Shown one piece after another: positions 1-64,000 of a stretch of 64,000 bases of DNA; position 1 is the stretch's first letter, and each line of letters begins with the position of its first letter. The notes beneath the pieces are model-generated. The model had not been told where the DNA came from. It was given only the letters and a program-made list of their open reading frames with translations, and did no database searches. Both the position numbers and the translations under genes were made by a program. This stretch comes from Myxosarcina sp. GA_180221_E-2-1-MAG-40_15 (GTDB lineage: Bacteria; Cyanobacteriota; Cyanobacteriia; Cyanobacteriales; Xenococcaceae), in assembly GCA_020692205.1 (NCBI GenBank), contig JAIMKV010000002.1:1-64000 (forward strand), given 5' to 3'.

Positions 1-102
1 AATTTAGTACCTGAATTCTTACGCACAATTGACAAATATATTGCTTCAGAATCTTCTCAACTAAATTCTCAAGGCTCCATGAGTACTCATTTAGCTTCCT
101 GA
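1..102 (+). CDS. C-terminal end of a PatA/PixG-like response regulator (partial)
   Basis: An open frame enters from the left edge and ends in TGA at 100-102, leaving 33 residues. The visible tail (VPEFLRTIDKYI, then a Ser/Gln-rich end) fits the last helix of a receiver domain. No catalytic motif is in view. The assignment rests mainly on context: it lies 5' of the CheY-CheW-MCP-CheA genes on the same strand, where cyanobacterial pix/pil/ptx loci carry a PatA-type regulator with a C-terminal receiver. A different response regulator would look the same from this fragment. Confidence 0.5.
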   Translation, partial: NLVPEFLRTIDKYIASESSQLNSQGSMSTHLAS

Positions 103-364
103 TAATATGGCAATCTTATGGAAGGTAATTTTTTGAAAGCTAGATTAACTAAATTTACTTAATTTTTCATCAAGCTTTGTGATTAGCTTGCTAACAACTA
201 GATTACCAGGCAAATTTGATCATGCCTAATTAACTGTAAAAATCAGATGTATTTTTGAGCTATTTATTTAAATTTTGATTATGCATAATGTTATTTTAAA
301 GTTCTTTTTGGGAACTATTTAACTAAGAGTATTATTATTTTTGTTCTGGAGAATACTTAAAATT

Positions 365-730
365 ATGAGTAAAGTTTTAGTAGTCGATGATAGTCTTACC
401 GATCGTAGAACCACTACTACATACTTAGAGCAAGCTGGCTTAAACGTCATGGATGTAGAAAGCGCGGAAGAGGCTTTAGAAAAAGTAGGTCAATATCAAC
501 CCAACATCATCGTTTTAGATGTAGTTATGGGAGGAAAAAGTGGTTTTGAGCTATGTCGTACTCTAAAAACAGATATGGCAACCAAGTCAATTCCGGTGAT
601 CTTGTGTTCTTCAAAGTCTACTGAAGCAGACAAAATGTGGGGTGATGTAGTCGGTGCTGATGCTTATCTTGCCAAACCAGTAAACCGTGATGAACTAATT
701 AATAAAGTACAGCAACTGATTGCTAGTTAA
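365..730 (+). CDS. pixH: CheY-like single-domain response regulator (PixH/PilH type)
   Basis: A stand-alone receiver domain of 121 residues. It has the acidic pocket D8-D9, the phosphoacceptor D52 in VLDVVMGG, and the conserved lysine in LAKPVN. There is no output domain, as expected for a diffusible CheY that links the kinase to the type IV pilus motility machinery. The start is the ATG at 365, giving MSKVLVVDDS, with GGAGA about 12 bases upstream. An in-frame TTG at 341 would add eight residues that do not belong to the fold. It is the second gene of a five-gene array and precedes pixI by 18 bases. PilH would be an equally valid name. Confidence 0.88.
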   Translation: MSKVLVVDDSLTDRRTTTTYLEQAGLNVMDVESAEEALEKVGQYQPNIIVLDVVMGGKSGFELCRTLKTDMATKSIPVILCSSKSTEADKMWGDVVGADAYLAKPVNRDELINKVQQLIAS

Positions 731-748
731 AACTATTTCGACAACACA

Positions 749-1330
749 ATGTTAAGCACATCTGCTAATTCCTTATCTCTGAATATTGGTAAAAACTCTG
801 ATATTCAGTCTGATTCCAAACAAGTTCGCAAGTTTTTACAGTTTCAGCTAGGTAAATCTCAAAAGATTCATAAATCAATCGTACAAGGTGATATTGCCTT
901 ACTAGATGCGGAAATTGTAACGGAAGTGATTGCTATTTCTCCAGATGATATTTTACCTGTCCCCCAGATGTTTTATTGTGTTTTGGGAATTTATGGTTGG
1001 CGTAGTGAAATGCTGTGGATTGTAGATTTAGAAAACTTGTTAGGATATCCACCACCCCTAGATCAGAATAATCCTCATCAAGAACTATTGGTTATGGTAG
1101 TTCAAGTTCAAGGACAGTCAATCGGACTAGTTGTTTCGGGGATTGATAATTTAATAGAACATAATTTATCAAAGTTTAAATCTTCATCAGCAGAAATATT
1201 TTCCGAAGACATTTTACCATTTTTACATGGATATTTTACGGATTCCAATAACGATATTATTATGCTGATCGATGCCGAGGAAATTTTTAATTTCTTTTCT
1301 ATAAAAACTGAGTTTAACTATTCTCAGTAA
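749..1330 (+). CDS. pixI: CheW-like adaptor protein (PixI/PilI type)
   Basis: A protein of 193 residues with a CheW-like beta-barrel region from about residue 40 to the end. Recognisable elements are VPQMFYCVLGIYGWRSEMLWIVDLENLLG and the later GLVVSGIDNLIE stretch, typical of cyanobacterial PixI proteins. CheW proteins couple receptors to the CheA kinase. The first 40 residues look disordered. It lies 18 bases after pixH and 76 bases before the receptor gene, so the three are probably co-transcribed. The family is clear from gene order and fold signature; the specific partner receptor is inferred to be the adjacent PixJ. Confidence 0.82.
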   Translation: MLSTSANSLSLNIGKNSDIQSDSKQVRKFLQFQLGKSQKIHKSIVQGDIALLDAEIVTEVIAISPDDILPVPQMFYCVLGIYGWRSEMLWIVDLENLLGYPPPLDQNNPHQELLVMVVQVQGQSIGLVVSGIDNLIEHNLSKFKSSSAEIFSEDILPFLHGYFTDSNNDIIMLIDAEEIFNFFSIKTEFNYSQ

Positions 1331-1406
1331 TAAGTAATTGTATGGTTAATTCTGTGGTTTTTAACTAATTATTCGTACCAAATAATCAACAAGTAAAGTA
1401 GATATT

Positions 1407-4400
1407 ATGGATTCATCAAGTACTTATCAAGAGCAAAATTCTCCAAGCGTAGCTACAGAAGTAAATAGCTCAAAATTAGATTTAGTGCAAAAAATTAAAA
1501 AAAGCCTTTATAAGCAAGAGCGCGATCGCCTGTGGAAAATCATGAAACAGGTTCGACAATCCTCAAAACAAGATGACTTTTTCAACAATGCAGTTAAGGT
1601 GGTACAGCATGAATTTAAAGCTGATCGGGTACTGATTTATCGTTTTGACGACGATAATCTGGGTAAAGTTATCGCCGAAGCATTGGTTCCTGGTTGGACT
1701 CCTGGGATGAATGAAACTCTTTCCTGTAGTAGTTTTGGTGGGCAAACAGCAGCTGATTATCAAGCTCAGGAATTTATTGCGATTGAAAATCCCTACGATG
1801 CCAAAGTTACTCCCTATCAAAAGCAGCTTTTTGAGAAATTTCAGGTACAGGCTTCTCTGGCTTTGCCCATTTTACTTGATTCTTTTTCTCCTCAAAGTAA
1901 CGGATATGAGTTAAATCAAGTCTGGGGACTATTAGTAGTTCAACAGTGCGAGCAACCTCGTCAATGGCAAGAAGAAGAAATTAACTTGCTGTCTCAATTG
2001 ACCATTGAATTAACTCGCGTGATGCAGTCATCGCTATTGAGTTTTAAAGCGGAAGGACAACAAGACTTGGTAGCTGCAATGGAGCAGTCTATGGAGCAAT
2101 CGATGAAGGAAAAGCTCCATGAAATACGTCATAATCTCAAGGCAGATCGTGCTTTGGTCTATAGTTTCAATCCCGACGGTAGTGGAGCAATCATAGCTGA
2201 ATCGGTAGATTCAATGTGGAAAAAAGGTGCTAATTCTTTTGATAATGATTGTTTTATCACTCTAGATAACTGTAAAGAGAAGTATGTAGTCGAAGACATC
2301 TATCATCAAAACTCTGCACCTTGTTTGCTCGAACAAATAGAATCTTTAGAAGCTAAAGCTTATATTGTTGTTCCCATTAAATCAGGCGATCGCCTATTAG
2401 GAATGCTGGGAGTGTACCAAAATTTGGGAACTCGTAACTGGCAGGAGTCTGAAGTTGCTTTGATTGTTCGCTCTGCGTCCAAATTTAGTTTTGCTTTAGA
2501 ACAAACTAGCTCGATTCGGGATCTAAGATTTAAAGCTAAACAAGCTGAATTAATTTCTCAACAAGATTTTTTAACTTCTATTAGTCAAAATGCTGAGCAG
2601 ACGATGCAAAGCTGGCTAGATAAAATTCGCGCCTCGATGAAAATAGACCGTGCCGTAGTATTTGCCTTTAATCCCGATTGGAGCGGCAAAATTCTGGCTG
2701 AATCTAAAGGAGAAAAATGGAAACCCGCAGGTTCAGTATTAGATTACGATTTCCACTTTAAAGGCGGGGAATATGAGCCTTGCTATATTGCTAACAATGT
2801 CCAGTCAAAAGGATTAGCTCGTGCGGTGTTAGAAAAATTTGAGCAAATTGAGGCTAAGGCATATATTGTTGTGCCAATTCATGGCAATAATCAATTAATG
2901 GGAGTGTTAGGCGTTTATCAAAACTCTGCTCCTCGTAACTGGCAAGAGTCTGAAGTCAAGCAACTTCAAGAATATGCTGCTCGTTTTGTCCTGCCTTTGC
3001 AGCAAACTGCTTATCTACGAAACTCGGAATTTCAGAGTAAGCAAATGGAACAGGCGTTTAAAAGAGAAAAAGGTCTGTCCAAAATCTTAGAAAAAGTTCG
3101 TTTATCTAAAGACGAGCAAGCTGTGTGGCAAATTGCTACGGACGAAGGGCGTAAAATCCTCGATGTCGATCGGGTATCTATCTATCGCTTTAATCCAGAC
3201 TGGAGTGGTAACTTTGTGGCGGATTCAGCTGCTCCTGGATGGTCTGATCTAACTAAAGTTATTCCTTTTATTGAAGATACTTTTCTACAAAATACGAAAG
3301 GTGGTCGCTATAAAAACGGTGAAACTTTTGCCGTGGAAGATATTTATTTACAAGGACATAAACAATGTCACATTGAACTATTAGAACAGATGGAAGCCAG
3401 AGCTTATGCCCTCGCTCCTATTTTTATTGCTGACAGCAATATGTTTGGCAGCAAAAAACTTTGGGGTTTAATTGGCTGTTATCAAAACGAGGGAGCGCGT
3501 CGTTGGCAGGATTATGAAGTAGAAGCTTTAAGACAACTTGGTTTGCAGGTAGGAGTTGCTATGCAGCAGATTAACTACATGACTAGGTTGGAAAAACAAT
3601 CAGAATTAGAGAAAACCAGCAGCAAAATTAGTGAGCAGATTCGTCGCTCAGAAAACATTGATGAGGTTTTCAAGGTAACGACCCAAGAAATACGTCAGGC
3701 TTTAAAAACAGACCGTACCATTGTCTATCAGTTTAATCCCGACTGGACTGGTCAAGTCGTCGCCGAATCAGTGGCTAGTGGTTGGGTTTCATTACTGGTT
3801 GAACAAACAAATGATGAAGTTCTCAGCGGCGATCGCACTAAAAATAATCGCTGTATTCTCCGTAAGTGGTCAACTGATGACATCACTGAAACCGATACTT
3901 ACATGGAAAAAACCAAAGGCGGTAGGTATACTAGCGAAGGCAAAAAATACACCACAGTAAATGATATTTACACTCAGCAGTTTCCTGAGTGCTACATCAA
4001 ATCATTAGAAAAATATCAGGCAAGAGCTTATATTATTGCGCCTATTTTTCAGGGAGACAAGCTATGGGGTCTATTGGGAGCTTATGAAAACTCAGGTTCT
4101 CGCTCTTGGCTAACCCTAGAAGCAGAGCAAATAGCGCAGTTAGCCAATCAATTAGGTATTGCTATTCAACAAATTGACTATTATGAGCAACTACGGATTC
4201 AGACAGATAACCTAAGCCAAACTTTAGAGCGAGAAAGAGCAGCTAAAGAAGAACTGCAAAAACAGGCGGTAGAAATGCTCAGAACGGTTAGACCAGCATT
4301 CAGCGGAGATTTAACCGTACGCGCCAACGTGACTGAAACCGAAATTGGGACAATTGCTGGAGCTTATAACACTACTCTAGATTCACTTAAGGGAATTGTT

Positions 4401-5240
4401 GAACAGGTTCAAATAGCAGCTTTGCAGGTAACTGAAACTACAGGCGCTAGTAGTTCGGCAATCAAAGGTTTATCTGCCCAATCGGAAAAACAACTGTTAG
4501 AGCTACAAGAAGCATTAGATCGAGTTCAGTCAATGATCGATGCTTCAATGGTAACTACCGAAAATGCCCAGAAAGTAGAGGTAGCAATTGAACAAGCTAA
4601 TAAAACCGTACAAACTGGCGATCGCGCTATGAACAATACCGTAGATAGTATTGCTAGTATCCGCGAAACTGTAGCCGATGCTGGAAAACGAGTCAAACGC
4701 CTAAGTGATTCTTCACAAAAGATTTCTAAGGTAGTTAGTCTGATTAGTAGTTTTGCTACTCAAACTAACCTGCTGGCCTTAAACGCAGCCTTGGAAGCAA
4801 CTCGTGCGGGAGAGTATGGTAAAGGTTTTGCGGTGGTAGCTGATGAAGTTCGTAATCTATCTTTGCAGTCTACTGAAGCGACTATTGAGATTGAAAAGTT
4901 AGTTAGAGAAATTCAAGAAGAGACTCAAGAAGTTTCTGCTGCGATGGAAGCTGGAGTTGTACAGGTAGCCGAAGGAACAAACTTAGTCAATGAAACTCGC
5001 GATAGCTTGAATGAGATTGTCGCTGCCACCGCCGAAATTAAAGATTTGGTGCAGGGAATCACTACTGCTGCCAATGCCCAAACGCGAGAGGCTGCATCTG
5101 TGACTCAGGTAATGGGACAAGTAGCGGAAATTGCTAACGAAACTTCCCAAGATTCGGGTAAGATTTCTCTTTCTTTTGGAGAACTAGAGCAACTAGCTCA
5201 AAAATTACAGGCCAGCGTGTCTCAATTCAAAGTCAAGTAA
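1407..5240 (+). CDS. pixJ: Five-GAF methyl-accepting chemotaxis/phototaxis receptor (PixJ-like)
   Basis: A 1277-residue receptor without a transmembrane segment. Five GAF domains lie at about 58-210, 221-368, 385-535, 567-726 and 745-910, followed by a HAMP-like stretch near 957-1005 and a methyl-accepting signalling domain to the end. The conserved hairpin tip around 1114-1155 contains [20 protein letters not shown]. Repeats such as FNPDWSG mark each GAF. A cysteine at the position that binds the bilin in cyanobacteriochromes occurs in GAF2 (C306), GAF4 (C654, C-H) and GAF5 (C862, C-Y), but not in GAF1 or GAF3. GAF2 has a second Cys (C282 in NDCF) and GAF5 an insert Cys (C816). The layout resembles multi-GAF PixJ/PtxD receptors that steer pilus-driven phototaxis. 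Chromophore binding is inferred. Absence of a membrane anchor differs from PixJ proteins that have one. Confidence 0.9.
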
Positions 5241-5345
5241 GGGTCTGAAAGTCTAACCATAATGGATTCTGGAGTAGAAACTTTCTTTCTATTTCAGGAT
5301 TCAGATTTTATATTACTCAATTATATTTAAGAGAATTATTCGACG

Positions 5346-8300
5346 ATGATTACCGACCCTAGTATTCGCGATCAAGCCTATCAATACTTTTTAGAAGAAG
5401 CTCCCGAATTATTAGAAACCATTGAGCAAGAATTATTTGCGATTAACGATGGTAATATTGAATTAAGCGATCGCCCCTTAAGAGTTAATAAGCTGATGCG
5501 AGCTACCCATACTCTCAAGGGGGGTGCAGCTAATGTGGGGTTGGAAACGATCAAAACCGTCGCTCATTCAATGGAGGATGTGTTTAAAGCTCTTTATAAT
5601 CCTGAATTAGAAATCGATCATCAGACTAAAAAATTACTCTACGCTAGTTATGAATGTCTGAGGATTCCTTTGATGGCTGAATTTAGTAAAGCCCCCATCG
5701 ACCGGGAAGAAATTCTCAATCGTGCTGCGGGTATTTTTGCTAAATTGACGGAAATATTTGGTGATTATCTGAGCGATCAAGATGCTTTTCCTACTTCAGA
5801 AGAATTGGGTTTAGACGTGGTTCAATCCTTTTTTGAATCTGTTGTCCCCGAACGAATTCAGGAGCTGTCCGTGGCCCTGGCAGAAGGTAATCCTGAAATT
5901 ATGACTGAGGTATTGCAATCTCAGGCCGAGATTTTTCTAGGTTTATCACAATCTCTTAATTTATCTGGTTTGGGTGATATTGCTCAAACAATTCTTACCG
6001 CTTTAGAGGCTAATCCCGAACAGGTTAAAGGAATTACTGAAGCAGCGATCGCTAATTTTCAACAGGCACAACAGCAAGTTATGGAGGGCGATCGCGATCG
6101 GGGCGGTGAGCCTTCAATTGAATTACAAAAATTTGCTGGCACAATAGATACAAACGAGGATTTCCCCACGCAGTTTGAGACCGTTGATTCAAGTTTTGTC
6201 GTGGAAGATGCTAATTCTCTGTTTGCCGAGGCAATTAAAGAGGATGAAGACGCTAAGGATATTTTTGGTTCGGAATCTTTAAGCGAAGATTTCACGGAAG
6301 TTACTAGTAGCGTTGAATTAGAGTCTTCTGATGATGCTAATTCATTGTTTGAGGAAGATGAAGACTCTGGAGAATTGATGTCTCAAATTTGGGGCGACGA
6401 TACAGCTATTAATAGCCTTCAAGAACAACCTCTGTCTGGTAAATCTGAAAAAATTGCCAAAGTAGAGGCATTTTTAGTTCCTACACCAGTAAAATCATCA
6501 AAACAAAAAGCTACTCTCCCCCAGGAAATATCTACCAGAGATGTTAGAAAGTCTCGATTTGGTTCCTATATCAAAAGTAAAAGTAGTGATCAACAAACTG
6601 ACAAAGGTAGCAACACCAGCAAAACAGTTAGAGTTAATTTAGAATCTCTAGAAAAACTAAATGATTTAGTCGGAGAATTATTAATCAACCAAAACAGAAA
6701 TATTCTGAAAGATGAGCAGATTGGTCAATTCGTCCAGCAACTACTAGATAAAATTAGCTATAGCGAACAGATAGTTAATGAATTAATTGAAGTTGTCGAT
6801 GACGTTTGTCTCTCACCTCAGCAACAGCGACTCTTACAAGAATTACCGGCCAGACTAAACAATATTACTAAAGCTCGAAATAAAAATTATAAATCTATCT
6901 TACCTGCTTCTACACTACAAAACCCAGAAGATAGACTCAATCAGCTTTTAGAATTAACTACAGTTAGCAATTCCGAACTAGTAAACATCGCCGAAAGAAT
7001 TAAAAATCATAATAAACAAACACGAAGAGATACTCAAAAACAACAGCGAATGCTGTTAAACATGAGAGACGAATTGATTGAAACCAGAATGTCTCCTCTT
7101 GGTAGATTGTTTAATCGGTTTCCTCGTCTACTCAAGCAGCTTTCTGTGACCCATGACAAAAATGCTGAACTGAATATTACGGGCAGCCATATTCTCATTG
7201 ATAAAACCATTGAAGAAAAACTCTACGACCCTCTACTACATTTGGTTCGTAACTCTTTTGATCATGGTTTAGAAAAACCTGGAGAAAGAGCGCAGACTGG
7301 CAAACCTGAAACGGGAACGGTTTTCCTCAGAGCATATTACCAAGGTAGCCAAACCGTAATTGAAGTAGGCGATGATGGAAGAGGAATTAATATTGAGAAA
7401 ATTAAGCAAGCGGGCATTGAAAAAGGATTAATTTCTGCCCAACAAGCAGCTGTCACTCCCCCATCGCAGTTACTTGAATTATTATTTGAACCAGGATTTT
7501 CTACTGCTGATAAACTTAGCGACTTATCTGGTAGAGGCGTGGGAATGGACGTAGTGCGTTCTCAAATTGACGAATTAAACGGCACAATTTCTATTGAGTC
7601 TACTCCTGGCAAAGGTACAACTTTTTCCCTGCAAATTCCTCTCACCTTAACCATCGCCAAATTGATGCTAACTAAGGCTTCGGGAATGACCTATGCCTTG
7701 TTGATTGATGCTATTGAGAGAATTATTCTGCCGACTTCTAAAGAAGTTCAGATCTTTGAAGGACAAAAAATTCTCCATTGGCCGACAAAAGATGATGTGG
7801 AAATGGTTCCAGTGCGTCAGCTATCAAGTATGATTGAGTATCCTCGCACCATTTCTCAGTTAAAAGATTCAGAATCTAGTCTTAACAATCCAATTTTGCT
7901 ACTGCGTCGTCAAAGCGGTTTCATCGGATTAGAGGTGGATAGTGTCTTAGGGGAACAAGAATTAGTCATCAGACCTCTCGGTAGTGCAATTATTCCGCCG
8001 CGATATGTTTATGGCTGTAGCGTCCTTAAAGATAGCAGTCTTACTTTAGTAATTGATGGTGCAGCGTTGCTGAAAGATTCTCAGTATCGCAGCAATACTA
8101 TGAGCCAAAGGGCTTTTCTCGGTGGTACTAGTTTCCAAGCTTTACCCAGCAGTAGTAGTGCTAATACCCAGCAATTGCCTCCTGCTAGTGACTCAATGCC
8201 TCAAACGGTTCTGGTAGTCGATGATTCTAATAGTCTGCGTCGAACTATTGTGATGTCCTTAGAAAAGGTATGTAAGCAGGTACTTCAGGCAGACAATGGG

Positions 8301-8582
8301 ATCGATGCTTTAACCGAACTGAAAAAATCAGGAAAAGTTGAATTTGTAGTTTGTGATTTAGAAATGCCTCTAATGACGGGCTTCCAATTTTTAAAAGCGG
8401 CTAAAAATAATCCTGAATATCAAGATTTACCAGTTATTATTTTAACTTCTCGCGATAGCGATAAACATCGTCAATTAGCTGTAGAACTGGGTGCATCCGC
8501 CTATCTAGTCAAACCCTGTCCCGAACAAGAGCTAATCAGCACGATTACGCAAATTATGCAGTCAAAGATGATCCAACCGTAA
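5346..8582 (+). CDS. pixL: Hybrid CheA-type histidine kinase with C-terminal receiver (PixL-like)
   Basis: A 1078-residue CheA hybrid. The N-terminal Hpt domain (about 1-110) carries the phosphorylated His55 in ATHTLKGGAANVG. A second Hpt-like helical segment near 155-255 lacks the histidine. An acidic linker follows (about 280-350), then the dimerisation region, the HATPase core with LVRNSFDHGLEKPG near residue 636, DDGRGIN and SGRGVGMDV motifs, a CheW-like regulatory domain, and a receiver from about 952 with its Asp in VVCDLEMPL near 1004. CheA kinases read receptor state through CheW and phosphorylate CheY proteins. Here PixJ, PixI and PixH are the likely partners. It is the last gene of the array, 105 bases after pixJ. 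No CheB or CheR is nearby. Confidence 0.9.
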   Translation: MITDPSIRDQAYQYFLEEAPELLETIEQELFAINDGNIELSDRPLRVNKLMRATHTLKGGAANVGLETIKTVAHSMEDVFKALYNPELEIDHQTKKLLYASYECLRIPLMAEFSKAPIDREEILNRAAGIFAKLTEIFGDYLSDQDAFPTSEELGLDVVQSFFESVVPERIQELSVALAEGNPEIMTEVLQSQAEIFLGLSQSLNLSGLGDIAQTILTALEANPEQVKGITEAAIANFQQAQQQVMEGDRDRGGEPSIELQKFAGTIDTNEDFPTQFETVDSSFVVEDANSLFAEAIKEDEDAKDIFGSESLSEDFTEVTSSVELESSDDANSLFEEDEDSGELMSQIWGDDTAINSLQEQPLSGKSEKIAKVEAFLVPTPVKSSKQKATLPQEISTRDVRKSRFGSYIKSKSSDQQTDKGSNTSKTVRVNLESLEKLNDLVGELLINQNRNILKDEQIGQFVQQLLDKISYSEQIVNELIEVVDDVCLSPQQQRLLQELPARLNNITKARNKNYKSILPASTLQNPEDRLNQLLELTTVSNSELVNIAERIKNHNKQTRRDTQKQQRMLLNMRDELIETRMSPLGRLFNRFPRLLKQLSVTHDKNAELNITGSHILIDKTIEEKLYDPLLHLVRNSFDHGLEKPGERAQTGKPETGTVFLRAYYQGSQTVIEVGDDGRGINIEKIKQAGIEKGLISAQQAAVTPPSQLLELLFEPGFSTADKLSDLSGRGVGMDVVRSQIDELNGTISIESTPGKGTTFSLQIPLTLTIAKLMLTKASGMTYALLIDAIERIILPTSKEVQIFEGQKILHWPTKDDVEMVPVRQLSSMIEYPRTISQLKDSESSLNNPILLLRRQSGFIGLEVDSVLGEQELVIRPLGSAIIPPRYVYGCSVLKDSSLTLVIDGAALLKDSQYRSNTMSQRAFLGGTSFQALPSSSSANTQQLPPASDSMPQTVLVVDDSNSLRRTIVMSLEKVCKQVLQADNGIDALTELKKSGKVEFVVCDLEMPLMTGFQFLKAAKNNPEYQDLPVIILTSRDSDKHRQLAVELGASAYLVKPCPEQELISTITQIMQSKMIQP

Positions 8583-8801
8583 TCAGTATTGCTGGGTCTG
8601 ATTTCGATTGAAACCTTTAATCTAAAAAAATTGTAGACGTTATGCACAACTAAATTATTTTGATCGTTATCAAAATTGTAGGCAAGGTTAAACTGTATAT
8701 TTATTATTTGTCTGGAATTTTTATAACGACATAATATACATAAGCTAATAAACCTGGGATAATAAACAGCGATTAGAAAATACATCAGCCACAGTAAGAC
8801 C

Positions 8802-9689
8802 TTGCCGACTTACATAAATTACATACATACAAATATATTTGCGTTTCAGTTTCAATCTCCTGGTCCAACTATTTTTGAAGTTGGTCCAATTGCGGTGCGT
8901 TGGTACGGTTTGTTAATTGCGATCGCAGTTCTAATCGGCGTTACTTTGTCTCAGTACTTAGCTAAACGTCGCCGAGTCGATCCAGATTTGCTAGGAGATT
9001 TAGCGATCTGGTTAGTTCTTGGTGCTATCCCAGGTGCCAGACTTTACTATGTTTTGTTTGAATGGCAAGAATATGTTCAACGTCCTGGAGACATTCTTGC
9101 CATTTGGAAGGGAGGTATTGCCATTCATGGAGCAATTATTGGCGGGTTGATCGCTACCATTATTTTTGCTCGAATCAAGCGAATTTCTGTGTGGCAATTA
9201 TTAGACTTAGTTGCACCTTCTTTAATCCTGGGTCAAGCAATTGGACGTTGGGGTAATTTTTTTAACTCCGAAGCCTATGGCAAGCCGACGGATTTACCTT
9301 GGAAACTTTTTATCGCACCTCGCTATCGACCTTTAGAACTACTAAATTTTGAGTATTTTCACCCTACCTTTCTCTATGAGTCTTTGTGGAATTTGGGGGT
9401 GTTTGTGTTGCTGATGACATTATTTTTTTGGGGACTAAAGCAATCTAACCGTTTAAAACTAGGAACAATCGCCGCTGTCTATCTAATTGGCTACAGTTTG
9501 GGTCGAGTATGGATTGAGTGGTTACGTACCGACAGCTTAATGATTGGCCCATTGAAAGTAGCTCAGCTAGTTAGTTTAAGTGCGATCGCCTTAGGTCTGC
9601 TAATTCTTGCTTGGCTTTACTGGTTCAGACGACCGTTACCTGATGTAGTTTCGCTTAGAAGTCAGCAGAATACCGCTAGCCATAGATAA
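8802..9689 (+). CDS. lgt: Prolipoprotein diacylglyceryl transferase
   Basis: Lgt moves a diacylglyceryl group from phosphatidylglycerol to the lipobox cysteine of prolipoproteins in the inner membrane. The protein has 295 residues and several membrane helices. It has the family signature [13 protein letters not shown], with R149 in the position of the essential arginine, and [10 protein letters not shown] with H109. Length is normal for the family. The start used is a TTG at 8802; no clear Shine-Dalgarno precedes it and no ATG lies nearer the conserved [18 protein letters not shown] region. It is 219 bases after the kinase gene and is likely transcribed separately. Confidence 0.95.
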
Positions 9690-9793
9690 TAACTGACCTG
9701 ATGAAGGCTAACGCGGGAATGTTTAGTTTCAAATCGTATTTCAATGATGCAATGCCCTCAATTAACCGCAAAATATAAACTATTGATCATTTC

Positions 9794-10579
9794 ATGAAAT
9801 CAAATCAATTTGCGCTCAAGCCTGCTGTCTATATTATCGGTGCAGGCCCTGGAGATCCAGAATTACTGACCCTCAAAGCCTATAAAATTTTAGGTCAGGC
9901 TGATCTGATTCTCTATGCAGATTCTTTAGTACCAAAGCAAATCTTACAGGATGTTCGTGATGATGCCGAATTAGTGGCAACGGGAAACAAAACCTTAGAA
10001 CAAATAATTCCCCTGGCAATTGAGCGAGTTAGACAAGGTAAATCAGTTGTGCGACTACATTCTGGAGATCTAAGTTTGTATAGTGCGATCGGTGAACAAA
10101 TACAGGCTTTCACTGATGCCAATATTCCCTTTGAGTTGATTCCTGGCATTAGTGCTTTTCAGGCGGCAGCTGCCAAACTTAGCACTGAGTTAACTATCCC
10201 AGAACTAGTTCAGACAATCATTTTGACGCGAATTAGCGGTAAAGCATCCTCTGTACCCGAAGCCGAAGAATTGGAGTCTTTAGCTGCTCATCAAGCCAGT
10301 TTGTGCCTTTATTTGGCAGCTCGCCATGTTGAGCAAGCCCAAGACAAGCTGTTAAAACATTACCCCAAAGGTACTTTTGTGGCAGTTTGCTATCGAGTCG
10401 GCTGGCAAGATGAGCAAATCTGGGTAGTCCCCTTAGAACAAATGGCTGCGGTCACTCGGGACAATAACTTGATTAGAACCACCCTATATTTAATTAGTCC
10501 TGCACTACAAAAAGCCGTAACTACTCGTTCTCGTTTATATCATCCCGAACACTCTCATTTATTTCGTCCAGCTAAATGA
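9794..10579 (+). CDS. cobM: Precorrin-4 / cobalt-precorrin-4 C11-methyltransferase
   Basis: A SAM-dependent corrin-ring methyltransferase of 261 residues in the cobalamin pathway. The N-terminal glycine loop YIIGAGPGDPELLTLKA and the DLILYADSLV segment are typical of CobM/CbiF, as are RLHSGDLSLYSAIGEQ and ELIPGISAFQAAAA. The family acts on C11 of precorrin-4 or its cobalt form; which form is used cannot be read from sequence. The ATG at 9794 begins directly before the conserved domain. Its stop codon lies inside the loop of a terminator hairpin, so it closes a transcription unit. No other cob gene is in the window. Confidence 0.94.
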   Translation: MKSNQFALKPAVYIIGAGPGDPELLTLKAYKILGQADLILYADSLVPKQILQDVRDDAELVATGNKTLEQIIPLAIERVRQGKSVVRLHSGDLSLYSAIGEQIQAFTDANIPFELIPGISAFQAAAAKLSTELTIPELVQTIILTRISGKASSVPEAEELESLAAHQASLCLYLAARHVEQAQDKLLKHYPKGTFVAVCYRVGWQDEQIWVVPLEQMAAVTRDNNLIRTTLYLISPALQKAVTTRSRLYHPEHSHLFRPAK

Positions 10580-10592
10580 CTGGATTTTTTTA
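10567..10592 (+). terminator. Intrinsic terminator of cobM
   Basis: A 5-bp stem TCCAG/CTGGA (10567-10571 with 10580-10584) and an 8-base loop are followed directly by a run of T. The cobM stop codon sits in the loop. The stem is short but the T-run is long. Confidence 0.6.
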
Positions 10593-10758
10593 AAAAAGAG
10601 TAGTCTTTGGCATTATGGCGATCGCTAATTTGGTTAATTTTAAGTAGAGGTTGAGAATTGAATTAATGATCTCTTTGATATTTCTCGATCAGGCGAACTA
10701 GGATATATTTGTCTGTGGCAATTATTAAGCAATCACAAAATAGGATCAGGAGATAGCT

Positions 10759-11628
10759 TTGGAGACTAATCAATCTGAAAAGTTAGCAGAAATTCTGAAA
10801 ATAGCTCGCTCTGTAGCCTGGGGTGCAGCTGACATTCTTAGTGCTTTTTATCATCAGGATATTTCGGATTTGGATGTTACGGATAAAAAGGATGGACCAG
10901 TAACCGAAGCCGATTTAGCAGCCAATAAATATATTTTGGGTAGGTTAAAAGAAGAACTGGGAACAGATGATTTTGGTTATTTGTCGGAAGAAACTTTTGA
11001 TGTTAAAAAAGCTGAACCCATCGCTAAAGAATGGGTTTGGATTATCGATCCCCTTGACGGCACTAGAGATTTTATCGATAAGACTGGTGAGTATGGGATG
11101 CACATTGCTTTAGCATATCAAGGTCGTCCTGTAATTGGCATTGTGGCTATTCCTGAAGCGGGTAAAGTCTATTTTGCTGCTAAAGATAATGGTACTTTTG
11201 TGGAAACTAAAGATGGTACTATCACCCCAATAAAGGTTTCTGATCGCAACAAGATTGAAGATTTATACTTAATCGTAAGTCGTTCTCACCGTGACGATCG
11301 CTTTAAGCAATTGATCGAACGCCTCCCCTTTGCTGGTAAAAAATATATGGGTGGAGTTGGCGGTAAGATTTCTACCCTCCTAGAACAAGAATCTGATGTT
11401 TATCTTTCCTTGTCAGGTAAATCGGCAGCCAAAGATTGGGATTTTGCCGCACCAGAATTGATCCTTACTGAAGCTGGTGGTAAGTTCACTTATGTTAATG
11501 GCGAGCCTATTTATTATAATCAGGGAGATGTAAAACGATGGGGTTGTATTGTGGCTACTAACGGCCAGTGTCATGAAACTCTTTGCAAACAAGCTGCTGC
11601 CATCATCAACGAAATTGACAATGGTTAA
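10759..11628 (+). CDS. Inositol monophosphatase-family phosphatase, CysQ-like (3'(2'),5'-bisphosphate nucleotidase)
   Basis: A 289-residue lithium-sensitive-type phosphatase. It has the metal site DPLDGTRDF (D97, D100), an upstream VTEADLAANKYI motif, LSEET around residue 75-79, and the C-terminal WDFAAPELILTEAGG signature. CysQ members hydrolyse 3'-phosphoadenosine 5'-phosphate, the by-product of sulfate assimilation; other members dephosphorylate inositol or fructose phosphates. The sequence alone favours the CysQ branch but does not exclude the others, so no symbol is given. The start is a TTG at 10759 with AGGAGA about 5 bases upstream, which decides the start. A strong hairpin terminator lies 43 bases after the stop. 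Confidence 0.85.
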   Translation: METNQSEKLAEILKIARSVAWGAADILSAFYHQDISDLDVTDKKDGPVTEADLAANKYILGRLKEELGTDDFGYLSEETFDVKKAEPIAKEWVWIIDPLDGTRDFIDKTGEYGMHIALAYQGRPVIGIVAIPEAGKVYFAAKDNGTFVETKDGTITPIKVSDRNKIEDLYLIVSRSHRDDRFKQLIERLPFAGKKYMGGVGGKISTLLEQESDVYLSLSGKSAAKDWDFAAPELILTEAGGKFTYVNGEPIYYNQGDVKRWGCIVATNGQCHETLCKQAAAIINEIDNG

Positions 11629-11671
11629 TCTATTTGAGTTGAGGAGATTTTACCATTGAAGCTTGTTGATT

Positions 11672-11707
11672 ATCTGGGCTTAGCTAATGCTAAACTCAGA
11701 TTTTTTT
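11672..11707 (+). terminator. Intrinsic terminator after the CysQ-like gene
   Basis: A 13-bp stem with one mismatch and one G-T pair, arms ATCTGGGCTTAGC and GCTAAACTCAGAT around a TAAT loop, is followed by seven T. It lies 43 bases after the stop codon at 11628. Confidence 0.8.
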
Positions 11708-11970
11708 AGTCAGTTTTACCGATTAGGGGCTACTAGAAGAGTTGACCCTCTAATTAGCTTAAATAAACTTAATATATAACCATATATACTCAATAGATTA
11801 AGAAATATAGCTTAGGCTTTTTTTACCTGCTTAATTTGAAGCAAATATCAAAAAGCGCGCTTAATATCGCCTATTTATACTAAAAAATTGCTAATATGAT
11901 AATGCAAGTATATTTTTTTGAGTAATACACATTATTTGGCTAATAATGCACTAAGTGAAAATATACTTTC

Positions 11971-12006
11971 AAATTGTCAAGCTTGGCGGCTGACAATTTT
12001 TTTACT
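11971..12006 (+). terminator. Terminator-like hairpin without an assigned gene
   Basis: A perfect 9-bp inverted repeat (AAATTGTCA and TGACAATTT, 11971-11979 with 11991-11999) has an 11-base loop and a T-run to about 12003. No coding gene ends nearby on the + strand. Confidence 0.5.
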
Positions 12007-12029
12007 TTACGATTATATTATGGTCCTGA

Positions 12030-12058
12030 GGGTGTTATCTGGCTGGTAACACCCTTTT
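12030..12058 (+). terminator. Second terminator-like hairpin without an assigned gene
   Basis: A perfect 8-bp stem GGGTGTTA/TAACACCC (12030-12037 with 12047-12054) with a 9-base loop is followed by TTTT. It sits 30 bases after the previous hairpin and may act with it as a tandem terminator. Confidence 0.55.
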
Positions 12059-12295
12059 CTATTAATTATATTGAGGGAGATTTTTTTGTCTTCCGTATAA
12101 TTACTAGAGAATCTTGATTACTGGCATTTTTTGACTACAGATACATATTGACCTAATAACGGCAATTGTGGATAAATATAGCGTAAAGATTGTGTGAAGA
12201 TTATATGAAGTGAATTGGCTCGACGCATTGCTGAACTTGAATTTGTCTTGTTTATAACTTTATAGTTAGTTAGTTAATTAATAGTTATTTTAAGT

Positions 12296-13099
12296 ATGAT
12301 CAATCGGATTGTGCCTCACGTTGGTCAATTATTTATTTATCCAATTAAATCGTTAGATCCAGTCTGTTGCGATCGCGTGACTATGTTAGAATCTGGAGCA
12401 ATAAGTGGCGATCGCACCTGGGCAATTATTGATCGAGACGGTAATTTTGTTAACGGCAAGCGCCACCAAAAGATTCACGCTTTGCGAGCAAAATTTGATT
12501 TAAAAGCTCAAACCCTGTCCTTACAGGTACAAGGAACAAACCAAGTAGCAAGATTTGATCTAGTTAAATCACCAGCAGCATTATGTGCCTGGCTGGAGGA
12601 ATACTTTGGCTTTCCTGTAGAGATTAAACAGAATCTAAAGATAGGTTTTCCTGATGATACGGTTTCGCCTGGGCCAACTATAGTTAGTACAGCAACTTTA
12701 TCAGCGATCGCCGATTGGTATCCAGAGTTAACTACAGCAGATATTCGTTGGCGGTTTCGTGCCAATATTGAAATTGCTGGTGTCCCTGCTTTTTGGGAAG
12801 ATCGATTGTTTACCACTTCAGCACAAACGGTTAAATTTAAAGTCGGTGACGTAGAATTTAGGGGGGTCAATCCTTGTCAACGCTGTATTGTCGTCACTCG
12901 CGATCCGCAAACAGGAAAAGCTTACCCTAAATTTCAAAAAACTTTTATCGAGCAAAGAAAAAACACTCTACCCGAATGGACAGAGCGATCGCGTTTTAAT
13001 CACTTTTTTCGATTAGCTGTTAATACCAGGTTGTCTCCTACTGAAGCAGGGAAAGTAATAGAAGTAGGCGACAAAATAATTATTGATTTACCAACATAA
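12296..13099 (+). CDS. MOSC domain-containing protein
   Basis: A 267-residue protein with an N-terminal MOSC beta-barrel domain (GQLFIYPIKSLDPVCCDRV, about residues 8-80) and a C-terminal MOSC domain. The molybdenum-cofactor cysteine is in the motif NPCQRCIVVTRDPQTG near residue 195. Family members include YcbX and the mitochondrial amidoxime-reducing component, which bind a sulfurated or cysteine-ligated molybdenum cofactor and reduce N-hydroxylated substrates. No partner ferredoxin domain is fused here. The ATG at 12296 begins close to the conserved barrel. The exact substrate is unknown. It is alone on the + strand, with long gaps on both sides. Confidence 0.87.
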   Translation: MINRIVPHVGQLFIYPIKSLDPVCCDRVTMLESGAISGDRTWAIIDRDGNFVNGKRHQKIHALRAKFDLKAQTLSLQVQGTNQVARFDLVKSPAALCAWLEEYFGFPVEIKQNLKIGFPDDTVSPGPTIVSTATLSAIADWYPELTTADIRWRFRANIEIAGVPAFWEDRLFTTSAQTVKFKVGDVEFRGVNPCQRCIVVTRDPQTGKAYPKFQKTFIEQRKNTLPEWTERSRFNHFFRLAVNTRLSPTEAGKVIEVGDKIIIDLPT

Positions 13100-13295
13100 C
13101 CTCTAACTTTGAAACAGCAATAGCTATTCTCCCTACAAAAATGATGTGTCAGGAAACTGAATTAAACTGGTATTCGATTTAGCTTTTTGAGAATATAATC
13201 AAGCTGCATAAAGTTACCCGTTGATATCTTGATTCAGCAACGCCTTTTTAAAATATAGATTGAACTTAGTTCATAAATAATCGCTTGAAGCGGAA

Positions 13296-13535
13296 TTGGC
13301 AGAAATGCGGATTCGCCAACAAGAAGAGTCGTCATCTCAAAGTGCTTATGACTCGGCGCAACAGATGATTACGAATTTACCAAAATTGATCGATCAATCT
13401 AATCAAGAGCGTACCGCTAGGGAAATTTTGACAATCATTAACGAGTTGGAAAAGGTTAAGATGCAAACTACTGTTCACGCAGATGCAATGATCCTGATGG
13501 ATTTTGCTAATAAAAAATTGCAACAATTGCGTTAG
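13296..13535 (+). CDS. Small helical protein of unknown function
   Basis: An open frame of 79 residues, rich in Gln, Glu and Ser, predicted mostly helical, with no membrane segment and no recognised domain. The start could be the TTG at 13296 or the ATG at 13305. Neither has a good ribosome site, and in-frame stops lie just upstream. The stop overlaps the convergent msrA stop by four bases. The even codon use and the tight convergent end suggest a real gene, but the product could also be the remnant of a longer coiled-coil protein. Confidence 0.5.
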   Translation: MAEMRIRQQEESSSQSAYDSAQQMITNLPKLIDQSNQERTAREILTIINELEKVKMQTTVHADAMILMDFANKKLQQLR

Positions 13536-14011
13536 TTTCTTATCGAGCGATTTCTCTTTTTCTTGAGGTATTGCTGATGTTCTTCAGTAGCGAGATAGTA
13601 TTCTTTAGCTGGCTTGATTTCGGTTACGATAACTTGATTATATTTACCAGACTGCTGTAACTGTTGTTGAGATTTACGAGCAATTTGTAATTGTTCTGGG
13701 GTGTGATAGAAAATCACTGAGCGATATTGTTCGCCTCGATCTGCACCCTGGCGGTTAAGGCTTGTCGGATCGTGAATTTGCCAAAATATGTTTAATAATT
13801 TTTCGTAGCTAATTATTTCTGGATTGTATTCAACCTGGGCTACTTCGGCATGTCCTGTAATTCTCGCCACTACGTCAAGATAAGAAGGATGAGGAAAATC
13901 GCCTCCCATATATCCTACCGAGGTTTTAATTACTCCTGGCAACCTGAGAAATTCGTTTTCGGTTTGCCAAAAACATCCTGCACCGAAGGTTGCTAACTGT
14001 TTGTTACTCAT
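13532..14011 (-). CDS. msrA: Peptide-methionine (S)-S-oxide reductase
   Basis: MsrA repairs oxidised methionine in proteins. The protein has 159 residues and the catalytic motif GAGCFW with C13. Conserved family stretches include TSVGYMGGDFPHPSYLDVVARITGHAEVAQVEYNP (in two parts) and a QIHDPTSLNRQGADRGEQYRS core. C13 is the only cysteine: the usual C-terminal resolving cysteines are absent, and the tail ends in a basic QYLKKKRNRSIRN stretch. It therefore looks like a one-cysteine MsrA that would need an external thiol. The ATG is at 14011. It precedes, on the same strand, nothing closer than the convergent small ORF. Confidence 0.94.
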   Translation of the reverse strand: MSNKQLATFGAGCFWQTENEFLRLPGVIKTSVGYMGGDFPHPSYLDVVARITGHAEVAQVEYNPEIISYEKLLNIFWQIHDPTSLNRQGADRGEQYRSVIFYHTPEQLQIARKSQQQLQQSGKYNQVIVTEIKPAKEYYLATEEHQQYLKKKRNRSIRN

Positions 14012-14070
14012 AAATAGATGCTCAATCCTGGTAACTACCGCTAAAACTGTGTTCTCATCGCTAAATTTTG

Positions 14071-14991
14071 TTAATTAGTTGAATAAACTTCTTGTGCTGC
14101 ACGATGTAATAAGGAATGGCGATAAACTAGCGCAGACATATCCTTACCATAACCACCACCAATGACGCTAGCCACAGGATATCCCGCAGCTTTGCAGGTA
14201 CTTAGAACCATTCTTTCCCGTCGATATATGCCCCAGTTGGTAAGGGATAATTTACCTAAGCGATCGCTGACGTGAGTATCTACCCCTGCATCAAATAATA
14301 CTAGTTCTGGTCTTACTTCACTTAGTAAATCTGACAGGTGACTGGCTAATATTTGCAAATAACCATCATCATCTAAGCCAATGGGTAAAGAAATATCGAG
14401 ATCGCTGTGTTGTTTTCTGCTGGGAAAATTTGCCTCACAGTGCATCGAAAAAGTAAATACGCTATTGTCATTTTGAAAGATATAGGCTGTACCATCACCT
14501 TGGTGTACATCACAATCTATAATTAAGATTTTGTGAGCTAATCTCTGATGCTGCAATACGCGAGAAGCGATCGCTAAATCGTTAAAAATACAAAAACCAG
14601 AACCATAACTAGGAAAAGCGTGATGGGTACCTCCTGCGGTATTACAGGCGCAGCCATATTCAAGAGCTAATTTTGCAGCCAGTATAGTTCCACCGATAGC
14701 AATACGGGTACGATGTGCTAGGGCTGAACTCCAGGGTAAACCAATACGACGTTGGGCTTTAGATTCTAATGTTCCTGCGCAGTATTCCCGAACGTATTTG
14801 GGAGTATGAACTAGCTGAATTAATTCTAAACTGGGCAATTCTGGCTCAAAGATCTGTTCTGGTTCAACTACCCCATCTTTAAGCAGTAAGTCTTGTAGCA
14901 GCTTAAATTTGGGCATGGGAAAGCGATGAGCATCGGGCAGTGGGGCAACATAATCGGGATGATAAACCAGAGCAAAACCGTACTTACCCAT
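14071..14991 (-). CDS. Histone deacetylase-family protein
   Basis: A zinc-dependent deacetylase fold of 306 residues. The catalytic elements are GGTHHAFPSYGSGFCIFND (tandem His), IIDCDVHQGDGTAYIF (zinc ligands Asp and His) and LFDAGVDTHVSDRLGKL. Bacterial members remove acetyl groups from acetoin-pathway enzymes, polyamines or proteins; the substrate here is unknown. The YHPDYVAPLPDAHRFPMPKF beginning is the standard N-terminus, so the ATG at 14991 is well supported. Its start lies 79 bases beyond the stop of the ABC exporter gene, so it could be read from the same - strand transcript. The family is certain, the function open. Confidence 0.9.
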   Translation of the reverse strand: MGKYGFALVYHPDYVAPLPDAHRFPMPKFKLLQDLLLKDGVVEPEQIFEPELPSLELIQLVHTPKYVREYCAGTLESKAQRRIGLPWSSALAHRTRIAIGGTILAAKLALEYGCACNTAGGTHHAFPSYGSGFCIFNDLAIASRVLQHQRLAHKILIIDCDVHQGDGTAYIFQNDNSVFTFSMHCEANFPSRKQHSDLDISLPIGLDDDGYLQILASHLSDLLSEVRPELVLFDAGVDTHVSDRLGKLSLTNWGIYRRERMVLSTCKAAGYPVASVIGGGYGKDMSALVYRHSLLHRAAQEVYSTN

Positions 14992-15070
14992 TAATTTAAA
15001 TTTAACCTCGGCAGAGATTTGAGCAAAATGGGTTGAGCAAAGTAAGAGATTAAGGGTTTTTTGCTCACCG

Positions 15071-16819
15071 TTAGTTTAATACTTCTTTAAGCTGGTGTTG
15101 TTCCCACAGAGTTTTATATAATCCCGCCTCTTGCAGTAGAACTTCATGAGTACCATTTTGAACAATTTTGCCTTCATCCATGACTAAAATGCGATTGCAG
15201 GTGGCTGCTGCGGATAGTTGATGGGAAATAAAGATTACGGTTTTTTTGGCTCTCGTAGGCGATAGACTATCTAAAATCCTGGTGGCGGTTTCGTTATCGA
15301 CGCTGGAAAGAGCATCATCGAGAATTAATACTTTGGCTTCTGCTAATAAAGCTCTAGCTAGAGAAGTTCGCTGTCTTTGTCCACCAGAGAGAGTGATTCC
15401 TCTTTCTCCAACTAAAGTATCATACTCTTGCGGAAAAGTGAGGATTTCTGGATGAATTTGAGCTTGTTTAGCTGCCTGTACGACTTCTCTACTTTCGCTT
15501 AATGGCTCACCATAGCGGATGTTGTTTTGAATCGTGGTGCTAAATAAAAAACTATCTTGGGGTACATAGGCGACCGCTTTTCTTAAGGAAGTAAGATCCA
15601 GCTTAGTTACGTCGCAATTATCAAGAAATAGTTCTCCTGCTGGTATATTCAACAAGCGAGGAATGGCGTTAGCCAGCGTAGACTTACCTGAACCAATTGA
15701 ACCGACGATCGCCACGGTTTCCCCAGGCTTGATGGTAAAGTTAACATCATATAGGGCTGGGGTATGAGAACCTGGATAAGTATAGGTAAGGTGGCGCGCC
15801 GTAATTTCGCCTTTAATATCTTTTAGAGGCAAAACAATCGGATTAGGACTATTTTTTATTTTGGGTTCAGCTTTAGTAATAGACTCAACCCGATCTATAC
15901 TGACTTCTCCCTGTTGATAAGCGGTGATCGTAAACCCTAATAAGGCGGTAGGGAAAACTAATCTTTCGACAAATAAGACTAGAGCAATAAAGTCACCCAC
16001 GGTAATACTACCACTGGCGATCGCTGCTGTACCCTGCCACAAGAGAATTAAGAGGCTGACATAGGAAATTCCTTCAATAACGGGAAAAAGCAGATTTCTG
16101 ATTTTAGCTAGTTTAAGGTTTGCCGCTAACAACTGCTGATTTTTCTGCTTAAATGCCGCTCTTTCTTGGTTTTCCTGGGCATAAATCCTAATTAGAGCCA
16201 TACCGCTCATATCTTCTTGGATTAGCTCACTTAGATCCGACAGTTTGTCCTGAATTTCTGCCTGATATCGACGCAATTTACCGCTAAATAGCTGTACTGT
16301 AATCAGCATGACTGGATATACGGCGATCGCCAAGATGGTAAGCCGGACATTAATATTCAGCATCGCTGGCAGAGTAAAGGCATAGGCGAAAATGATATTA
16401 ATCAAGCTCAACACCGCAAACCCTACCAAACGGCGAATATTCTCCACATCACTGGTAGCGCGATTAATTAAATCTCCCGACGTGTTGTTAGAAAAGTATC
16501 CTGGTTCTATAGTTAGTAAGTGTTGAAAAATTCTTTGCTTTAGACCAAACTCTACCTGTCTTCCTACACCAAAAATTGAGATCCGAGAGAGCATCCGAAA
16601 GCCCCACATAATAGCTGACAAAAGCAGCAACCATAATGCGGTACTTGATAGCCGATCAAAGCTAAATTCTCCCTGTAGCTGGTCAATACTGTCACTAATT
16701 AATAGAGGAATGTAAACTCCCAACGCATTGACAATTATGAGAGCGACTGTTCCCAATAAAACCATTCGCCAGTGGGGACGAAGGTAGTTGCCTAATTTCT
16801 GTAGCCTTGAATTTGCCAT
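15071..16819 (-). CDS. ABC exporter half-transporter (fused membrane and ATPase domains)
   Basis: A 582-residue type IV ABC exporter. The membrane domain occupies about 1-310 with six expected helices. The nucleotide-binding domain has the Walker A GSIGSGKST, the signature LSGGQRQRTSLARALL and the Walker B end ILDDALSSVD. The residue after the Walker B aspartate is Asp rather than the catalytic Glu, the pattern seen in the degenerate site of heterodimeric exporters of the BmrC/YheI type. A partner half-transporter is not adjacent, so it would have to be encoded elsewhere. Substrate could be a drug, lipid or peptide. The next gene downstream is the deacetylase. Confidence 0.88.
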   Translation of the reverse strand: MANSRLQKLGNYLRPHWRMVLLGTVALIIVNALGVYIPLLISDSIDQLQGEFSFDRLSSTALWLLLLSAIMWGFRMLSRISIFGVGRQVEFGLKQRIFQHLLTIEPGYFSNNTSGDLINRATSDVENIRRLVGFAVLSLINIIFAYAFTLPAMLNINVRLTILAIAVYPVMLITVQLFSGKLRRYQAEIQDKLSDLSELIQEDMSGMALIRIYAQENQERAAFKQKNQQLLAANLKLAKIRNLLFPVIEGISYVSLLILLWQGTAAIASGSITVGDFIALVLFVERLVFPTALLGFTITAYQQGEVSIDRVESITKAEPKIKNSPNPIVLPLKDIKGEITARHLTYTYPGSHTPALYDVNFTIKPGETVAIVGSIGSGKSTLANAIPRLLNIPAGELFLDNCDVTKLDLTSLRKAVAYVPQDSFLFSTTIQNNIRYGEPLSESREVVQAAKQAQIHPEILTFPQEYDTLVGERGITLSGGQRQRTSLARALLAEAKVLILDDALSSVDNETATRILDSLSPTRAKKTVIFISHQLSAAATCNRILVMDEGKIVQNGTHEVLLQEAGLYKTLWEQHQLKEVLN

Positions 16820-17031
16820 GCTACAAATATTAACAACTTTTTTCGCTCAAACCAACCACTATCAGGAACAAATTATCAATGATGAGAACAGAGGCAATAA
16901 TTGACTATCTGTGCAGTTTATCTGGTTCAATTTCAATAGCAAAAATAGGAAATTATCGTAACCTGAAAGAACTGGCGACTGGATTAGTTTTTTACTTTTT
17001 GCTCCTGATCTGTGATCTTTGAGCCTTCTCA

Positions 17032-18174
17032 TTAACGTTCTTCCATGGGGATATAGGGAGCATTATGTTCTCCTGTATAGATTTGAGTGGGGCGGAAGAT
17101 GCGGTTCACCGCTAACTGTTCTTTCCAGTGTGCTAACCAGCCTGCGACGCGAGCGATCGCAAAAATTGGCGTAAATAAATCACTAGGAATTCCTAATTTT
17201 CGATATACCAAGCCAGAATAGAAATCAACGTTAGGATAAATTCCTCTATGTCCTAATTTTGCTTCGATAACTCGTTCTAGTTCTAAAGCTAAATCGTAGT
17301 AGTGATCGTGACCTGTCTCATTAAATAGTTGCTCTGCTAACTCTTGTAATATCTTAGCTCTAGGGTCTTTAACTTTGTAGACGCGATGCCCAAAGCCCAT
17401 AATTTTTTGCTTATTAGCAATTAAGTTTTCTATGTAAGGCTGAACATCTTTGACTGAGCCAATATTTTCCAACATCAATAGTACTTCTTCATTTGCTCCG
17501 CCGTGAAGTGGACCGGCTAAAGTGCCTACAGCCGAAGCAACTACAGCATAAGGATCGGTCAGAGTAGAAGCAGTGACCATTGCCGAAAAGGTAGAGGCAT
17601 TGATGGTATGTTCTGCGTGCAGCGTTAAACAGACATCGAAGATTTTTGCTTCTAAAGGATGGGGTTTTCTTTCAGTCAGCATATACAGAAAGTTAGTCGC
17701 ATAATCTAAATCATCATTAGGGGTAATCGCATCGTTTCCCCGTCGCATTTGATGAAATGCGGCTACCATTGTGGGAATTTTTGCCAGAATACGCACTACT
17801 GCTCTTCTGATATATTCAGGATCGTCCAAAGCACGACGAGCATAAAATAAGCCTAATGCTGCTGCTGAAGTTTGCAAAGCATCCATCGGATGCCCAGACT
17901 CAGGACAACATTTCATCATGTCGCGAATACGATATTTAATTCGGCGATGATACAGAATATCAGTTTCAAATTCTTTAAGCTGTTGTTCACTAGGTAACTT
18001 GCCCCAGATCAGCAGATAGGCAGTTTCTAAAAAACTACCTCGTTTAGCTAGCTCTTCGATCGCAATACCGCGATACTCTAAAATTCCTTTTTGACCATCA
18101 ACAAAACTAATACTAGATTTTGTAGCAGGGATGCCTTCTAAACCTGGCTTATATTCGCAGAATGTTGCTGTCAT
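17032..18174 (-). CDS. gltA: Citrate synthase
   Basis: Condenses oxaloacetate and acetyl-CoA into citrate. Taken from the ATG at 18174 the protein has 380 residues, the usual length. It contains the active-site histidine motifs GPLHGGANE and MGFGHRVYK, plus the conserved HAEHTINASTFSAMV stretch. The frame stays open upstream to 18342, but the extra 56 residues are not citrate-synthase sequence. An AGGAAAG ribosome site sits about 4 bases before the 18174 start and decides it. The gene is alone on its strand, with 212 bases to the ABC gene. Family members also include methylcitrate synthase; the sequence cannot fully exclude that, but no methylcitrate-cycle genes are nearby. Confidence 0.95.
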   Translation of the reverse strand: MTATFCEYKPGLEGIPATKSSISFVDGQKGILEYRGIAIEELAKRGSFLETAYLLIWGKLPSEQQLKEFETDILYHRRIKYRIRDMMKCCPESGHPMDALQTSAAALGLFYARRALDDPEYIRRAVVRILAKIPTMVAAFHQMRRGNDAITPNDDLDYATNFLYMLTERKPHPLEAKIFDVCLTLHAEHTINASTFSAMVTASTLTDPYAVVASAVGTLAGPLHGGANEEVLLMLENIGSVKDVQPYIENLIANKQKIMGFGHRVYKVKDPRAKILQELAEQLFNETGHDHYYDLALELERVIEAKLGHRGIYPNVDFYSGLVYRKLGIPSDLFTPIFAIARVAGWLAHWKEQLAVNRIFRPTQIYTGEHNAPYIPMEER

Positions 18175-18475
18175 TGGCTTTCCTATAATAAATTTTAAGA
18201 TAATATATTCTGAAAATAGCTTAAATCGGGTATCAGTTGAGTGGTGAAAGTTACCGAAAATGCGATTTAGGCTAGTAATTTTGAGTATTCTTATTTTACC
18301 TGTAAATATTGATTTGCTACTGGTATGTTTTGAAATAGGCAAAGAATGCCTATTTCAATAAAATTTTAGTGATTATGCTTGGTCTGTAATTAAACGCTTT
18401 TCGCTTTTTTGAGGTAGCATACAATAGATACCTTCGCTTAATTTTAACCTTGATTTTTTAGTAATCAAATATCTC
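18175..18475. other. Upstream region of gltA with a perfect inverted repeat
   Basis: This 301-base gap separates gltA from the histidine kinase gene, both on the - strand. It holds an 11-bp perfect inverted repeat at 18330-18358. No T-run follows it on the - strand, so it is not a typical terminator. No coding sequence is supported here. Confidence 0.5.
18330..18358. promoter_or_regulatory. Perfect inverted repeat upstream of gltA
   Basis: Arms TTGAAATAGGC and GCCTATTTCAA are perfectly complementary around a 7-base spacer. The site is about 155 bases before the gltA start and 118 bases after the end of the kinase gene. It could be a regulator-binding site, a transcript hairpin, or a small repeat element. 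Confidence 0.4.
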
Positions 18476-20872
18476 TTAAAGAGCAGATAATTTAGTTGGT
18501 TGACTTTTTTTGAGCCAAGTAAAACAGAAAGTAGCACCTTCTCCTAACTTAGACTTAATCATAATTTGTCCACCCTGATTTTCCACTGCTTTTTTGACTA
18601 TTGCTAACCCGATTCCCGTATTTTCTTTGGTATCTCTAGATTCTAAAGTTTGAAAGATCGTAAAAATTTTCTTGTGGTATTTGGGATCGATCCCTTTACC
18701 GTTATCAGCTACAGAAAACTCATAATAATTGGCTCGTTCGATTACCGAAATGGTAATTTTGCCCATAAGACTATTACTATGTTTGATGGCATTACTAATC
18801 AAGTTATGAAACACTTGCTGTAAAGGAACTGCATCAGTAATAAAAGTAGGCATTTCTCCTTGAATTTCAATTTGAAAATGTTCGGGAACATCCAATAAAT
18901 CAATGATATCTGCCAGCATTTTGCTGACTGACACCTGTGCTAAATCGGATTTTAGTCTGCCAACGCGAGAATAAGTCAGCAAAGCGTTAATTAAATTTTC
19001 TAAACGATGGACTCTACCCCGTAATAGATTCATATTGTAATGAGTATCCTCGTCCATCTTGTCGGCTAAATCTTCCTCAATCCACTCAGAAAGATTAGCG
19101 ATCGCCCTTAGCGGTGCTTTGAGATCGTGAGAAGTAACGTAGGCAAATTGATCTAACTCTTGGTTGCGTTGTTCTAGCTGTCTTGCTGTTGCTAACAACA
19201 TCATATTTAGTTGTTCTAGCTGGGCAGTACGCTGTTTAACTCTGGCTTCTAATTCGCGATTTAGTTTGGCAACTTCTTGTTCGGCTTTTTTTCTCTCGGT
19301 GACATCTTGTATTGCCACCACCGCACCTAATTTGACTCCATTACCGTCAATGATTGGACTACCGTTAGTCATCAGAGTACGAGCTTTTCCCTGGTGCGGA
19401 ATTACCATCAGTTCTGTATTGGTAAATGACTCCCCTGAAAAGGCTCTAAACAAGGGAATATCTTTTTGCTCAAGCAAATGCTTGCCTTCAGCATCATAGA
19501 GGTTGTAATGTTCCGCCCACTGATCGGCAGGTATGCCTGGCTGAGGAAGTCCGTGAAACTTGACAATAGCTTGATTAAATAAGACCAAATTGCCATGTTG
19601 ATCGCAGGCAATAATACCAATACCATCGGCAAGATTATTAAGTAAAGTTTTAATAAATATTCTTTCGCGCTCTAATTCTACTTCTGTCTCTTTACGTTCG
19701 GTGATGTCTCTCATCGCTACAATTGCCCCAATTTTTTCCCCCTGACTATTGATAATTGGATTGCCGTTAGCCAGTAAAATACGGGCTTTTCCTTGTTTGG
19801 GGATAATTTTCATCTCGACATCCCTAACTAATTCTCCTGTCAAAGCCCGAAATAGGGGAATATCTTCTGGAGACATTTTGGTTTGACCATCAGGCAAATA
19901 AAGATCGTAGTGTTCTGCCCACTTATCAGCAGGTATAGCAGACTCTGGTAGTCCATGAAACTCTCGAGTAGCCCGATTAAACAGGGTGATTATTCCATGG
20001 CGATCGCAGGATACAATGCCATCAGATAAGTTATCTAGTAATGCCTGAAGAAATTGTTTGTCTTGATCTAATTCTATTTCTACTTGTTTGCGATCGCTAA
20101 TATTAAGACTAGTACCGACTAAGCGAGATATATTTCCTGCTTCATCTTTAATCGGATTGAGATTAGTCAACCACCAGGTATCTTGATCCTGAAAAGGCAG
20201 ACATTCTTCATAGGTAATAGCTGTTGCTGTCTGAAGACATTCTGTATAACGACGCTCAACTGCTGCTGTGGCTTCAAAAGACATAATTTGTGCCGGGGTT
20301 TTCCCTACTACATCGCTTATTCCTGTTAACCTGATTGCCGCAGGATTAAACCCTTGATAGCGAAACGTCCCATCTAATTCGACTTCAATCACAAAAATTG
20401 CTTCTTGGACATGGTCGTAGATGGTACGCAAAAATTCTTCTTGTTGGCGAATAATCGCTTTTTGCTGCTCTAGTTCGCTAATTTTCGCTTGTAGCTGTTG
20501 ATTAATATCATTTACTTGGGTTGGAGAAGGTAAGGTAAGAATTTCGGGAATTTTATCAATTAAAGCGATCGCTGTTGCTAAGGAAACTAACGCCGTCAAT
20601 AATTTAATCCAACTTGATAGCCAGTAGTTTGGATGCCACAGCGTCCAAATATCAATAGTATGACCAGCACCACAAAATAAGATAAACGCAGCAAATAACC
20701 AAAATATGCCATTAAAAGGAATATCCCCGCGTTTGCGTAGTATGTAAATTAAAGTTATCGGAATAGAAAAATAGGCTAAAGCAATTGCCCCATTGCTCAC
20801 CAAATGTAACCCGACTAACCAGGGTTTCCATAGATAGCACATTCCATGAGGCATAAAAGAAAAAATTGCCAT
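18476..20872 (-). CDS. Ethylene-receptor-like sensor histidine kinase with three PAS domains
   Basis: A 798-residue kinase from the ATG at 20872; an in-frame TTG at 20887 is an alternative start. The N-terminus (about 1-105) has three membrane helices that align without gaps to the ethylene-binding domain of plant ETR1: IALAYFSIP with Y34, and CGAGHTIDIW with the copper-ligand pair C67 and H71. The ETR1 Asp25 position is N27 here. Three PAS domains follow (about 146-265, 272-395, 402-525); the second and third are near-duplicates sharing IPADxWAEHY and DIPLFRA. A coiled coil leads to the HisKA domain with H582 in TSHDLKAPLRA and an ATPase domain to about 795. Cyanobacterial homologues such as Synechocystis Slr1212 bind ethylene. 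Binding here is inferred and doubtful because of N27. It is divergent from a NarL-type regulator. Confidence 0.88.
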   Translation of the reverse strand: MAIFSFMPHGMCYLWKPWLVGLHLVSNGAIALAYFSIPITLIYILRKRGDIPFNGIFWLFAAFILFCGAGHTIDIWTLWHPNYWLSSWIKLLTALVSLATAIALIDKIPEILTLPSPTQVNDINQQLQAKISELEQQKAIIRQQEEFLRTIYDHVQEAIFVIEVELDGTFRYQGFNPAAIRLTGISDVVGKTPAQIMSFEATAAVERRYTECLQTATAITYEECLPFQDQDTWWLTNLNPIKDEAGNISRLVGTSLNISDRKQVEIELDQDKQFLQALLDNLSDGIVSCDRHGIITLFNRATREFHGLPESAIPADKWAEHYDLYLPDGQTKMSPEDIPLFRALTGELVRDVEMKIIPKQGKARILLANGNPIINSQGEKIGAIVAMRDITERKETEVELERERIFIKTLLNNLADGIGIIACDQHGNLVLFNQAIVKFHGLPQPGIPADQWAEHYNLYDAEGKHLLEQKDIPLFRAFSGESFTNTELMVIPHQGKARTLMTNGSPIIDGNGVKLGAVVAIQDVTERKKAEQEVAKLNRELEARVKQRTAQLEQLNMMLLATARQLEQRNQELDQFAYVTSHDLKAPLRAIANLSEWIEEDLADKMDEDTHYNMNLLRGRVHRLENLINALLTYSRVGRLKSDLAQVSVSKMLADIIDLLDVPEHFQIEIQGEMPTFITDAVPLQQVFHNLISNAIKHSNSLMGKITISVIERANYYEFSVADNGKGIDPKYHKKIFTIFQTLESRDTKENTGIGLAIVKKAVENQGGQIMIKSKLGEGATFCFTWLKKSQPTKLSAL

Positions 20873-21181
20873 TCCAACTGTTACCAAAATATTGCTTAAT
20901 TATCGCTCGGTTGAAAATTTGTGTTTAATCAATTGAAAATATTGTTAAACAATATATATTGTCAGACATACAATGGTGATTAATCAAATTATTACTGGTA
21001 GGTAATCTACCTCAAGGTAGATGATTATAATAAATTAAACTCAATATTTGCCAAAAACGATTCGAGTTGATTTTCGGCTTGTATTAAGATATACATCTTA
21101 AGGCTGATGGAATCAGCAAAGTGATATTAGATAGTTTTAAAGGGTGAATAATTATTTTAATTAGTAATTTTATATTTGGTA

Positions 21182-21934
21182 ATGAGCAAAATCAACGTCG
21201 TTTTAATTGAAGACCATGATCTAAGCCGAATTGGTTTATGTGCTGCACTAAAGCAATATCAGGACATTGAGATCGTGGATAATGCCGCCAATGGAAACGA
21301 TGGATTGAAAAAAATTAAAACTCATCAGCCAGATGTTGCCTTAGTTGATATTGGGTTACCTGATATTGACGGCATTGAGGTGACTCAGAAATTAAAGAGC
21401 TATCAGTTAGAAAATCCAGGTTTTGAGACTAAGGTTCTGATGCTCACGATGCACGATAGCGAAGATTCGGTGCTTGCTGCTTTTGCTGCTGGAGCTGATT
21501 CTTACAGCCTTAAGGATGTTAGTATGGATAATCTGGTTCAGGCAATTCGCAACACTCATGAAGGGAATGCCTGGATCGATCCAGCGATCGCTCGTATTGT
21601 TCTCAAACAGGCTCAAAATACTAAAGCGGTTGCCTCGACTATAAAGCAGTTGGATGTTTCAACTCCTGTTGAGCAAGATAAAGCAGATACTCAGGCTATT
21701 ACTGCTGTAGCAGGTGAATATCAGCAGTTAATTGAAACCTACCCGTTAACTGATCGAGAACTTGAAGTTTTAGAGTTAATTGTGGCTGGCTGTAGCAATG
21801 CCGAAATAGCTAAAAAGCTGTATATAACTGTGGGAACGGTTAAAACTCACGTTTGCCATATTCTCAATAAGTTGTGTGCTGATGATCGTACTCAGGCTGC
21901 GGTAAGAGCCTTGAGAGCAGGATTAGTCAAATAG
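21182..21934 (+). CDS. NarL/LuxR-family response regulator
   Basis: A 250-residue two-domain regulator. The receiver has E10-D11 and the phosphoacceptor D56 in LVDIGLPDIDG. An alanine/threonine-rich linker leads to a C-terminal LuxR-type helix-turn-helix with LTDRELEVLELIVAGCSNAEIA (read in two parts) and VGTVKTHVCHILNKL. The ATG at 21182 is used; a TTG two codons upstream adds nothing. It is divergent from the ethylene-receptor-like kinase with about 310 bases between starts, which suggests but does not prove that they form a pair. The kinase has no receiver of its own, which fits a separate partner. Target genes are unknown. Confidence 0.9.
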   Translation: MSKINVVLIEDHDLSRIGLCAALKQYQDIEIVDNAANGNDGLKKIKTHQPDVALVDIGLPDIDGIEVTQKLKSYQLENPGFETKVLMLTMHDSEDSVLAAFAAGADSYSLKDVSMDNLVQAIRNTHEGNAWIDPAIARIVLKQAQNTKAVASTIKQLDVSTPVEQDKADTQAITAVAGEYQQLIETYPLTDRELEVLELIVAGCSNAEIAKKLYITVGTVKTHVCHILNKLCADDRTQAAVRALRAGLVK

Positions 21935-22029
21935 GTTAATTTCGCTGACCAGACATGATTAAGTTGGGACTTTCGCAGCCTTAATTATTTCTTTAATCTG
22001 GTATTTTCTTGATTAACACAAGCGAAAAG

Positions 22030-22431
22030 CTAATAAATATTTTTGCTCTTCGGAATACTATTAGGGTTACGCACTTGAGGAATATCGCTTAAAACAGCAA
22101 TAATTCCAGTACGTCCAGTGGTTAAAGTAAAGTCACTTAAAAAATCGACTATTTCTACTTGAATAATTTTTTCAATTAACTGTCTTAGTTCTAGTTGAAT
22201 AGCATTATCTAAACCAGAACGGATTTTTTCTGCTAAATCAAGCTTTCCCCCCTCAATCAAAATCTTTTCGGCGTTAGTAATTGAATCTTCAATAATTATT
22301 GCCAGTTTGGCATCAAAAATTTGACAAATTACTTTTGCAGGTCGATGTCCTAAATAATGACGATAAAATGATTGAATTTCTTGCGATAGTTTTCTTTCTA
22401 ATTGTCCGCGAGTACATAAATTTTCGGTCAT
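22030..22431 (-). CDS. DUF2294 family protein
   Basis: A soluble protein of 133 residues matching the DUF2294 pattern: an N-terminal QEIQSFYRHYLGHRPAKVICQI stretch (read in parts), a hydrophobic strand KLAIIIEDSITNAEK, a central helix and a C-terminal strand region ending at IIAVLSDIP. The family is common in cyanobacteria and firmicutes and has no settled biochemical role. The ATG is at 22431. The gene stands alone, with the NarL regulator converging on it and an 807-base gap upstream. I infer no function. Confidence 0.78.
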   Translation of the reverse strand: MTENLCTRGQLERKLSQEIQSFYRHYLGHRPAKVICQIFDAKLAIIIEDSITNAEKILIEGGKLDLAEKIRSGLDNAIQLELRQLIEKIIQVEIVDFLSDFTLTTGRTGIIAVLSDIPQVRNPNSIPKSKNIY

Positions 22432-23238
22432 TGTTTGGTTTTTTAGGTTTGACTATAATTCACTAACTGAATTTAACTTTAATTTGCTAGCTAAAAGTGT
22501 CGATAAAAACATTTTGAATCTCAAATATTTGAGTTATTCAATGTCTGTTATTCAGCTTGAAAAACCTGCCAAGATGTTTTATTCGTCTAATTTTAAATAT
22601 ATCAATTGATTTGTATTGAGGCTATCTGTCAAAGGATATAATCGTTTGACTGCTTTGATCCAAGTTAAAAATTACCAACATTACGATAATTATCAATCTT
22701 AAATAAATCAAACCGCTTCAATTGTTTAGCTAAGATTAATATTGAACTAACTTGTTTTTGATGATTTAGTGATTACTTGAATGATCTTGATAAATATAAC
22801 TAAAACTATAAAATAATTTGGTGGTTAAATTATTCATTAAGGCAAAAAAATCCATTTATTAGCTTTTTCTTGACTTGTGATTATCTCTGTTTTAATAACT
22901 AATATTTAATCGCTTTTTGTCTTCAAACTATGTTCAATTAAGCTTCCTGCTCATCATATTGCGCAGATAATGCACTTAAGCTACAGCGTTTCATTAAGCT
23001 CTACTGGCTAAAATGGAAGCTGTAAATTGCTATGAACAGTCAGCGGTACACCGCCTTCCGCGGTCAAGAAATCTTAAGGAGAAGATTATAATTTAAAATT
23101 TCTTACAATATAGTTCGCTGACCAACTACTATCCGTAGGATAATAAAAAGTCATTGACATTATACGTCTTTACAAAAACTAATATCTTAAGACTAGAGAT
23201 ATACATTTACACACTCACTTTGATTAAAGGGGAAAATA
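22432..23238. other. Long intergenic region between DUF2294 gene and hemL
   Basis: These 807 bases lie between two divergent genes and should contain both promoters. No coding frame is supported. A short palindromic-repeat fragment occurs at 23038-23068. A good ribosome site, AAGGGGA, lies just before hemL. Otherwise the sequence is AT-rich and I see no named motif. A long hemL leader or a small RNA is possible. Confidence 0.45.
23038..23068 (+). repeat. Partial copy of a palindromic interspersed repeat
   Basis: Contains the small palindrome GCGGTACACCGC followed by CTTCCGCGGTCA. The second part is shared with the repeat copy ending at 45649 and, imperfectly, with the inverted copy at 36679-36771. 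Confidence 0.45.
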
Positions 23239-24540
23239 TTGGTTTCTACAACTTCCTTTAAAACGGCTAAATCAGAAGAAATTTTTCATGCTGCTCAAAA
23301 ACTAATGCCTGGTGGCGTAAGTTCGCCAGTACGAGCTTTTAAATCCGTCGGCGGGCAACCAATTGTATTTGACCATGTTAAAGGTGCATACATTTGGGAT
23401 GTTGATGGCAATCAGTATATTGATTATGTCGGTACGTGGGGGCCTGCAATCTGTGGTCATGCTCATCCTGTGGTTATTCAAGCCCTTCACGAAGCCTTAG
23501 AGAAAGGTACTAGCTTTGGCGCACCCTGCGCCTTAGAAAATGTCCTGGCAGAGATGGTAATTGATGCTGTTCCTAGCATTGATGTAGTACGCTTTGTTAA
23601 TTCAGGAACCGAAGCCTGTATGTCTGTGCTGCGCTTGATGCGAGCTTTTACTGGCAGAGATAAAATTATCAAGTTTGAAGGCTGCTATCATGGTCATGCA
23701 GATATGTTTTTGGTCAAAGCAGGTTCTGGAGTAGCAACTCTGGGTTTACCTGATTCTCCTGGAGTACCAAAATCTACTACTAGCAATACTCTGACCGCTC
23801 CTTATAATGATTTGGAAACAGTTAAAAAACTATTTGCTGAGAATCCCGAGCAAATTTCAGGAGTTATTTTAGAGCCAGTAGTAGGTAATTCTGGCTTTGT
23901 GACTCCTGATGCTGGTTTTCTAGAAGGGTTGCGAGAAATCACTAAAGAACACGGCGCGCTTTTAGTCTTTGACGAGGTGATGACTGGTTTTCGTATTGCC
24001 TATGGTGGCGCACAGGAAAGGTTTGGTGTAACGCCAGATCTAACTACTTTAGGTAAAGTAATCGGTGGTGGTCTACCCGTAGGTGCTTATGGTGGACGTG
24101 CTGATATTATGTCTATGGTTGCACCAGCAGGGCCAATGTATCAGGCAGGAACTTTGTCTGGTAATCCCTTGGCAATGACGGCAGGTATTAAAACGCTAGA
24201 GTTGCTTAGAAAACCAGGTACTTACGAACAGCTAGACCGTATTACTAAAAAGCTATCTCAAGGCCTATTGGCAGTAGCCAGAGAAGCAGGTCATGAAGTT
24301 ACTGGCGGTAGTATCAGTGCTATGTTTGGGCTGTTTTTTACTGGTCAAGAAGTTCATAATTATGATGATGCCAAAACTGCTGATCTGAAGAAATTTGGTC
24401 GTTTCCATCGTGGAATGTTAGAAAGAGGTATCTATCTGGCTCCTTCTCAGTTTGAAGCGGGCTTTACTTCCCTAGCTCATACTGATGAAGATGTTGAACA
24501 AACCCTGGCTGCTGCTAAAGAAGTTTTAGCTGAGATTTAA
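23239..24540 (+). CDS. hemL: Glutamate-1-semialdehyde 2,1-aminomutase
   Basis: A PLP enzyme that converts glutamate-1-semialdehyde to 5-aminolevulinate, the precursor of chlorophyll, heme and bilins. The protein has 433 residues, a normal length. Family marks are [13 protein letters not shown] at the N-terminus, [20 protein letters not shown], the YHGHAD motif, and the PLP lysine K273 in [16 protein letters not shown]. The start is a TTG at 23239, with AAGGGGA about 6 bases upstream, and the conserved sequence begins soon after. It is monocistronic, with a clear hairpin terminator about 37 bases after the stop. Identity is certain. Confidence 0.97.
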
Positions 24541-24885
24541 ACAGGAGAATTTGAATCAATCTAAGTTAAATAATTAGACGGGTATAATCCCGTCTTTTTT
24601 ATTAAATGAGGCGTTGCGATCGCTTACGAACGTTTAACAGAAAATTCTTGGCAAAATAAAAGAAAAATCATGAAACAAAAGAATTAAGTAGAAAATAAAA
24701 ATATGTTGCCTACTATTATCCCAGATAAAACAGAACTTCAAGCATGGAAACTCTCGCAGCGCAACTTAGCGCGTCAAGGCAAGACAATTACAGGGTATTT
24801 TAAGCGAACAATGCACCTATTTAGAACCAGGCTGAAGTTCAGGCGATCGCGGCAATAGTTTCCAAAACTTACAGCATTTTTCACA
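24541..24885. other. Intergenic region after hemL with a doubtful short ORF
   Basis: Holds the hemL terminator (24577-24601) and a 51-codon open frame on the + strand from ATG 24703 to TAG 24858. That frame has no ribosome site and its reading fades beyond TELQAWKLSQRNLARQG. It may be the decayed end of a former gene. Two HIP1-type sites are present. Confidence 0.4.
24577..24601 (+). terminator. Intrinsic terminator of hemL
   Basis: A 6-bp GC-rich stem GACGGG/CCCGTC with a TATAAT loop is followed by a run of T. It lies about 37 bases after the hemL stop. Confidence 0.85.
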
Positions 24886-25932
24886 TTACAGTTCATTATT
24901 GATGCCTCTAGACTTGAGTAGACGCAAACGCTTTTTCCGAGCAATTTCCTGTAAGTCTACATTGCGATCGGTTTCGTCGACAATTTCTCCCGTAAGAACC
25001 TCTAAAACATCCTCTAAAGTTACGACACCTGCTACTCCGCCATACTCATCTAGCACTACCGCTAGATGTTCTCTATTTTCCTGAAATACCTTAAGCAGTT
25101 TATCAGCGCGATTAGTTTCAGGAACAAAATGTACGGGACGCTGAAGGTTGTTGATTTGGCGATCGCCATTACCTTCAATCATCGCAGTTAATAATTCATC
25201 TTTCAACACCAAGCCAGTAACGTTATCGATCGTTTCATCAATCACCAAAATGCGGGTGTGTTGAGACTTAATAATTTCTGACTGGCATTCGTTTAAAGTT
25301 TGATCGCCTTGAAGATAAGTAGTAATAATTCTCGGTGTCATCAAATCTGAAGCATTAAGATCGTTAAGCTGAAACACCCGTTGAATCATTTCGGCTTCAT
25401 CATCTTCAATTACCCCTTCCTGGAAGCCGATATTGGTTAAAAATTTAATTTCTGCCTCATCAGTAGTGGGAATCTTGTTTCCTTGAATAAAGGGTGCGGT
25501 AGTGTGTTCGACTAACCAGACCAAAGGAGTAAAAATCACCGTTAAAAACTTAACGAAAATAGCGACAAATAAAGCAATGGGTTCTGCATAGCGTTGGCCG
25601 AGGGTCTTGGGCAAAATCTCCCCAAAGATAATAATTAAAAAGGTTAAAACACTTGAAGAAACTCCTAACCAAGCAGAACCTAACACTTGGGTAGTCATAC
25701 TACCGATGATGATGCTGCCAACAATATTAAATATATTATTGAGAATGACTATGGTAGCGATCGGGCGATTAATATGGAGACGAATGCTTGCTAAGGCTAA
25801 AGCTGCGGGTTTTTTGGATTGAGCTAATTGTCTGACCTTGATGGAAGAAATAGATAGTATCGCTGTTTCCGCTCCAGAACAAAAAGCCGAACCAAGCAAG
25901 ACCACGATGACGACAATAATCAGAGCAAGCAT
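24886..25932 (-). CDS. CNNM/hemolysin-family membrane protein with CBS pair
   Basis: A 348-residue protein with an N-terminal CNNM (DUF21) membrane domain of three to four helices (about 1-175, beginning LIIVVIVVLLGSAFCSGAETAIL) and a pair of CBS domains (about 195-320, with DLMTPR and VLDEYGGVAGVVTLEDVLEVLTG read in parts). Relatives are CorC/TlyC/MpfA and animal CNNM proteins linked to magnesium or other cation export. The C-terminal CorC_HlyC domain, common in this family, is missing: the protein ends about 25 residues after the second CBS. The ATG is at 25932 and the gene follows the PEP-synthase-like gene by 51 bases, so co-transcription is likely. Confidence 0.88.
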   Translation of the reverse strand: MLALIIVVIVVLLGSAFCSGAETAILSISSIKVRQLAQSKKPAALALASIRLHINRPIATIVILNNIFNIVGSIIIGSMTTQVLGSAWLGVSSSVLTFLIIIFGEILPKTLGQRYAEPIALFVAIFVKFLTVIFTPLVWLVEHTTAPFIQGNKIPTTDEAEIKFLTNIGFQEGVIEDDEAEMIQRVFQLNDLNASDLMTPRIITTYLQGDQTLNECQSEIIKSQHTRILVIDETIDNVTGLVLKDELLTAMIEGNGDRQINNLQRPVHFVPETNRADKLLKVFQENREHLAVVLDEYGGVAGVVTLEDVLEVLTGEIVDETDRNVDLQEIARKKRLRLLKSRGINNEL

Positions 25933-25983
25933 ATAAAAAGGTAATGGTTAATCTTTAATATAATTCAAAATTTCAGAGTCGAT

Positions 25984-28920
25984 CTACTTCAATATTTCTA
26001 CTATTCCTGTTTGACCATTCAATCTTACCTGTTGACCATCATGAAATATTTGCATAGCATTGGCAATGTCCATAACCGCAGGTATGTTGTATTCTCTGGC
26101 GATAATTGCTCCATGAGATAGACTACCTCCCACCTCAGAAATCAAGCCTCCAGCGCGAGCCAGCAACGGCGACCAGCCAGCATCGGTATAGGGAACAACA
26201 AGAATAGTCTGACTGTCGATACTATCAGTTTGTTGCAAGCTTAATATAACTTTGATCACTCCTTCTATTTGACCAGAGCTAGCACCAATTCCTCTAAATA
26301 TAGACTGAGAGTCAATAATTACAGGAGCTTTCCAAACCGAAGGATCGGGTTTGCCGTAGACTAATCTCGGCACAGGAGTTAATTTTTGAGCTGTTTGCCA
26401 TTGTTGCTGCCTAGTTTTGATCAGTTGAGGCAGCTTTTGACTCAAGCTACTATCAGTATTTTCAACTACAGCAACTATTTCCTCTAACTTGAGGAGAAAT
26501 ATATCTTCTACATTATGGATTAAGCCACGCTCTAGCCATTGCTGTTCTAATGCCACAATAGTCCAACGTAAATTTGCCAGCAGTTTGTTATAGATTTCTC
26601 CCACTTGACCTTTGAGGTTCAGTCGTTTTTGGACTAGCTTGGCTTTCCATGATTGAGGCGGGATTTTGGCAGATGATTGAGCTATTTTTGCACTATGAGC
26701 ATCAAAATAAAACCGAGTAAACATTTGTCTGGGAATGCCTGGCTTATCTCGCCAGCGAGGAACGGAAATATCGGTTGCTACTTCACTAAGATAGCCATAT
26801 TGATCCAGCCAAAGATTAAATCGCTCCATAACTCCTGAACCTTCGGCATTTTCAGCGATATGAGCAAATAGAGAAGCACTAGAATCTAGAGTAATTTGTT
26901 CGGTAGCTAATAGTTTATGAGTTTCTGATGCTACCTTAGCCAAAGAACTAGCGGCAGTGACCTCTGGTATTTGACTATGATCTAACTCAGTTTCGGCTAC
27001 TTTGAGTACTCCTTGACGAATTGCCAAGCTCAAAGGAGCCAGAATATTATAATAGGTCGCTTTGTGAAGTAACTCTAAGATAGTGTTGATTCGGTCAATT
27101 ATTTCCGTTGGAGATAATTCGGTAACCGCTTGTGCTTCGATCTCGGCGAGAATTGGGGTAAAAAATTTGGCGAGATCGCGTTCAAAATGATTGATTAAGT
27201 TCCATTCTCGTTTAAACAGTCGCCATAGTCCAGGCAAGTTTTTGAGCGTAGACCAAAGCGGCGGCTTGGTAAATTCCGCACCTCTAGTTAAAAATTCTAG
27301 GCTTTCTGGGGGTAAACCCATACGACGGAAGATCTTACTCAACAGAGTAACGTTAAAATAGGCACTGGCAAAGTGCAGCGTCGCAGTTTGCTCGAAGTTT
27401 AAGTCTTTAGCGCGATCGCCTAGTACAATAGTAAACACCTTACCCCAAACGCCACAGGTTAGAGGTTGATTAATCGACCAGGTAAGAGGGCGGATTTTGC
27501 CAGGAATAACTTCGGCTGCAATTCGTCTAGTCCAAATCGGCTGTAAGTTGGTAATGGGACGTACCTGCAACAACCAGAGTTTCTCGCCGTCATAAGTCCA
27601 TTCAATATCCTGAGGTATTCCTTCAAATAAGTCTTCCATTTCCCTAGCTATAAGTGCCGCCGATTCGATGATCTCTGCGGGAATGGCTATGGCATCTTCA
27701 CCACGAACATTTTCTCGAGTAACGGTAATGGGAATATTATCTTCTCGATCCGATAAATCAGCTTCGGGGATAGCAACACGATATCTTTGAGGCGTAAATC
27801 TACCTGAGACAATTTTAGTGGCTTTACCTGGTAAGGCTTCTACAGCTACGGTATCGTTGAGCTGATCTACAGGATCGCGACTAAAAGCAACCCCGCTATA
27901 GATGCCCTCAATCTGCCGTTGAATGAGAATTGCCATCGATGCTTCGACTTGGCGATTTTGGCGACGATACTGTACAGCATTGCTTTGAAGATAAGAGGCT
28001 TGACACTCAACAATCGCTGACTGCAATTTTTCCTTACTGGTAACGTTCAAAATACTAATATATTGCCCCGCAGCCGAAGCAGATTGGGAATCTTCCCCGA
28101 TGGCAGAAGAACGAACAATTAAAGGAGATTCAACAGAGGGTTCGAGGATAGTCACTAAAGCTTTAAGATCGTCTCCAGGGCGCAACACCCATCCTTGCGC
28201 CACGGCATATCCCCGCCGTTTTAGCAGGGCAAGATTAGCTGCTTTTGAACCGACTTGACTAGGGTTTAATTTGCTATCTAAAGTAATAATATTTTTATCT
28301 CCCTGAAAAAAGCGAAACATTTTGCTATTGCTGGATTGAGCTGAATTGGCAGCCAAATCCAAATCATCTGGTATATTTTGATAGATCCAGGCTAGTAAAC
28401 TGGCTAATGCAAAGGTCGCAACTGCATATTCTGGTTGATTGGGATGACGTAAGCCAATAATCACTACGAGTAAAATCAAGGCGCCATATTTACCTAAGTT
28501 GCGATCGCGAATAATTGTAAAACTAATTAAGCTAATTAACCATACTAGCCCAGCTGCGATCGCATCATGAGCTACGATCCCCCACACAGCGTTAGTTGTT
28601 CCCGCACCTTTGCCAATCCAATAACGCCCCATCACTAAAGCAATGATGGCAATGATTTCCCAAACTGAACCCGTAGTAAAAAAAGCTCTCGCTAATAGCA
28701 CCGCAATAATTCCTTTGGCTGCTTCGGAGAGTACAGCACAAACTCCTACCAGTTTACCGCCATGATAAAAAGCTGCTGATACTGAGATATTGCCAGTTCC
28801 TAGCTTGCTAAGCTGACGACCAGTAATAGTATAGGTGATCCAGTCTATTAAAGGAATTCCGCCCAATAAAGGACAGAGCGTAAAAACGGTTAGCGAACCC
28901 CAGATTGGTGTCAGGTTCAT
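25984..28920 (-). CDS. Fusion of a PlsY-like membrane domain with a PEP-synthase-like phosphotransferase
   Basis: A 978-residue fusion. Residues about 1-190 are membrane helices resembling the acyl-phosphate glycerol-3-phosphate acyltransferase PlsY: KLGTGNISVSAAFYHGGK stands for motif 1, and GKGAGTTNAVW for the glycine-rich motif. The usual GH-F-P motif is not seen, so acyltransferase activity is doubtful. Residues about 225-480 match the ATP-grasp domain of PEP synthase (SKAANLALLKRRGY, VRSSAIGEDS, DIEWTYDGEKLWLLQVRPI). A middle domain follows (about 485-880). Residues about 880-978 are the swivelling phosphohistidine domain, with H936 in GGSLSHGAIIARE. The middle part resembles that of rifampicin phosphotransferase and PigC-type enzymes more than the PEP-synthase barrel, so the phosphorylated substrate is unknown. 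It heads a two-gene - strand unit with the CNNM gene. Confidence 0.8.
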   Translation of the reverse strand: MNLTPIWGSLTVFTLCPLLGGIPLIDWITYTITGRQLSKLGTGNISVSAAFYHGGKLVGVCAVLSEAAKGIIAVLLARAFFTTGSVWEIIAIIALVMGRYWIGKGAGTTNAVWGIVAHDAIAAGLVWLISLISFTIIRDRNLGKYGALILLVVIIGLRHPNQPEYAVATFALASLLAWIYQNIPDDLDLAANSAQSSNSKMFRFFQGDKNIITLDSKLNPSQVGSKAANLALLKRRGYAVAQGWVLRPGDDLKALVTILEPSVESPLIVRSSAIGEDSQSASAAGQYISILNVTSKEKLQSAIVECQASYLQSNAVQYRRQNRQVEASMAILIQRQIEGIYSGVAFSRDPVDQLNDTVAVEALPGKATKIVSGRFTPQRYRVAIPEADLSDREDNIPITVTRENVRGEDAIAIPAEIIESAALIAREMEDLFEGIPQDIEWTYDGEKLWLLQVRPITNLQPIWTRRIAAEVIPGKIRPLTWSINQPLTCGVWGKVFTIVLGDRAKDLNFEQTATLHFASAYFNVTLLSKIFRRMGLPPESLEFLTRGAEFTKPPLWSTLKNLPGLWRLFKREWNLINHFERDLAKFFTPILAEIEAQAVTELSPTEIIDRINTILELLHKATYYNILAPLSLAIRQGVLKVAETELDHSQIPEVTAASSLAKVASETHKLLATEQITLDSSASLFAHIAENAEGSGVMERFNLWLDQYGYLSEVATDISVPRWRDKPGIPRQMFTRFYFDAHSAKIAQSSAKIPPQSWKAKLVQKRLNLKGQVGEIYNKLLANLRWTIVALEQQWLERGLIHNVEDIFLLKLEEIVAVVENTDSSLSQKLPQLIKTRQQQWQTAQKLTPVPRLVYGKPDPSVWKAPVIIDSQSIFRGIGASSGQIEGVIKVILSLQQTDSIDSQTILVVPYTDAGWSPLLARAGGLISEVGGSLSHGAIIAREYNIPAVMDIANAMQIFHDGQQVRLNGQTGIVEILK

Positions 28921-29102
28921 GGTCGATCTATAATCATCGAATAAAGATGCTTGTCTAAATTTATCAGGTTGATGATTGTACTGACCTATTGTATCTATAT
29001 TTAAATAATCAGAGTTATTAAAAAACCTTCAATCAACACCACCAACAGATAACTCCATCTGTGTTCATTTGCGTTCATCTATGGACCGTATTACTGATTA
29101 AA

Positions 29103-29708
29103 ATGCAAGCATACTTAACAGCAACCAAAATCATCGACTGGCAAAATGCCAATATCCTGCAACTATCTCAACAGCTAGCAACCTCAAACGTAAACACTAC
29201 CGTTAAAGCTTGTTTTGAATGGGTGAGGGATAACATTTACCACAGTAGCGATTTTCAAATGAATCCAGTTACCTGTCGCGCCTCAGAAGTATTACAACAC
29301 AAAACTGGCTATTGCTTTGCTAAAAGTCATTTACTCGCTGCTTTGCTGCGGGCTAATTCTATTCCTACTGGCTTTTGTTGCCAAAGGTTAAGCGTTTTTG
29401 ATCATGGTGCGCCCTATTCTCTTCATGGATTTAATGCAGTGTATCTTGCCGAACATGGCTGGTATCGACTGGATGCAAGAGGAAATAAGCCAGGAGTTGA
29501 TGCTCAATTTAATCCACCACAAGAACAACTAGCCTATGGCATTAACTTCCCTGAAGAAATTGATTGCCAACATATCTTTGCCAAACCTCTCCCCGAAGTA
29601 GTTGAATCGCTGCAATCTTGTACTACCTGGGATGAAGCGTTGCACAATTTACCCGATCTCGAACGAAAAGATCTAGCTGCATATGAAGAGAAAAGACAGA
29701 TAAAATAA
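29103..29708 (+). CDS. Transglutaminase-like cysteine peptidase-fold protein
   Basis: A 201-residue soluble protein with a transglutaminase-like fold. A full catalytic triad is present: C71 in GYCFAKS, H108 in LHGFNAV and D124 in LDARG. Such bacterial proteins are peptidases or amide-forming enzymes, and the substrate here is unknown. The frame is open from 29061, but the first 14 codons are unlike the family. The ATG at 29103 precedes QAYLTATKIIDW and is preferred. It is divergent from the PEP-synthase-like gene and converges on the NYN-domain gene 15 bases away. Confidence 0.85.
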   Translation: MQAYLTATKIIDWQNANILQLSQQLATSNVNTTVKACFEWVRDNIYHSSDFQMNPVTCRASEVLQHKTGYCFAKSHLLAALLRANSIPTGFCCQRLSVFDHGAPYSLHGFNAVYLAEHGWYRLDARGNKPGVDAQFNPPQEQLAYGINFPEEIDCQHIFAKPLPEVVESLQSCTTWDEALHNLPDLERKDLAAYEEKRQIK

Positions 29709-29723
29709 TGTAATATTGCACAT

Positions 29724-30464
29724 TTATTTTGGCAACTTTTTTAGGGATAAATAATGTGTATTGTTTTGAAGTTCAATATTAATCTTGTTAGAGCAGCTTT
29801 TCTTAATAAAACCCAACGTAGACTTAGATAATTTATGCTCTTTTAAAGCTTCAGATATAGTTTTTTGATGCCTAACTTTAAATTCTTGAGATAACTGTGA
29901 TAAAGTCACCTTTTGCTGAGATTTCTGGGTAAGCTCAACTAAAGTTAGCTCTATTTTAGTTTGAATTTCCTGCTCGATATTTGGCGTTTGAGTATGATTG
30001 GGGACTTTGGTAATTATCGAGTTGCGATCGCTAATAAAATCATCAACATAAATATTTCCTGCCTGCTGATAAACTTTGTAAGTATTGCAGCCTTGCCTTT
30101 GTAGAGTTTGGTGTAAATAGTTAAATATAGCATCGTGAGAAACAACGACTACTTCTTTTACCTGGGGATAATTAAGTTGTAAAGCAGCACCTAAAGTTAA
30201 AATTTGGGCATCAGCAGCATTTTGCTCTTTTGGCACATGGATTAATTGATATCCTTGCTGATGCAAATATTTGTCCAGTTTAGAAATGCTACTATTTTGC
30301 CAATTTGCTACTGCAAACTTGATGGTAATATCATATTTGCAGTACGGCTTTAAACATTTTGCCAGGTCTAATTTTAAAGGGAAATTCTCTACATCTAATA
30401 AAATTGCTCCCGTGCTAGATATATTTTGGGGTAATAAATACTGAGGTGAATTTGGCAAATTCAT
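29724..30464 (-). CDS. NYN/PIN-like nuclease-fold domain protein
   Basis: A 246-residue protein from the ATG at 30464; a TTG at 30479 is also possible. The first 140 residues match the NYN (LabA/Limkain-type) domain: ILLDVENFPLKLDL with the first acidic residue, KEQNAADAQILTLGAAL with the middle aspartate, and EVVVVSHDAIFNYL with the third. These acidic residues form a metal site in PIN-type RNases. The second half, with TLVELTQKSQQKVTLSQLSQEF, resembles an OST-HTH/LOTUS-type RNA-binding module. The combination suggests an RNA-processing role, which is an inference. Cyanobacterial LabA relatives affect clock output, but this protein is not close enough to name. Confidence 0.75.
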   Translation of the reverse strand: MNLPNSPQYLLPQNISSTGAILLDVENFPLKLDLAKCLKPYCKYDITIKFAVANWQNSSISKLDKYLHQQGYQLIHVPKEQNAADAQILTLGAALQLNYPQVKEVVVVSHDAIFNYLHQTLQRQGCNTYKVYQQAGNIYVDDFISDRNSIITKVPNHTQTPNIEQEIQTKIELTLVELTQKSQQKVTLSQLSQEFKVRHQKTISEALKEHKLSKSTLGFIKKSCSNKINIELQNNTHYLSLKKLPK

Positions 30465-30617
30465 TTTTTTAGGCAGCAAAACAAAACAAGATTCTAAGCT
30501 AATTAATTAAGCTTTAGCCGTGATTTGCTGACTCTTGGAAGAGTGATCGAACTAGAGTTGTCGATGATGAATTTAAAAAGCTCTCTAGCCATTCAGAAAA
30601 CTTATTAATTAACTTCT

Positions 30618-30645
30618 GTAGGGGCGAATGGCCATTCGCCCCTAC
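30618..30645. repeat. 28-bp perfect palindrome
   Basis: The half-site GTAGGGGCGAATGG is followed directly by its exact reverse complement, with no spacer. It lies 17 bases beyond the end of hflX in a gap between two - strand genes. Similar GC-rich palindromes recur in cyanobacterial genomes. It could act as a transcript hairpin. Confidence 0.7.
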
Positions 30646-30662
30646 TTGTGACTTTTGACTTA

Positions 30663-32204
30663 TTACCCTCCTACACCCGCAAAATCAACCAGTAAAGATA
30701 ACTTTAGACGGAGGGTTTCTAGTCCTAGGCGATCGCCAGCAGAGATAAACAAAGCTAGGGGAAATTCGTCTTTAGCTTGAGTTAAAGTATCGCTGCTAAC
30801 TTGATCTAGTTTATTGAAAACTAGTAATATAGGGCCAGGCGCGATCGGCATTTCGCCTAAAATTTCCATCACCGAACGAATCTGGTTTGACCAGGTAGGA
30901 TGAGATAGATCTACCACGTGAATTAAGGCATCTGCTTCGGTAACTTCTTCTAAAGTGGCACGAAAAGCGTCTACTAGAGGTGGTGGTAGCTGTTGAATAA
31001 AGCCTACCGTATCAGTTAACAGAATATTTCTGGGTTCACCCGTATCTGCATCGGGTATAGATAAGCGGCGGGTAGTGGGATCTAAGGTAGCAAATAGCTG
31101 ATCGGCTACGTATACTTCGGAATTAGTTAAAGCATTGATTAAAGTTGATTTTCCCGCATTAGTATAACCAACGATCGCCACACTGGGAACATCTTGTTTT
31201 TGGCGTTGTTTCCGCATCCTAGAACGATGTGCCTGTAATTCGTTGACTTCTCCCTGCAAACGGGCAATACGCTTTTGAATACTCCGTCTTTCGGTTTCTA
31301 ACTTAGTTTCACCAGGGCCTCTTGTCCCAATACCGCCACCAAGACGAGACATCGCCTGTCCTCTACCCACCAAACGAGGCAGCATATATTCTAACTGCGC
31401 TAATTCTACCTGGAGTTTACCAGCGCGGGATTGAGCGCGTTGGGCAAAAATATCCAGAATAATTTCGGTGCGATCAACTACCCGTACCCCAAACTGACTT
31501 TCTAAGTTGCGAATTTGGGCAGGGGAAAGCGAGCGATCAAAGGCTACCAGGTTCGCACCCAAAGTTTGTACCCGCAGGGCAATTTCCTGCACCTTACCTT
31601 CACCAACTAAGGTTTGAGGATGAGGGCGCGATCGCTTTTGGCGGATCGTTTCTAGTACTTCTCCGCCTGCGGTGTCGACCAATCCCACCAGCTCATTTAA
31701 GCGGTCTTCAAATTCTTGTTCTTCGGTATTATCGACTCTCAAGCCAACTAAAATAACGCGATCGTGTTCAGCATCTACCTGTTGGGCAACATATTCCCGT
31801 TCAAACTCCGCTTCTAGGCTTTCAACTAGATCTAGAAAATCCTGCCTACTCAGGGCATCTAAAGACATCGGCGCAGATACCGACCAATACTCCTGTTCTG
31901 CTAAAGTTGTTTCAGTTTGAGGTAATAAATGAGCCAGATAAGTATCTTGAACATAGCCTGTGGCACCGCCACCTCGTTTAAATTTGCCTGTCCCACTCAG
32001 GGTAATGAGAGCGAGAGCATCTAATCTTTGGCGCACCATCGCAGTTAAGCTCGATTCTTTTGGAGGTTCAGCTTTTAACTTAGTGGCAATACAGCGAATT
32101 CCTGAAAGGCGTTTAGCACCGTAGCGAGGTAGTTCTAAAGGCGGAATTTGAGTCTGACGAGCATTTCCCACCCCCACTCTAATTACCTGCCCTCGACGGT
32201 TCAA
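30663..32204 (-). CDS. hflX: Ribosome-associated GTPase HflX
   Basis: HflX is a GTPase that splits or rescues stalled ribosomes. The frame from the TTG at 32204 encodes 513 residues. The N-terminal domain with a glycine-rich SRLGGGIGTRGPGETKLE segment is followed by a coiled stretch and the G domain: G1 GYTNAGKST, G2 around DPTTRRL, G3 DTVGFIQQLP and G4 NKLD. The homology does not stop at 32204: codons continue in frame to 32375 with family-typical sequence beginning IDTIYGQYKGLKPSQLKQL, giving about 570 residues, the usual cyanobacterial length. No ATG, GTG or TTG exists in that extension. The coordinates given are the largest frame with an ordinary start. The gene is divergent from dnaE-C. 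Confidence 0.92.
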   Translation of the reverse strand: MNRRGQVIRVGVGNARQTQIPPLELPRYGAKRLSGIRCIATKLKAEPPKESSLTAMVRQRLDALALITLSGTGKFKRGGGATGYVQDTYLAHLLPQTETTLAEQEYWSVSAPMSLDALSRQDFLDLVESLEAEFEREYVAQQVDAEHDRVILVGLRVDNTEEQEFEDRLNELVGLVDTAGGEVLETIRQKRSRPHPQTLVGEGKVQEIALRVQTLGANLVAFDRSLSPAQIRNLESQFGVRVVDRTEIILDIFAQRAQSRAGKLQVELAQLEYMLPRLVGRGQAMSRLGGGIGTRGPGETKLETERRSIQKRIARLQGEVNELQAHRSRMRKQRQKQDVPSVAIVGYTNAGKSTLINALTNSEVYVADQLFATLDPTTRRLSIPDADTGEPRNILLTDTVGFIQQLPPPLVDAFRATLEEVTEADALIHVVDLSHPTWSNQIRSVMEILGEMPIAPGPILLVFNKLDQVSSDTLTQAKDEFPLALFISAGDRLGLETLRLKLSLLVDFAGVGG

Positions 32205-32375
32205 ATAAGCGCAGACAGGTTGATTAATGTCAGTGCTAATCGCAGCTAGTCTTTGGGCAAACTCTGACGTAACAATGATGTCTCCAGGAAGTTTCTGATG
32301 ATAAAGTTTTTTGAGCTGCTTGAGCTGACTTGGTTTTAATCCTTTATATTGACCGTATATGGTGTCGATAGGCGT
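32205..32375 (-). other. hflX: Coding extension of HflX without an ordinary start codon
   Basis: In frame with hflX and open back to a TGA at 32378-32376 on the - strand. It encodes about 57 residues, including IYGQYKGLKPSQLKQLKKLY and DIINTD-like family sequence up to QPVCAYLNRRGQ. Candidate starts are ACG (32375) and ATC (32369); the latter has GAGG about 7 bases upstream. A TTG at 32204 would lose this conserved part. Either a rare start is used, or a base change has removed the ATG. Confidence 0.7.
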
Positions 32376-32498
32376 GCCTCAAATTTAATCAAAGTGTTTA
32401 GAAGATAATGTGATTTTAGCGATTTTACGTCTTTTTCGACTCAACAAATTAACAGTGAGTCACAACTTGTAACCTATTTAGATTCCTTTGCATTAGTC

Positions 32499-32606
32499 AT
32501 GGTAAAAATTGTCAGTCGTCAATTACTAGGTAAACAAGCTGTATATGATATTGGCTTAGCCCAGGATCATAATTTTTTGTTGGCTAACGGTATGGTGGCA
32601 TCTAAC
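32499..32606 (+). other. C-terminal fragment of the DnaE split intein
   Basis: The first 36 residues of the dnaE-C product are a DnaE split-intein C-fragment: [20 protein letters not shown] followed by [16 protein letters not shown]. It has the HNF block and the C-terminal Asn, then the extein Cys-Phe-Asn. The fragment joins with an N-fragment encoded elsewhere to splice the two DnaE halves together. Length and motifs match the known Ssp and Npu DnaE C-inteins. Confidence 0.96.
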
Positions 32607-33845
32607 TGTTTTAATAAGTCGCATTCTACTGCTTATGCTTATGTAACTTATCAAACTGCATATCTCAAGGCTAATTATCCTGTTGAATATATGTCCGCCT
32701 TGCTCACTGCTAGCAGCGGCATTCAGGACAAAGTTGATCGCTATCGGGAAAATGCTCAAAAAATGGGCATAGTCATCTTGCCTCCTGATGTCAACCGTTC
32801 CGTTGAAGACTTTTTACCCTTAGACGACAACCATATTCTGTTTGGTTTATCAGCGGTTAAAAACCTGGGGCAGGGCGCAATTGAAAATATTCTCAGTGCC
32901 AGAGATACTGATGGTGAATTCAAATCTCTAGCAGATTTTTGTGAACGGGTAGAATTACGCACCGTTAACCGTAGAGCTTTGGAAACTTTGATTTATTGTG
33001 GTGCTTTTGACTTAATACAGTCCAACCGCAGACAGTTAATCAACGACATTGATGTGATTATCCCTTGGGCACAACAACGCAGCAAAGAGAAAGCCAGTGG
33101 TCAACTTAATTTATTTGACATGATGGGCGGTATGGCAGAGCAAGAGGAGTCTCAGGATCTTTTTGAACAAGCACCTAATACTCCTGCTGTAGCAGATTAT
33201 CCTCTCCCAGAAAAACTGCGCTTAGAAAAGGAATACATTGGTTTTTACATCAGCGATCATCCCCTCAAATCGATTCATCAAGCAGCACAAATCTTATCCC
33301 CAATTAACTTAAGTACTTTATCTGAACAAAAAGCCAGACAGAAAATTAGTGCGGTAGTAATGTTAAATTCAGTCAGGAAAATTATTACCAAAAAAGGTGA
33401 TCCGATGGCTTTTGTGCAGATGGAAGACATTACAGGAGAAGCGGAGGGAACAATTTTTCCTAGCACCTATCAAAAATTAGAATTACTATTACAAGAAGGC
33501 AAGCAATTGATTGTTTGGGGGCAGGCGCAACAGCGAAATGAAAAATATCAGCTAATTATTGATGATGCTGAAGCGATAGAACAGGTAAAAATGCTGATGT
33601 TAGAAATTACCCTAGAACAGGCTTTAAATCAGGTAAAAAGTAATTATTTAAAAAGAATTTTGGAACAGCAGTCTGTTGAACAGAATAAATTTAAAATTCC
33701 CGTAATTGCAGCTATTGGTCAAGGAGAGCAAAGACAATTTATTCGCTTTGGACAAAAATTTTGGGTGCAGAATGAAATAGAAGCGATCGCTTCTTTAAAA
33801 GAGGCAGGATTTGTGGCTCACTGTGAATCATTACTACCTCAATAA
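32499..33845 (+). CDS. dnaE: DNA polymerase III alpha subunit, C-terminal half (split, intein-processed)
   Basis: The product has 448 residues: a 36-residue intein C-fragment and about 412 residues of DnaE. The extein begins [20 protein letters not shown], which is the polymerase domain after the conserved splice point. It continues through the helix-hairpin-helix region ([20 protein letters not shown]-like) and an OB fold ([29 protein letters not shown] in parts) to the C-terminus. The N-terminal half with the catalytic aspartates must be encoded elsewhere. Cyanobacteria split dnaE in this way, and protein trans-splicing gives the full replicase subunit. The ATG at 32499 is the intein start. 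Divergent from hflX. Confidence 0.96.
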
Positions 33846-33968
33846 TATTACTAAAAATAACTATTCCATAATTTTACTGATGACAATTAGTCACAAAAAT
33901 GGTTCAATTCAGAGACATTCAATAACATTGCCGATCTGTTTTTTTAGATTAGAATAAAGTAGGTTAGA

Positions 33969-34002
33969 GAGACCCCGCCTTTGCAAGGCGAGGCTTCCTC
34001 TG
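33969..34002. repeat. GC-rich hairpin repeat
   Basis: CGCCTT and AAGGCG pair around a three-base loop within a stretch that also shares the CCCCGCCTTT motif with the repeat at 36679-36771. It may be a short relative of that family. Confidence 0.35.
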
Positions 34003-34045
34003 ACTTAGTGAATATTAACAACAATATGTTTTAGGTTCGTTTTAA

Positions 34046-34063
34046 GTGAGCGTTCACTATAAT
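34046..34063 (+). promoter_or_regulatory. Promoter -10 box next to a palindromic operator-like site
   Basis: A consensus TATAAT at 34058-34063 is directly preceded by GTGAGCGTTCAC (34046-34057), whose outer GTGA/TCAC arms are inverted repeats. The -35 region is weak. A dyad inside the spacer is a common place for a repressor or activator site. It lies about 100 bases before the FHA gene. Confidence 0.45.
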
Positions 34064-34164
34064 GAGACTGCCTGTCTGTTTCGAGAATTAATAAGTATCA
34101 AAGCTACTTGATGTAGCCGTAGTTATAGTTCAATTTCAGGTATAAACTTAGATAATCCAACCAG

Positions 34165-34734
34165 ATGGCCGATCCCAAATCTAAACTAACTTTAGTCAAT
34201 TTAAATAAGGCCGACCTACCTAAAGGGAGACATGTCTTAATTGTAGAATCGCCAGAATCAAGACGGGCTGTTTCCCTTAATTCCAATGTATTTTCTATTG
34301 GTCGTCATCCTCATAACGACCTAGTAATTAGCGATCCTCTAGCTTCTCGTCATCATGCTACTGTTGCTTGGATGAGATATACCGAGGGAGGAGATAAAGC
34401 TGACTATTCTTACTGGATTATTGATGGCAAAGGCAAAAGCAAAAGAAGTCGCAACGGCATTTCGATCAACGGTAAGAAGAAACCGCTGCACCGTTTGGTT
34501 TCAGGAGATATTATTCGTATCGGTAATGGAATAAAAATTTCCTATAGTTATATTACTTATAGTACTGATAATAGCCAGTTTTTAAATTATTGTAGCAGCG
34601 AAAGAACTGAATATAAACCTGCTTTTTCTAACAAAAAATCTTATCAAGATACGGTAGTTATTGAAGATACGATTATTAATAATAACTCACCTGAAGATAG
34701 CAGTATAGTAGAAGATACTATAGTCAAGGATTAA
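34165..34734 (+). CDS. FHA domain-containing protein
   Basis: A 189-residue protein with one forkhead-associated domain at about 35-135. The phosphothreonine-binding loops are visible: FSIGRHPHNDLVISDPLASRHHATV (two parts) with the GR and SRHH motifs, and SRNGISINGKKKPLHRLVSGDIIRIG with NG. The C-terminal 50 residues are polar and contain repeated VVIEDTI and IVEDTIV units, which include threonines that could be phosphorylated and bound. FHA proteins read Ser/Thr phosphorylation; no Ser/Thr kinase is adjacent. The next same-strand gene is a PP2C-type phosphatase. The ATG at 34165 is well placed. Confidence 0.87.
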   Translation: MADPKSKLTLVNLNKADLPKGRHVLIVESPESRRAVSLNSNVFSIGRHPHNDLVISDPLASRHHATVAWMRYTEGGDKADYSYWIIDGKGKSKRSRNGISINGKKKPLHRLVSGDIIRIGNGIKISYSYITYSTDNSQFLNYCSSERTEYKPAFSNKKSYQDTVVIEDTIINNNSPEDSSIVEDTIVKD

Positions 34735-35540
34735 ATAGTAAAACTAAATGCCAACGAGATCATTAGCTAAATTATGAAATTGAGCAATTAAACCCAACTA
34801 ATAATTAGTAAGTTTTTTAATCATTAGTAAGCAATTGTGATACTATTCAGTGCGACAGTAATCTAAGCGATCGCATTTGTTGAAGATAGAAATGCCACCA
34901 CTCCTAGCAAGCCCATTGTGATGCTTTTGGGAAGTTTCCCCATTATAGCAATGTAAATCAAAGGCAGAACCATAGTCCCAAATCTTGATTTCCATAGCTG
35001 TCTCTTTTAGCAATACTTCGATTGAGATTGGATACATCTAAAGCTAAATCTTGATGAGCGTGCCATATAGCGTTATACCATTTCTCCTTGAGGCTGCACT
35101 TAATATTCTAAGTTTAAATCTCGCGCAAAGACGCAAAGGGGTTAACTTTAATTTAGTGCATTGTTATAGAGAATTGGTGTTAGTAAATCCTTCTGCCAAA
35201 GCTAATCTATACTGTAGCCAGTCTAGATCAGGTATAAAGTCTTGATCAATTTGATTCAAGAGGACTTAGGTGTTGAGCCGAAAAAACTCTTGGTAACTCT
35301 AGTTAGCATTTATGTTGATTGCGCTTTTTTGCTTTTTATTTTACAATGTGTTCCTTCTCTTGGTAGGCTTTCTGAGAAAAGCATTACGTTGTAAAAAAGT
35401 TGAAGGTCTTAGCGACGAGACAATCAATCTTGTCGGCTTCTAGAATTGGAGCAAGGGTTGAACCAGGCGCGGGGGATGATAGCTATTAAGCGAAGATTGC
35501 CATACCCTGTGGTTATTAGATAAAAAACTGTCAAGACACT
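34735..35540. other. Long intergenic region with decayed sequence
   Basis: No convincing gene in 806 bases. Short frames on both strands (for example 34843-35037 and 35051-35245) have no family features. A 43-codon frame at 35312-35443 would encode one membrane helix followed by a basic tail, but it lacks a ribosome site. A segment with CGCGCAAAGACGCAAAGG resembles repeats seen in other cyanobacteria. The region looks like remnants of former genes. Confidence 0.4.
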
Positions 35541-36674
35541 ATGGCTCAAATTCTAATCATTGATGATGACTCTACAACTCAACTGCTTTTAGAGAGAACT
35601 TTAATCATGCAGGGTTATGATATCACCTTAGCCAGTGATGGAGAAGAAGGGTTGATTAAAGCCAAAGCAATCCGTCCAGCTTTGATTATTTGTGATTGGA
35701 TTATGCCCCGCAAAAATGGCTTAGAAGTGTGTAATCAGATTAAATCTACTCCTGAATTATCAACTACGTTTTTTATCCTTTTAACCTCCTTAGATTCAGT
35801 TGAAGATCGAGTCAAAGGTTTAGATGCGGGTGCAGATGACTTTTTGTGCAAACCAATTGAGATGCATGAGCTAAAAGCTAGAGTGAGAGCTGGACTTCGC
35901 TTACACCAGTTGAGTCGGGATCTACAAAATCAAAAACAGCTACTTGAAGCTGAACTGGCAGAAGCAGCAGAGTATGTAAGCACCATCTTGCCTGAACCAC
36001 TTCAGCATCCATCATTAAAAATTGATGCCTGTTTTATTCCGTCACGACAGCTTGGGGGAGATAGCTTCGATTATTTTTGGTTAGACGATCGCCATTTAGT
36101 TTTTTATTTACTAGACGTTTCAGGACACGGTTTACAAGCGAGTTTGCCTTCATTGGCGGTAATTAATCTTTTAAGATCTCGCGGTTTGAGTAATGTTGAT
36201 TATTATCAACCCAATACGGTATTGCAGGGACTCAATCAAGCTTTTCAGATGAGCGATCGCAATGATAAGTATTTCACTATCTGGTATGGAGTTTACGACC
36301 GAGAAACCTGCAACTTGACTTATTCTAGCGCTGGACATCCTCCAGCAATTCTCTTAGCACCAGCGTTTAAAACTTTAGAACAACGTTTAAAGACCCCGGG
36401 AGTACCCGTGGGAATGTTTCCTAATATTCAATATGTCAATGCCTCTTGTAAGATTACTGCTAAATCTAGCCTGTACGTGTTTAGCGATGGAATTTATGAA
36501 ATTGAACCACAAGCCAACTCTCATTGGGGATTAGACCGCTTAATCGATCTGCTCAAAAAGTATCAGCAAACCCCAGAAAGAGATTTGCAGAGACTACTAC
36601 AGTACATTAGAACTTGGCATCCTAACTTTCAATTTGAAGATGATTTATCAATTTTGCAAATCGATTTTTCCTAG
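35541..36674 (+). CDS. Response regulator with PP2C-type (SpoIIE/RsbU) phosphatase output
   Basis: A 377-residue protein. The N-terminal receiver (1-125) has D8-D10, the phosphoacceptor D52 in IICDWIMPRKNG and the lysine in FLCKPIEM. A short helical linker (about 128-155) leads to a SpoIIE-type phosphatase domain with the metal-binding GGDSFDYFW, LLDVSGHGLQASL and SSAGHPPAIL motifs. Such proteins dephosphorylate anti-sigma antagonists or other phosphoserine proteins, under control of a histidine kinase. No partner anti-sigma factor is adjacent. An FHA protein is the upstream neighbour. The ATG at 35541 begins the receiver exactly. Confidence 0.92.
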   Translation: MAQILIIDDDSTTQLLLERTLIMQGYDITLASDGEEGLIKAKAIRPALIICDWIMPRKNGLEVCNQIKSTPELSTTFFILLTSLDSVEDRVKGLDAGADDFLCKPIEMHELKARVRAGLRLHQLSRDLQNQKQLLEAELAEAAEYVSTILPEPLQHPSLKIDACFIPSRQLGGDSFDYFWLDDRHLVFYLLDVSGHGLQASLPSLAVINLLRSRGLSNVDYYQPNTVLQGLNQAFQMSDRNDKYFTIWYGVYDRETCNLTYSSAGHPPAILLAPAFKTLEQRLKTPGVPVGMFPNIQYVNASCKITAKSSLYVFSDGIYEIEPQANSHWGLDRLIDLLKKYQQTPERDLQRLLQYIRTWHPNFQFEDDLSILQIDFS

Positions 36675-37050
36675 ATATGCTTGACTGCGGAATGCGGTCA
36701 TTCGCGATGCGCGACACGCGACGCGAAGCTAGTCCTTTAGGGCATATCCTTTAGGGCAAGCCCCGCCTTTCATTGGTTCAGGATAGGTTAGTAGTTGATT
36801 ACTAGAGATACATCAACCACGGAGCGTGCCGAAATTAAGAACATTAAAAAATGTCTAACTTTAGCTAGATGGATTATTTTTGAAGGCTGTTGTTTAATAA
36901 ATCTGTTTACCGAGGCAAAATACTGAGCAATTACTGTCCTATATTTTAAGTCACATAAAGTCAAAGTCAAATTACCATCCTCAACTAAACTAATAATTTT
37001 CTTGTTGTTTCTTACTTATAGCCAGCTCAAACAGCTTAGCTTAATGTTTT
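36675..37050. other. Intergenic region carrying a repeat element
   Basis: Holds the repeat at 36679-36771 just after the phosphatase stop. Beyond it the sequence is AT-rich. A 60-codon frame on the - strand (36788-36970) has no features and is not supported. Confidence 0.45.
36679..36771 (-). repeat. Interspersed palindromic repeat, copy A
   Basis: Read on the - strand, it shares the order GGGCTTGCCCTAAAGGA, TAAAGGACTA, GTCGCG, GCGCATCGCG, then a GCGGTCA-like end with the copy at 45565-45650. The element is about 90 bases, GC-rich, full of short inverted repeats and lies between genes. Confidence 0.7.
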
Positions 37051-38382
37051 ATGACCTTTGTTGAATCTGTCTTATGGTGGCTGCTTCTTGCCTTATTGAT
37101 TCTGAGTCTAATTGTTTTTGTTGGTTTTTATCTACGGGGTGCATTTCGCGATCGCATCAACTACAAAGTTAAGCATGCCCCAAAACCAGACGATCCGCAG
37201 TTTCCATTGATTCTGGCTAGTATTACCAACTCATTTATCACCAATGGCATAATTACTGATTTTTGGAATGAAGCTAGTGCGATTCAACAGGCTCGATTAG
37301 ATGCAATTAGTGAGGCAAAGGTTAGCATTGATTTTGAAACTTTTTTCATGACTCCTGGCAAAAGAGCCGATGATTTTGCCGCGGCTCTAGCGGAAAGAGC
37401 TTCAGCAGGAGTGGAAATCCGCTTAGTTGTGGACCATTATGGCACTAAAGACATATCAAAACAGTACTGGCGACGTTTACGGGGTGCAGGAGTCAAAGTC
37501 TCGTTTTTCAATTCCTTCAAGTGGCGCGCCCCTTTAGATTATGCTGGGCGTACTCACCGCAAACTTTTGCTAATTGATGGCAAATTTGGCTTGGTAGGCG
37601 GTGCAGGTATTTCCGATCTTTGGGATGGAGTAGAAAAAGGCGACGATACCCAACCGTGGTTAGATGTTGAAATGCGTTTAGAGGGTGAGATTATCGCTAT
37701 TTTAGAGGGAGTATTTTCGCAGCACTGGACTTTCGGCGATGGTACAGCAGATTTCAGTCAAGTCAAGTTCCAAGCTTTTAAGAGTGCTGAGGACAAATCA
37801 AACGACAAGGGGCAAGAACAAGAACAACATTTGATGTTAGTTGTACCTGGTGCCAACCCTAGAATACGCTTCTCGCCAATCCAAAGTTTTAAATACAATA
37901 GTATTATCTGCGCGAGAAAGCGTATTTGGTTAGCTAGTCCTTATTTTTTACCCGACCAAAACTCAATAGATCTTTTAGTAGCAGCAAAACAAGATGGCGT
38001 AGATGTTCGCATCCTGACTACCAGCGCCCGTAGTGATAAAAAACTTGTTTACTATGCTTCTTATGAACACTATGACAAGTTGCTCCAGGGTGATGTCGAA
38101 ATTTATGAATTTCAGCCTAGTATGACTCATGCCAAGCTGCTGTTGATTGATGATATTTGGGCAACTACAGGTAGTGCCAACTTTGATCCTCGCAGCTTTA
38201 TCCACAACGAGGAATTAGACATCTGCACTGCCCAACCGAAGTTAGTTGCAGGAATTAAGGCTACTTTTGAACAAGGCTTTGCCCAAAGTGAACGGGTAAC
38301 TTATGCTCAGTGGAAAAAGCGATCGCTAATTAAACATCGCGTTTTAGGTAATGTGGTTGATTTCTTCGAGCGGCAACTATAA
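37051..38382 (+). CDS. Phospholipase D-superfamily enzyme, cardiolipin synthase-like
   Basis: A 443-residue membrane-anchored enzyme. One N-terminal helix (about 6-28) is followed by two phospholipase D repeats. Each HKD motif is intact: H169 in HRKLLLIDGKFGLVGGAG and H360 in HAKLLLIDDIWATTGSANFD. The arrangement fits cardiolipin synthases, which join two phosphatidylglycerol molecules or use another donor. Some PLD family members are instead phosphatidyl hydrolases, so the symbol is withheld. The ATG at 37051 starts directly before the membrane helix. It stands 162 bases before htpX on the same strand. Confidence 0.85.
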   Translation: MTFVESVLWWLLLALLILSLIVFVGFYLRGAFRDRINYKVKHAPKPDDPQFPLILASITNSFITNGIITDFWNEASAIQQARLDAISEAKVSIDFETFFMTPGKRADDFAAALAERASAGVEIRLVVDHYGTKDISKQYWRRLRGAGVKVSFFNSFKWRAPLDYAGRTHRKLLLIDGKFGLVGGAGISDLWDGVEKGDDTQPWLDVEMRLEGEIIAILEGVFSQHWTFGDGTADFSQVKFQAFKSAEDKSNDKGQEQEQHLMLVVPGANPRIRFSPIQSFKYNSIICARKRIWLASPYFLPDQNSIDLLVAAKQDGVDVRILTTSARSDKKLVYYASYEHYDKLLQGDVEIYEFQPSMTHAKLLLIDDIWATTGSANFDPRSFIHNEELDICTAQPKLVAGIKATFEQGFAQSERVTYAQWKKRSLIKHRVLGNVVDFFERQL

Positions 38383-38544
38383 ATTTTTTCGGGAACAATT
38401 TTTAGCTTTTAAAGAAGTGGAATAGAGTTTTGTTTTTGTCAATCTAGGCAATATATATAGCTAAAGCCAGATACATCAAAACTGGTAGTTAATCTTTAAT
38501 ACATTTATTAAGAAAATAACTGAAATCTAACTTGATTAAATCTT

Positions 38545-39432
38545 ATGTTTAAAGGTGGTCAAATCAAAACCGCTGCCCTTTTAGGTTTGATGAGCGGACT
38601 ATTAGTTTTAGGCGGCTATTGGGCAACAGGAAGTAATCAAGGAGCATTGATTGGCTTGATCTTTGCTGCGGTTACGAGCTTTGGCTCTTGGTTTTATTCT
38701 GATAAAGCTGCTTTAGCTGCCTATAAAGCGCAACCCGTTACTCGCGAACAAGTGCCAGAACTATACGACATGGTTGCAGATTTGGTCAAAAAGGCAGATT
38801 TACCGATGCCCAAACTAGCAATTGTCCCTACCCAAACCCCTAACGCTTTTGCCACAGGCAGAAACCCTCAAAATGCCGCGGTAGCGGTAACTCAGGGAAT
38901 TATGCAAATCTTAGATAAAGATGAGCTGGCGGGGGTGATTGCCCATGAACTGACTCATATCGGAAACCGAGATACTCTAACCCAAGCAGTAGCTGGTACA
39001 CTTGGTGGTGCGGTGACATTTTTGGGTAGAATGCTGTCTTTTGGTGCATTATATGGTCCAGTTAATCGAGATAGCCGTCAGGGTGGTAATCCACTCGGTC
39101 TTTTAGTTTTAGTTATCTTGGCACCTATTTCCGCATCTTTAGTTCAGATGGCAATTTCTCGTACTCGTGAATTTGCCGCAGATCGAGGTTCAGCCGAAAT
39201 TACAGGTAATCCTTTGGCTTTAGCTAGCGCATTACAAAAACTTGAATCAATCGGTAAAAAAATACCCATGAATGGCAATCCTGCTTTTGAGCCTGTCTTA
39301 ATCATCAATCCTTTTTCGGGCGGTGGATTGCAATCTTTGTTTCGGACACATCCACCAACAGAAGAACGTGTCAGAAAGCTCCAGGAACTAGCTCAACAAC
39401 AAACCTATACTAACTTCGCTTCTAATAATTAA
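38545..39432 (+). CDS. htpX: M48-family membrane protease HtpX
   Basis: A zinc protease of the inner membrane that degrades misfolded membrane proteins. It has 295 residues. The zinc site is HELTHIGNRD with H134, E135 and H138, and E209 in REFAADRGSAEI is the third ligand. Two membrane helices lie near the N-terminus (about 10-50) and two more between about 145 and 200, as usual. The RTHPPTEERVRKLQELA end is also typical. A small secreted-protein gene begins two bases after the stop, so the two are surely co-transcribed. Confidence 0.95.
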   Translation: MFKGGQIKTAALLGLMSGLLVLGGYWATGSNQGALIGLIFAAVTSFGSWFYSDKAALAAYKAQPVTREQVPELYDMVADLVKKADLPMPKLAIVPTQTPNAFATGRNPQNAAVAVTQGIMQILDKDELAGVIAHELTHIGNRDTLTQAVAGTLGGAVTFLGRMLSFGALYGPVNRDSRQGGNPLGLLVLVILAPISASLVQMAISRTREFAADRGSAEITGNPLALASALQKLESIGKKIPMNGNPAFEPVLIINPFSGGGLQSLFRTHPPTEERVRKLQELAQQQTYTNFASNN

Positions 39433-39434
39433 TT

Positions 39435-39743
39435 ATGAAATTCAACTTGATTCGTTTAATGGCGATCGCTTTTTTTTATGTGGCGATCGCTTTTACCTCA
39501 GATTTTGCTTCAGCTGATACGGCTAAAACTAATTCTGATTCTGCTCAACAAGCTGCTCAAGAAGTAGTCAAAGAGCAGGGTTCTAAAGAACAATTTGGTA
39601 AATCTGAAAACGGCGAGCAACTCTTAGACGACGCGAAAGGAAAAGCAAGCCAAAAGCTTAGTGATTTGGCAGACAAAGCTAACTCAAAAGAAGAATTGCC
39701 AGATAGTGAAAAGCTATTTCTCAAAAACTTAAGCAACGAGTAA
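39435..39743 (+). CDS. Small secreted protein of unknown function
   Basis: A 102-residue protein with a signal peptide (MKFNLIRLMAIAFFYVAIAF, cleavage likely after ASA near residue 27). The mature part is hydrophilic, Lys/Glu/Ser-rich and predicted helical, with no cysteine. Two copies of the HIP1 octamer (GCGATCGC) lie within the coding sequence of the signal peptide and encode its two AIA-F units. The gene starts two bases after htpX and is presumably translated from the same message. I recognise no family. Confidence 0.72.
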   Translation: MKFNLIRLMAIAFFYVAIAFTSDFASADTAKTNSDSAQQAAQEVVKEQGSKEQFGKSENGEQLLDDAKGKASQKLSDLADKANSKEELPDSEKLFLKNLSNE

Positions 39744-39899
39744 TTTGTCTTAATTTAATCATCACAGCTTACAACGCCACATAATATCACACAATTTACT
39801 ATCAAGAGATTGCATTAATAGTGCGGTCTATTTTTTTGGTCAATTTTGAACTTGTAGTCATTCCAATTAGTTTCTATCTGCTGATAGATGTTGTTCTAA

Positions 39900-39932
39900 C
39901 AATAGCTTCTAAGCAATTGTTAGAAGCTATTG
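39900..39932 (+). ncRNA. Strong stem-loop, possible small RNA or 3' UTR structure
   Basis: A perfect 13-bp inverted repeat, arms CAATAGCTTCTAA and TTAGAAGCTATTG around a 7-base loop, is followed 17 bases later by a terminator. The pair could be the body and end of a small RNA, or a protective 3' UTR of the htpX message. No promoter was identified. Confidence 0.35.
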
Positions 39933-39949
39933 ACAGTATTATTTTGTAT

Positions 39950-39980
39950 GGCATTGCTGATTTAAGTAATGCCGTTTTTT
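39950..39980 (+). terminator. Intrinsic terminator downstream of htpX operon
   Basis: An 8-bp stem with one G-T pair, GGCATTGC with GTAATGCC, and an 8-base loop is followed by GTTTTTTT. It lies about 207 bases after the small secreted-protein gene. Confidence 0.75.
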
Positions 39981-40246
39981 TATCTGCCATAACTATAAAT
40001 ATCAGTAGAAATACGGACTTTTTTTGATTAATTAATATTTAGCAATTAGCTTTATTCTAAATTTATCAAATATCGAAAATCGACATTATTTCTTTGTAAT
40101 AAAAGTTCAGTGTTTTCAAGAGTTTACGCTACCTATTGGCTACTGTTATTGTTGATTCACTGGCGAATTAAAGTCCAATAACAATAGAAAAATTCAATTA
40201 ATTAATACAAAAACTATTTATTTAGGAATAAAGGAAATAAACTTAA

Positions 40247-41683
40247 ATGCTTAATTTGATTAATCTTACTAAACTAACTACAACTGGTCTTTTAGGTATC
40301 TTGATAGCCAGTGCTTTAGCTTCTCAGCCTGCATCAGCTAATAATGCGCTTACAGTTACAATAGAAGCACCAAAAGTTCAAACTGCACAATCAAAAACAA
40401 ATACATATGTAGTTGATTTTAATGATCAATCTCATCAATCAAAATCAAGTTTTACTAAAACTAATGGTACTGGTGCTGCTGCTGCTACCTATACTTATGG
40501 TGGCAAATTAACAATTCTCAACGCAGATCAATGGGGCGGTGCAAACAAAACTAAATACATTACCCAATCTGAAAACATAAGCAGCTTTAACGTAAAAGTT
40601 AACAAAGACCAAAAATACTTTGGTTTTTGGTGGTCAGCAGGTGATAGTGCCAATAGGATAATTTTCAAAAATAAAGGTGAGGAAGTAGCTGTTTTTCAGA
40701 CAAAAGATTTAGTAGGCTTTATCAACACCCGACCCGCTGCTGAAAGAGCTTTATACTATGGTAATCCCAATTGTCCTACTACTGGTGTTGCTCCTTGCGG
40801 TACTGCTACAGGACATAAAGCCGAACCATTTGCTTATGTCAACGTCTTTTTTAATGACCAAGTATATGATGAAATTGTGATTGAAACTACATCAGGCTCA
40901 AAATTTGAATCGGATAATCACACTTTTTCAGCACAAAATCAGACCGTTACAGGTGTAAATGTACCACAAACGGCTACCGCAGTGGCAGACCAAGTTGCTA
41001 CTAGTGAAGATGATGCCACTTCTGGCAATGTAATGACCAATGATTTAGGCGCAGGTATTAGTGTTACTCAGGTCAATGGAGTTGCCGCTAATGTAGGTAA
41101 GGAAATCACTCTGGCTTCTGGTGCTTTAGTAAAACTCAATAGTAATGGAACTTTTACTTATAATCCTAATAGCAAGTTTGAGCGTCTTAACCCTAATGAG
41201 ACTGCCACCGATACTTTTTCTTACACAATTAAAGATAGTCAAAACAACGTCAGTACCGCTACTGTAACCATGACCATTAATGGGGTTGCGGACAATCCTG
41301 TAGCAGAGGATGACACTGGCAAGACAGATGAAGACACTATCACCTGGATTTCTGTGCTGATGAATGACGAAGACCCTAATACTCCCAGACAAGATTTAAC
41401 TATAACTAAGATCAACAATACAGTGGTTAATGGTAACAGTGCCATTAGACTTAATTCTGGTGCAACGGTTGAAGTTTGGGAAATTACCAATTCGTCAAGA
41501 CACAGCCGTGAAGGAAAGTATGTTTTAAAATATGACCCTAGACCTAGTAGTTCTTTAAATGCTCTTAACACAGGAAGTACTGGAACAGATACCTTTACCT
41601 ACACTGTCAGCGATCCTCAAGGGAACACCGATCAAGGTAGTGTAACCGTAACTGTAGATGGTATTACAGATATCGCCGACTAA
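40247..41683 (+). CDS. Secreted protein with cadherin-like/VCBS-type repeats
   Basis: A 478-residue exported protein. A signal peptide (about 1-32, cleavage after ASA) is followed by an N-terminal domain to about residue 235 that contains FGFWWSAGDSANRI and two cysteines (NPNC, APCG). Two cadherin-like repeat units follow (about 240-345 and 348-475), with DATSGNVMTNDLG, GTFTYNPN, TDTFSYTIKD and, in the second, TDTFTYTVSD. The acidic residues in such repeats usually bind calcium. There is no C-terminal sorting signal or anchor. It is likely an extracellular or surface-layer protein; a role in adhesion is inference. The T and A richness matches its neighbours. Confidence 0.75.
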   Translation: MLNLINLTKLTTTGLLGILIASALASQPASANNALTVTIEAPKVQTAQSKTNTYVVDFNDQSHQSKSSFTKTNGTGAAAATYTYGGKLTILNADQWGGANKTKYITQSENISSFNVKVNKDQKYFGFWWSAGDSANRIIFKNKGEEVAVFQTKDLVGFINTRPAAERALYYGNPNCPTTGVAPCGTATGHKAEPFAYVNVFFNDQVYDEIVIETTSGSKFESDNHTFSAQNQTVTGVNVPQTATAVADQVATSEDDATSGNVMTNDLGAGISVTQVNGVAANVGKEITLASGALVKLNSNGTFTYNPNSKFERLNPNETATDTFSYTIKDSQNNVSTATVTMTINGVADNPVAEDDTGKTDEDTITWISVLMNDEDPNTPRQDLTITKINNTVVNGNSAIRLNSGATVEVWEITNSSRHSREGKYVLKYDPRPSSSLNALNTGSTGTDTFTYTVSDPQGNTDQGSVTVTVDGITDIAD

Positions 41684-41715
41684 TATCCAATTGACTTAAC
41701 TTCCAATATTACTTC

Positions 41716-41748
41716 AAGCGATCGCACTTAGTAAATGCGATCGCTTTT
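41716..41748 (+). terminator. HIP1-built hairpin after the cadherin-like gene
   Basis: Two GCGATCGC octamers form the core of an 11-bp stem (41716-41726 with 41736-41746) around a 9-base loop, followed by TTTT. It lies 33 bases after the stop codon. The loop CTTAGTA sequence is shared with the hairpin at 43155-43191. Confidence 0.7.
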
Positions 41749-41874
41749 CTGTTTGAGTTGGTGATAATGCGATCAAATTTTAATTATTCCATCGCTAGGT
41801 AAGATAGACAGTCTAAAGAAACAAACGAAGTTATAGCGATCGCTTTTTTCCATTTCTCATATTTAATTCAACTT

Positions 41875-42435
41875 ATGCCTGAAATATATGTTTTTGGAGG
41901 CTGCAATGGTTCTGGAAAGACTACCTTGGCTACCAAAATTTTATCCTCATTCAATAATCAGTTGGAGTTTATCAATGCGGATATAATTGCTGCTGAAATA
42001 AATCCTAATAATGTTGATGCTGTAGCAATTCAAGCCAGTAGGCTGATGCTTGAAAGACTTAATACATTACTTAGAGAGGGCAAAGATTTTGCTTTTGAGA
42101 CGACGTTAGCAGCCCGTACATTTGCTAAATTTTTGAGAAACTGCAAAGCTCAAGGATATAGAATTAACTTGATATATGTCTGGTTGGAAAGTGCAGAATT
42201 AGCAGTAAATCGAGTAGCCAAAAGAGTAGCATCTGGAGGACATAATATTCCAGAAGATATAATACGAAGAAGATACGAACGAGGTAGAAGAAACTTTGTT
42301 GAACTATATTCTCCCATAGCTGACTACTGGATTGTGTACGATAATACTGGAACTACTAGAAACGTAATAGCTGAGAAAACACCCAACCAACAAATAACAA
42401 TTTATCAGCAATTAATTTGGCAACAAATTAACTAG
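41875..42435 (+). CDS. Zeta-toxin-like P-loop kinase
   Basis: A 186-residue nucleotide-binding protein with the Walker A GCNGSGKTT at residues 9-17, a NADIIAAEINP motif that matches the zeta-toxin substrate site, and a FAFETTLAARTFAKF stretch. The C-terminal arginines (RRRYERGRRNF) are also typical. Zeta toxins phosphorylate UDP-N-acetylglucosamine and halt cell-wall synthesis. Many chromosomal members are not proven toxins. The ATG at 41875 lies directly before the P-loop. The next gene starts 8 bases later, so the pair is translationally linked. Confidence 0.83.
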   Translation: MPEIYVFGGCNGSGKTTLATKILSSFNNQLEFINADIIAAEINPNNVDAVAIQASRLMLERLNTLLREGKDFAFETTLAARTFAKFLRNCKAQGYRINLIYVWLESAELAVNRVAKRVASGGHNIPEDIIRRRYERGRRNFVELYSPIADYWIVYDNTGTTRNVIAEKTPNQQITIYQQLIWQQIN

Positions 42436-42443
42436 AAATCATT

Positions 42444-42710
42444 ATGAACCAGAATATTGATAGGGCTAACCCGCGTCGGTGTAAGACACAAAAGAACGCG
42501 CCCGATATTGATGATAGATTATCTACTAAACTAAATCTTCTTGTTCAACAAGCCGTAGATGAAGCGATCGAACAGCACCGAATTAAGGGGGAGTCTATTG
42601 CGATTTCTGAAAACGGTCAAGTAAAAATTATTCCCCCAGAAAAAATTACTCCTTTGGTAGATAAGCTGAAAAAAAGAAAAGCTCAAGAACAACCTCAGCA
42701 TAAAATTTAA
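42444..42710 (+). CDS. Small partner protein of the zeta-like kinase (possible antitoxin)
   Basis: An 88-residue basic protein in the same operon, 8 bases after the zeta-like gene. It has a helical centre (NLLVQQAVDEAIEQHRIKGE) and a short conserved-looking SIAISENGQVKIIPPEKI segment. It is not recognisably an epsilon antitoxin, which would normally be encoded before the toxin. The tight linkage is the main reason to suggest a neutralising or regulatory role. It has no DNA-binding motif that I can see. The ATG at 42444 has only a weak ribosome site. Confidence 0.65.
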   Translation: MNQNIDRANPRRCKTQKNAPDIDDRLSTKLNLLVQQAVDEAIEQHRIKGESIAISENGQVKIIPPEKITPLVDKLKKRKAQEQPQHKI

Positions 42711-42732
42711 AACATATTTCCCATAAAAGTGA

Positions 42733-42825
42733 TCGCACTTCCATTCCTTTATTAAAAAGTCTCAAAAAACACCAAAGAAAGAATTAGATTTGGCAAAAAA
42801 ACGTATGAAGGAGGTCAAAAAATGA
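42733..42825 (+). pseudogene. higB: 3' remnant of a HigB-type toxin gene
   Basis: The frame after an in-frame TGA at 42730-42732 reads HSFIKKSQKTPKKELDLAKK and ends KRMKEVKK-stop at 42825. This is the usual C-terminus of HigB/RelE-type toxins (HgFxKKxxKTP followed by ELxLAxxRxxE). Only about 30 codons remain, and the N-terminal catalytic part is absent. The stop overlaps the higA start as ATGA, the arrangement expected for an intact higBA pair. A HIP1-like GATCGCAC lies at the broken end. Confidence 0.75.
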
Positions 42826-43124
42826 CACGTCTCACATTAGCAAAGTTTAAAGAAAAAGTTCTCACAAATAGTGAAGTAAAAAAAGAATACGAGGCTCTTT
42901 CGGTAACTTACAATCTGAAAAAGAAACTAATTGCCATGAGAAAGATGGCAGGCTTAACCCAACAAGAGTTGGCAGAAATTCTCTCGACAAAGAAAAGTAA
43001 TATTTCTCGTTTAGAGAATGTGTATTCATCTTCTTCTCCCAAACTTTCAACTATTGAAGAATATGCTCAGGCAGTTGGATACAAAATAGAAATTAACCTT
43101 GTGCCAATTGAATCTTCTTGTTAG
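42822..43124 (+). CDS. higA: HigA-type antitoxin, XRE-family regulator
   Basis: A 100-residue protein with a helix-turn-helix domain (about 33-88): LIAMRKMAGLTQQELAEILS and STKKSNISRLENV. The N-terminal segment LTLAKFKEKVLTNSEVKKEYEAL is typical of antitoxins downstream of HigB. The ATG overlaps the stop of the HigB remnant and has GAAGGAGG about 8 bases upstream. With the toxin reduced to a stub, it is an orphan antitoxin that could still act as a DNA-binding repressor or neutralise related toxins. Name by family; the target is inferred. Confidence 0.82.
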   Translation: MTRLTLAKFKEKVLTNSEVKKEYEALSVTYNLKKKLIAMRKMAGLTQQELAEILSTKKSNISRLENVYSSSSPKLSTIEEYAQAVGYKIEINLVPIESSC

Positions 43125-43154
43125 TAATTGTTGTATTTTATATTTAATTTCCTA

Positions 43155-43191
43155 AAAAAGCGATCGCACTTAGTAGGTGCGATCGCTTTTT
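43155..43191. terminator. HIP1-built bidirectional terminator hairpin
   Basis: A perfect 15-bp inverted repeat (43155-43169 with 43177-43191) is built on two GCGATCGC octamers, with a TTAGTAG loop and A-run/T-run flanks. It sits between the convergent ends of higA (43124) and the oxidoreductase gene (43201), so it can terminate both. Confidence 0.85.
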
Positions 43192-43200
43192 GTTTGAGAA

Positions 43201-44202
43201 TTACTTAACAAACTGAGGCATGATTTCTGCTGCGGTAAATAAACCCGTAATCCCCCGACGATTTAACGCCATTCCCGCCTTAAGATAACCAAAAGCAGGG
43301 CCACAAACATTAGCAGCCATACTGGTTTCATCACCCAAAGTAAAGGTGTGAGTAGAGATTTTACCTTCAAAAGTGCGTCCTGTAACTTTGACATTGGTAC
43401 TTAGCGGTTTTTTCGGGTTACGAGTGTCTACTACACCCCCTACAGTAACGCGATCGCGATCGCAAACGCCTGCCAACTCCAGCATGATATCATCTGCGTG
43501 TTCCATGTTTTCTAGGGAGATAATGCCGTCGGTTTTGTCTAGTAGTGTAGCAACTTCCGCATCGCTCATTGCTCTGGCTTGTTCTACATCATATCCAGGC
43601 ATATGAGCAATATCTTCTCTAATAGTGGCGCGGTATGCTTCCCAATTAGCAATTCCTACCCCAAACGTGATCTTGACACTATGAATTTCGGCATAACTTT
43701 GAGCCGCCACTACCGCCGCCGCAGTTAATAAACCAGGAGTTGCGCCACAACCTGTCAAGTAAGTGATTCCTGCTTTTGCCAAGTTGGACTGAAGTTCTAA
43801 CAACTGTTCCACCGCACTAGTACGCTTAAGAGCGTCTACTAACACTCCTTGCCAGCCAGATTTGATAAATTGCTGGGCTACCTCTGCCATGAAGGTATTA
43901 GGTAAGTTAGGCAAAGCCAAGAAATAGCCGTCAACTACCGCATTGTCAATCACATCCTGAATGCTGTTACTACTAAGAACACCATAATTAGGCGAATATC
44001 CTACAGTATTGCGATCGCGATAAGTAGAAATTGCCGCATCTATGTTTAATCCAGCAGGATCGTAAATATAGCCTTGATGATCTGCTGCTGCAACTAGGTT
44101 CATTTCTTGTTTGGTAGCTAATATCTTTGCTGCTGCTTGTCCTAAACCACCAAAACCCAATACGCCAACTTGAATCGGCTTAACTGCTTTATTTATCATC
44201 AT
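43201..44202 (-). CDS. Saccharopine dehydrogenase-like oxidoreductase
   Basis: A 333-residue NAD(P)-dependent oxidoreductase with an N-terminal Rossmann fold: [19 protein letters not shown] contains GxGxxG-like glycines. [16 protein letters not shown] motif and a C-terminal alpha/beta domain with [19 protein letters not shown] follow. The family is common in cyanobacteria and annotated by similarity to saccharopine dehydrogenase, but a lysine-pathway role is not shown, and the real substrate is unknown. The protein begins ATG-ATG at 44202; either can be used. It stands alone and shares its terminator with higA. Confidence 0.8.
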
Positions 44203-44548
44203 TTCTGGCTTTAACTTGAATACATAACAAATTGTATGATCTCAAGCTCATTCCATTGAATAAATTAACAGTTATCTTTGCTTCCTGATTAGTTTATCGA
44301 TCTTTTTTTAAGGATTGTGTTTTTTTGTTAAGAAAATCTTTTTAAGCTACGCTTACCCCTTGACTCTCAAGTTAGTTTACGGAAAACTTAAACTATGCCC
44401 AAGTGATTAATTCAATCATTGTTAATCTTTAATAAGATTTTTAGAGAATTAAGTCAAGAACTCAAAATATCTATAACGAGAACGATATAACAAAAACTAG
44501 TGATTTAGTAGGCTAATAATCAGGTTAATGCTAGGCGATCGCAAATAA
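44203..44548. other. Divergent promoter region before the Ycf35 operon
   Basis: This 346-base gap must hold the promoters of the oxidoreductase and of the DUF2997 operon. It is AT-rich with no clear consensus box. A HIP1 site is 7 bases before the DUF2997 start. No coding frame is supported. Confidence 0.45.
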
Positions 44549-44758
44549 ATGGAAACACTAGAATTTATTATTTATCCCGATGGTCGGGTCAAAGAGACGG
44601 TTACAGGTATTGTTGGTTCATCGTGCCAAGAGGTAACAGCAGCAATAGAGCAGCAATTAGGAGTTGTAATTGAGCAAAAGCCAACTTCTGACTATTATGC
44701 TCAAAATCAGCTTACCTCAGCTCAGGTAGTTGCTCAGAGCAACTTCAGCGACTGGTAA
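44549..44758 (+). CDS. DUF2997 family protein
   Basis: A 69-residue soluble protein. The N-terminal ETLEFIIYPDGRVKETVTGI and the CQEVTAAIEQQLG helix match the DUF2997 pattern. The family is small and widespread in cyanobacteria and often lies beside Ycf35. Its function is unknown. It starts the three-gene unit DUF2997, Ycf35 and ferredoxin, with 57 bases to the next gene. The ATG at 44549 follows a HIP1 site and lacks a clear ribosome site. Confidence 0.85.
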   Translation: METLEFIIYPDGRVKETVTGIVGSSCQEVTAAIEQQLGVVIEQKPTSDYYAQNQLTSAQVVAQSNFSDW

Positions 44759-44815
44759 TTTAATCAAATAGCTTTTATTATTATCCATTTCAATTTAACT
44801 TTATCGAGGAAATTT

Positions 44816-45202
44816 ATGTCACATTTTAGCAACATCAAAACTAAGATTCGCAATTTGGATTCTCTCAAAGCAGCACTTCAAGATCTAAACGTGGATTGGA
44901 AAAATAAACCTGGAACTGTTCGAGGTTATCAGGGTCAAACTCATCAAGCAGATGTAGTCATAGAACAAAATAACGACTATGATTTTGGATTTAGCTGGAA
45001 TGGTAACGAATATGAACTTGTGGCAGATTTACAGTACTGGCAACAGCCATTAACCGTTGATGGTTTTCTGCGTCAAGTCACTCAACGTTATGCTTATCAC
45101 ACCGTGGTCAATGAAACCGCTGAGCAAGGATTTACCATTACCGAACAAGCCAAAAATCAAGATGGTTCAATTCGCCTAGTTGTTCAACGCTGGAGCGCGT
45201 AA
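44816..45202 (+). CDS. ycf35: Ycf35 (DUF1257) family protein
   Basis: A 128-residue protein, also encoded in many red-algal plastid genomes. It begins SHFSNIKTKIRNLDSLKAAL and ends VVQRWSA; both fit the family. Conserved strands include YDFGFSWNGNEYELVADLQYW. No catalytic residues are known, and the function is unresolved. An AGGAAA ribosome site precedes the ATG. Its stop shares an A with the ferredoxin start (TAATG), which implies translational coupling. Confidence 0.92.
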   Translation: MSHFSNIKTKIRNLDSLKAALQDLNVDWKNKPGTVRGYQGQTHQADVVIEQNNDYDFGFSWNGNEYELVADLQYWQQPLTVDGFLRQVTQRYAYHTVVNETAEQGFTITEQAKNQDGSIRLVVQRWSA

Positions 45203-45564
45203 TGACTGGTTTTTCTGAGATTGAGCCAAATGGTTTTGAGCCAGAATTGGGCGGAGTTTGGCGACAAAAAGGTGTGTATGTAGACGAAAATATTTGTATT
45301 GGGTGCAAAAATTGCACCCATGTAGCGACAAATACTTTTTATATTGAACCAGACCACGGAAGAGCTAGAGTATTTAATCAGGATGGAGATGCCAAAGAGT
45401 TAGTTGAAGAAGCAATGGATACTTGTCCTGTTAACTGCATTCATTGGCTAGACTATACCGAACTCAAGCAAATGGAAAGCGAACGAAGGAACCAAGTTAT
45501 TCAAAGTTTGGCGATTCCGCCTAATATGAGGCGATCGCAAATAGTCAAGCGTTCCCTGCTTTGA
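45202..45564 (+). CDS. [4Fe-4S] ferredoxin
   Basis: A 120-residue ferredoxin with one clear cluster motif: C32, C35 and C38 in CIGCKNC, and C75 in DTCPVNC as the fourth ligand, with C79 as an extra cysteine. An N-terminal extension of about 25 residues and a C-terminal helix surround the cluster fold. It would carry electrons at low potential; the partner is not shown. Coupling to ycf35 (one-base overlap) suggests that the two act together. A repeat element begins at its stop codon. Confidence 0.88.
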   Translation: MTGFSEIEPNGFEPELGGVWRQKGVYVDENICIGCKNCTHVATNTFYIEPDHGRARVFNQDGDAKELVEEAMDTCPVNCIHWLDYTELKQMESERRNQVIQSLAIPPNMRRSQIVKRSLL

Positions 45565-45650
45565 AAAGGCAGGGCTTGCCCTAAAGGACTCGCTTTCCTA
45601 AAGGACTAACTTCGTGTCGCGCATCGCGCTTGACTGCCTTCCGCGGTCAG
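45565..45650 (+). repeat. Interspersed palindromic repeat, copy B
   Basis: Begins at the ferredoxin stop and shares with the inverted copy at 36679-36771 the elements GGGCTTGCCCTAAAGGA, TAAAGGACTA, GTCGCG, GCATCGCG and a GCGGTCA end. It is rich in short inverted repeats. Confidence 0.7.
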
Positions 45651-45724
45651 AAAACAAAGCTTTCTCAACTTGTAACCAATTAAACCCCCTAATAAAACCA
45701 ACCACCTAATAAAACCAATGATTA

Positions 45725-45756
45725 CCCTGAATGCCAACCAGCACGCAGGGTTTTTT
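45725..45756 (+). terminator. Terminator after the ferredoxin operon
   Basis: CCCTG and CAGGG (45725-45729 with 45746-45750) form a stem with a second TGC/GCA pairing inside, followed by six T. It overlaps the end of the convergent SGNH-like gene. Confidence 0.65.
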
Positions 45757-46897
45757 ACTGAACCAGATCAATTGATATCTCGGGGTTGTCATCCCAACGC
45801 TCTAATTCATTATGTTCGACCAAAAATTCTCGTAATTTTTGCCGATATATTTGTCGATAATCATTAAAACCATATTGATCTATCCTAATGCCAAAATTAT
45901 GATCGGGGTTACCTTGTAAAACTTCTGCAATCCAATTGTTGGCTTTAACTGAATAATGGCTGCCATCAAAAGTAAGATCTGGATTCTTGGTAACTTCTGA
46001 CGGGATAGAGAAATCATACATCGCGTCAAAACTTTGAGATAGCTGGTAAAAAGCCGATAGATGACAATCCATCAATCCTCTGCCATAAGTATCATTAATC
46101 ATGCCCCAAGCAGATATTGGTGGCACATAGGCAATAAATTTAGCGTTAGGAAAAAACTCTTTAAGACTGACAAATGTTGCTACCGAGGATAAATCGCACC
46201 TTTGTAAGGATGCAGGCTTATAAAATTCTGGCGTATAAGTCGGAGGAGCAGCAAAATCCACTGGTTCAAAACCACGGTCATAATAATTCCCAGGATCAGG
46301 ACTAATTCCTAGTAAAGTCATGCTGGAAAATAGCAAAACATCAGCCGATAAATAAGCTGCTAAAGGAGACTTCGTCTGAAGACTGTCAATTAAAACTGGC
46401 TGCTTTTCTTTCCTTTCTTTCTCGACGAAATTTAAGCCATCTACGCCAAGATAAACCACTTTAGGTTCAATGCCTTCTTTTTGCAGGAAATCGGCGTAAC
46501 TAACGAAGTCTGGTATTTCTCCACCCTTAAGAGCATAATTAAAACACTTATTATTAGTAAAATTTGATGCTCTTAATGCAGTAACTCTAGAACTACCCAA
46601 GATTATACAGTCATATTTCACCTGTTCTTTAGTTCTCAAAAAAAGATTAGTTTTAGTAATTCTTTCGTTAAAAGCAAAATTTTTACCAGTCAAAATATTT
46701 CCATGACTATACCACAAGGGATCGATCAACCAGTTTATGCCCGCCACAGAACCTAACAATAAAAAAGTTACTAGTCCATAAAGACCGAAACTAAACTTTG
46801 TATCTGTATCTTGTTGGGCGACTTGAAGAACGGAGATTACTGGAGATTTGCGGTTACCTAATTTAAGAAATCCGATGGCAGCACTTCTGAGATTCAT
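45755..46897 (-). CDS. SGNH-like/AlgX-DltD-type surface polysaccharide modification protein
   Basis: A 380-residue protein with one membrane helix near residues 36-56 and a large exported domain. The serine in IILGSSRVTAL and the Asp-His pair in FDGSHYS correspond to the catalytic triad of SGNH-type acyltransferases that work with MBOAT proteins (DltD, AlgX, PatB). The partner MBOAT gene lies just upstream in the transcript, 38 bases away. Together they would move acetyl groups onto an extracellular polymer. The overall family assignment is by motifs and context, so the name is functional rather than certain. It is the last gene of the cluster. Confidence 0.72.
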   Translation of the reverse strand: MNLRSAAIGFLKLGNRKSPVISVLQVAQQDTDTKFSFGLYGLVTFLLLGSVAGINWLIDPLWYSHGNILTGKNFAFNERITKTNLFLRTKEQVKYDCIILGSSRVTALRASNFTNNKCFNYALKGGEIPDFVSYADFLQKEGIEPKVVYLGVDGLNFVEKERKEKQPVLIDSLQTKSPLAAYLSADVLLFSSMTLLGISPDPGNYYDRGFEPVDFAAPPTYTPEFYKPASLQRCDLSSVATFVSLKEFFPNAKFIAYVPPISAWGMINDTYGRGLMDCHLSAFYQLSQSFDAMYDFSIPSEVTKNPDLTFDGSHYSVKANNWIAEVLQGNPDHNFGIRIDQYGFNDYRQIYRQKLREFLVEHNELERWDDNPEISIDLVQ

Positions 46898-46935
46898 TTT
46901 TATCTAGTTACAGTATAAAGTATATGTTTTAGAAA

Positions 46936-48519
46936 CTAAAATTGGAAATACAAAAATTCGCTTACTCTAGAAAAACAGAGTAAAGAAAGTGAAGTTAATC
47001 CGGCGATAATTACTGTCCAAATTCGGTTTGGTCTCCAAGACAAAGACTGCCAAAATTTCTGTTGCCATTGCGGTTGATTATATTCAATCGACTCGGTTAA
47101 CGCTGGATTATATTTGCCCATCCACTGTTGAGTATTAGGAGTAAACCAAGCGACTATCAATAAGATCATGATACCGAAGGTAGAGTATTTCTGACTGATG
47201 CCCACGTTAACGGTAAATCCTAAAAATCCTACCCCAAAATTCCTGAGAAAGCTGAGATAAGGAGCTAAGAAGTCTGGTAACTCTACACCATTAAAGCCAA
47301 ACATTGACATCAACATAGAGGTTGCAGTTTCAAAATTATTAGCTTTAAAAAAGACCCAGGAAATTACAACAGCAATAAAGGTTACAATCCATCCAGTACC
47401 GCGGAGTAGCCAATTATCATTCTTTAAATTATGTCCTAATCCTTGGCGAATTGAACGATATAAATGATTGATTACTAGATAAAAGCCATGTAAACCACCC
47501 CAAAAGATAAAAGTCCAACCAGCACCATGCCATAAACCTCCCAACAGCATAGTAATAAATAAATTAGAATAGCGCCTGAATTCTCCTTTACGACTTCCTC
47601 CCAAAGGTATATATAAGTAATCGCGCAGGAAGTGAGAAAGGGTAATGTGCCATCTGCGCCAAAAATCTACAATACTAATAGCTTTGTAAGGTGAATTAAA
47701 ATTTAATGGCAGTCTAATATTGAACATATATGCTGCACCAATTGCCATGTCAGAATAGCCAGAAAAATCGAAATAAAGCTGTAGGGTATAACCTAACGCA
47801 CCAACCCAAGATTCAGAGAAGGTAAGGTCAATCCCTTGAGATGCCGCGGCAAAAGCCAAATTAGAATATTCAGCAATGCGATCGGCAAATATAACTTTTT
47901 TAAATAAACCAACTATAAAAACTGTTAAACCAATAGACAAAGTTCTTTGACTAAATTTATAAACCGATGCTGTTTCAAATTGTGGTAGTACTTCTCTGTG
48001 ATGTACGATCGGACCTGCAATTAACTGAGGAAAAAAACAAACAAACAAGATATATTTGCTTAGGTTGTATTCTTTGGTTTCTCCTCTATAGGCATCAACT
48101 AAATAAGCAATTTGTTGGAAGGTGAAAAAAGAAATTGCCAGTGGAATTACCACAGAAGGTAAAGCAAAATTTGTGCCGACAAACTGATTTATGTTGCTAA
48201 TCAAAAAGTTGGAATATTTGAAATAGCTAATCAATCCTAAATTTAAAGCAATTCCTAGACCAAATACTATTTTTTTAACTGTTGGTTTCGTGATTATATT
48301 ACTGAGTAAGTAACCTAAATAGTAATTGACGGCAATTGACAATAAAATTAATGGTAGATTCAAAGGTTTCCATCTGCCATAAAAGACTAAGGAAGCAAAG
48401 ACTAACCAGAGAATCGGTAATTGCTGCTTAACATTTTTATTACTTTTACCAATCACAAAAAACCCGATTAAGGTAATAGGTAAAAATAATAAAATAAACT
48501 CAAAAGAATTAAAAAGCAT
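46936..48519 (-). CDS. MBOAT-family O-acyltransferase (AlgI/DltB-like)
   Basis: A 527-residue integral membrane protein with about a dozen helices. The family core is YFDFSGYSDMAIGAAYMFNI, the DFWRRWHITLSHFLRDYLYIPLGGSRKG region (read in parts) and LLGGLWHGAGWTFIFWGGLHG with the catalytic histidine. These enzymes pass acyl groups, usually acetyl, across the membrane to a periplasmic transferase. The next gene encodes the likely SGNH partner. Context suggests acetylation of the cluster's polysaccharide. The ATG is at 48519; 125 bases separate it from the flippase gene. Confidence 0.92.
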   Translation of the reverse strand: MLFNSFEFILLFLPITLIGFFVIGKSNKNVKQQLPILWLVFASLVFYGRWKPLNLPLILLSIAVNYYLGYLLSNIITKPTVKKIVFGLGIALNLGLISYFKYSNFLISNINQFVGTNFALPSVVIPLAISFFTFQQIAYLVDAYRGETKEYNLSKYILFVCFFPQLIAGPIVHHREVLPQFETASVYKFSQRTLSIGLTVFIVGLFKKVIFADRIAEYSNLAFAAASQGIDLTFSESWVGALGYTLQLYFDFSGYSDMAIGAAYMFNIRLPLNFNSPYKAISIVDFWRRWHITLSHFLRDYLYIPLGGSRKGEFRRYSNLFITMLLGGLWHGAGWTFIFWGGLHGFYLVINHLYRSIRQGLGHNLKNDNWLLRGTGWIVTFIAVVISWVFFKANNFETATSMLMSMFGFNGVELPDFLAPYLSFLRNFGVGFLGFTVNVGISQKYSTFGIMILLIVAWFTPNTQQWMGKYNPALTESIEYNQPQWQQKFWQSLSWRPNRIWTVIIAGLTSLSLLCFSRVSEFLYFQF

Positions 48520-48644
48520 GATTTTAATTTAAAATATTTGGAGGTGTTTACTGTTGGCTTTTCTGCGTTACTTTGAAAATCCAGAAAAACAGCTTATTGT
48601 TTAAGATTAATTATCTAAAGATATTATGTATTTATCTGAATTAT

Positions 48645-49937
48645 TTATCCATGTAAATAGTCTTGCTTGGTTTCTTGGCGATACAATAAAATAACTATGA
48701 TCCACAAGCAAACTAGACGCAGAGAATCGGAAATCAAAGTAGCCCAAGCTGCACCTTGCCAAGAAAACTTAGGAATCAGCCATATATTTAACAAAACATT
48801 AAGAATTGCAGCTGCCACCTGCACTATGCTGCGAGCTTTCTGATGTCCAGAACCAGTTAGGGTATCTGCTGCTAAATACTGAAAGGTAGCGATCGCTGGA
48901 AGAGGAGATAACCACAGTAGAGCTGCAATTGCCTCGCGATATTCTTCGCCCAAAATTACGGGGATAAAAGGAGCTAAAATCCAAAAGCCAATGACTGTGG
49001 CGATCGCATATAAAGTCAAGATAGGCAGTAAGCGTTTGGCAAAACCTAAACTTCCTTTGACTCCTGATACTCCATGCTGAAAAAATCTGGTGTAGGTGGC
49101 ACCAGATAATGCTAGTAAAGGAACATTGCCAACATCAATAAAACGATAAGCAGAACCGTAAATACCTGCAGCACCAACACTTGCTAGCTTTCCTAGCATT
49201 GACTTATCTAAATTAGCGTTAATGTTACTTGCTGAGGCACTAATAGAGAAATATATTCCCTGAGTAAGATTAGATTTTAATTCAGACAGCGCAGGGCGCG
49301 GAGAACCGATCATTTTATTGACTAAAATAATGGTAACTATAGCCATAGTTGCCGAGCTAATAAAATATAAATAACCCCACGTAGTAACTCCAGGATTAGT
49401 AAAAAATACTGCTAAAGATAACGCAGCTAATAGCTTGCTACAGGTACTTAAAATTCCTAACTGCGCTGTTTTATTGACCATATCTACTGCCATTAAAGCC
49501 TTAAATCCCAAGTCCAAAAGTGCTAAGCAAATTAAGTCAGCTAGCAGAATAAGTAATATTGCTACCCACTGAACATCTCTAGGAAATAGTAATGGAGAGA
49601 GCAGCAAAAGAATAATAATAAAAAAAGTCCCATTAGCAGTTAGCAAGACTAAACCATTACCCCAATAAGTATTAAAAGTTGCTCTATTAACCGAAACATT
49701 CTTGATCAATAAGTGTTCTCCTCCCAGAGAAGTAAAAGGAAAAATAATGGACGCTGTAGCAGTAATTACAATAAATGAGCCATAGTTTTCTTTGCCCAAT
49801 AAACGAGCAACAATTATGAAATATGCTGCTTGCATTACTACGTTAAATATTTTGGAAAATAACATCCATAGGGTATCCCGTGCTAGACTACTGTCCAACA
49901 AATTAGCCACTTTAATTTTAATTTTTGTTAGATTCAT
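48645..49937 (-). CDS. Polysaccharide flippase (Wzx/MATE-like)
   Basis: A 430-residue membrane protein with about twelve helices, matching the polysaccharide biosynthesis protein/flippase fold. It begins with DTLWMLFSKIFNVVMQAAYFIIVARLLGKENYG, the usual first-helix signature (read in parts). Such proteins flip lipid-linked sugar units across the inner membrane. It lies between an O-antigen polymerase/ligase gene 24 bases upstream and the MBOAT gene, so a Wzx/Wzy pathway is likely. The specific repeat unit is unknown. Confidence 0.85.
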   Translation of the reverse strand: MNLTKIKIKVANLLDSSLARDTLWMLFSKIFNVVMQAAYFIIVARLLGKENYGSFIVITATASIIFPFTSLGGEHLLIKNVSVNRATFNTYWGNGLVLLTANGTFFIIILLLLSPLLFPRDVQWVAILLILLADLICLALLDLGFKALMAVDMVNKTAQLGILSTCSKLLAALSLAVFFTNPGVTTWGYLYFISSATMAIVTIILVNKMIGSPRPALSELKSNLTQGIYFSISASASNINANLDKSMLGKLASVGAAGIYGSAYRFIDVGNVPLLALSGATYTRFFQHGVSGVKGSLGFAKRLLPILTLYAIATVIGFWILAPFIPVILGEEYREAIAALLWLSPLPAIATFQYLAADTLTGSGHQKARSIVQVAAAILNVLLNIWLIPKFSWQGAAWATLISDSLRLVCLWIIVILLYRQETKQDYLHG

Positions 49938-49961
49938 AGTCTATATTTCATCTTCTTAAGA

Positions 49962-51245
49962 TTAAAGTACCAATTCTTCAGTAATGGTATATTTTTTGCT
50001 TTCGGCTATAGCTAAAGAGTAAGTTATCGCTGCGTATATCGCCCAAAAAGAGCTATTAAAACTAGATATTGTTCCTTCTGTTAAGTTAGACAATAAAATA
50101 TAAGTCAAAAACAAAAGAGGCCAAAATCCTTCTGGGGTATTGCTCTTTCTCAGTAATACTAAAGATTGCAGCACAGTACTAACAAAGCCAATAATAAAAA
50201 CGCCTAACCCCACCAAACCTATAGAGAGCCAAATATCCAAAAATCCATTATGAGCATAAATTACGGCTATTCTCATTGCCAATTGTACATAGCCAGAAGG
50301 ACCATCATATCCATTCCAAAATGCATCTAACCCATATCCCAACCAGGGACGTAATTGAATTTGATCCCAAACATATTGCCAGATGTATGTTCTACCAGAC
50401 AAAGTTGTATCTTTCCCTACAAAATCAAATAAAGAGTCCGAACCAACATATCCTGCAACCACAATTAAACCCACAAAGCCAAGAAGAGTTGCAGCTAATA
50501 TGGCTGAAACCATCACCTCATAACGCCATCTGAAAATACGATAAATCAAACATAAGATCAGCATTAATCCAAAAGTTCCCAAAGCGGTTGTAGATTGAGA
50601 CATAACCATTGCGCCGCAGTTTAGAACTAACAAACACCAGTAAAGCCAACTGTAAGTTCCTCCACGAAAAGCACTCAGCAAGAAAATTACTCCTCCAGGA
50701 GCCATAAAGGCGCCAAATTGATTTTTGTGAGTAAATACTCCTCGTAAAGCACCCTCATGAACGCCACCCATAATGCCATATTTAGGAATTACAATTGCAA
50801 ATAAAATACTTAAAATCAGCAGTAATCCATAAATCCAGTTAAGCAGCTGCATTTGTTCGGCAAGAGTGTAGCGAGTTGCCACATATAAACCAATACCAGT
50901 AGTTCCAATCGCATAAATACTAAATCTTAGAGTCTGGTCAGGATTAATTGACCAAAAGTAAGAAAAACAAATAATTCCGAGCAAAATCAAAATTAATACA
51001 TTACTAGAAAATGCTGCCAAAGATCTTTTCCACCTCATCGCTAGTAGTACAAATATCACTAGATAAATGAAGACTGAAATTTTAGCGTTAATCGAAAGAT
51101 CGAGACTAGTTACATCGATACCATCACCTTCGTTAATTCCTCCAGTTAATAGTAAAGGGATAATAGCTTGAGACACATGAATTAGAGACAAGATAGTGAA
51201 AACAAATTCAAAATATTTTAAAATATTACTCTTGCTTTTGAACAT
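49962..51245 (-). CDS. O-antigen ligase/polymerase-family membrane protein
   Basis: A 427-residue membrane protein with about ten to twelve helices. The periplasmic loop contains GVFTHKNQFGAFMAPGGVIF, and a later RPWLGYGLDAFW stretch carries the arginine typical of the family. It could be a Wzy polymerase or a WaaL-type ligase; the two cannot be separated by sequence alone. It lies in the polysaccharide cluster next to the flippase. The gap to the upstream gene is 233 bases, so an extra promoter is possible. Confidence 0.83.
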   Translation of the reverse strand: MFKSKSNILKYFEFVFTILSLIHVSQAIIPLLLTGGINEGDGIDVTSLDLSINAKISVFIYLVIFVLLAMRWKRSLAAFSSNVLILILLGIICFSYFWSINPDQTLRFSIYAIGTTGIGLYVATRYTLAEQMQLLNWIYGLLLILSILFAIVIPKYGIMGGVHEGALRGVFTHKNQFGAFMAPGGVIFLLSAFRGGTYSWLYWCLLVLNCGAMVMSQSTTALGTFGLMLILCLIYRIFRWRYEVMVSAILAATLLGFVGLIVVAGYVGSDSLFDFVGKDTTLSGRTYIWQYVWDQIQLRPWLGYGLDAFWNGYDGPSGYVQLAMRIAVIYAHNGFLDIWLSIGLVGLGVFIIGFVSTVLQSLVLLRKSNTPEGFWPLLFLTYILLSNLTEGTISSFNSSFWAIYAAITYSLAIAESKKYTITEELVL

Positions 51246-51478
51246 AAATATGAATGTTATGGATTTAAAAGTTGTTAACGATTTGAGTTACTGTCAGTCT
51301 TATGTGTTTACTTGAAGAAAATTACTACTATGGTAGTCTTAAATTATTTTGTATTATGACTATAGCAATTAGAGTCTAAACAGATAGGTTTTTTCTAGTG
51401 AGCCTGACACCATCAAAAGTTATTTCTTATTCTTAGCAAAACCCAGATCAATCTGAGTTTTGCTAAATTAAAGTATAC

Positions 51479-53149
51479 TTAACTATGATCATTACGAAGC
51501 AAGTTTCTCCCATCTAAATATTTAGGAATTGGCGCATTCATTAGGTTTAAAATTGTTGGAGCTAAGTCCACTGCTTCACTAGCAGGCAAATCAAATCCTT
51601 GAGGAATATCAGGTCCTTTTCCCATTAAAAATCCTTGGCTTTTATGTCCTCCTGCGCGACAGTGAGTTAAAGGGCCAACCCTTCCTAGTCTTGAGCTGTC
51701 AACAACATCAGTAATTGGCTCTTGCCAGAGAATGACAATGTCTGCATCAGGTAGTTTTGGGTCATGATCTAAAGGATTGGTGCGAGTTATGACAACTTGC
51801 TTGACAATCTTGCTTCCAGTCCTAGCGTCCTTTAGATCATAAAGAATTTCACTTAATTCGGTACATAGAGCATGATAATCATTAGGCTCAACAATTCCCT
51901 TCTTCTCTCTACCTTGAAGATTGATCCGAATATGACCGTTAGTAAATGCAGGTAGAGCAAATGCCTTCATGTCAGACCAAAGAGGAGAATACCACATGCT
52001 TGGCATCCAGCCCATAGCTAGTTCTTGTTCAATTGGTTCATCTGACAAACTATAAGGAGAAAGTAAACCGTGTTTTTGATCCCTTAAAAATTTCTTATGA
52101 GTCCAGGTGCGAAATAATTTTTTTAGGGGATTAGGCTCATATACTTGACTCCAAATTTCTCCTGGCCAAGAATTTCTAATTGGCTTGGTTACGATAGACC
52201 CAGGCTTAGAATCGACTTTTCCTGGAGCGATCGCAGCTTTGCCATAATGAAAACGATAAAGTAACTCTGGCAGTACCGCCATACTCAATAAATCGGTAAA
52301 GTTGGCTGCCATACCATGAACTGAAAAACACAGCACATTAGCATCTTGAGGGGCAACCGCCAAAATTTCACCTATGGCACTATCGACCTGTTTATAGGTA
52401 CTTAATACTGGATCTGGTTTAGTACCATTTTTGCTGAGATGATTGTATACAGGATGGTCCGCCTGACTATAGTTGTATAAGTCATGCCCGACGGTATGAG
52501 TTTCCCCAAATACCATCAAAAATAAATCCCAGTTGTCTTGCTGAAGTAAGTCGCGGGCGATCGCTGAATGCCCATCAATACTCTCTTTTAGTGCTTGTTG
52601 AATCCAATTGACGTATTGAGGATTCCACCATAGTCCATTATCGTTATGCAATACTGGGTTTTTACCATATTTTTCAACCACGTCAGCATAGATTTCTGGA
52701 GGATTGGAAGCACTAACAGTGTAAGGATAATGCCCACCCCAACCTAAGATCTGTACCCCATTAATGCGCTCTGAAAGAGTAGTGACGGGAACATCTAGGA
52801 CAGCTACTTTATAATCTTCACCTAAAGCATAAAAGGGAGGGTATTCTTGGTAGTCATAACCACTAGTAACTACATCACAAACAATTTCATAGTTATTTGG
52901 GTTGTAGCTTACTGTGTCCCAATAGCCGAGTGTATCAGCACGGCATCCAGTAGAAAAAGTTGCCCATAAAGGCTCAGTAGTTGAATACTCTGTGAGTACA
53001 CCACAGTACTTTACCTGATTATTTAAACGACTGTATGTTCCCTGATGACGAATTGTGCTTAAGTTTGGTAAATGTCCTGCCGTCATCCATTCTTCAATTA
53101 ATCTAGGTTCTGCTGCATCTAAGCCAATTACAATAGTTGATTTTTTCAT
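51479..53149 (-). CDS. Alkaline-phosphatase-superfamily phosphodiesterase/phosphatase
   Basis: A 556-residue protein of the type I phosphodiesterase/nucleotide pyrophosphatase group. Expected metal sites are VIGLDAAEP near residue 10, the PLWATFSTG nucleophile region, and FGETHTVGHDLYN and FSVHGMAANF as His/Asp clusters. No signal peptide is obvious, which suggests a cytoplasmic location, although the related family often acts outside. It sits inside the polysaccharide cluster, 64 bases after the Wzc-like gene, so it may trim a nucleotide sugar or phosphoglycan. The substrate is unknown. Confidence 0.8.
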   Translation of the reverse strand: MKKSTIVIGLDAAEPRLIEEWMTAGHLPNLSTIRHQGTYSRLNNQVKYCGVLTEYSTTEPLWATFSTGCRADTLGYWDTVSYNPNNYEIVCDVVTSGYDYQEYPPFYALGEDYKVAVLDVPVTTLSERINGVQILGWGGHYPYTVSASNPPEIYADVVEKYGKNPVLHNDNGLWWNPQYVNWIQQALKESIDGHSAIARDLLQQDNWDLFLMVFGETHTVGHDLYNYSQADHPVYNHLSKNGTKPDPVLSTYKQVDSAIGEILAVAPQDANVLCFSVHGMAANFTDLLSMAVLPELLYRFHYGKAAIAPGKVDSKPGSIVTKPIRNSWPGEIWSQVYEPNPLKKLFRTWTHKKFLRDQKHGLLSPYSLSDEPIEQELAMGWMPSMWYSPLWSDMKAFALPAFTNGHIRINLQGREKKGIVEPNDYHALCTELSEILYDLKDARTGSKIVKQVVITRTNPLDHDPKLPDADIVILWQEPITDVVDSSRLGRVGPLTHCRAGGHKSQGFLMGKGPDIPQGFDLPASEAVDLAPTILNLMNAPIPKYLDGRNLLRNDHS

Positions 53150-53213
53150 GTTTGCATAAAGAACAATTATTTCAGGTTATTACCTACGTGCGTAATGTTA
53201 AAACTACATAAAT

Positions 53214-55406
53214 CTAAGCGGTTGCAGTTTGAGAATGACTATTTTTAAGCGCACTAGAAAAGTAGTTTTTGCTGTATTTGGCATGGTATGAATAGCGGTC
53301 AAATTCATTAGACTTAACACCATTAATGATCATTCCTAAAACTTTTTGAGATAAATTAGCATTAGCTATAGTTTCTTGAGCTAATTGAGCGCTCTCATTT
53401 TCGACAATTCCTGGGCGACTTACAAAAACAATACCATCAGCTAATTTACTCAAAGTTAAAACATCTGCGGTAACTGCTAATGGTGGAGCGTCAATAATAA
53501 CTAGCTCATATTCTTTTCTGGCTGCTGCAACCAAATCGCTCATTTCCGAAGAATCTAATAAGGCAAGAGGGTTGGGAGCAATTGTGCCTGAAGTTAGCAC
53601 GTCAAGTTGTCCCATGGGCTGAGTAACTACTTGCTCTAGGGGTATTTTCTGGGTGACGATGTCTTTGATCCCAACCGTATTATTGATCTGCCATAAATCA
53701 TGCTGAGAAGCCTTCCTCAAATCAGCATCAATTAGCAAAACTTTTCGACCTAACTGAGCCATAGCAGCAGCTAGGTTAGCAGCCACGGTAGACTTACCTT
53801 CTCCTGGAACAGAGCTAGTCATCAAAATAACCTTAGGCTGACGTTTAACCGCCAGGAATTTGAGATTAGTCTGAATCATGCGATAGATTTCGCTAGCGAA
53901 AGAATCAGGTTCTCTTTGAACGATAATTCCTCCTTGATCGCTTTGCGACGTATCTAAAGGCACAATTCCCAATACTTGGTAGGCAAACTTTTGTTTGATT
54001 TCTGGAATAGTTTTGATGGTACGATCCTGTATCTCTAACAAAATAACCGTTAAATTAGACAAAAATAAACTCATCAAAACACCTAAAAGTATCAGTGGTA
54101 TTCTACCAGTGCTACCCTCTTCTGGAACTGGACCTGATTCAATAATCTCGGCATTGCCAGTCTGTTGATTGACTAGTACATTTAGATCAGACTTGTTGCC
54201 TAATAACGTGTTGTAGGTTGAACGCGCACTTTCAACTTCTCGTAGTAGCGACTGCTCTTGTTTTTCTAACCTGGGTATTTCTTTGGCTCGATTTAAATAT
54301 ACTTGCTGATATTGATATAAGGAAGAAAGTTGTGTTTGCAGATTCAGTTCTTCTATTTTTAGATTAATAAATTTTTCTAGCTGATTTTCTTTTAAATTGC
54401 CACCGACTAATAACCCTTCAGAAACTTTCGCCCCGACATACTGACTAATCAATTTGGCTAATTGAGAATTTAAAGTCTGTTTTTTTTCTTCGAGACTAGC
54501 TATGGTTGGGTGATTGTCGTTAAATCTTTGACGTTCTTGAGATAGCTCTGTTTCTGTAGCACCTAGCTGTTCGAGAATGCTCTGAACTTGAGGAGTATTT
54601 CCTAATTGATTAGCTGCGATCGCCTGTTTCAGATTCAAGCCAAGTTGATTTTGCAAACTGCCTGTTTGAGCTTTTTTTCCTTCTAGTTCAGCTCCTACGG
54701 AAGATATTTGACGATTAAGAGTGCCAATTTCTGATACCAGAGTTTTTTTCTCTTCTTGCAAATCTACAACCTGATTTTCTTCGTAGAAGCTCTGTAAACG
54801 AGATTCTAATCCTTCAAGTTTATTTTCTATTTTGGGTATTGAATCGGTAATAAAACTATCTGCACTAGTAGTTGCAGATTTATTACTGCGAACATGTTCC
54901 TTGATGTATACATCCATTAAAGTATTGACTACCTTAGAAGAAATTATGGGATCTCGATCTCGGTATTCAATCGAAATAACATCAGTTCCCCCTACTATCT
55001 CGACAGACAGTTTTTGTTTTAATTCTATAGCTTTAAGCGGCTCGCCATCAGCGTTGACTAATTTTAGTTGGTCTATAGTTTCTTGCAGAACAGGTTCTGA
55101 GATCATCCGTAATCGTTCTGTACTCAAAGGAGTTTGAGTATTCAATATAGAATCGAACTGATTAGCATTTTTTTGCAAATCAAGCAGCGAATTAGGATTA
55201 TTTTTTCTAAATAAAATTTTTCCTTCGGATGTATAGGTTTTTTCTAAAAAACCCGTTAGCAAAAAAGTAGTACCAATAGTAAAAGCAAATACAGCTAGCG
55301 CTGGAAGCCAGCGACGTTTAAGTTTGACAAAATATTCTTTTATATTGATATCAAGTTCAGACCGCAGATTAAGATCAGAACTGCTGTTTTTGTGCGGGTT
55401 GGTCAT
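53214..55406 (-). CDS. Wzc-like polysaccharide co-polymerase with BY-kinase domain
   Basis: A 730-residue inner-membrane protein from the ATG at 55406 (a TTG at 55421 is possible). It has a Wzz-type N-terminal domain with a first helix near residues 36-55, a long coiled-coil periplasmic region (about 170-420) and a second helix near 440-462. The C-terminal tyrosine kinase domain has Walker A SSVPGEGKST near 531-541, Walker A' LLIDADLR and Walker B LVIIDAPPL. The C-terminal tail has several tyrosines (RYSYHAKYSKNYF) for autophosphorylation. Such proteins control polymer length and export. It heads the - strand cluster and has a 660-base upstream gap. Confidence 0.92.
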   Translation of the reverse strand: MTNPHKNSSSDLNLRSELDINIKEYFVKLKRRWLPALAVFAFTIGTTFLLTGFLEKTYTSEGKILFRKNNPNSLLDLQKNANQFDSILNTQTPLSTERLRMISEPVLQETIDQLKLVNADGEPLKAIELKQKLSVEIVGGTDVISIEYRDRDPIISSKVVNTLMDVYIKEHVRSNKSATTSADSFITDSIPKIENKLEGLESRLQSFYEENQVVDLQEEKKTLVSEIGTLNRQISSVGAELEGKKAQTGSLQNQLGLNLKQAIAANQLGNTPQVQSILEQLGATETELSQERQRFNDNHPTIASLEEKKQTLNSQLAKLISQYVGAKVSEGLLVGGNLKENQLEKFINLKIEELNLQTQLSSLYQYQQVYLNRAKEIPRLEKQEQSLLREVESARSTYNTLLGNKSDLNVLVNQQTGNAEIIESGPVPEEGSTGRIPLILLGVLMSLFLSNLTVILLEIQDRTIKTIPEIKQKFAYQVLGIVPLDTSQSDQGGIIVQREPDSFASEIYRMIQTNLKFLAVKRQPKVILMTSSVPGEGKSTVAANLAAAMAQLGRKVLLIDADLRKASQHDLWQINNTVGIKDIVTQKIPLEQVVTQPMGQLDVLTSGTIAPNPLALLDSSEMSDLVAAARKEYELVIIDAPPLAVTADVLTLSKLADGIVFVSRPGIVENESAQLAQETIANANLSQKVLGMIINGVKSNEFDRYSYHAKYSKNYFSSALKNSHSQTATA

Positions 55407-55421
55407 AGTGTTTTCGATCAA

Positions 55422-56080
55422 CTTCGGGCTTTGCTCTAAAAAAAAATAATAATGTCTTAGTATTTACTCTTATAAAGAATTTATAAGCGATTAGGCAGGT
55501 AAATAACTTAAAGTTTTAGTGAAGTTGAGGTCTAATAATATAAAAATATCAAAAAGTAGTTAAAAATCGAGTGTATATTGATTGGTTTGACTATCATATT
55601 ATTTAATATATAGTCGATTAATCGCTTAGTTAAATTTAACCAAAAAATATCAGCTAAATACTAATTTATAACTTAATAAGTATTAGTAAAATAAATTTTG
55701 ATTTTAGATTTAAATAGCGAATTTATCTAATTTGTCGAAAACCATAGGCGGGTTTTATTGTATTACGTAATGCCAGGGTAACTAGCGAGAAATTTGAACT
55801 ATTTAATAAACTAATCATCAAGCACTAATTTCAATAAACTATGAATAATATACTTGAGCTATTTTCAATTAATATTTTTTTAAAAAAGTAAAAAAAAGAA
55901 AGCTGCTCAAGCTATTATCTTACTGTCTTGGTTAAAAATATGTAAGTTCACTATTAATTGTCAATACCTGATTAACATTGTTTAGTTAAATTATGACTAT
56001 TATCAAAGTGGAACAATAATTCTAAAAAATAGTGCTTTATCTAATAAGATAAATAATATATTTATCTTTGAAATTTTTAG
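55422..56080. other. Long AT-rich intergenic region before the polysaccharide cluster
   Basis: No gene is supported in these 659 bases. They separate two divergent genes and should hold the cluster promoter. An ATTACGTAAT palindrome lies near 55761-55770. No other motif is clear. Confidence 0.45.
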
Positions 56081-56596
56081 ATGGTTTTGCTTTTATCTTT
56101 AAAACCCAAACTTAATCGGTTTGCAATTGCCATGACAGTATTTGATTTTTCAATTCCTTGTATCGTAAGGTTATCAAAACTCAACGCGATTAATATTTTG
56201 ATTTTGTCTATGGCTATATTATTTGTCAATATTGACAATAATGTAGCAAACGCTAACACCAAGGCAAATCAAACAGACAAAACAATTACAGGTCAATCTG
56301 GTGGTTCTACAGATAGTAAGGGTTGCGGTTTCGTTCCGAACACCCCTAGTTATGAAATGAACGTAGAACAGAGAATTGACTATATGCGTTTAACAGTCCA
56401 AACAAATGGAGGTGAACCAACTTTATTGGTAGTGGGACCAAATCCAGGGGATAGTTTTTGTGTTTTAGGAGATGAGGTGTCAGGATTAAAACCTGAAATT
56501 TCTGGAGTATGGGAAGCAGGCTACTATCAAATTTACGTTGGCGATCGCACTGGTAGCCGACATCAGTTTACTTTAGATATTTCTACTAATAACTAA
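56081..56596 (+). CDS. Secreted protein of unknown function
   Basis: The frame has 171 residues from ATG 56081; an ATG at 56132 gives a more normal signal peptide (MTVFDFSIP and a hydrophobic run ending VANANT). The mature part carries two Cys (KGCGFV and DSFCVL) and a compact C-terminal domain with LRLTVQTNGGEPTLLVVGP-like strands, EISGVWEAGYYQIYVGDR and HQFTLDIS. It appears to be a beta-rich exported domain. I do not recognise a named family. It faces away from the polysaccharide cluster. Confidence 0.65.
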   Translation: MVLLLSLKPKLNRFAIAMTVFDFSIPCIVRLSKLNAINILILSMAILFVNIDNNVANANTKANQTDKTITGQSGGSTDSKGCGFVPNTPSYEMNVEQRIDYMRLTVQTNGGEPTLLVVGPNPGDSFCVLGDEVSGLKPEISGVWEAGYYQIYVGDRTGSRHQFTLDISTNN

Positions 56597-56606
56597 CTTT
56601 TAATTG

Positions 56607-56993
56607 CTAGTTACTTTCTTCGATAGTTTGAGCCGATACTTCCACTGCATCTACGTCGATTGTGCCAGGCGGAGTCATTCGGCTAAAGCTTTGAGCCTCA
56701 ACTTGTAAAGCTTCTCCACAGTTAGGACAATTAAATTCCGTGTTTTTAAATCCTGTAAATTCGTAGCTGCACACGGGACAACGATCTTGAATTAGCTTAC
56801 GCTTCAGCCACCACTGAAACCCCCAAAAGGCAACCACAGGAACTATTAAAAATAGTGCAATCAAGATCATAAAGCCATTGACTATCCAGCCTAAACCAAC
56901 ACTGGTCAAGATAAATACAGTAAGAATTATACTTGCCCAGCAGCCAAGACCAGATGTATTAAGTTGAAGTAGTTTGTTAAAGCGATCATTCAC
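56607..56993 (-). CDS. Membrane-anchored zinc-ribbon protein of unknown function
   Basis: A 128-residue protein. Two adjacent membrane helices (about 18-60) are followed by a zinc ribbon with CPVCSYEF and CPNCGEAL, two CxxC pairs about 20 residues apart. The C-terminal tail is polar. It likely anchors a zinc-ribbon domain to the membrane on the cytoplasmic side. It converges closely on the secreted-protein gene (10 bases). I do not recognise a named family. Confidence 0.72.
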   Translation of the reverse strand: MNDRFNKLLQLNTSGLGCWASIILTVFILTSVGLGWIVNGFMILIALFLIVPVVAFWGFQWWLKRKLIQDRCPVCSYEFTGFKNTEFNCPNCGEALQVEAQSFSRMTPPGTIDVDAVEVSAQTIEESN

Positions 56994-57173
56994 TGTTATT
57001 AGCCACTTGTCTTTGATGAACTATAGTTATTTCACCTTTTAATTCTAGTCTAACTCGATCTCGGCTCAGCAATCACGGTCACACACTGTAGTAATCTAGT
57101 TATCAACAATGGGTAACCGTGATCAATGGTCAATAATTTACTTGAGTATTTAGACTGTTATGTAACAGTGGAA

Positions 57174-58265
57174 TTATGATTCTGGTTTGCAAGCCGTCCA
57201 ATATTTACTAACAAAATGATTTTCGACTTGAATATTAGTAAATCCTGCTGTGGTTAAACGCTCTTCTAGATTGTCGGTAATGTAGTGTCTATAGTAGGGT
57301 TCATGAAAGATAGCAGGAAAATTATTCATCATAGTTTGAAAATCAGGAGAGTCGATCGCCTGCATTGAATCGCAAATTACCAATACACCTCCTGGTTGTA
57401 GAACTCGAAACGCTTCGTTAATTACATTTTGTCTTGCGGCAGCGGGTAATTCATGAAATAAGAATACCGAACTGAGTCCGTGGAAATAGTTATCTAAATA
57501 TGGTAATTCTTCAGCATTAGCCTGAAGCAGCTGAGGTAATTCACCTGATATCTCAGAAAGCAGCTGATTGGCTTTACGGAGATAAGCAGGAGACAAATCT
57601 GTACCAAACAAAGATACTTTAGGTAAAGTACCACGAAGCATACGCAAGGTACGTCCAGTACCACAAGCTACGTCTAAGACTCTTAACTGTTGGGGTGGCA
57701 CAGAGGAAAAAACCTGTAATCCTTGTTTGAGAGGGGCGAGGATTCGCCGACGCATTGCATCTGCTGCACCATTAAACAAAATCTCTACCTGTAAATCGTA
57801 GAGGTTGGCAGACATATCACTGAGATAGCCATCGGTTTGATAGTGAAAGTTTTGCAAATAATAGTCAGGATAGCCGACTCGGTCGATCGCAGCATCAAAG
57901 CTTTGATAGTCTTTCTTTTCTAGGCGACCCCAAATTTTGAACATATCTAACCAAACTTCGGGATAGTAACGGAAGAAATCAGTCCAAGGATTATCAAACA
58001 GCAAGCTGTTAGGATACACGCCCTGTTGCGCGTCCTGCCAATCTTTTTCTTCTAATGCTTTGAGTTTTAGCTGAAGTTTTTCAAATACTTCGGGATCAAG
58101 AGGCTGGCTTTTGCTGGCTTGTTCGGGAATAAGTGTATTGGTAAGGCGATCGCTTACTAGTTTATGTACGAAGCCGAATACTTTTTTACTTTCTTGAAAC
58201 CCTTGATAGGCTACTCTGGTTATTGGTTCGGGAATGAATTGATCTAGATTTGGAGTTGACTGCAT
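57174..58265 (-). CDS. Class I SAM-dependent methyltransferase
   Basis: A 363-residue protein with a C-terminal methyltransferase domain (about 185-345). The SAM-binding motif LRVLDVACGTGRTLRML lies near residues 193-208, followed by LFGTDLSPAYLRKA and the GLSSVFLFHELP loop. The N-terminal 180 residues are helical and specific to a cyanobacterial group. The substrate is unknown; small-molecule or quinone-type methylation is possible. The gene stands alone, divergent from hyuB with 196 bases between. Confidence 0.83.
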   Translation of the reverse strand: MQSTPNLDQFIPEPITRVAYQGFQESKKVFGFVHKLVSDRLTNTLIPEQASKSQPLDPEVFEKLQLKLKALEEKDWQDAQQGVYPNSLLFDNPWTDFFRYYPEVWLDMFKIWGRLEKKDYQSFDAAIDRVGYPDYYLQNFHYQTDGYLSDMSANLYDLQVEILFNGAADAMRRRILAPLKQGLQVFSSVPPQQLRVLDVACGTGRTLRMLRGTLPKVSLFGTDLSPAYLRKANQLLSEISGELPQLLQANAEELPYLDNYFHGLSSVFLFHELPAAARQNVINEAFRVLQPGGVLVICDSMQAIDSPDFQTMMNNFPAIFHEPYYRHYITDNLEERLTTAGFTNIQVENHFVSKYWTACKPES

Positions 58266-58461
58266 GAATGTAGATTAAGATAATTGCGATGTGCCAGATT
58301 AAAGATTGCTGGCAACCTGATTTAAGTTTTATTGAGTTTTATCAATATATTTAAAGTATAAACAACTAGCCTAAAGAAGATAAACGTAAATAAAAAAAAG
58401 CAGCCAAATTATTCACAGACCTAGAAAATTGACCCGCTTGTAACCTACCGCTTATTTACGT

Positions 58462-60009
58462 ATGATTCCTCTAGATCGACCCGATCCTGTTCGCTTAGAA
58501 ATTTTCAATAATCTCTATCAGTTTATTGCTGAACAAATGGGTATTGTCTTGCAGAATACCGCTACCTCAGTAAATATTAAGGAGCGATTAGATTTTTCCT
58601 GTGCAATTTTTGATAGTTTTGGCTCTTTAGTAGCAAATGCGCCTCATATTCCTGTACATCTTGGCTCAATGAGTGCCAGCGTGATCAGCTTAATTGAGGC
58701 AATGAAAGAGGAAATTCGACCAGGTAATATTTATTTAGCGAATAATCCCTACAATGGCGGAACTCATCTTCCTGACGTGACGGTAATTACTCCCGTTTTT
58801 AACGATCAGATTCGACCCATCTTCTATGTTGCTTCTCGCGGGCATCAAGGAGATCTTGGTGGGATCACTCCAGGTTCAATGCCACCCCACAGTCGAAATA
58901 TTGAAGAAGAAGGAATTTTATTCGATAACTTTTTGTTAGTAGAAACAGGGAAATTCAGGGAAGCTGCCGTTAGAGAAGTTTTAGCTAATCATACTTATCC
59001 CGCGCGAAACCCCGACCAAAATATTGCTGATTTTAAGGCGCAGATTGCTGCCAATAATCGTGGAGTCAAAGAATTGCTCAAAATGGTCGAAAAATATGGC
59101 ATAGAAACCGTGCAGACTTATATGCAGTTTGTTCAAGATAATGCTGAAGCAGCGGTCAAAAAGGCGATCGCTTCACTGCAAGATGGTGAGTTTGTTTGCG
59201 AGATGGATAACGGCGCCAAAATACAGGTAAAAATAACCATAGATCGACAAGATCTTGAGGCAACTCTTGATTTTACAGGTACTTCGAGTCAGTTAGACAA
59301 TAACTTTAATGCTCCTGCTGCGGTATGCCAGGCTGCTATCTTATATGTTTTTCGGACTTTGGTTCAAGATCGTATTCCCCTTAATGCAGGTTGTTTGAAA
59401 CCACTAAAGATTATCATTCCTGAAGGCTGTATGCTGAATCCACGATATCCCGCCGCTGTAGTAGCAGGAAATGTAGAAACTTCGCAGAATATTACTGATT
59501 GCTTATATGGCGCTCTAGGAATTATGGCAGCGTCTCAGGGGACAATGAATAATCTTACTTTTGGTAACGAACAGTATCAGTATTATGAAACTATCTGTGG
59601 CGGTTCGGGTGCGGGTAAAAATTTTGCGGGTACTGATGCGGTACAAACTCAGATGACTAATTCTCGTCTTACCGATCCAGAGATTTTAGAGCAACGTTTT
59701 CCCGTACTTTTAGCCGAGTTTAGTATTCGCTGCAATAGTGGTGGAACAGGATTTAATCGCGGTGGTAATGGTGTAGTCAGAAAAGTACGTTTTTTAGCCA
59801 AGATGACAGCAGGGATTTTATCTAATCGGAGACGTATTTTGCCGTTTGGTTTGGCAGGAGGCACAGCAGGAAAAGCTGGTCGAAACTACATCGAGAAACG
59901 CAATGGCATTACCGAAGAATTAGGTAGCAAAGCTACAGTGGAAATGCAGTCTGGAGATACATTGGTAATTGAAACACCAGGCGGTGGTGGGTATGGTTTA
60001 CCAAAGTAA
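58462..60009 (+). CDS. Hydantoinase B/oxoprolinase-family protein (HyuB)
   Basis: A 515-residue protein that covers the whole HyuB domain. Family marks are APHIPVHLGSMSASV, NNPYNGGTHLPDVTVITPVF, GHQGDLGGITPGSMPP and the C-terminal TPGGGGYGLPK. HyuB normally works with HyuA, either as a separate subunit or fused in 5-oxoprolinase. No HyuA is nearby, and the gap on the left is too short for one. It may pair with a HyuA encoded elsewhere or act alone. The ATG at 58462 starts at the conserved N-terminus. Confidence 0.88.
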   Translation: MIPLDRPDPVRLEIFNNLYQFIAEQMGIVLQNTATSVNIKERLDFSCAIFDSFGSLVANAPHIPVHLGSMSASVISLIEAMKEEIRPGNIYLANNPYNGGTHLPDVTVITPVFNDQIRPIFYVASRGHQGDLGGITPGSMPPHSRNIEEEGILFDNFLLVETGKFREAAVREVLANHTYPARNPDQNIADFKAQIAANNRGVKELLKMVEKYGIETVQTYMQFVQDNAEAAVKKAIASLQDGEFVCEMDNGAKIQVKITIDRQDLEATLDFTGTSSQLDNNFNAPAAVCQAAILYVFRTLVQDRIPLNAGCLKPLKIIIPEGCMLNPRYPAAVVAGNVETSQNITDCLYGALGIMAASQGTMNNLTFGNEQYQYYETICGGSGAGKNFAGTDAVQTQMTNSRLTDPEILEQRFPVLLAEFSIRCNSGGTGFNRGGNGVVRKVRFLAKMTAGILSNRRRILPFGLAGGTAGKAGRNYIEKRNGITEELGSKATVEMQSGDTLVIETPGGGGYGLPK

Positions 60010-60148
60010 AAATTTTCATCATATTTAATAGTAATTATTTTGTTGGGTCAAGATCCGAAGAAAGTTCTTAAGCATTTTCTAGTTTAATTTTCAGTTTTTT
60101 TGCTTGATCTGATCTACAGTCAGATAACTATACTGACCGATAGTAAAT

Positions 60149-60182
60149 AGCGATCGCTTTCTAATCAATTATGGCGATCGCT
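60149..60182. terminator. HIP1-built hairpin between hyuB and DUF1830 genes
   Basis: Two GCGATCGC octamers (60150-60157 and 60174-60181) form a 9-bp stem around a 16-base loop. It lies between the convergent ends of the two genes. The T-run is short, so termination is weakly supported. Confidence 0.5.
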
Positions 60183-60242
60183 TTCATTCTGTTTATAAGT
60201 TTACCCAGAATAAATACTGAATGATGATTTGCTCTGTGAGCC

Positions 60243-60506
60243 TTAGTTGTCGTCAATAGAAGCACTTAAACGTAATTCTTGACAGTCAATTGTTTCCGAA
60301 ATAATCGAGCTAATACTTATGCCAGTATGAATTTCTAACTTAGCTGCGAGCGGAGCTTTAAATATTAACCGTTGTCCAGGGAAAACTACTCGTTCAAAAT
60401 ACCAGTGAGGAATATTGGTAATTCGGGCTATTTCCACATGGGCAGTAGCATTAACATAGCAACAAAGAGCTAGTTGAGGGGTAGGTCGGGTCAGAGAAGA
60501 TAACAT
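60243..60506 (-). CDS. DUF1830 family protein
   Basis: An 87-residue protein matching DUF1830: LCCYVNATAHVEIARITNIP, then WYFERVVFPGQRLIFKAP. The two adjacent cysteines (CC) are typical of the family. The function is unknown; the family is largely cyanobacterial. The ATG is at 60506, and a 718-base gap follows on its upstream side. Confidence 0.88.
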   Translation of the reverse strand: MLSSLTRPTPQLALCCYVNATAHVEIARITNIPHWYFERVVFPGQRLIFKAPLAAKLEIHTGISISSIISETIDCQELRLSASIDDN

Positions 60507-61224
60507 TATTTCAATTTTTTTTAGGCTGTATGATCGGTTAGTGACGTTCTCTTTATTAAGCTTGCTTTAAATAAACACTGATAAAATGCTTTGTCTTGCA
60601 GATGGCTATAAAAAGTAAGTACAGGTGAAAAGCATTTTAGTTTCTTACGATGAATACAAGCTTTAGGCTTGATCCCTAGTGTATCTTAAACTATTTTTCC
60701 TAAATACTATCTAAAGATATTCTTTTTTAATAATTTATTAGATTATTTCTGGACTTTTAAATGAACTAAATAATTTGATTTTAATTTTAACAAATGGTTT
60801 GCTCAAAGTTCTCTCAGTAAAATTACTGAGAATAAAATCCTGGAAAACACTGCATTTGACGGTTTGTTATTAGTATTAATCCAGTAAAAATACCAAATAA
60901 CCTAATAGATGGAAGCAATTTCTTTCACGCTTAATTATTACTTTAAAATCGATTGGCAATCAAAATAAATGTAAGCTTAACAGTTTTAGAGGCTTTAGAT
61001 TTTTTTAATATTTCCGATTTTTGAAATCTTACCCAAAAAATAGCCATTTAATGGAAAAAGCTCTGCCACAGCTAAATTAGAAGCTTTGACAGCAAGAACT
61101 ATTCCCCAGGATTGAATTCATGATCGATATTTTTGCTTAAGAATTACATAAACCCTTAACGACGTTCTTCTTTCGGACAAGATAAGCTTAGATAACTTTG
61201 AATTGTTAATGAGAGGAATCAATT
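60507..61224. other. Long intergenic region before the radical SAM gene
   Basis: No gene is supported in 718 bases. A hairpin (TCTCAGTAA with TTACTGAGA, two-base spacer) lies at 60812-60831. A GAGAGGA ribosome site precedes the next start. The rest is AT-rich. Confidence 0.45.
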
Positions 61225-62772
61225 ATGCGGGTTTTATTGCTATACCCCTTATTTCCCCAAAGTTTCTGGTCTTTTGAAAAAACACTGGCTTTAGTAGACT
61301 GCAAAGCTCTTATGCCACCTTTGGGTTTAATTACCGTGGCAGCTATATTGCCTCAAGAATGGCAGTTCAAGCTAGTAGACCACAATGTCCAAGAAATTCT
61401 TGAGTCGGATTGGGATTGGGCTGAATTAGTCATCATCTCGGGCATGATCGTGCAGAAAAATGATATGTTAGCTCAAATAGCCGAAGCTAAACGCAGAAAT
61501 AAGTTAGTTGCTGTTGGCGGTCCTTATGCTACAACTTCTCCTCAAGAAGTAGAATCTGCTGACTTTTTAATCTTAGACGAGGGAGAAATTACCCTACCTA
61601 TGTTTATCGCCGCAATTAAACGTGGCGATCGCGAGGGGATTTTTCGGTCAACCGAAAAGCCCGCGGTAACTGAAACGCCAATTCCTCGTTATGACTTACT
61701 GGATTTGACTGCCTACGATAATATGTCAGTACAGTTTTCTCGTGGCTGTCCTTTTCAGTGCGAATTTTGCGATATCATCGTGCTTTATGGGCGCAAACCC
61801 CGGACGAAGACTCCCCAGCAGCTACTAGCAGAATTAGAGCGTATTTACGATCTAGGCTGGCGTGGCGCAGTTTTCATGGTGGACGATAACTTCATTGGCA
61901 ATAAACGTAACGTTAAATTGTTGCTCAAAGAACTCAAAGCCTGGATGGCAGAGAAAGAGTATCCTTTTGGCTTAACTACTGAAGCCTCGGTAGATTTGGC
62001 TCAGGATGATGAGTTGATGAAATTGATGGTGGAATGTAACTTCAAAAAAGTCTTTTTAGGTATTGAAACCCCTGATCAAGATAGTCTAGCTTTAACCAGT
62101 AAATTTCAAAACACTCGCGATCCGCTCACCGAGTCTATTGATAAGATAACTAGAGCAGGAATGCAGGTAATGGCAGGGTTCATTATTGGCTTTGATGGTG
62201 AAAAACCTCAGGCAGGCGATCGCATTGTGCAGTTTGTCGAACAAACCAATATTCCTTTGGCAATGTTTAGTATGCTCCAGGCTCTGCCTAGTACGGCTTT
62301 ATGGGATAGGTTAGAAAAGGAGGGCAGGCTGCTCAACTCAGCGGCAAATATTAATCAGACAACCTTGATGAACTTTGTTCCCACTAGAGATATTGAAGAA
62401 ATTGCCACGGAGTATGTTAATGCTTTTTGGCAGCTTTACGATCCAGCAGCTTATTTAAATCGTATATTCCGCTATTACATGAAATTAGGTGAGGCGAAAA
62501 ACGTTCAATCTAAAAGACCGAGTTGGAAAACAATTCGTGCTTTAAGTTTAATCTTATGGAAACAGGGTGTATTGGCTCAAACTCGCCTGTTATTTTGGCG
62601 TAATTTAGTTCAGGTATTGTTAAAAAAACCCCGCCAGCTAGAGATTTATTTGACCTTGTGTGCGTATCTTGAACATTTCACCGAATACCGCTTTATTGTT
62701 AAAGAACAAATTAATACTCAGCTAGCAAATTATCTGGCTTCTAAACCCAAAGCCAAAAGCATGGCTAGATAA
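61225..62772 (+). CDS. B12-binding-domain radical SAM protein
   Basis: A 515-residue radical SAM enzyme. The N-terminal part (about 1-140) matches a B12-binding fold (PPLGLITVAAILPQEW, VGGPYATTSP). The iron-sulfur motif CxxxCxxC is C175, C179 and C182 in SRGCPFQCEFCD. The barrel contains FMVDDNFIGNKRNVK and FLGIETPDQDSL, and a C-terminal DUF4070-type region follows (about 375-500). Members methylate or rearrange carbon centres; HpnP, which makes 2-methylhopanoids, is a relative. I cannot assign that role because the N-terminal sequence differs from my recollection of HpnP. The substrate is unknown. Confidence 0.87.
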   Translation: MRVLLLYPLFPQSFWSFEKTLALVDCKALMPPLGLITVAAILPQEWQFKLVDHNVQEILESDWDWAELVIISGMIVQKNDMLAQIAEAKRRNKLVAVGGPYATTSPQEVESADFLILDEGEITLPMFIAAIKRGDREGIFRSTEKPAVTETPIPRYDLLDLTAYDNMSVQFSRGCPFQCEFCDIIVLYGRKPRTKTPQQLLAELERIYDLGWRGAVFMVDDNFIGNKRNVKLLLKELKAWMAEKEYPFGLTTEASVDLAQDDELMKLMVECNFKKVFLGIETPDQDSLALTSKFQNTRDPLTESIDKITRAGMQVMAGFIIGFDGEKPQAGDRIVQFVEQTNIPLAMFSMLQALPSTALWDRLEKEGRLLNSAANINQTTLMNFVPTRDIEEIATEYVNAFWQLYDPAAYLNRIFRYYMKLGEAKNVQSKRPSWKTIRALSLILWKQGVLAQTRLLFWRNLVQVLLKKPRQLEIYLTLCAYLEHFTEYRFIVKEQINTQLANYLASKPKAKSMAR

Positions 62773-62856
62773 AGGAATGAGGAATGAGGGATCAAGAATG
62801 AGGTAAGAATTGACTAACTTTCATGTTATTTCTTCTGCTCCCTTGCTCCTCGGGTT

Positions 62857-63921
62857 TCAATTAAGGCGATCGCCTGTTTGAATATCAAACCAGTGAATTT
62901 TACTTGGTTGAATGATTAAGGAAATGGTTCGATCTTGCCACTCGCTATCACTTGGTAACAAAGCTCTAATCGTAATTTGCGAGCCGTTTATTCTGACGCT
63001 GACTAGATTATCTTTACCCAATTGTTCGACTAGATAAACTTGACCCACAATAGTTGTTTCTGATTCGCCCGTCGCAATCAATACATCTTCGGGTCTAATT
63101 CCAAAGACAATTTGAGCAGCTTTTTGGCTCATAGCAGGTAATTTAAGCTGATTTTTCCCTAAAAATGCTTGATCGTTTTCACATCTGAGGGTTAAAAGGT
63201 TCATTTGGGGGCTGCCGACAAAGCTGGCGACAAATTCGTTAGCAGGATGGGAATAAATGCGACTGGGAGGATCGAGCTGTTGGATTATGCCCTGATTTAA
63301 TACTGCGACTTTAGTTGAAAGAGTCATTGCCTCAGTTTGGTCGTGGGTAACATAAACTACAGGCTTGTTTTGCTCTTTAAATAGCTGTTTCAGCTGCGCT
63401 CTAACTTGCTCTCGTAACAGTGCATCTAAATTACTCAAAGGCTCATCTAATAAAAATACTTCAGGATCTCTGACTAACGCTCTAGCTAAAGCTACTCTCT
63501 GTCTTTGTCCGCCAGACATTTGACCAGGCTTGCGGTTAAGCAAACTGGTTAACTCTAATTGATGAGCTGCCTCATTTACTCTACGTTTAATTTCAGGCTC
63601 AGGCATTTTGCGTAGCTTAAGTGCTGTCGCAATATTTTCGGCTGCTGTCATGTGGGGATAAAGAGCATAGCTTTGAAACACCATTGCCATATTGCGATCG
63701 CCAGGTGCAGCTCGATTAACATTTTTGCCGCCGATAATTACTTCCCCCTTGGTAGGAGATTCTAAACCTGCAATGAGTCTTAGTAGAGTAGATTTTCCGC
63801 ATCCAGAAGGGCCTAACAAAGTTAAAAATTCGCCATCATCAATTTCTAAGGAAACATCTTTGACAGGAATGACATCAGCTCGATATTTCTTTTGTAAATT
63901 TTGTAATTTTAGTTTTGCCAT
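62857..63921 (-). CDS. ABC transporter ATPase of the MalK/UgpC type
   Basis: A 354-residue ATPase of carbohydrate importers. It has Walker A GPSGCGKST near residue 38, the Q-loop VFQSYALYPHMT, the signature MSGGQRQRVALARAL and Walker B VFLLDEPLSNLDA. The C-terminal regulatory (TOBE/MalK) domain is present from about 240. Such ATPases serve sugar or glycerol-3-phosphate importers and may be shared between several. No permease or binding protein is in the window. The ATG at 63921 is clear. Confidence 0.93.
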   Translation of the reverse strand: MAKLKLQNLQKKYRADVIPVKDVSLEIDDGEFLTLLGPSGCGKSTLLRLIAGLESPTKGEVIIGGKNVNRAAPGDRNMAMVFQSYALYPHMTAAENIATALKLRKMPEPEIKRRVNEAAHQLELTSLLNRKPGQMSGGQRQRVALARALVRDPEVFLLDEPLSNLDALLREQVRAQLKQLFKEQNKPVVYVTHDQTEAMTLSTKVAVLNQGIIQQLDPPSRIYSHPANEFVASFVGSPQMNLLTLRCENDQAFLGKNQLKLPAMSQKAAQIVFGIRPEDVLIATGESETTIVGQVYLVEQLGKDNLVSVRINGSQITIRALLPSDSEWQDRTISLIIQPSKIHWFDIQTGDRLN

Positions 63922-64000
63922 GTTCTAATAAATTGTTATATTCAGCTTTTACAATAAGAAAGTAGCCTACAAAATATTAGCTCCAGCTTAGATCGCAATG

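Follow-up and report, generated by a model that had tools for sequence, protein, structure and literature searches.

Within the 64,000-nucleotide stretch of Myxosarcina sp. DNA analysed here (the window), positions 18476–20872 of the minus strand hold an intact open reading frame for a sensor kinase of 798 residues with the arrangement EBD-PAS-PAS-PAS-HisKA-HATPase, where EBD denotes the ethylene-binding domain. The protein is read from an ATG at 20872, and a TTG at 20887, five codons 5' of this ATG, is a possible alternative start. The EBD, a three-helix membrane domain (ETR1_N, Pfam PF25487), covers residues 19–114 (20531–20818, minus strand, as for all receptor features below) and matches its family with an E-value of 9.8e-39 and a score of 132 bits, the family cut-off being 27; ETR1_N matches were absent from all 14 control genomes. 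Three PAS domains follow: residues 153–263 (20084–20416, PAS_4 in Pfam), residues 274–390 (19703–20053, PAS in Pfam) and a third at approximately 19289–19660, which is a second PAS-match stretch whose limits we set by eye from the repeat of the second domain. Pfam also detects both parts of a histidine kinase output, namely a HisKA dimerisation/phospho-acceptor domain with an SHDLKAPL motif (residues 573–637, 18962–19156) and an HATPase_c catalytic domain (residues 680–788, 18509–18835). A NarL/LuxR-type response regulator gene, a candidate partner, lies divergently on the plus strand at 21176–21934.

An AF2 prediction of the EBD (mean pLDDT 86.7) has helices at residues 17–47, 54–79 and 83–113. 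Read for helix assignment only, it places N27 in helix 1, C67, H71 and D74 in helix 2, and K90 in helix 3, so that the EBD is predicted to consist of three transmembrane helices with the copper ligands in the second. A search by sequence returned no solved structure of a relative, and the best hit of a fold search had an E-value of 0.73. A review states that no high-resolution structure of an ethylene receptor sensor domain exists, and that the AlphaFold model of ETR1 agrees only partly with EPR data (PMC13012798).

We aligned the receptor to the ETR1 sequence, in which D25, Y32, I35, P36, I62, C65, H69 and K91 fit the published numbering. Gaps are confined to the N-terminus and to three residues in the loop after helix 2, which bears out the gap-free match over helices 1 and 2 claimed by a previous, sequence-only reading of this DNA. 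The AAT codon at 20792–20794 encodes Asn27 in helix 1, at the position of ETR1 Asp25, as that reading had proposed. It was also right that the copper ligands Cys67 (C65 of ETR1; 20672–20674) and His71 (H69; 20660–20662), both in helix 2, are kept, together with Tyr34 (Y32; 20771–20773) and the Ile-Pro residues I37 (I35) and P38 (P36); I64 (I62) likewise matches ETR1. Asp74 (20651–20653), one turn past His71, occupies the ETR1 N72 position according to the sequence and the column tables, and Lys90 (20603–20605) in helix 3 occupies that of K91, a position that covaries with position 25 in our alignment. ETR1 requires seven residues for ethylene binding (PMC6682694). Six of them are kept in the receptor, the exception being the change of Asp25 to Asn27.

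Two trivial origins of the Asn were rejected. It is not a sequencing error, since it recurs in a 93%-identical relative (L032) and in others. Misalignment past another helix-1 Asp was also ruled out: the receptor has no acidic residue elsewhere in helix 1, and a helix-1 acid is present in none of the Asn-type domains collected.

Distribution of Asn at position 25

The sequence-only reading had raised the question of how common Asn is at this position (ETR1 numbering is used from here on for alignment positions). We gathered ETR1_N domains in draws over three groups, namely the receptor's own family, its phylum and the Pseudomonadota (the phylum of Methyloversatilis), and by scanning named genomes; the whole-genome relatives include Xenococcaceae, Hyellaceae, Waterburya and Pleurocapsa records. 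Among the 277 distinct domains collected, position 25 is Asp in 238 and Asn in 30. Asp25 is required for binding at high affinity but, as Asn variants occur, is not a defining feature of the bacterial ethylene receptor family. The named-genome scan is biased to close relatives, so we also give frequencies for the genome draws alone. Among the matches listed, Asn accounts for 14 of the 43 domains with Asp or Asn in the own-family draw, for 12 of 144 in the rest of the Cyanobacteria and for 0 of 26 in the Pseudomonadota, the proteobacterial Asn examples (e.g. L246 and L247) coming from the biased scan only. Asn at position 25 is thus a minority state that is enriched in the receptor's own family.

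The copper site does not erode with this change. Both C65 and H69 are kept in 27 of the 30 Asn-type domains and in 217 of the 238 Asp-type domains (Fisher p=0.74). In a tree of the nearest relatives, built without the two trait columns, the receptor's 12-member orthologue clade (support 100/98) contains interleaved Asn and Asp sequences, and sisters on starred branches differ at this residue, with Asp in L069 next to Asn in L070, and Asp in L020 next to Asn in L023 and L024; all five retain C65 and H69. An independent-pairs sign test restricted to supported branches of a poorly resolved tree of about 155 columns had too few pairs for significance. The EBD is under purifying selection, with dN 0.031 and dS 0.144 between the receptor and L032. 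Taken from these alignments, the alternation of Asp and Asn looks like that of an adjustable site and bears no sign of domain decay. As a separate observation, one Asn-type receptor (L027, genome G016) combines Asn25 with Tyr65 and Tyr69 and has neither copper ligand.

The genome encodes one other ETR1_N protein, on contig 40 (L003:5207-7243), with the arrangement EBD-PAS-GAF-GGDEF of a diguanylate cyclase. Its EBD keeps Asp25, but the copper ligand C65 is replaced by Tyr and P36 by Ser. The Cys65-to-Tyr change is that of etr1-1, which abolishes binding in Arabidopsis. Owing to this Tyr, the receptor in the window is the genome's sole one with both copper ligands. Four of the 12 family genomes with an Asn-type receptor, this one included, have no Asp-type two-ligand receptor that we could find, and in G018, G025 and G026 the search yielded no ETR1_N protein besides the Asn-type receptor. 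The other eight genomes have an Asn-type beside an Asp-type receptor, and such coexisting receptors could cover two ethylene ranges.

Coupling of positions 25, 91 and 72

Position 25 is coupled to position 91. The pair ranks third of 3664 by MI-APC, each position being the other's best partner, and it came first of 62 columns in a tree-corrected test of correlated change (LR 35.2, p 4e-7 by chi-square; LR 11.6 for the runner-up column), on a poorly resolved tree of about 155 columns. A residue other than Lys stands at position 91 in 22 of the 30 Asn-type domains, the other eight having Lys, compared with 38 of 238 Asp-type domains. In the fitted rates, Asp changes to Asn faster if position 91 is not Lys, and Lys is lost quickly once Asn is present. 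A polar bond between D25 and K91 has been predicted (PMC11819568), and the coupling adds evidence from natural variation for this model-proposed bridge, with position 72 as a further partner that can be tested.

Position 72 was picked after the column tables had suggested it and was then compared with 50 control columns. Asp occurs there in 25 of 30 Asn-type and 63 of 237 Asp-type domains, and any acid in 27 of 30 and 159 of 237, respectively; 37 of the 38 domains with Arg91 have Asp72. The tree-corrected association of Asn25 with Asp72 (LR 18.3) exceeds the maximum among the control columns (13.2), and that of Arg91 with Asp72 reaches an LR of 30.0. One reading offered by these tables is that, where helix 1 lacks an acid, one in helix 2 can serve as partner for the positively charged helix-3 residue.

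The state of the receptor in these terms is N25-D72-K91 (N27-D74-K90 in its own numbering). The Xenococcaceae/Hyellaceae orthologues L196, L198, L199, L201 and L203 share its Asn25, C65 and H69 but have Arg at position 91 in place of its Lys; L196 and L199 are of the same receptor-kinase type, and a NarL-type regulator lies alongside in L196, L198 and L199. Within this close clade, Lys at position 91 is limited to the receptor and L032. The two represent a rare Asn/Lys state, with the same 25/91 pair as engineered ETR1 D25N. We tentatively suggest, as a possibility that we hold with less than even confidence, that evolution has rewired a polar network of three residues (25, 72 and 91). When Asp25 becomes Asn, the helix-3 residue would change from Lys to Arg or others, and the helix-2 Asp beside the copper ligands would serve as its new partner, giving a distinct receptor class with altered affinity or signalling. 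The receptor studied here would then be a rare N25-D72-K91 state of this class, in a cell that has no other receptor with an intact pair of copper ligands.

Affinity and function of the Asn-type receptor

The account that we consider probable is that the protein is a cyanobacterial-type, copper-dependent ethylene receptor kinase, a natural Asn25 variant with altered, probably lower, affinity. It draws on what can be read from the sequences, namely the family assignment, Asn25, the Cys and His ligands, the predicted three-helix layout, an intact kinase, the repeated switching between Asp and Asn, and the 25-91-72 coupling. On this account, Cu(I) would sit on C67 and H71 and ethylene would bind there. 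Lacking the Asp carboxylate, the site would bind ethylene more weakly, by analogy with ETR1 D25N, for which the roughly 100-fold figure is that of a plant receptor. K90 at the 91 position would pair mainly with Asp74 and less with position 25, and ethylene binding would alter helix packing and, through the PAS domains, kinase output.

Arabidopsis ETR1 D25N has, like the receptor, a three-helix Cu(I)/ethylene domain with Asn25 and Lys91, whereas the receptor is a natural bacterial variant with Asp at the N72 position and PAS in place of GAF, and is without a receiver domain. ETR1 D25N is reported to be functional, its affinity being about 100-fold lower, and natural variants are said to exist (PMC13012798, citing Azhar 2023 and Aman 2025). 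The sequence-only reading had taken Asp25 to be needed for binding, which holds for loss-of-function changes (PMC11819568) but not for the change from Asp to Asn. It had also left three outcomes side by side; among these, tuned affinity is now best supported, through the reportedly functional, about 100-fold weaker ETR1 variant (PMC13012798), and lost binding is disfavoured by the kept ligands, the toggling between Asp and Asn, and purifying selection. The coupled positions 91 and 72, which that reading had no means of seeing, carry more weight than the exchange at position 25 by itself. The functionality of D25N and the existence of natural Asn variants are already published (PMC13012798), which limits the surprise of the present variant. 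Three observations may be new: the tree-corrected coupling of position 25 with 91 and 72, the switching between Asp and Asn within one orthologue group, and the etr1-1 change in the genome's other receptor.

Ethylene at nL per L elicits responses in cyanobacteria, whose receptors bind it with plant-like affinity; binding has been demonstrated for SynEtr1 and for Geitlerinema cells (PMC6682694). SynEtr1 (Slr1212, compared by description) and the Geitlerinema receptors GeiEtr1 and GeiEtr2 are, like the receptor, cyanobacterial EBD sensor kinases; in GeiEtr1 and GeiEtr2 none of the seven required residues is changed, unlike in the receptor with its Asn at position 25. Natural Asn-type receptors, making up about one-third of the domains in one cyanobacterial family and switching among close orthologues, are ready-made test cases for how ethylene receptors attain their high affinity and transmit the signal through the membrane.

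A less likely alternative is that Asp74 has assumed the role of Asp25, leaving affinity near normal and Asn27 functionally neutral. The enrichment of Asp72 among both Asn-type and Arg91 domains, with its tree-corrected support, speaks for such compensation, and the toggling among orthologues is equally compatible with neutrality. However, about two-thirds of Asp-type receptors already have an acid at 72 beside Asp25, so that this acid is not simply a replacement. The lowered affinity of ETR1 D25N also argues against compensation, though ETR1 has Asn at position 72.

That ethylene binding has been lost, with the kinase driven by its PAS domains or persisting as a remnant, seems to us improbable. 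Asp25 is among the residues required in ETR1 (PMC11819568, PMC6682694), the gene no longer has its response-regulator neighbours, and in the second EBD of the genome one copper ligand is replaced. Against this, the copper ligands and the residues at Y32, I35, P36 and I62 are all kept, ligand loss is not in excess among Asn-type domains, the EBD is under purifying selection, and ETR1 D25N is reported as functional (PMC13012798). Finally, the copper site could sense another alkene, CO or the like, with Asn selecting it, as Cu(I) can bind small molecules besides ethylene; this we regard as very improbable, positive evidence for it being nil, the site-lining residues other than 25 being those of ethylene receptors, and Asp-bearing close orthologues existing.

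Response regulators and flanking genes

In our favoured account of a lower-affinity ethylene receptor, the phosphate would pass either to an Rcp1-like regulator encoded elsewhere in the genome or to the NarL-type regulator beside the receptor gene. The latter is 88% identical to its counterpart in L196 and adjoins the receptor gene in five close relatives. Downstream of the receptor gene in L196, L198 and L199 lie an Rcp1-like response regulator and, in addition, one or two genes with receiver domains, and an Rcp1-like regulator also accompanies the receptor in L204–L206. In the genome studied here, a citrate synthase gene (named from its sequence) follows the receptor, and the regulator module, comprising an Rcp1-like regulator and two receiver-kinase genes, lies apart on contig 8 (L304:3844-6744), with identities to L196 of 86.7% for the regulator and 70% for the receiver-kinase. 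Since the receptor and the contig 8 module are both contig-internal, their separation is not an assembly break. AzoEtr1 of Azospirillum brasilense is likewise a bacterial ethylene receptor kinase, with an adjoining response regulator gene (PMC11819568). It has Asp35 and Lys98 at the coupled positions and its regulator directly downstream, whereas the downstream module of the receptor described here is split off.

Additional features of the window were noted alongside. An MpsC-family gene (PF10057) at 22030–22431 lies near the NarL-type regulator, and in L196 and L202 look-alikes, recognised by eye, occur close to the receptor gene. Positions 749–8582, some 10 kb from the receptor, encode a chemosensory cluster of the phototaxis type, made up of CheW, a methyl-accepting chemotaxis protein (MCP) containing five GAF domains, and a CheA-receiver protein; by eye, the MCP has a GAF Cys motif as in bilin-binding GAFs. 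At 32499–33845, a C-terminal part of DNA polymerase III alpha (Pfam) is preceded by a C-intein-like sequence, seen by eye, that recalls the split DnaE inteins of cyanobacteria.
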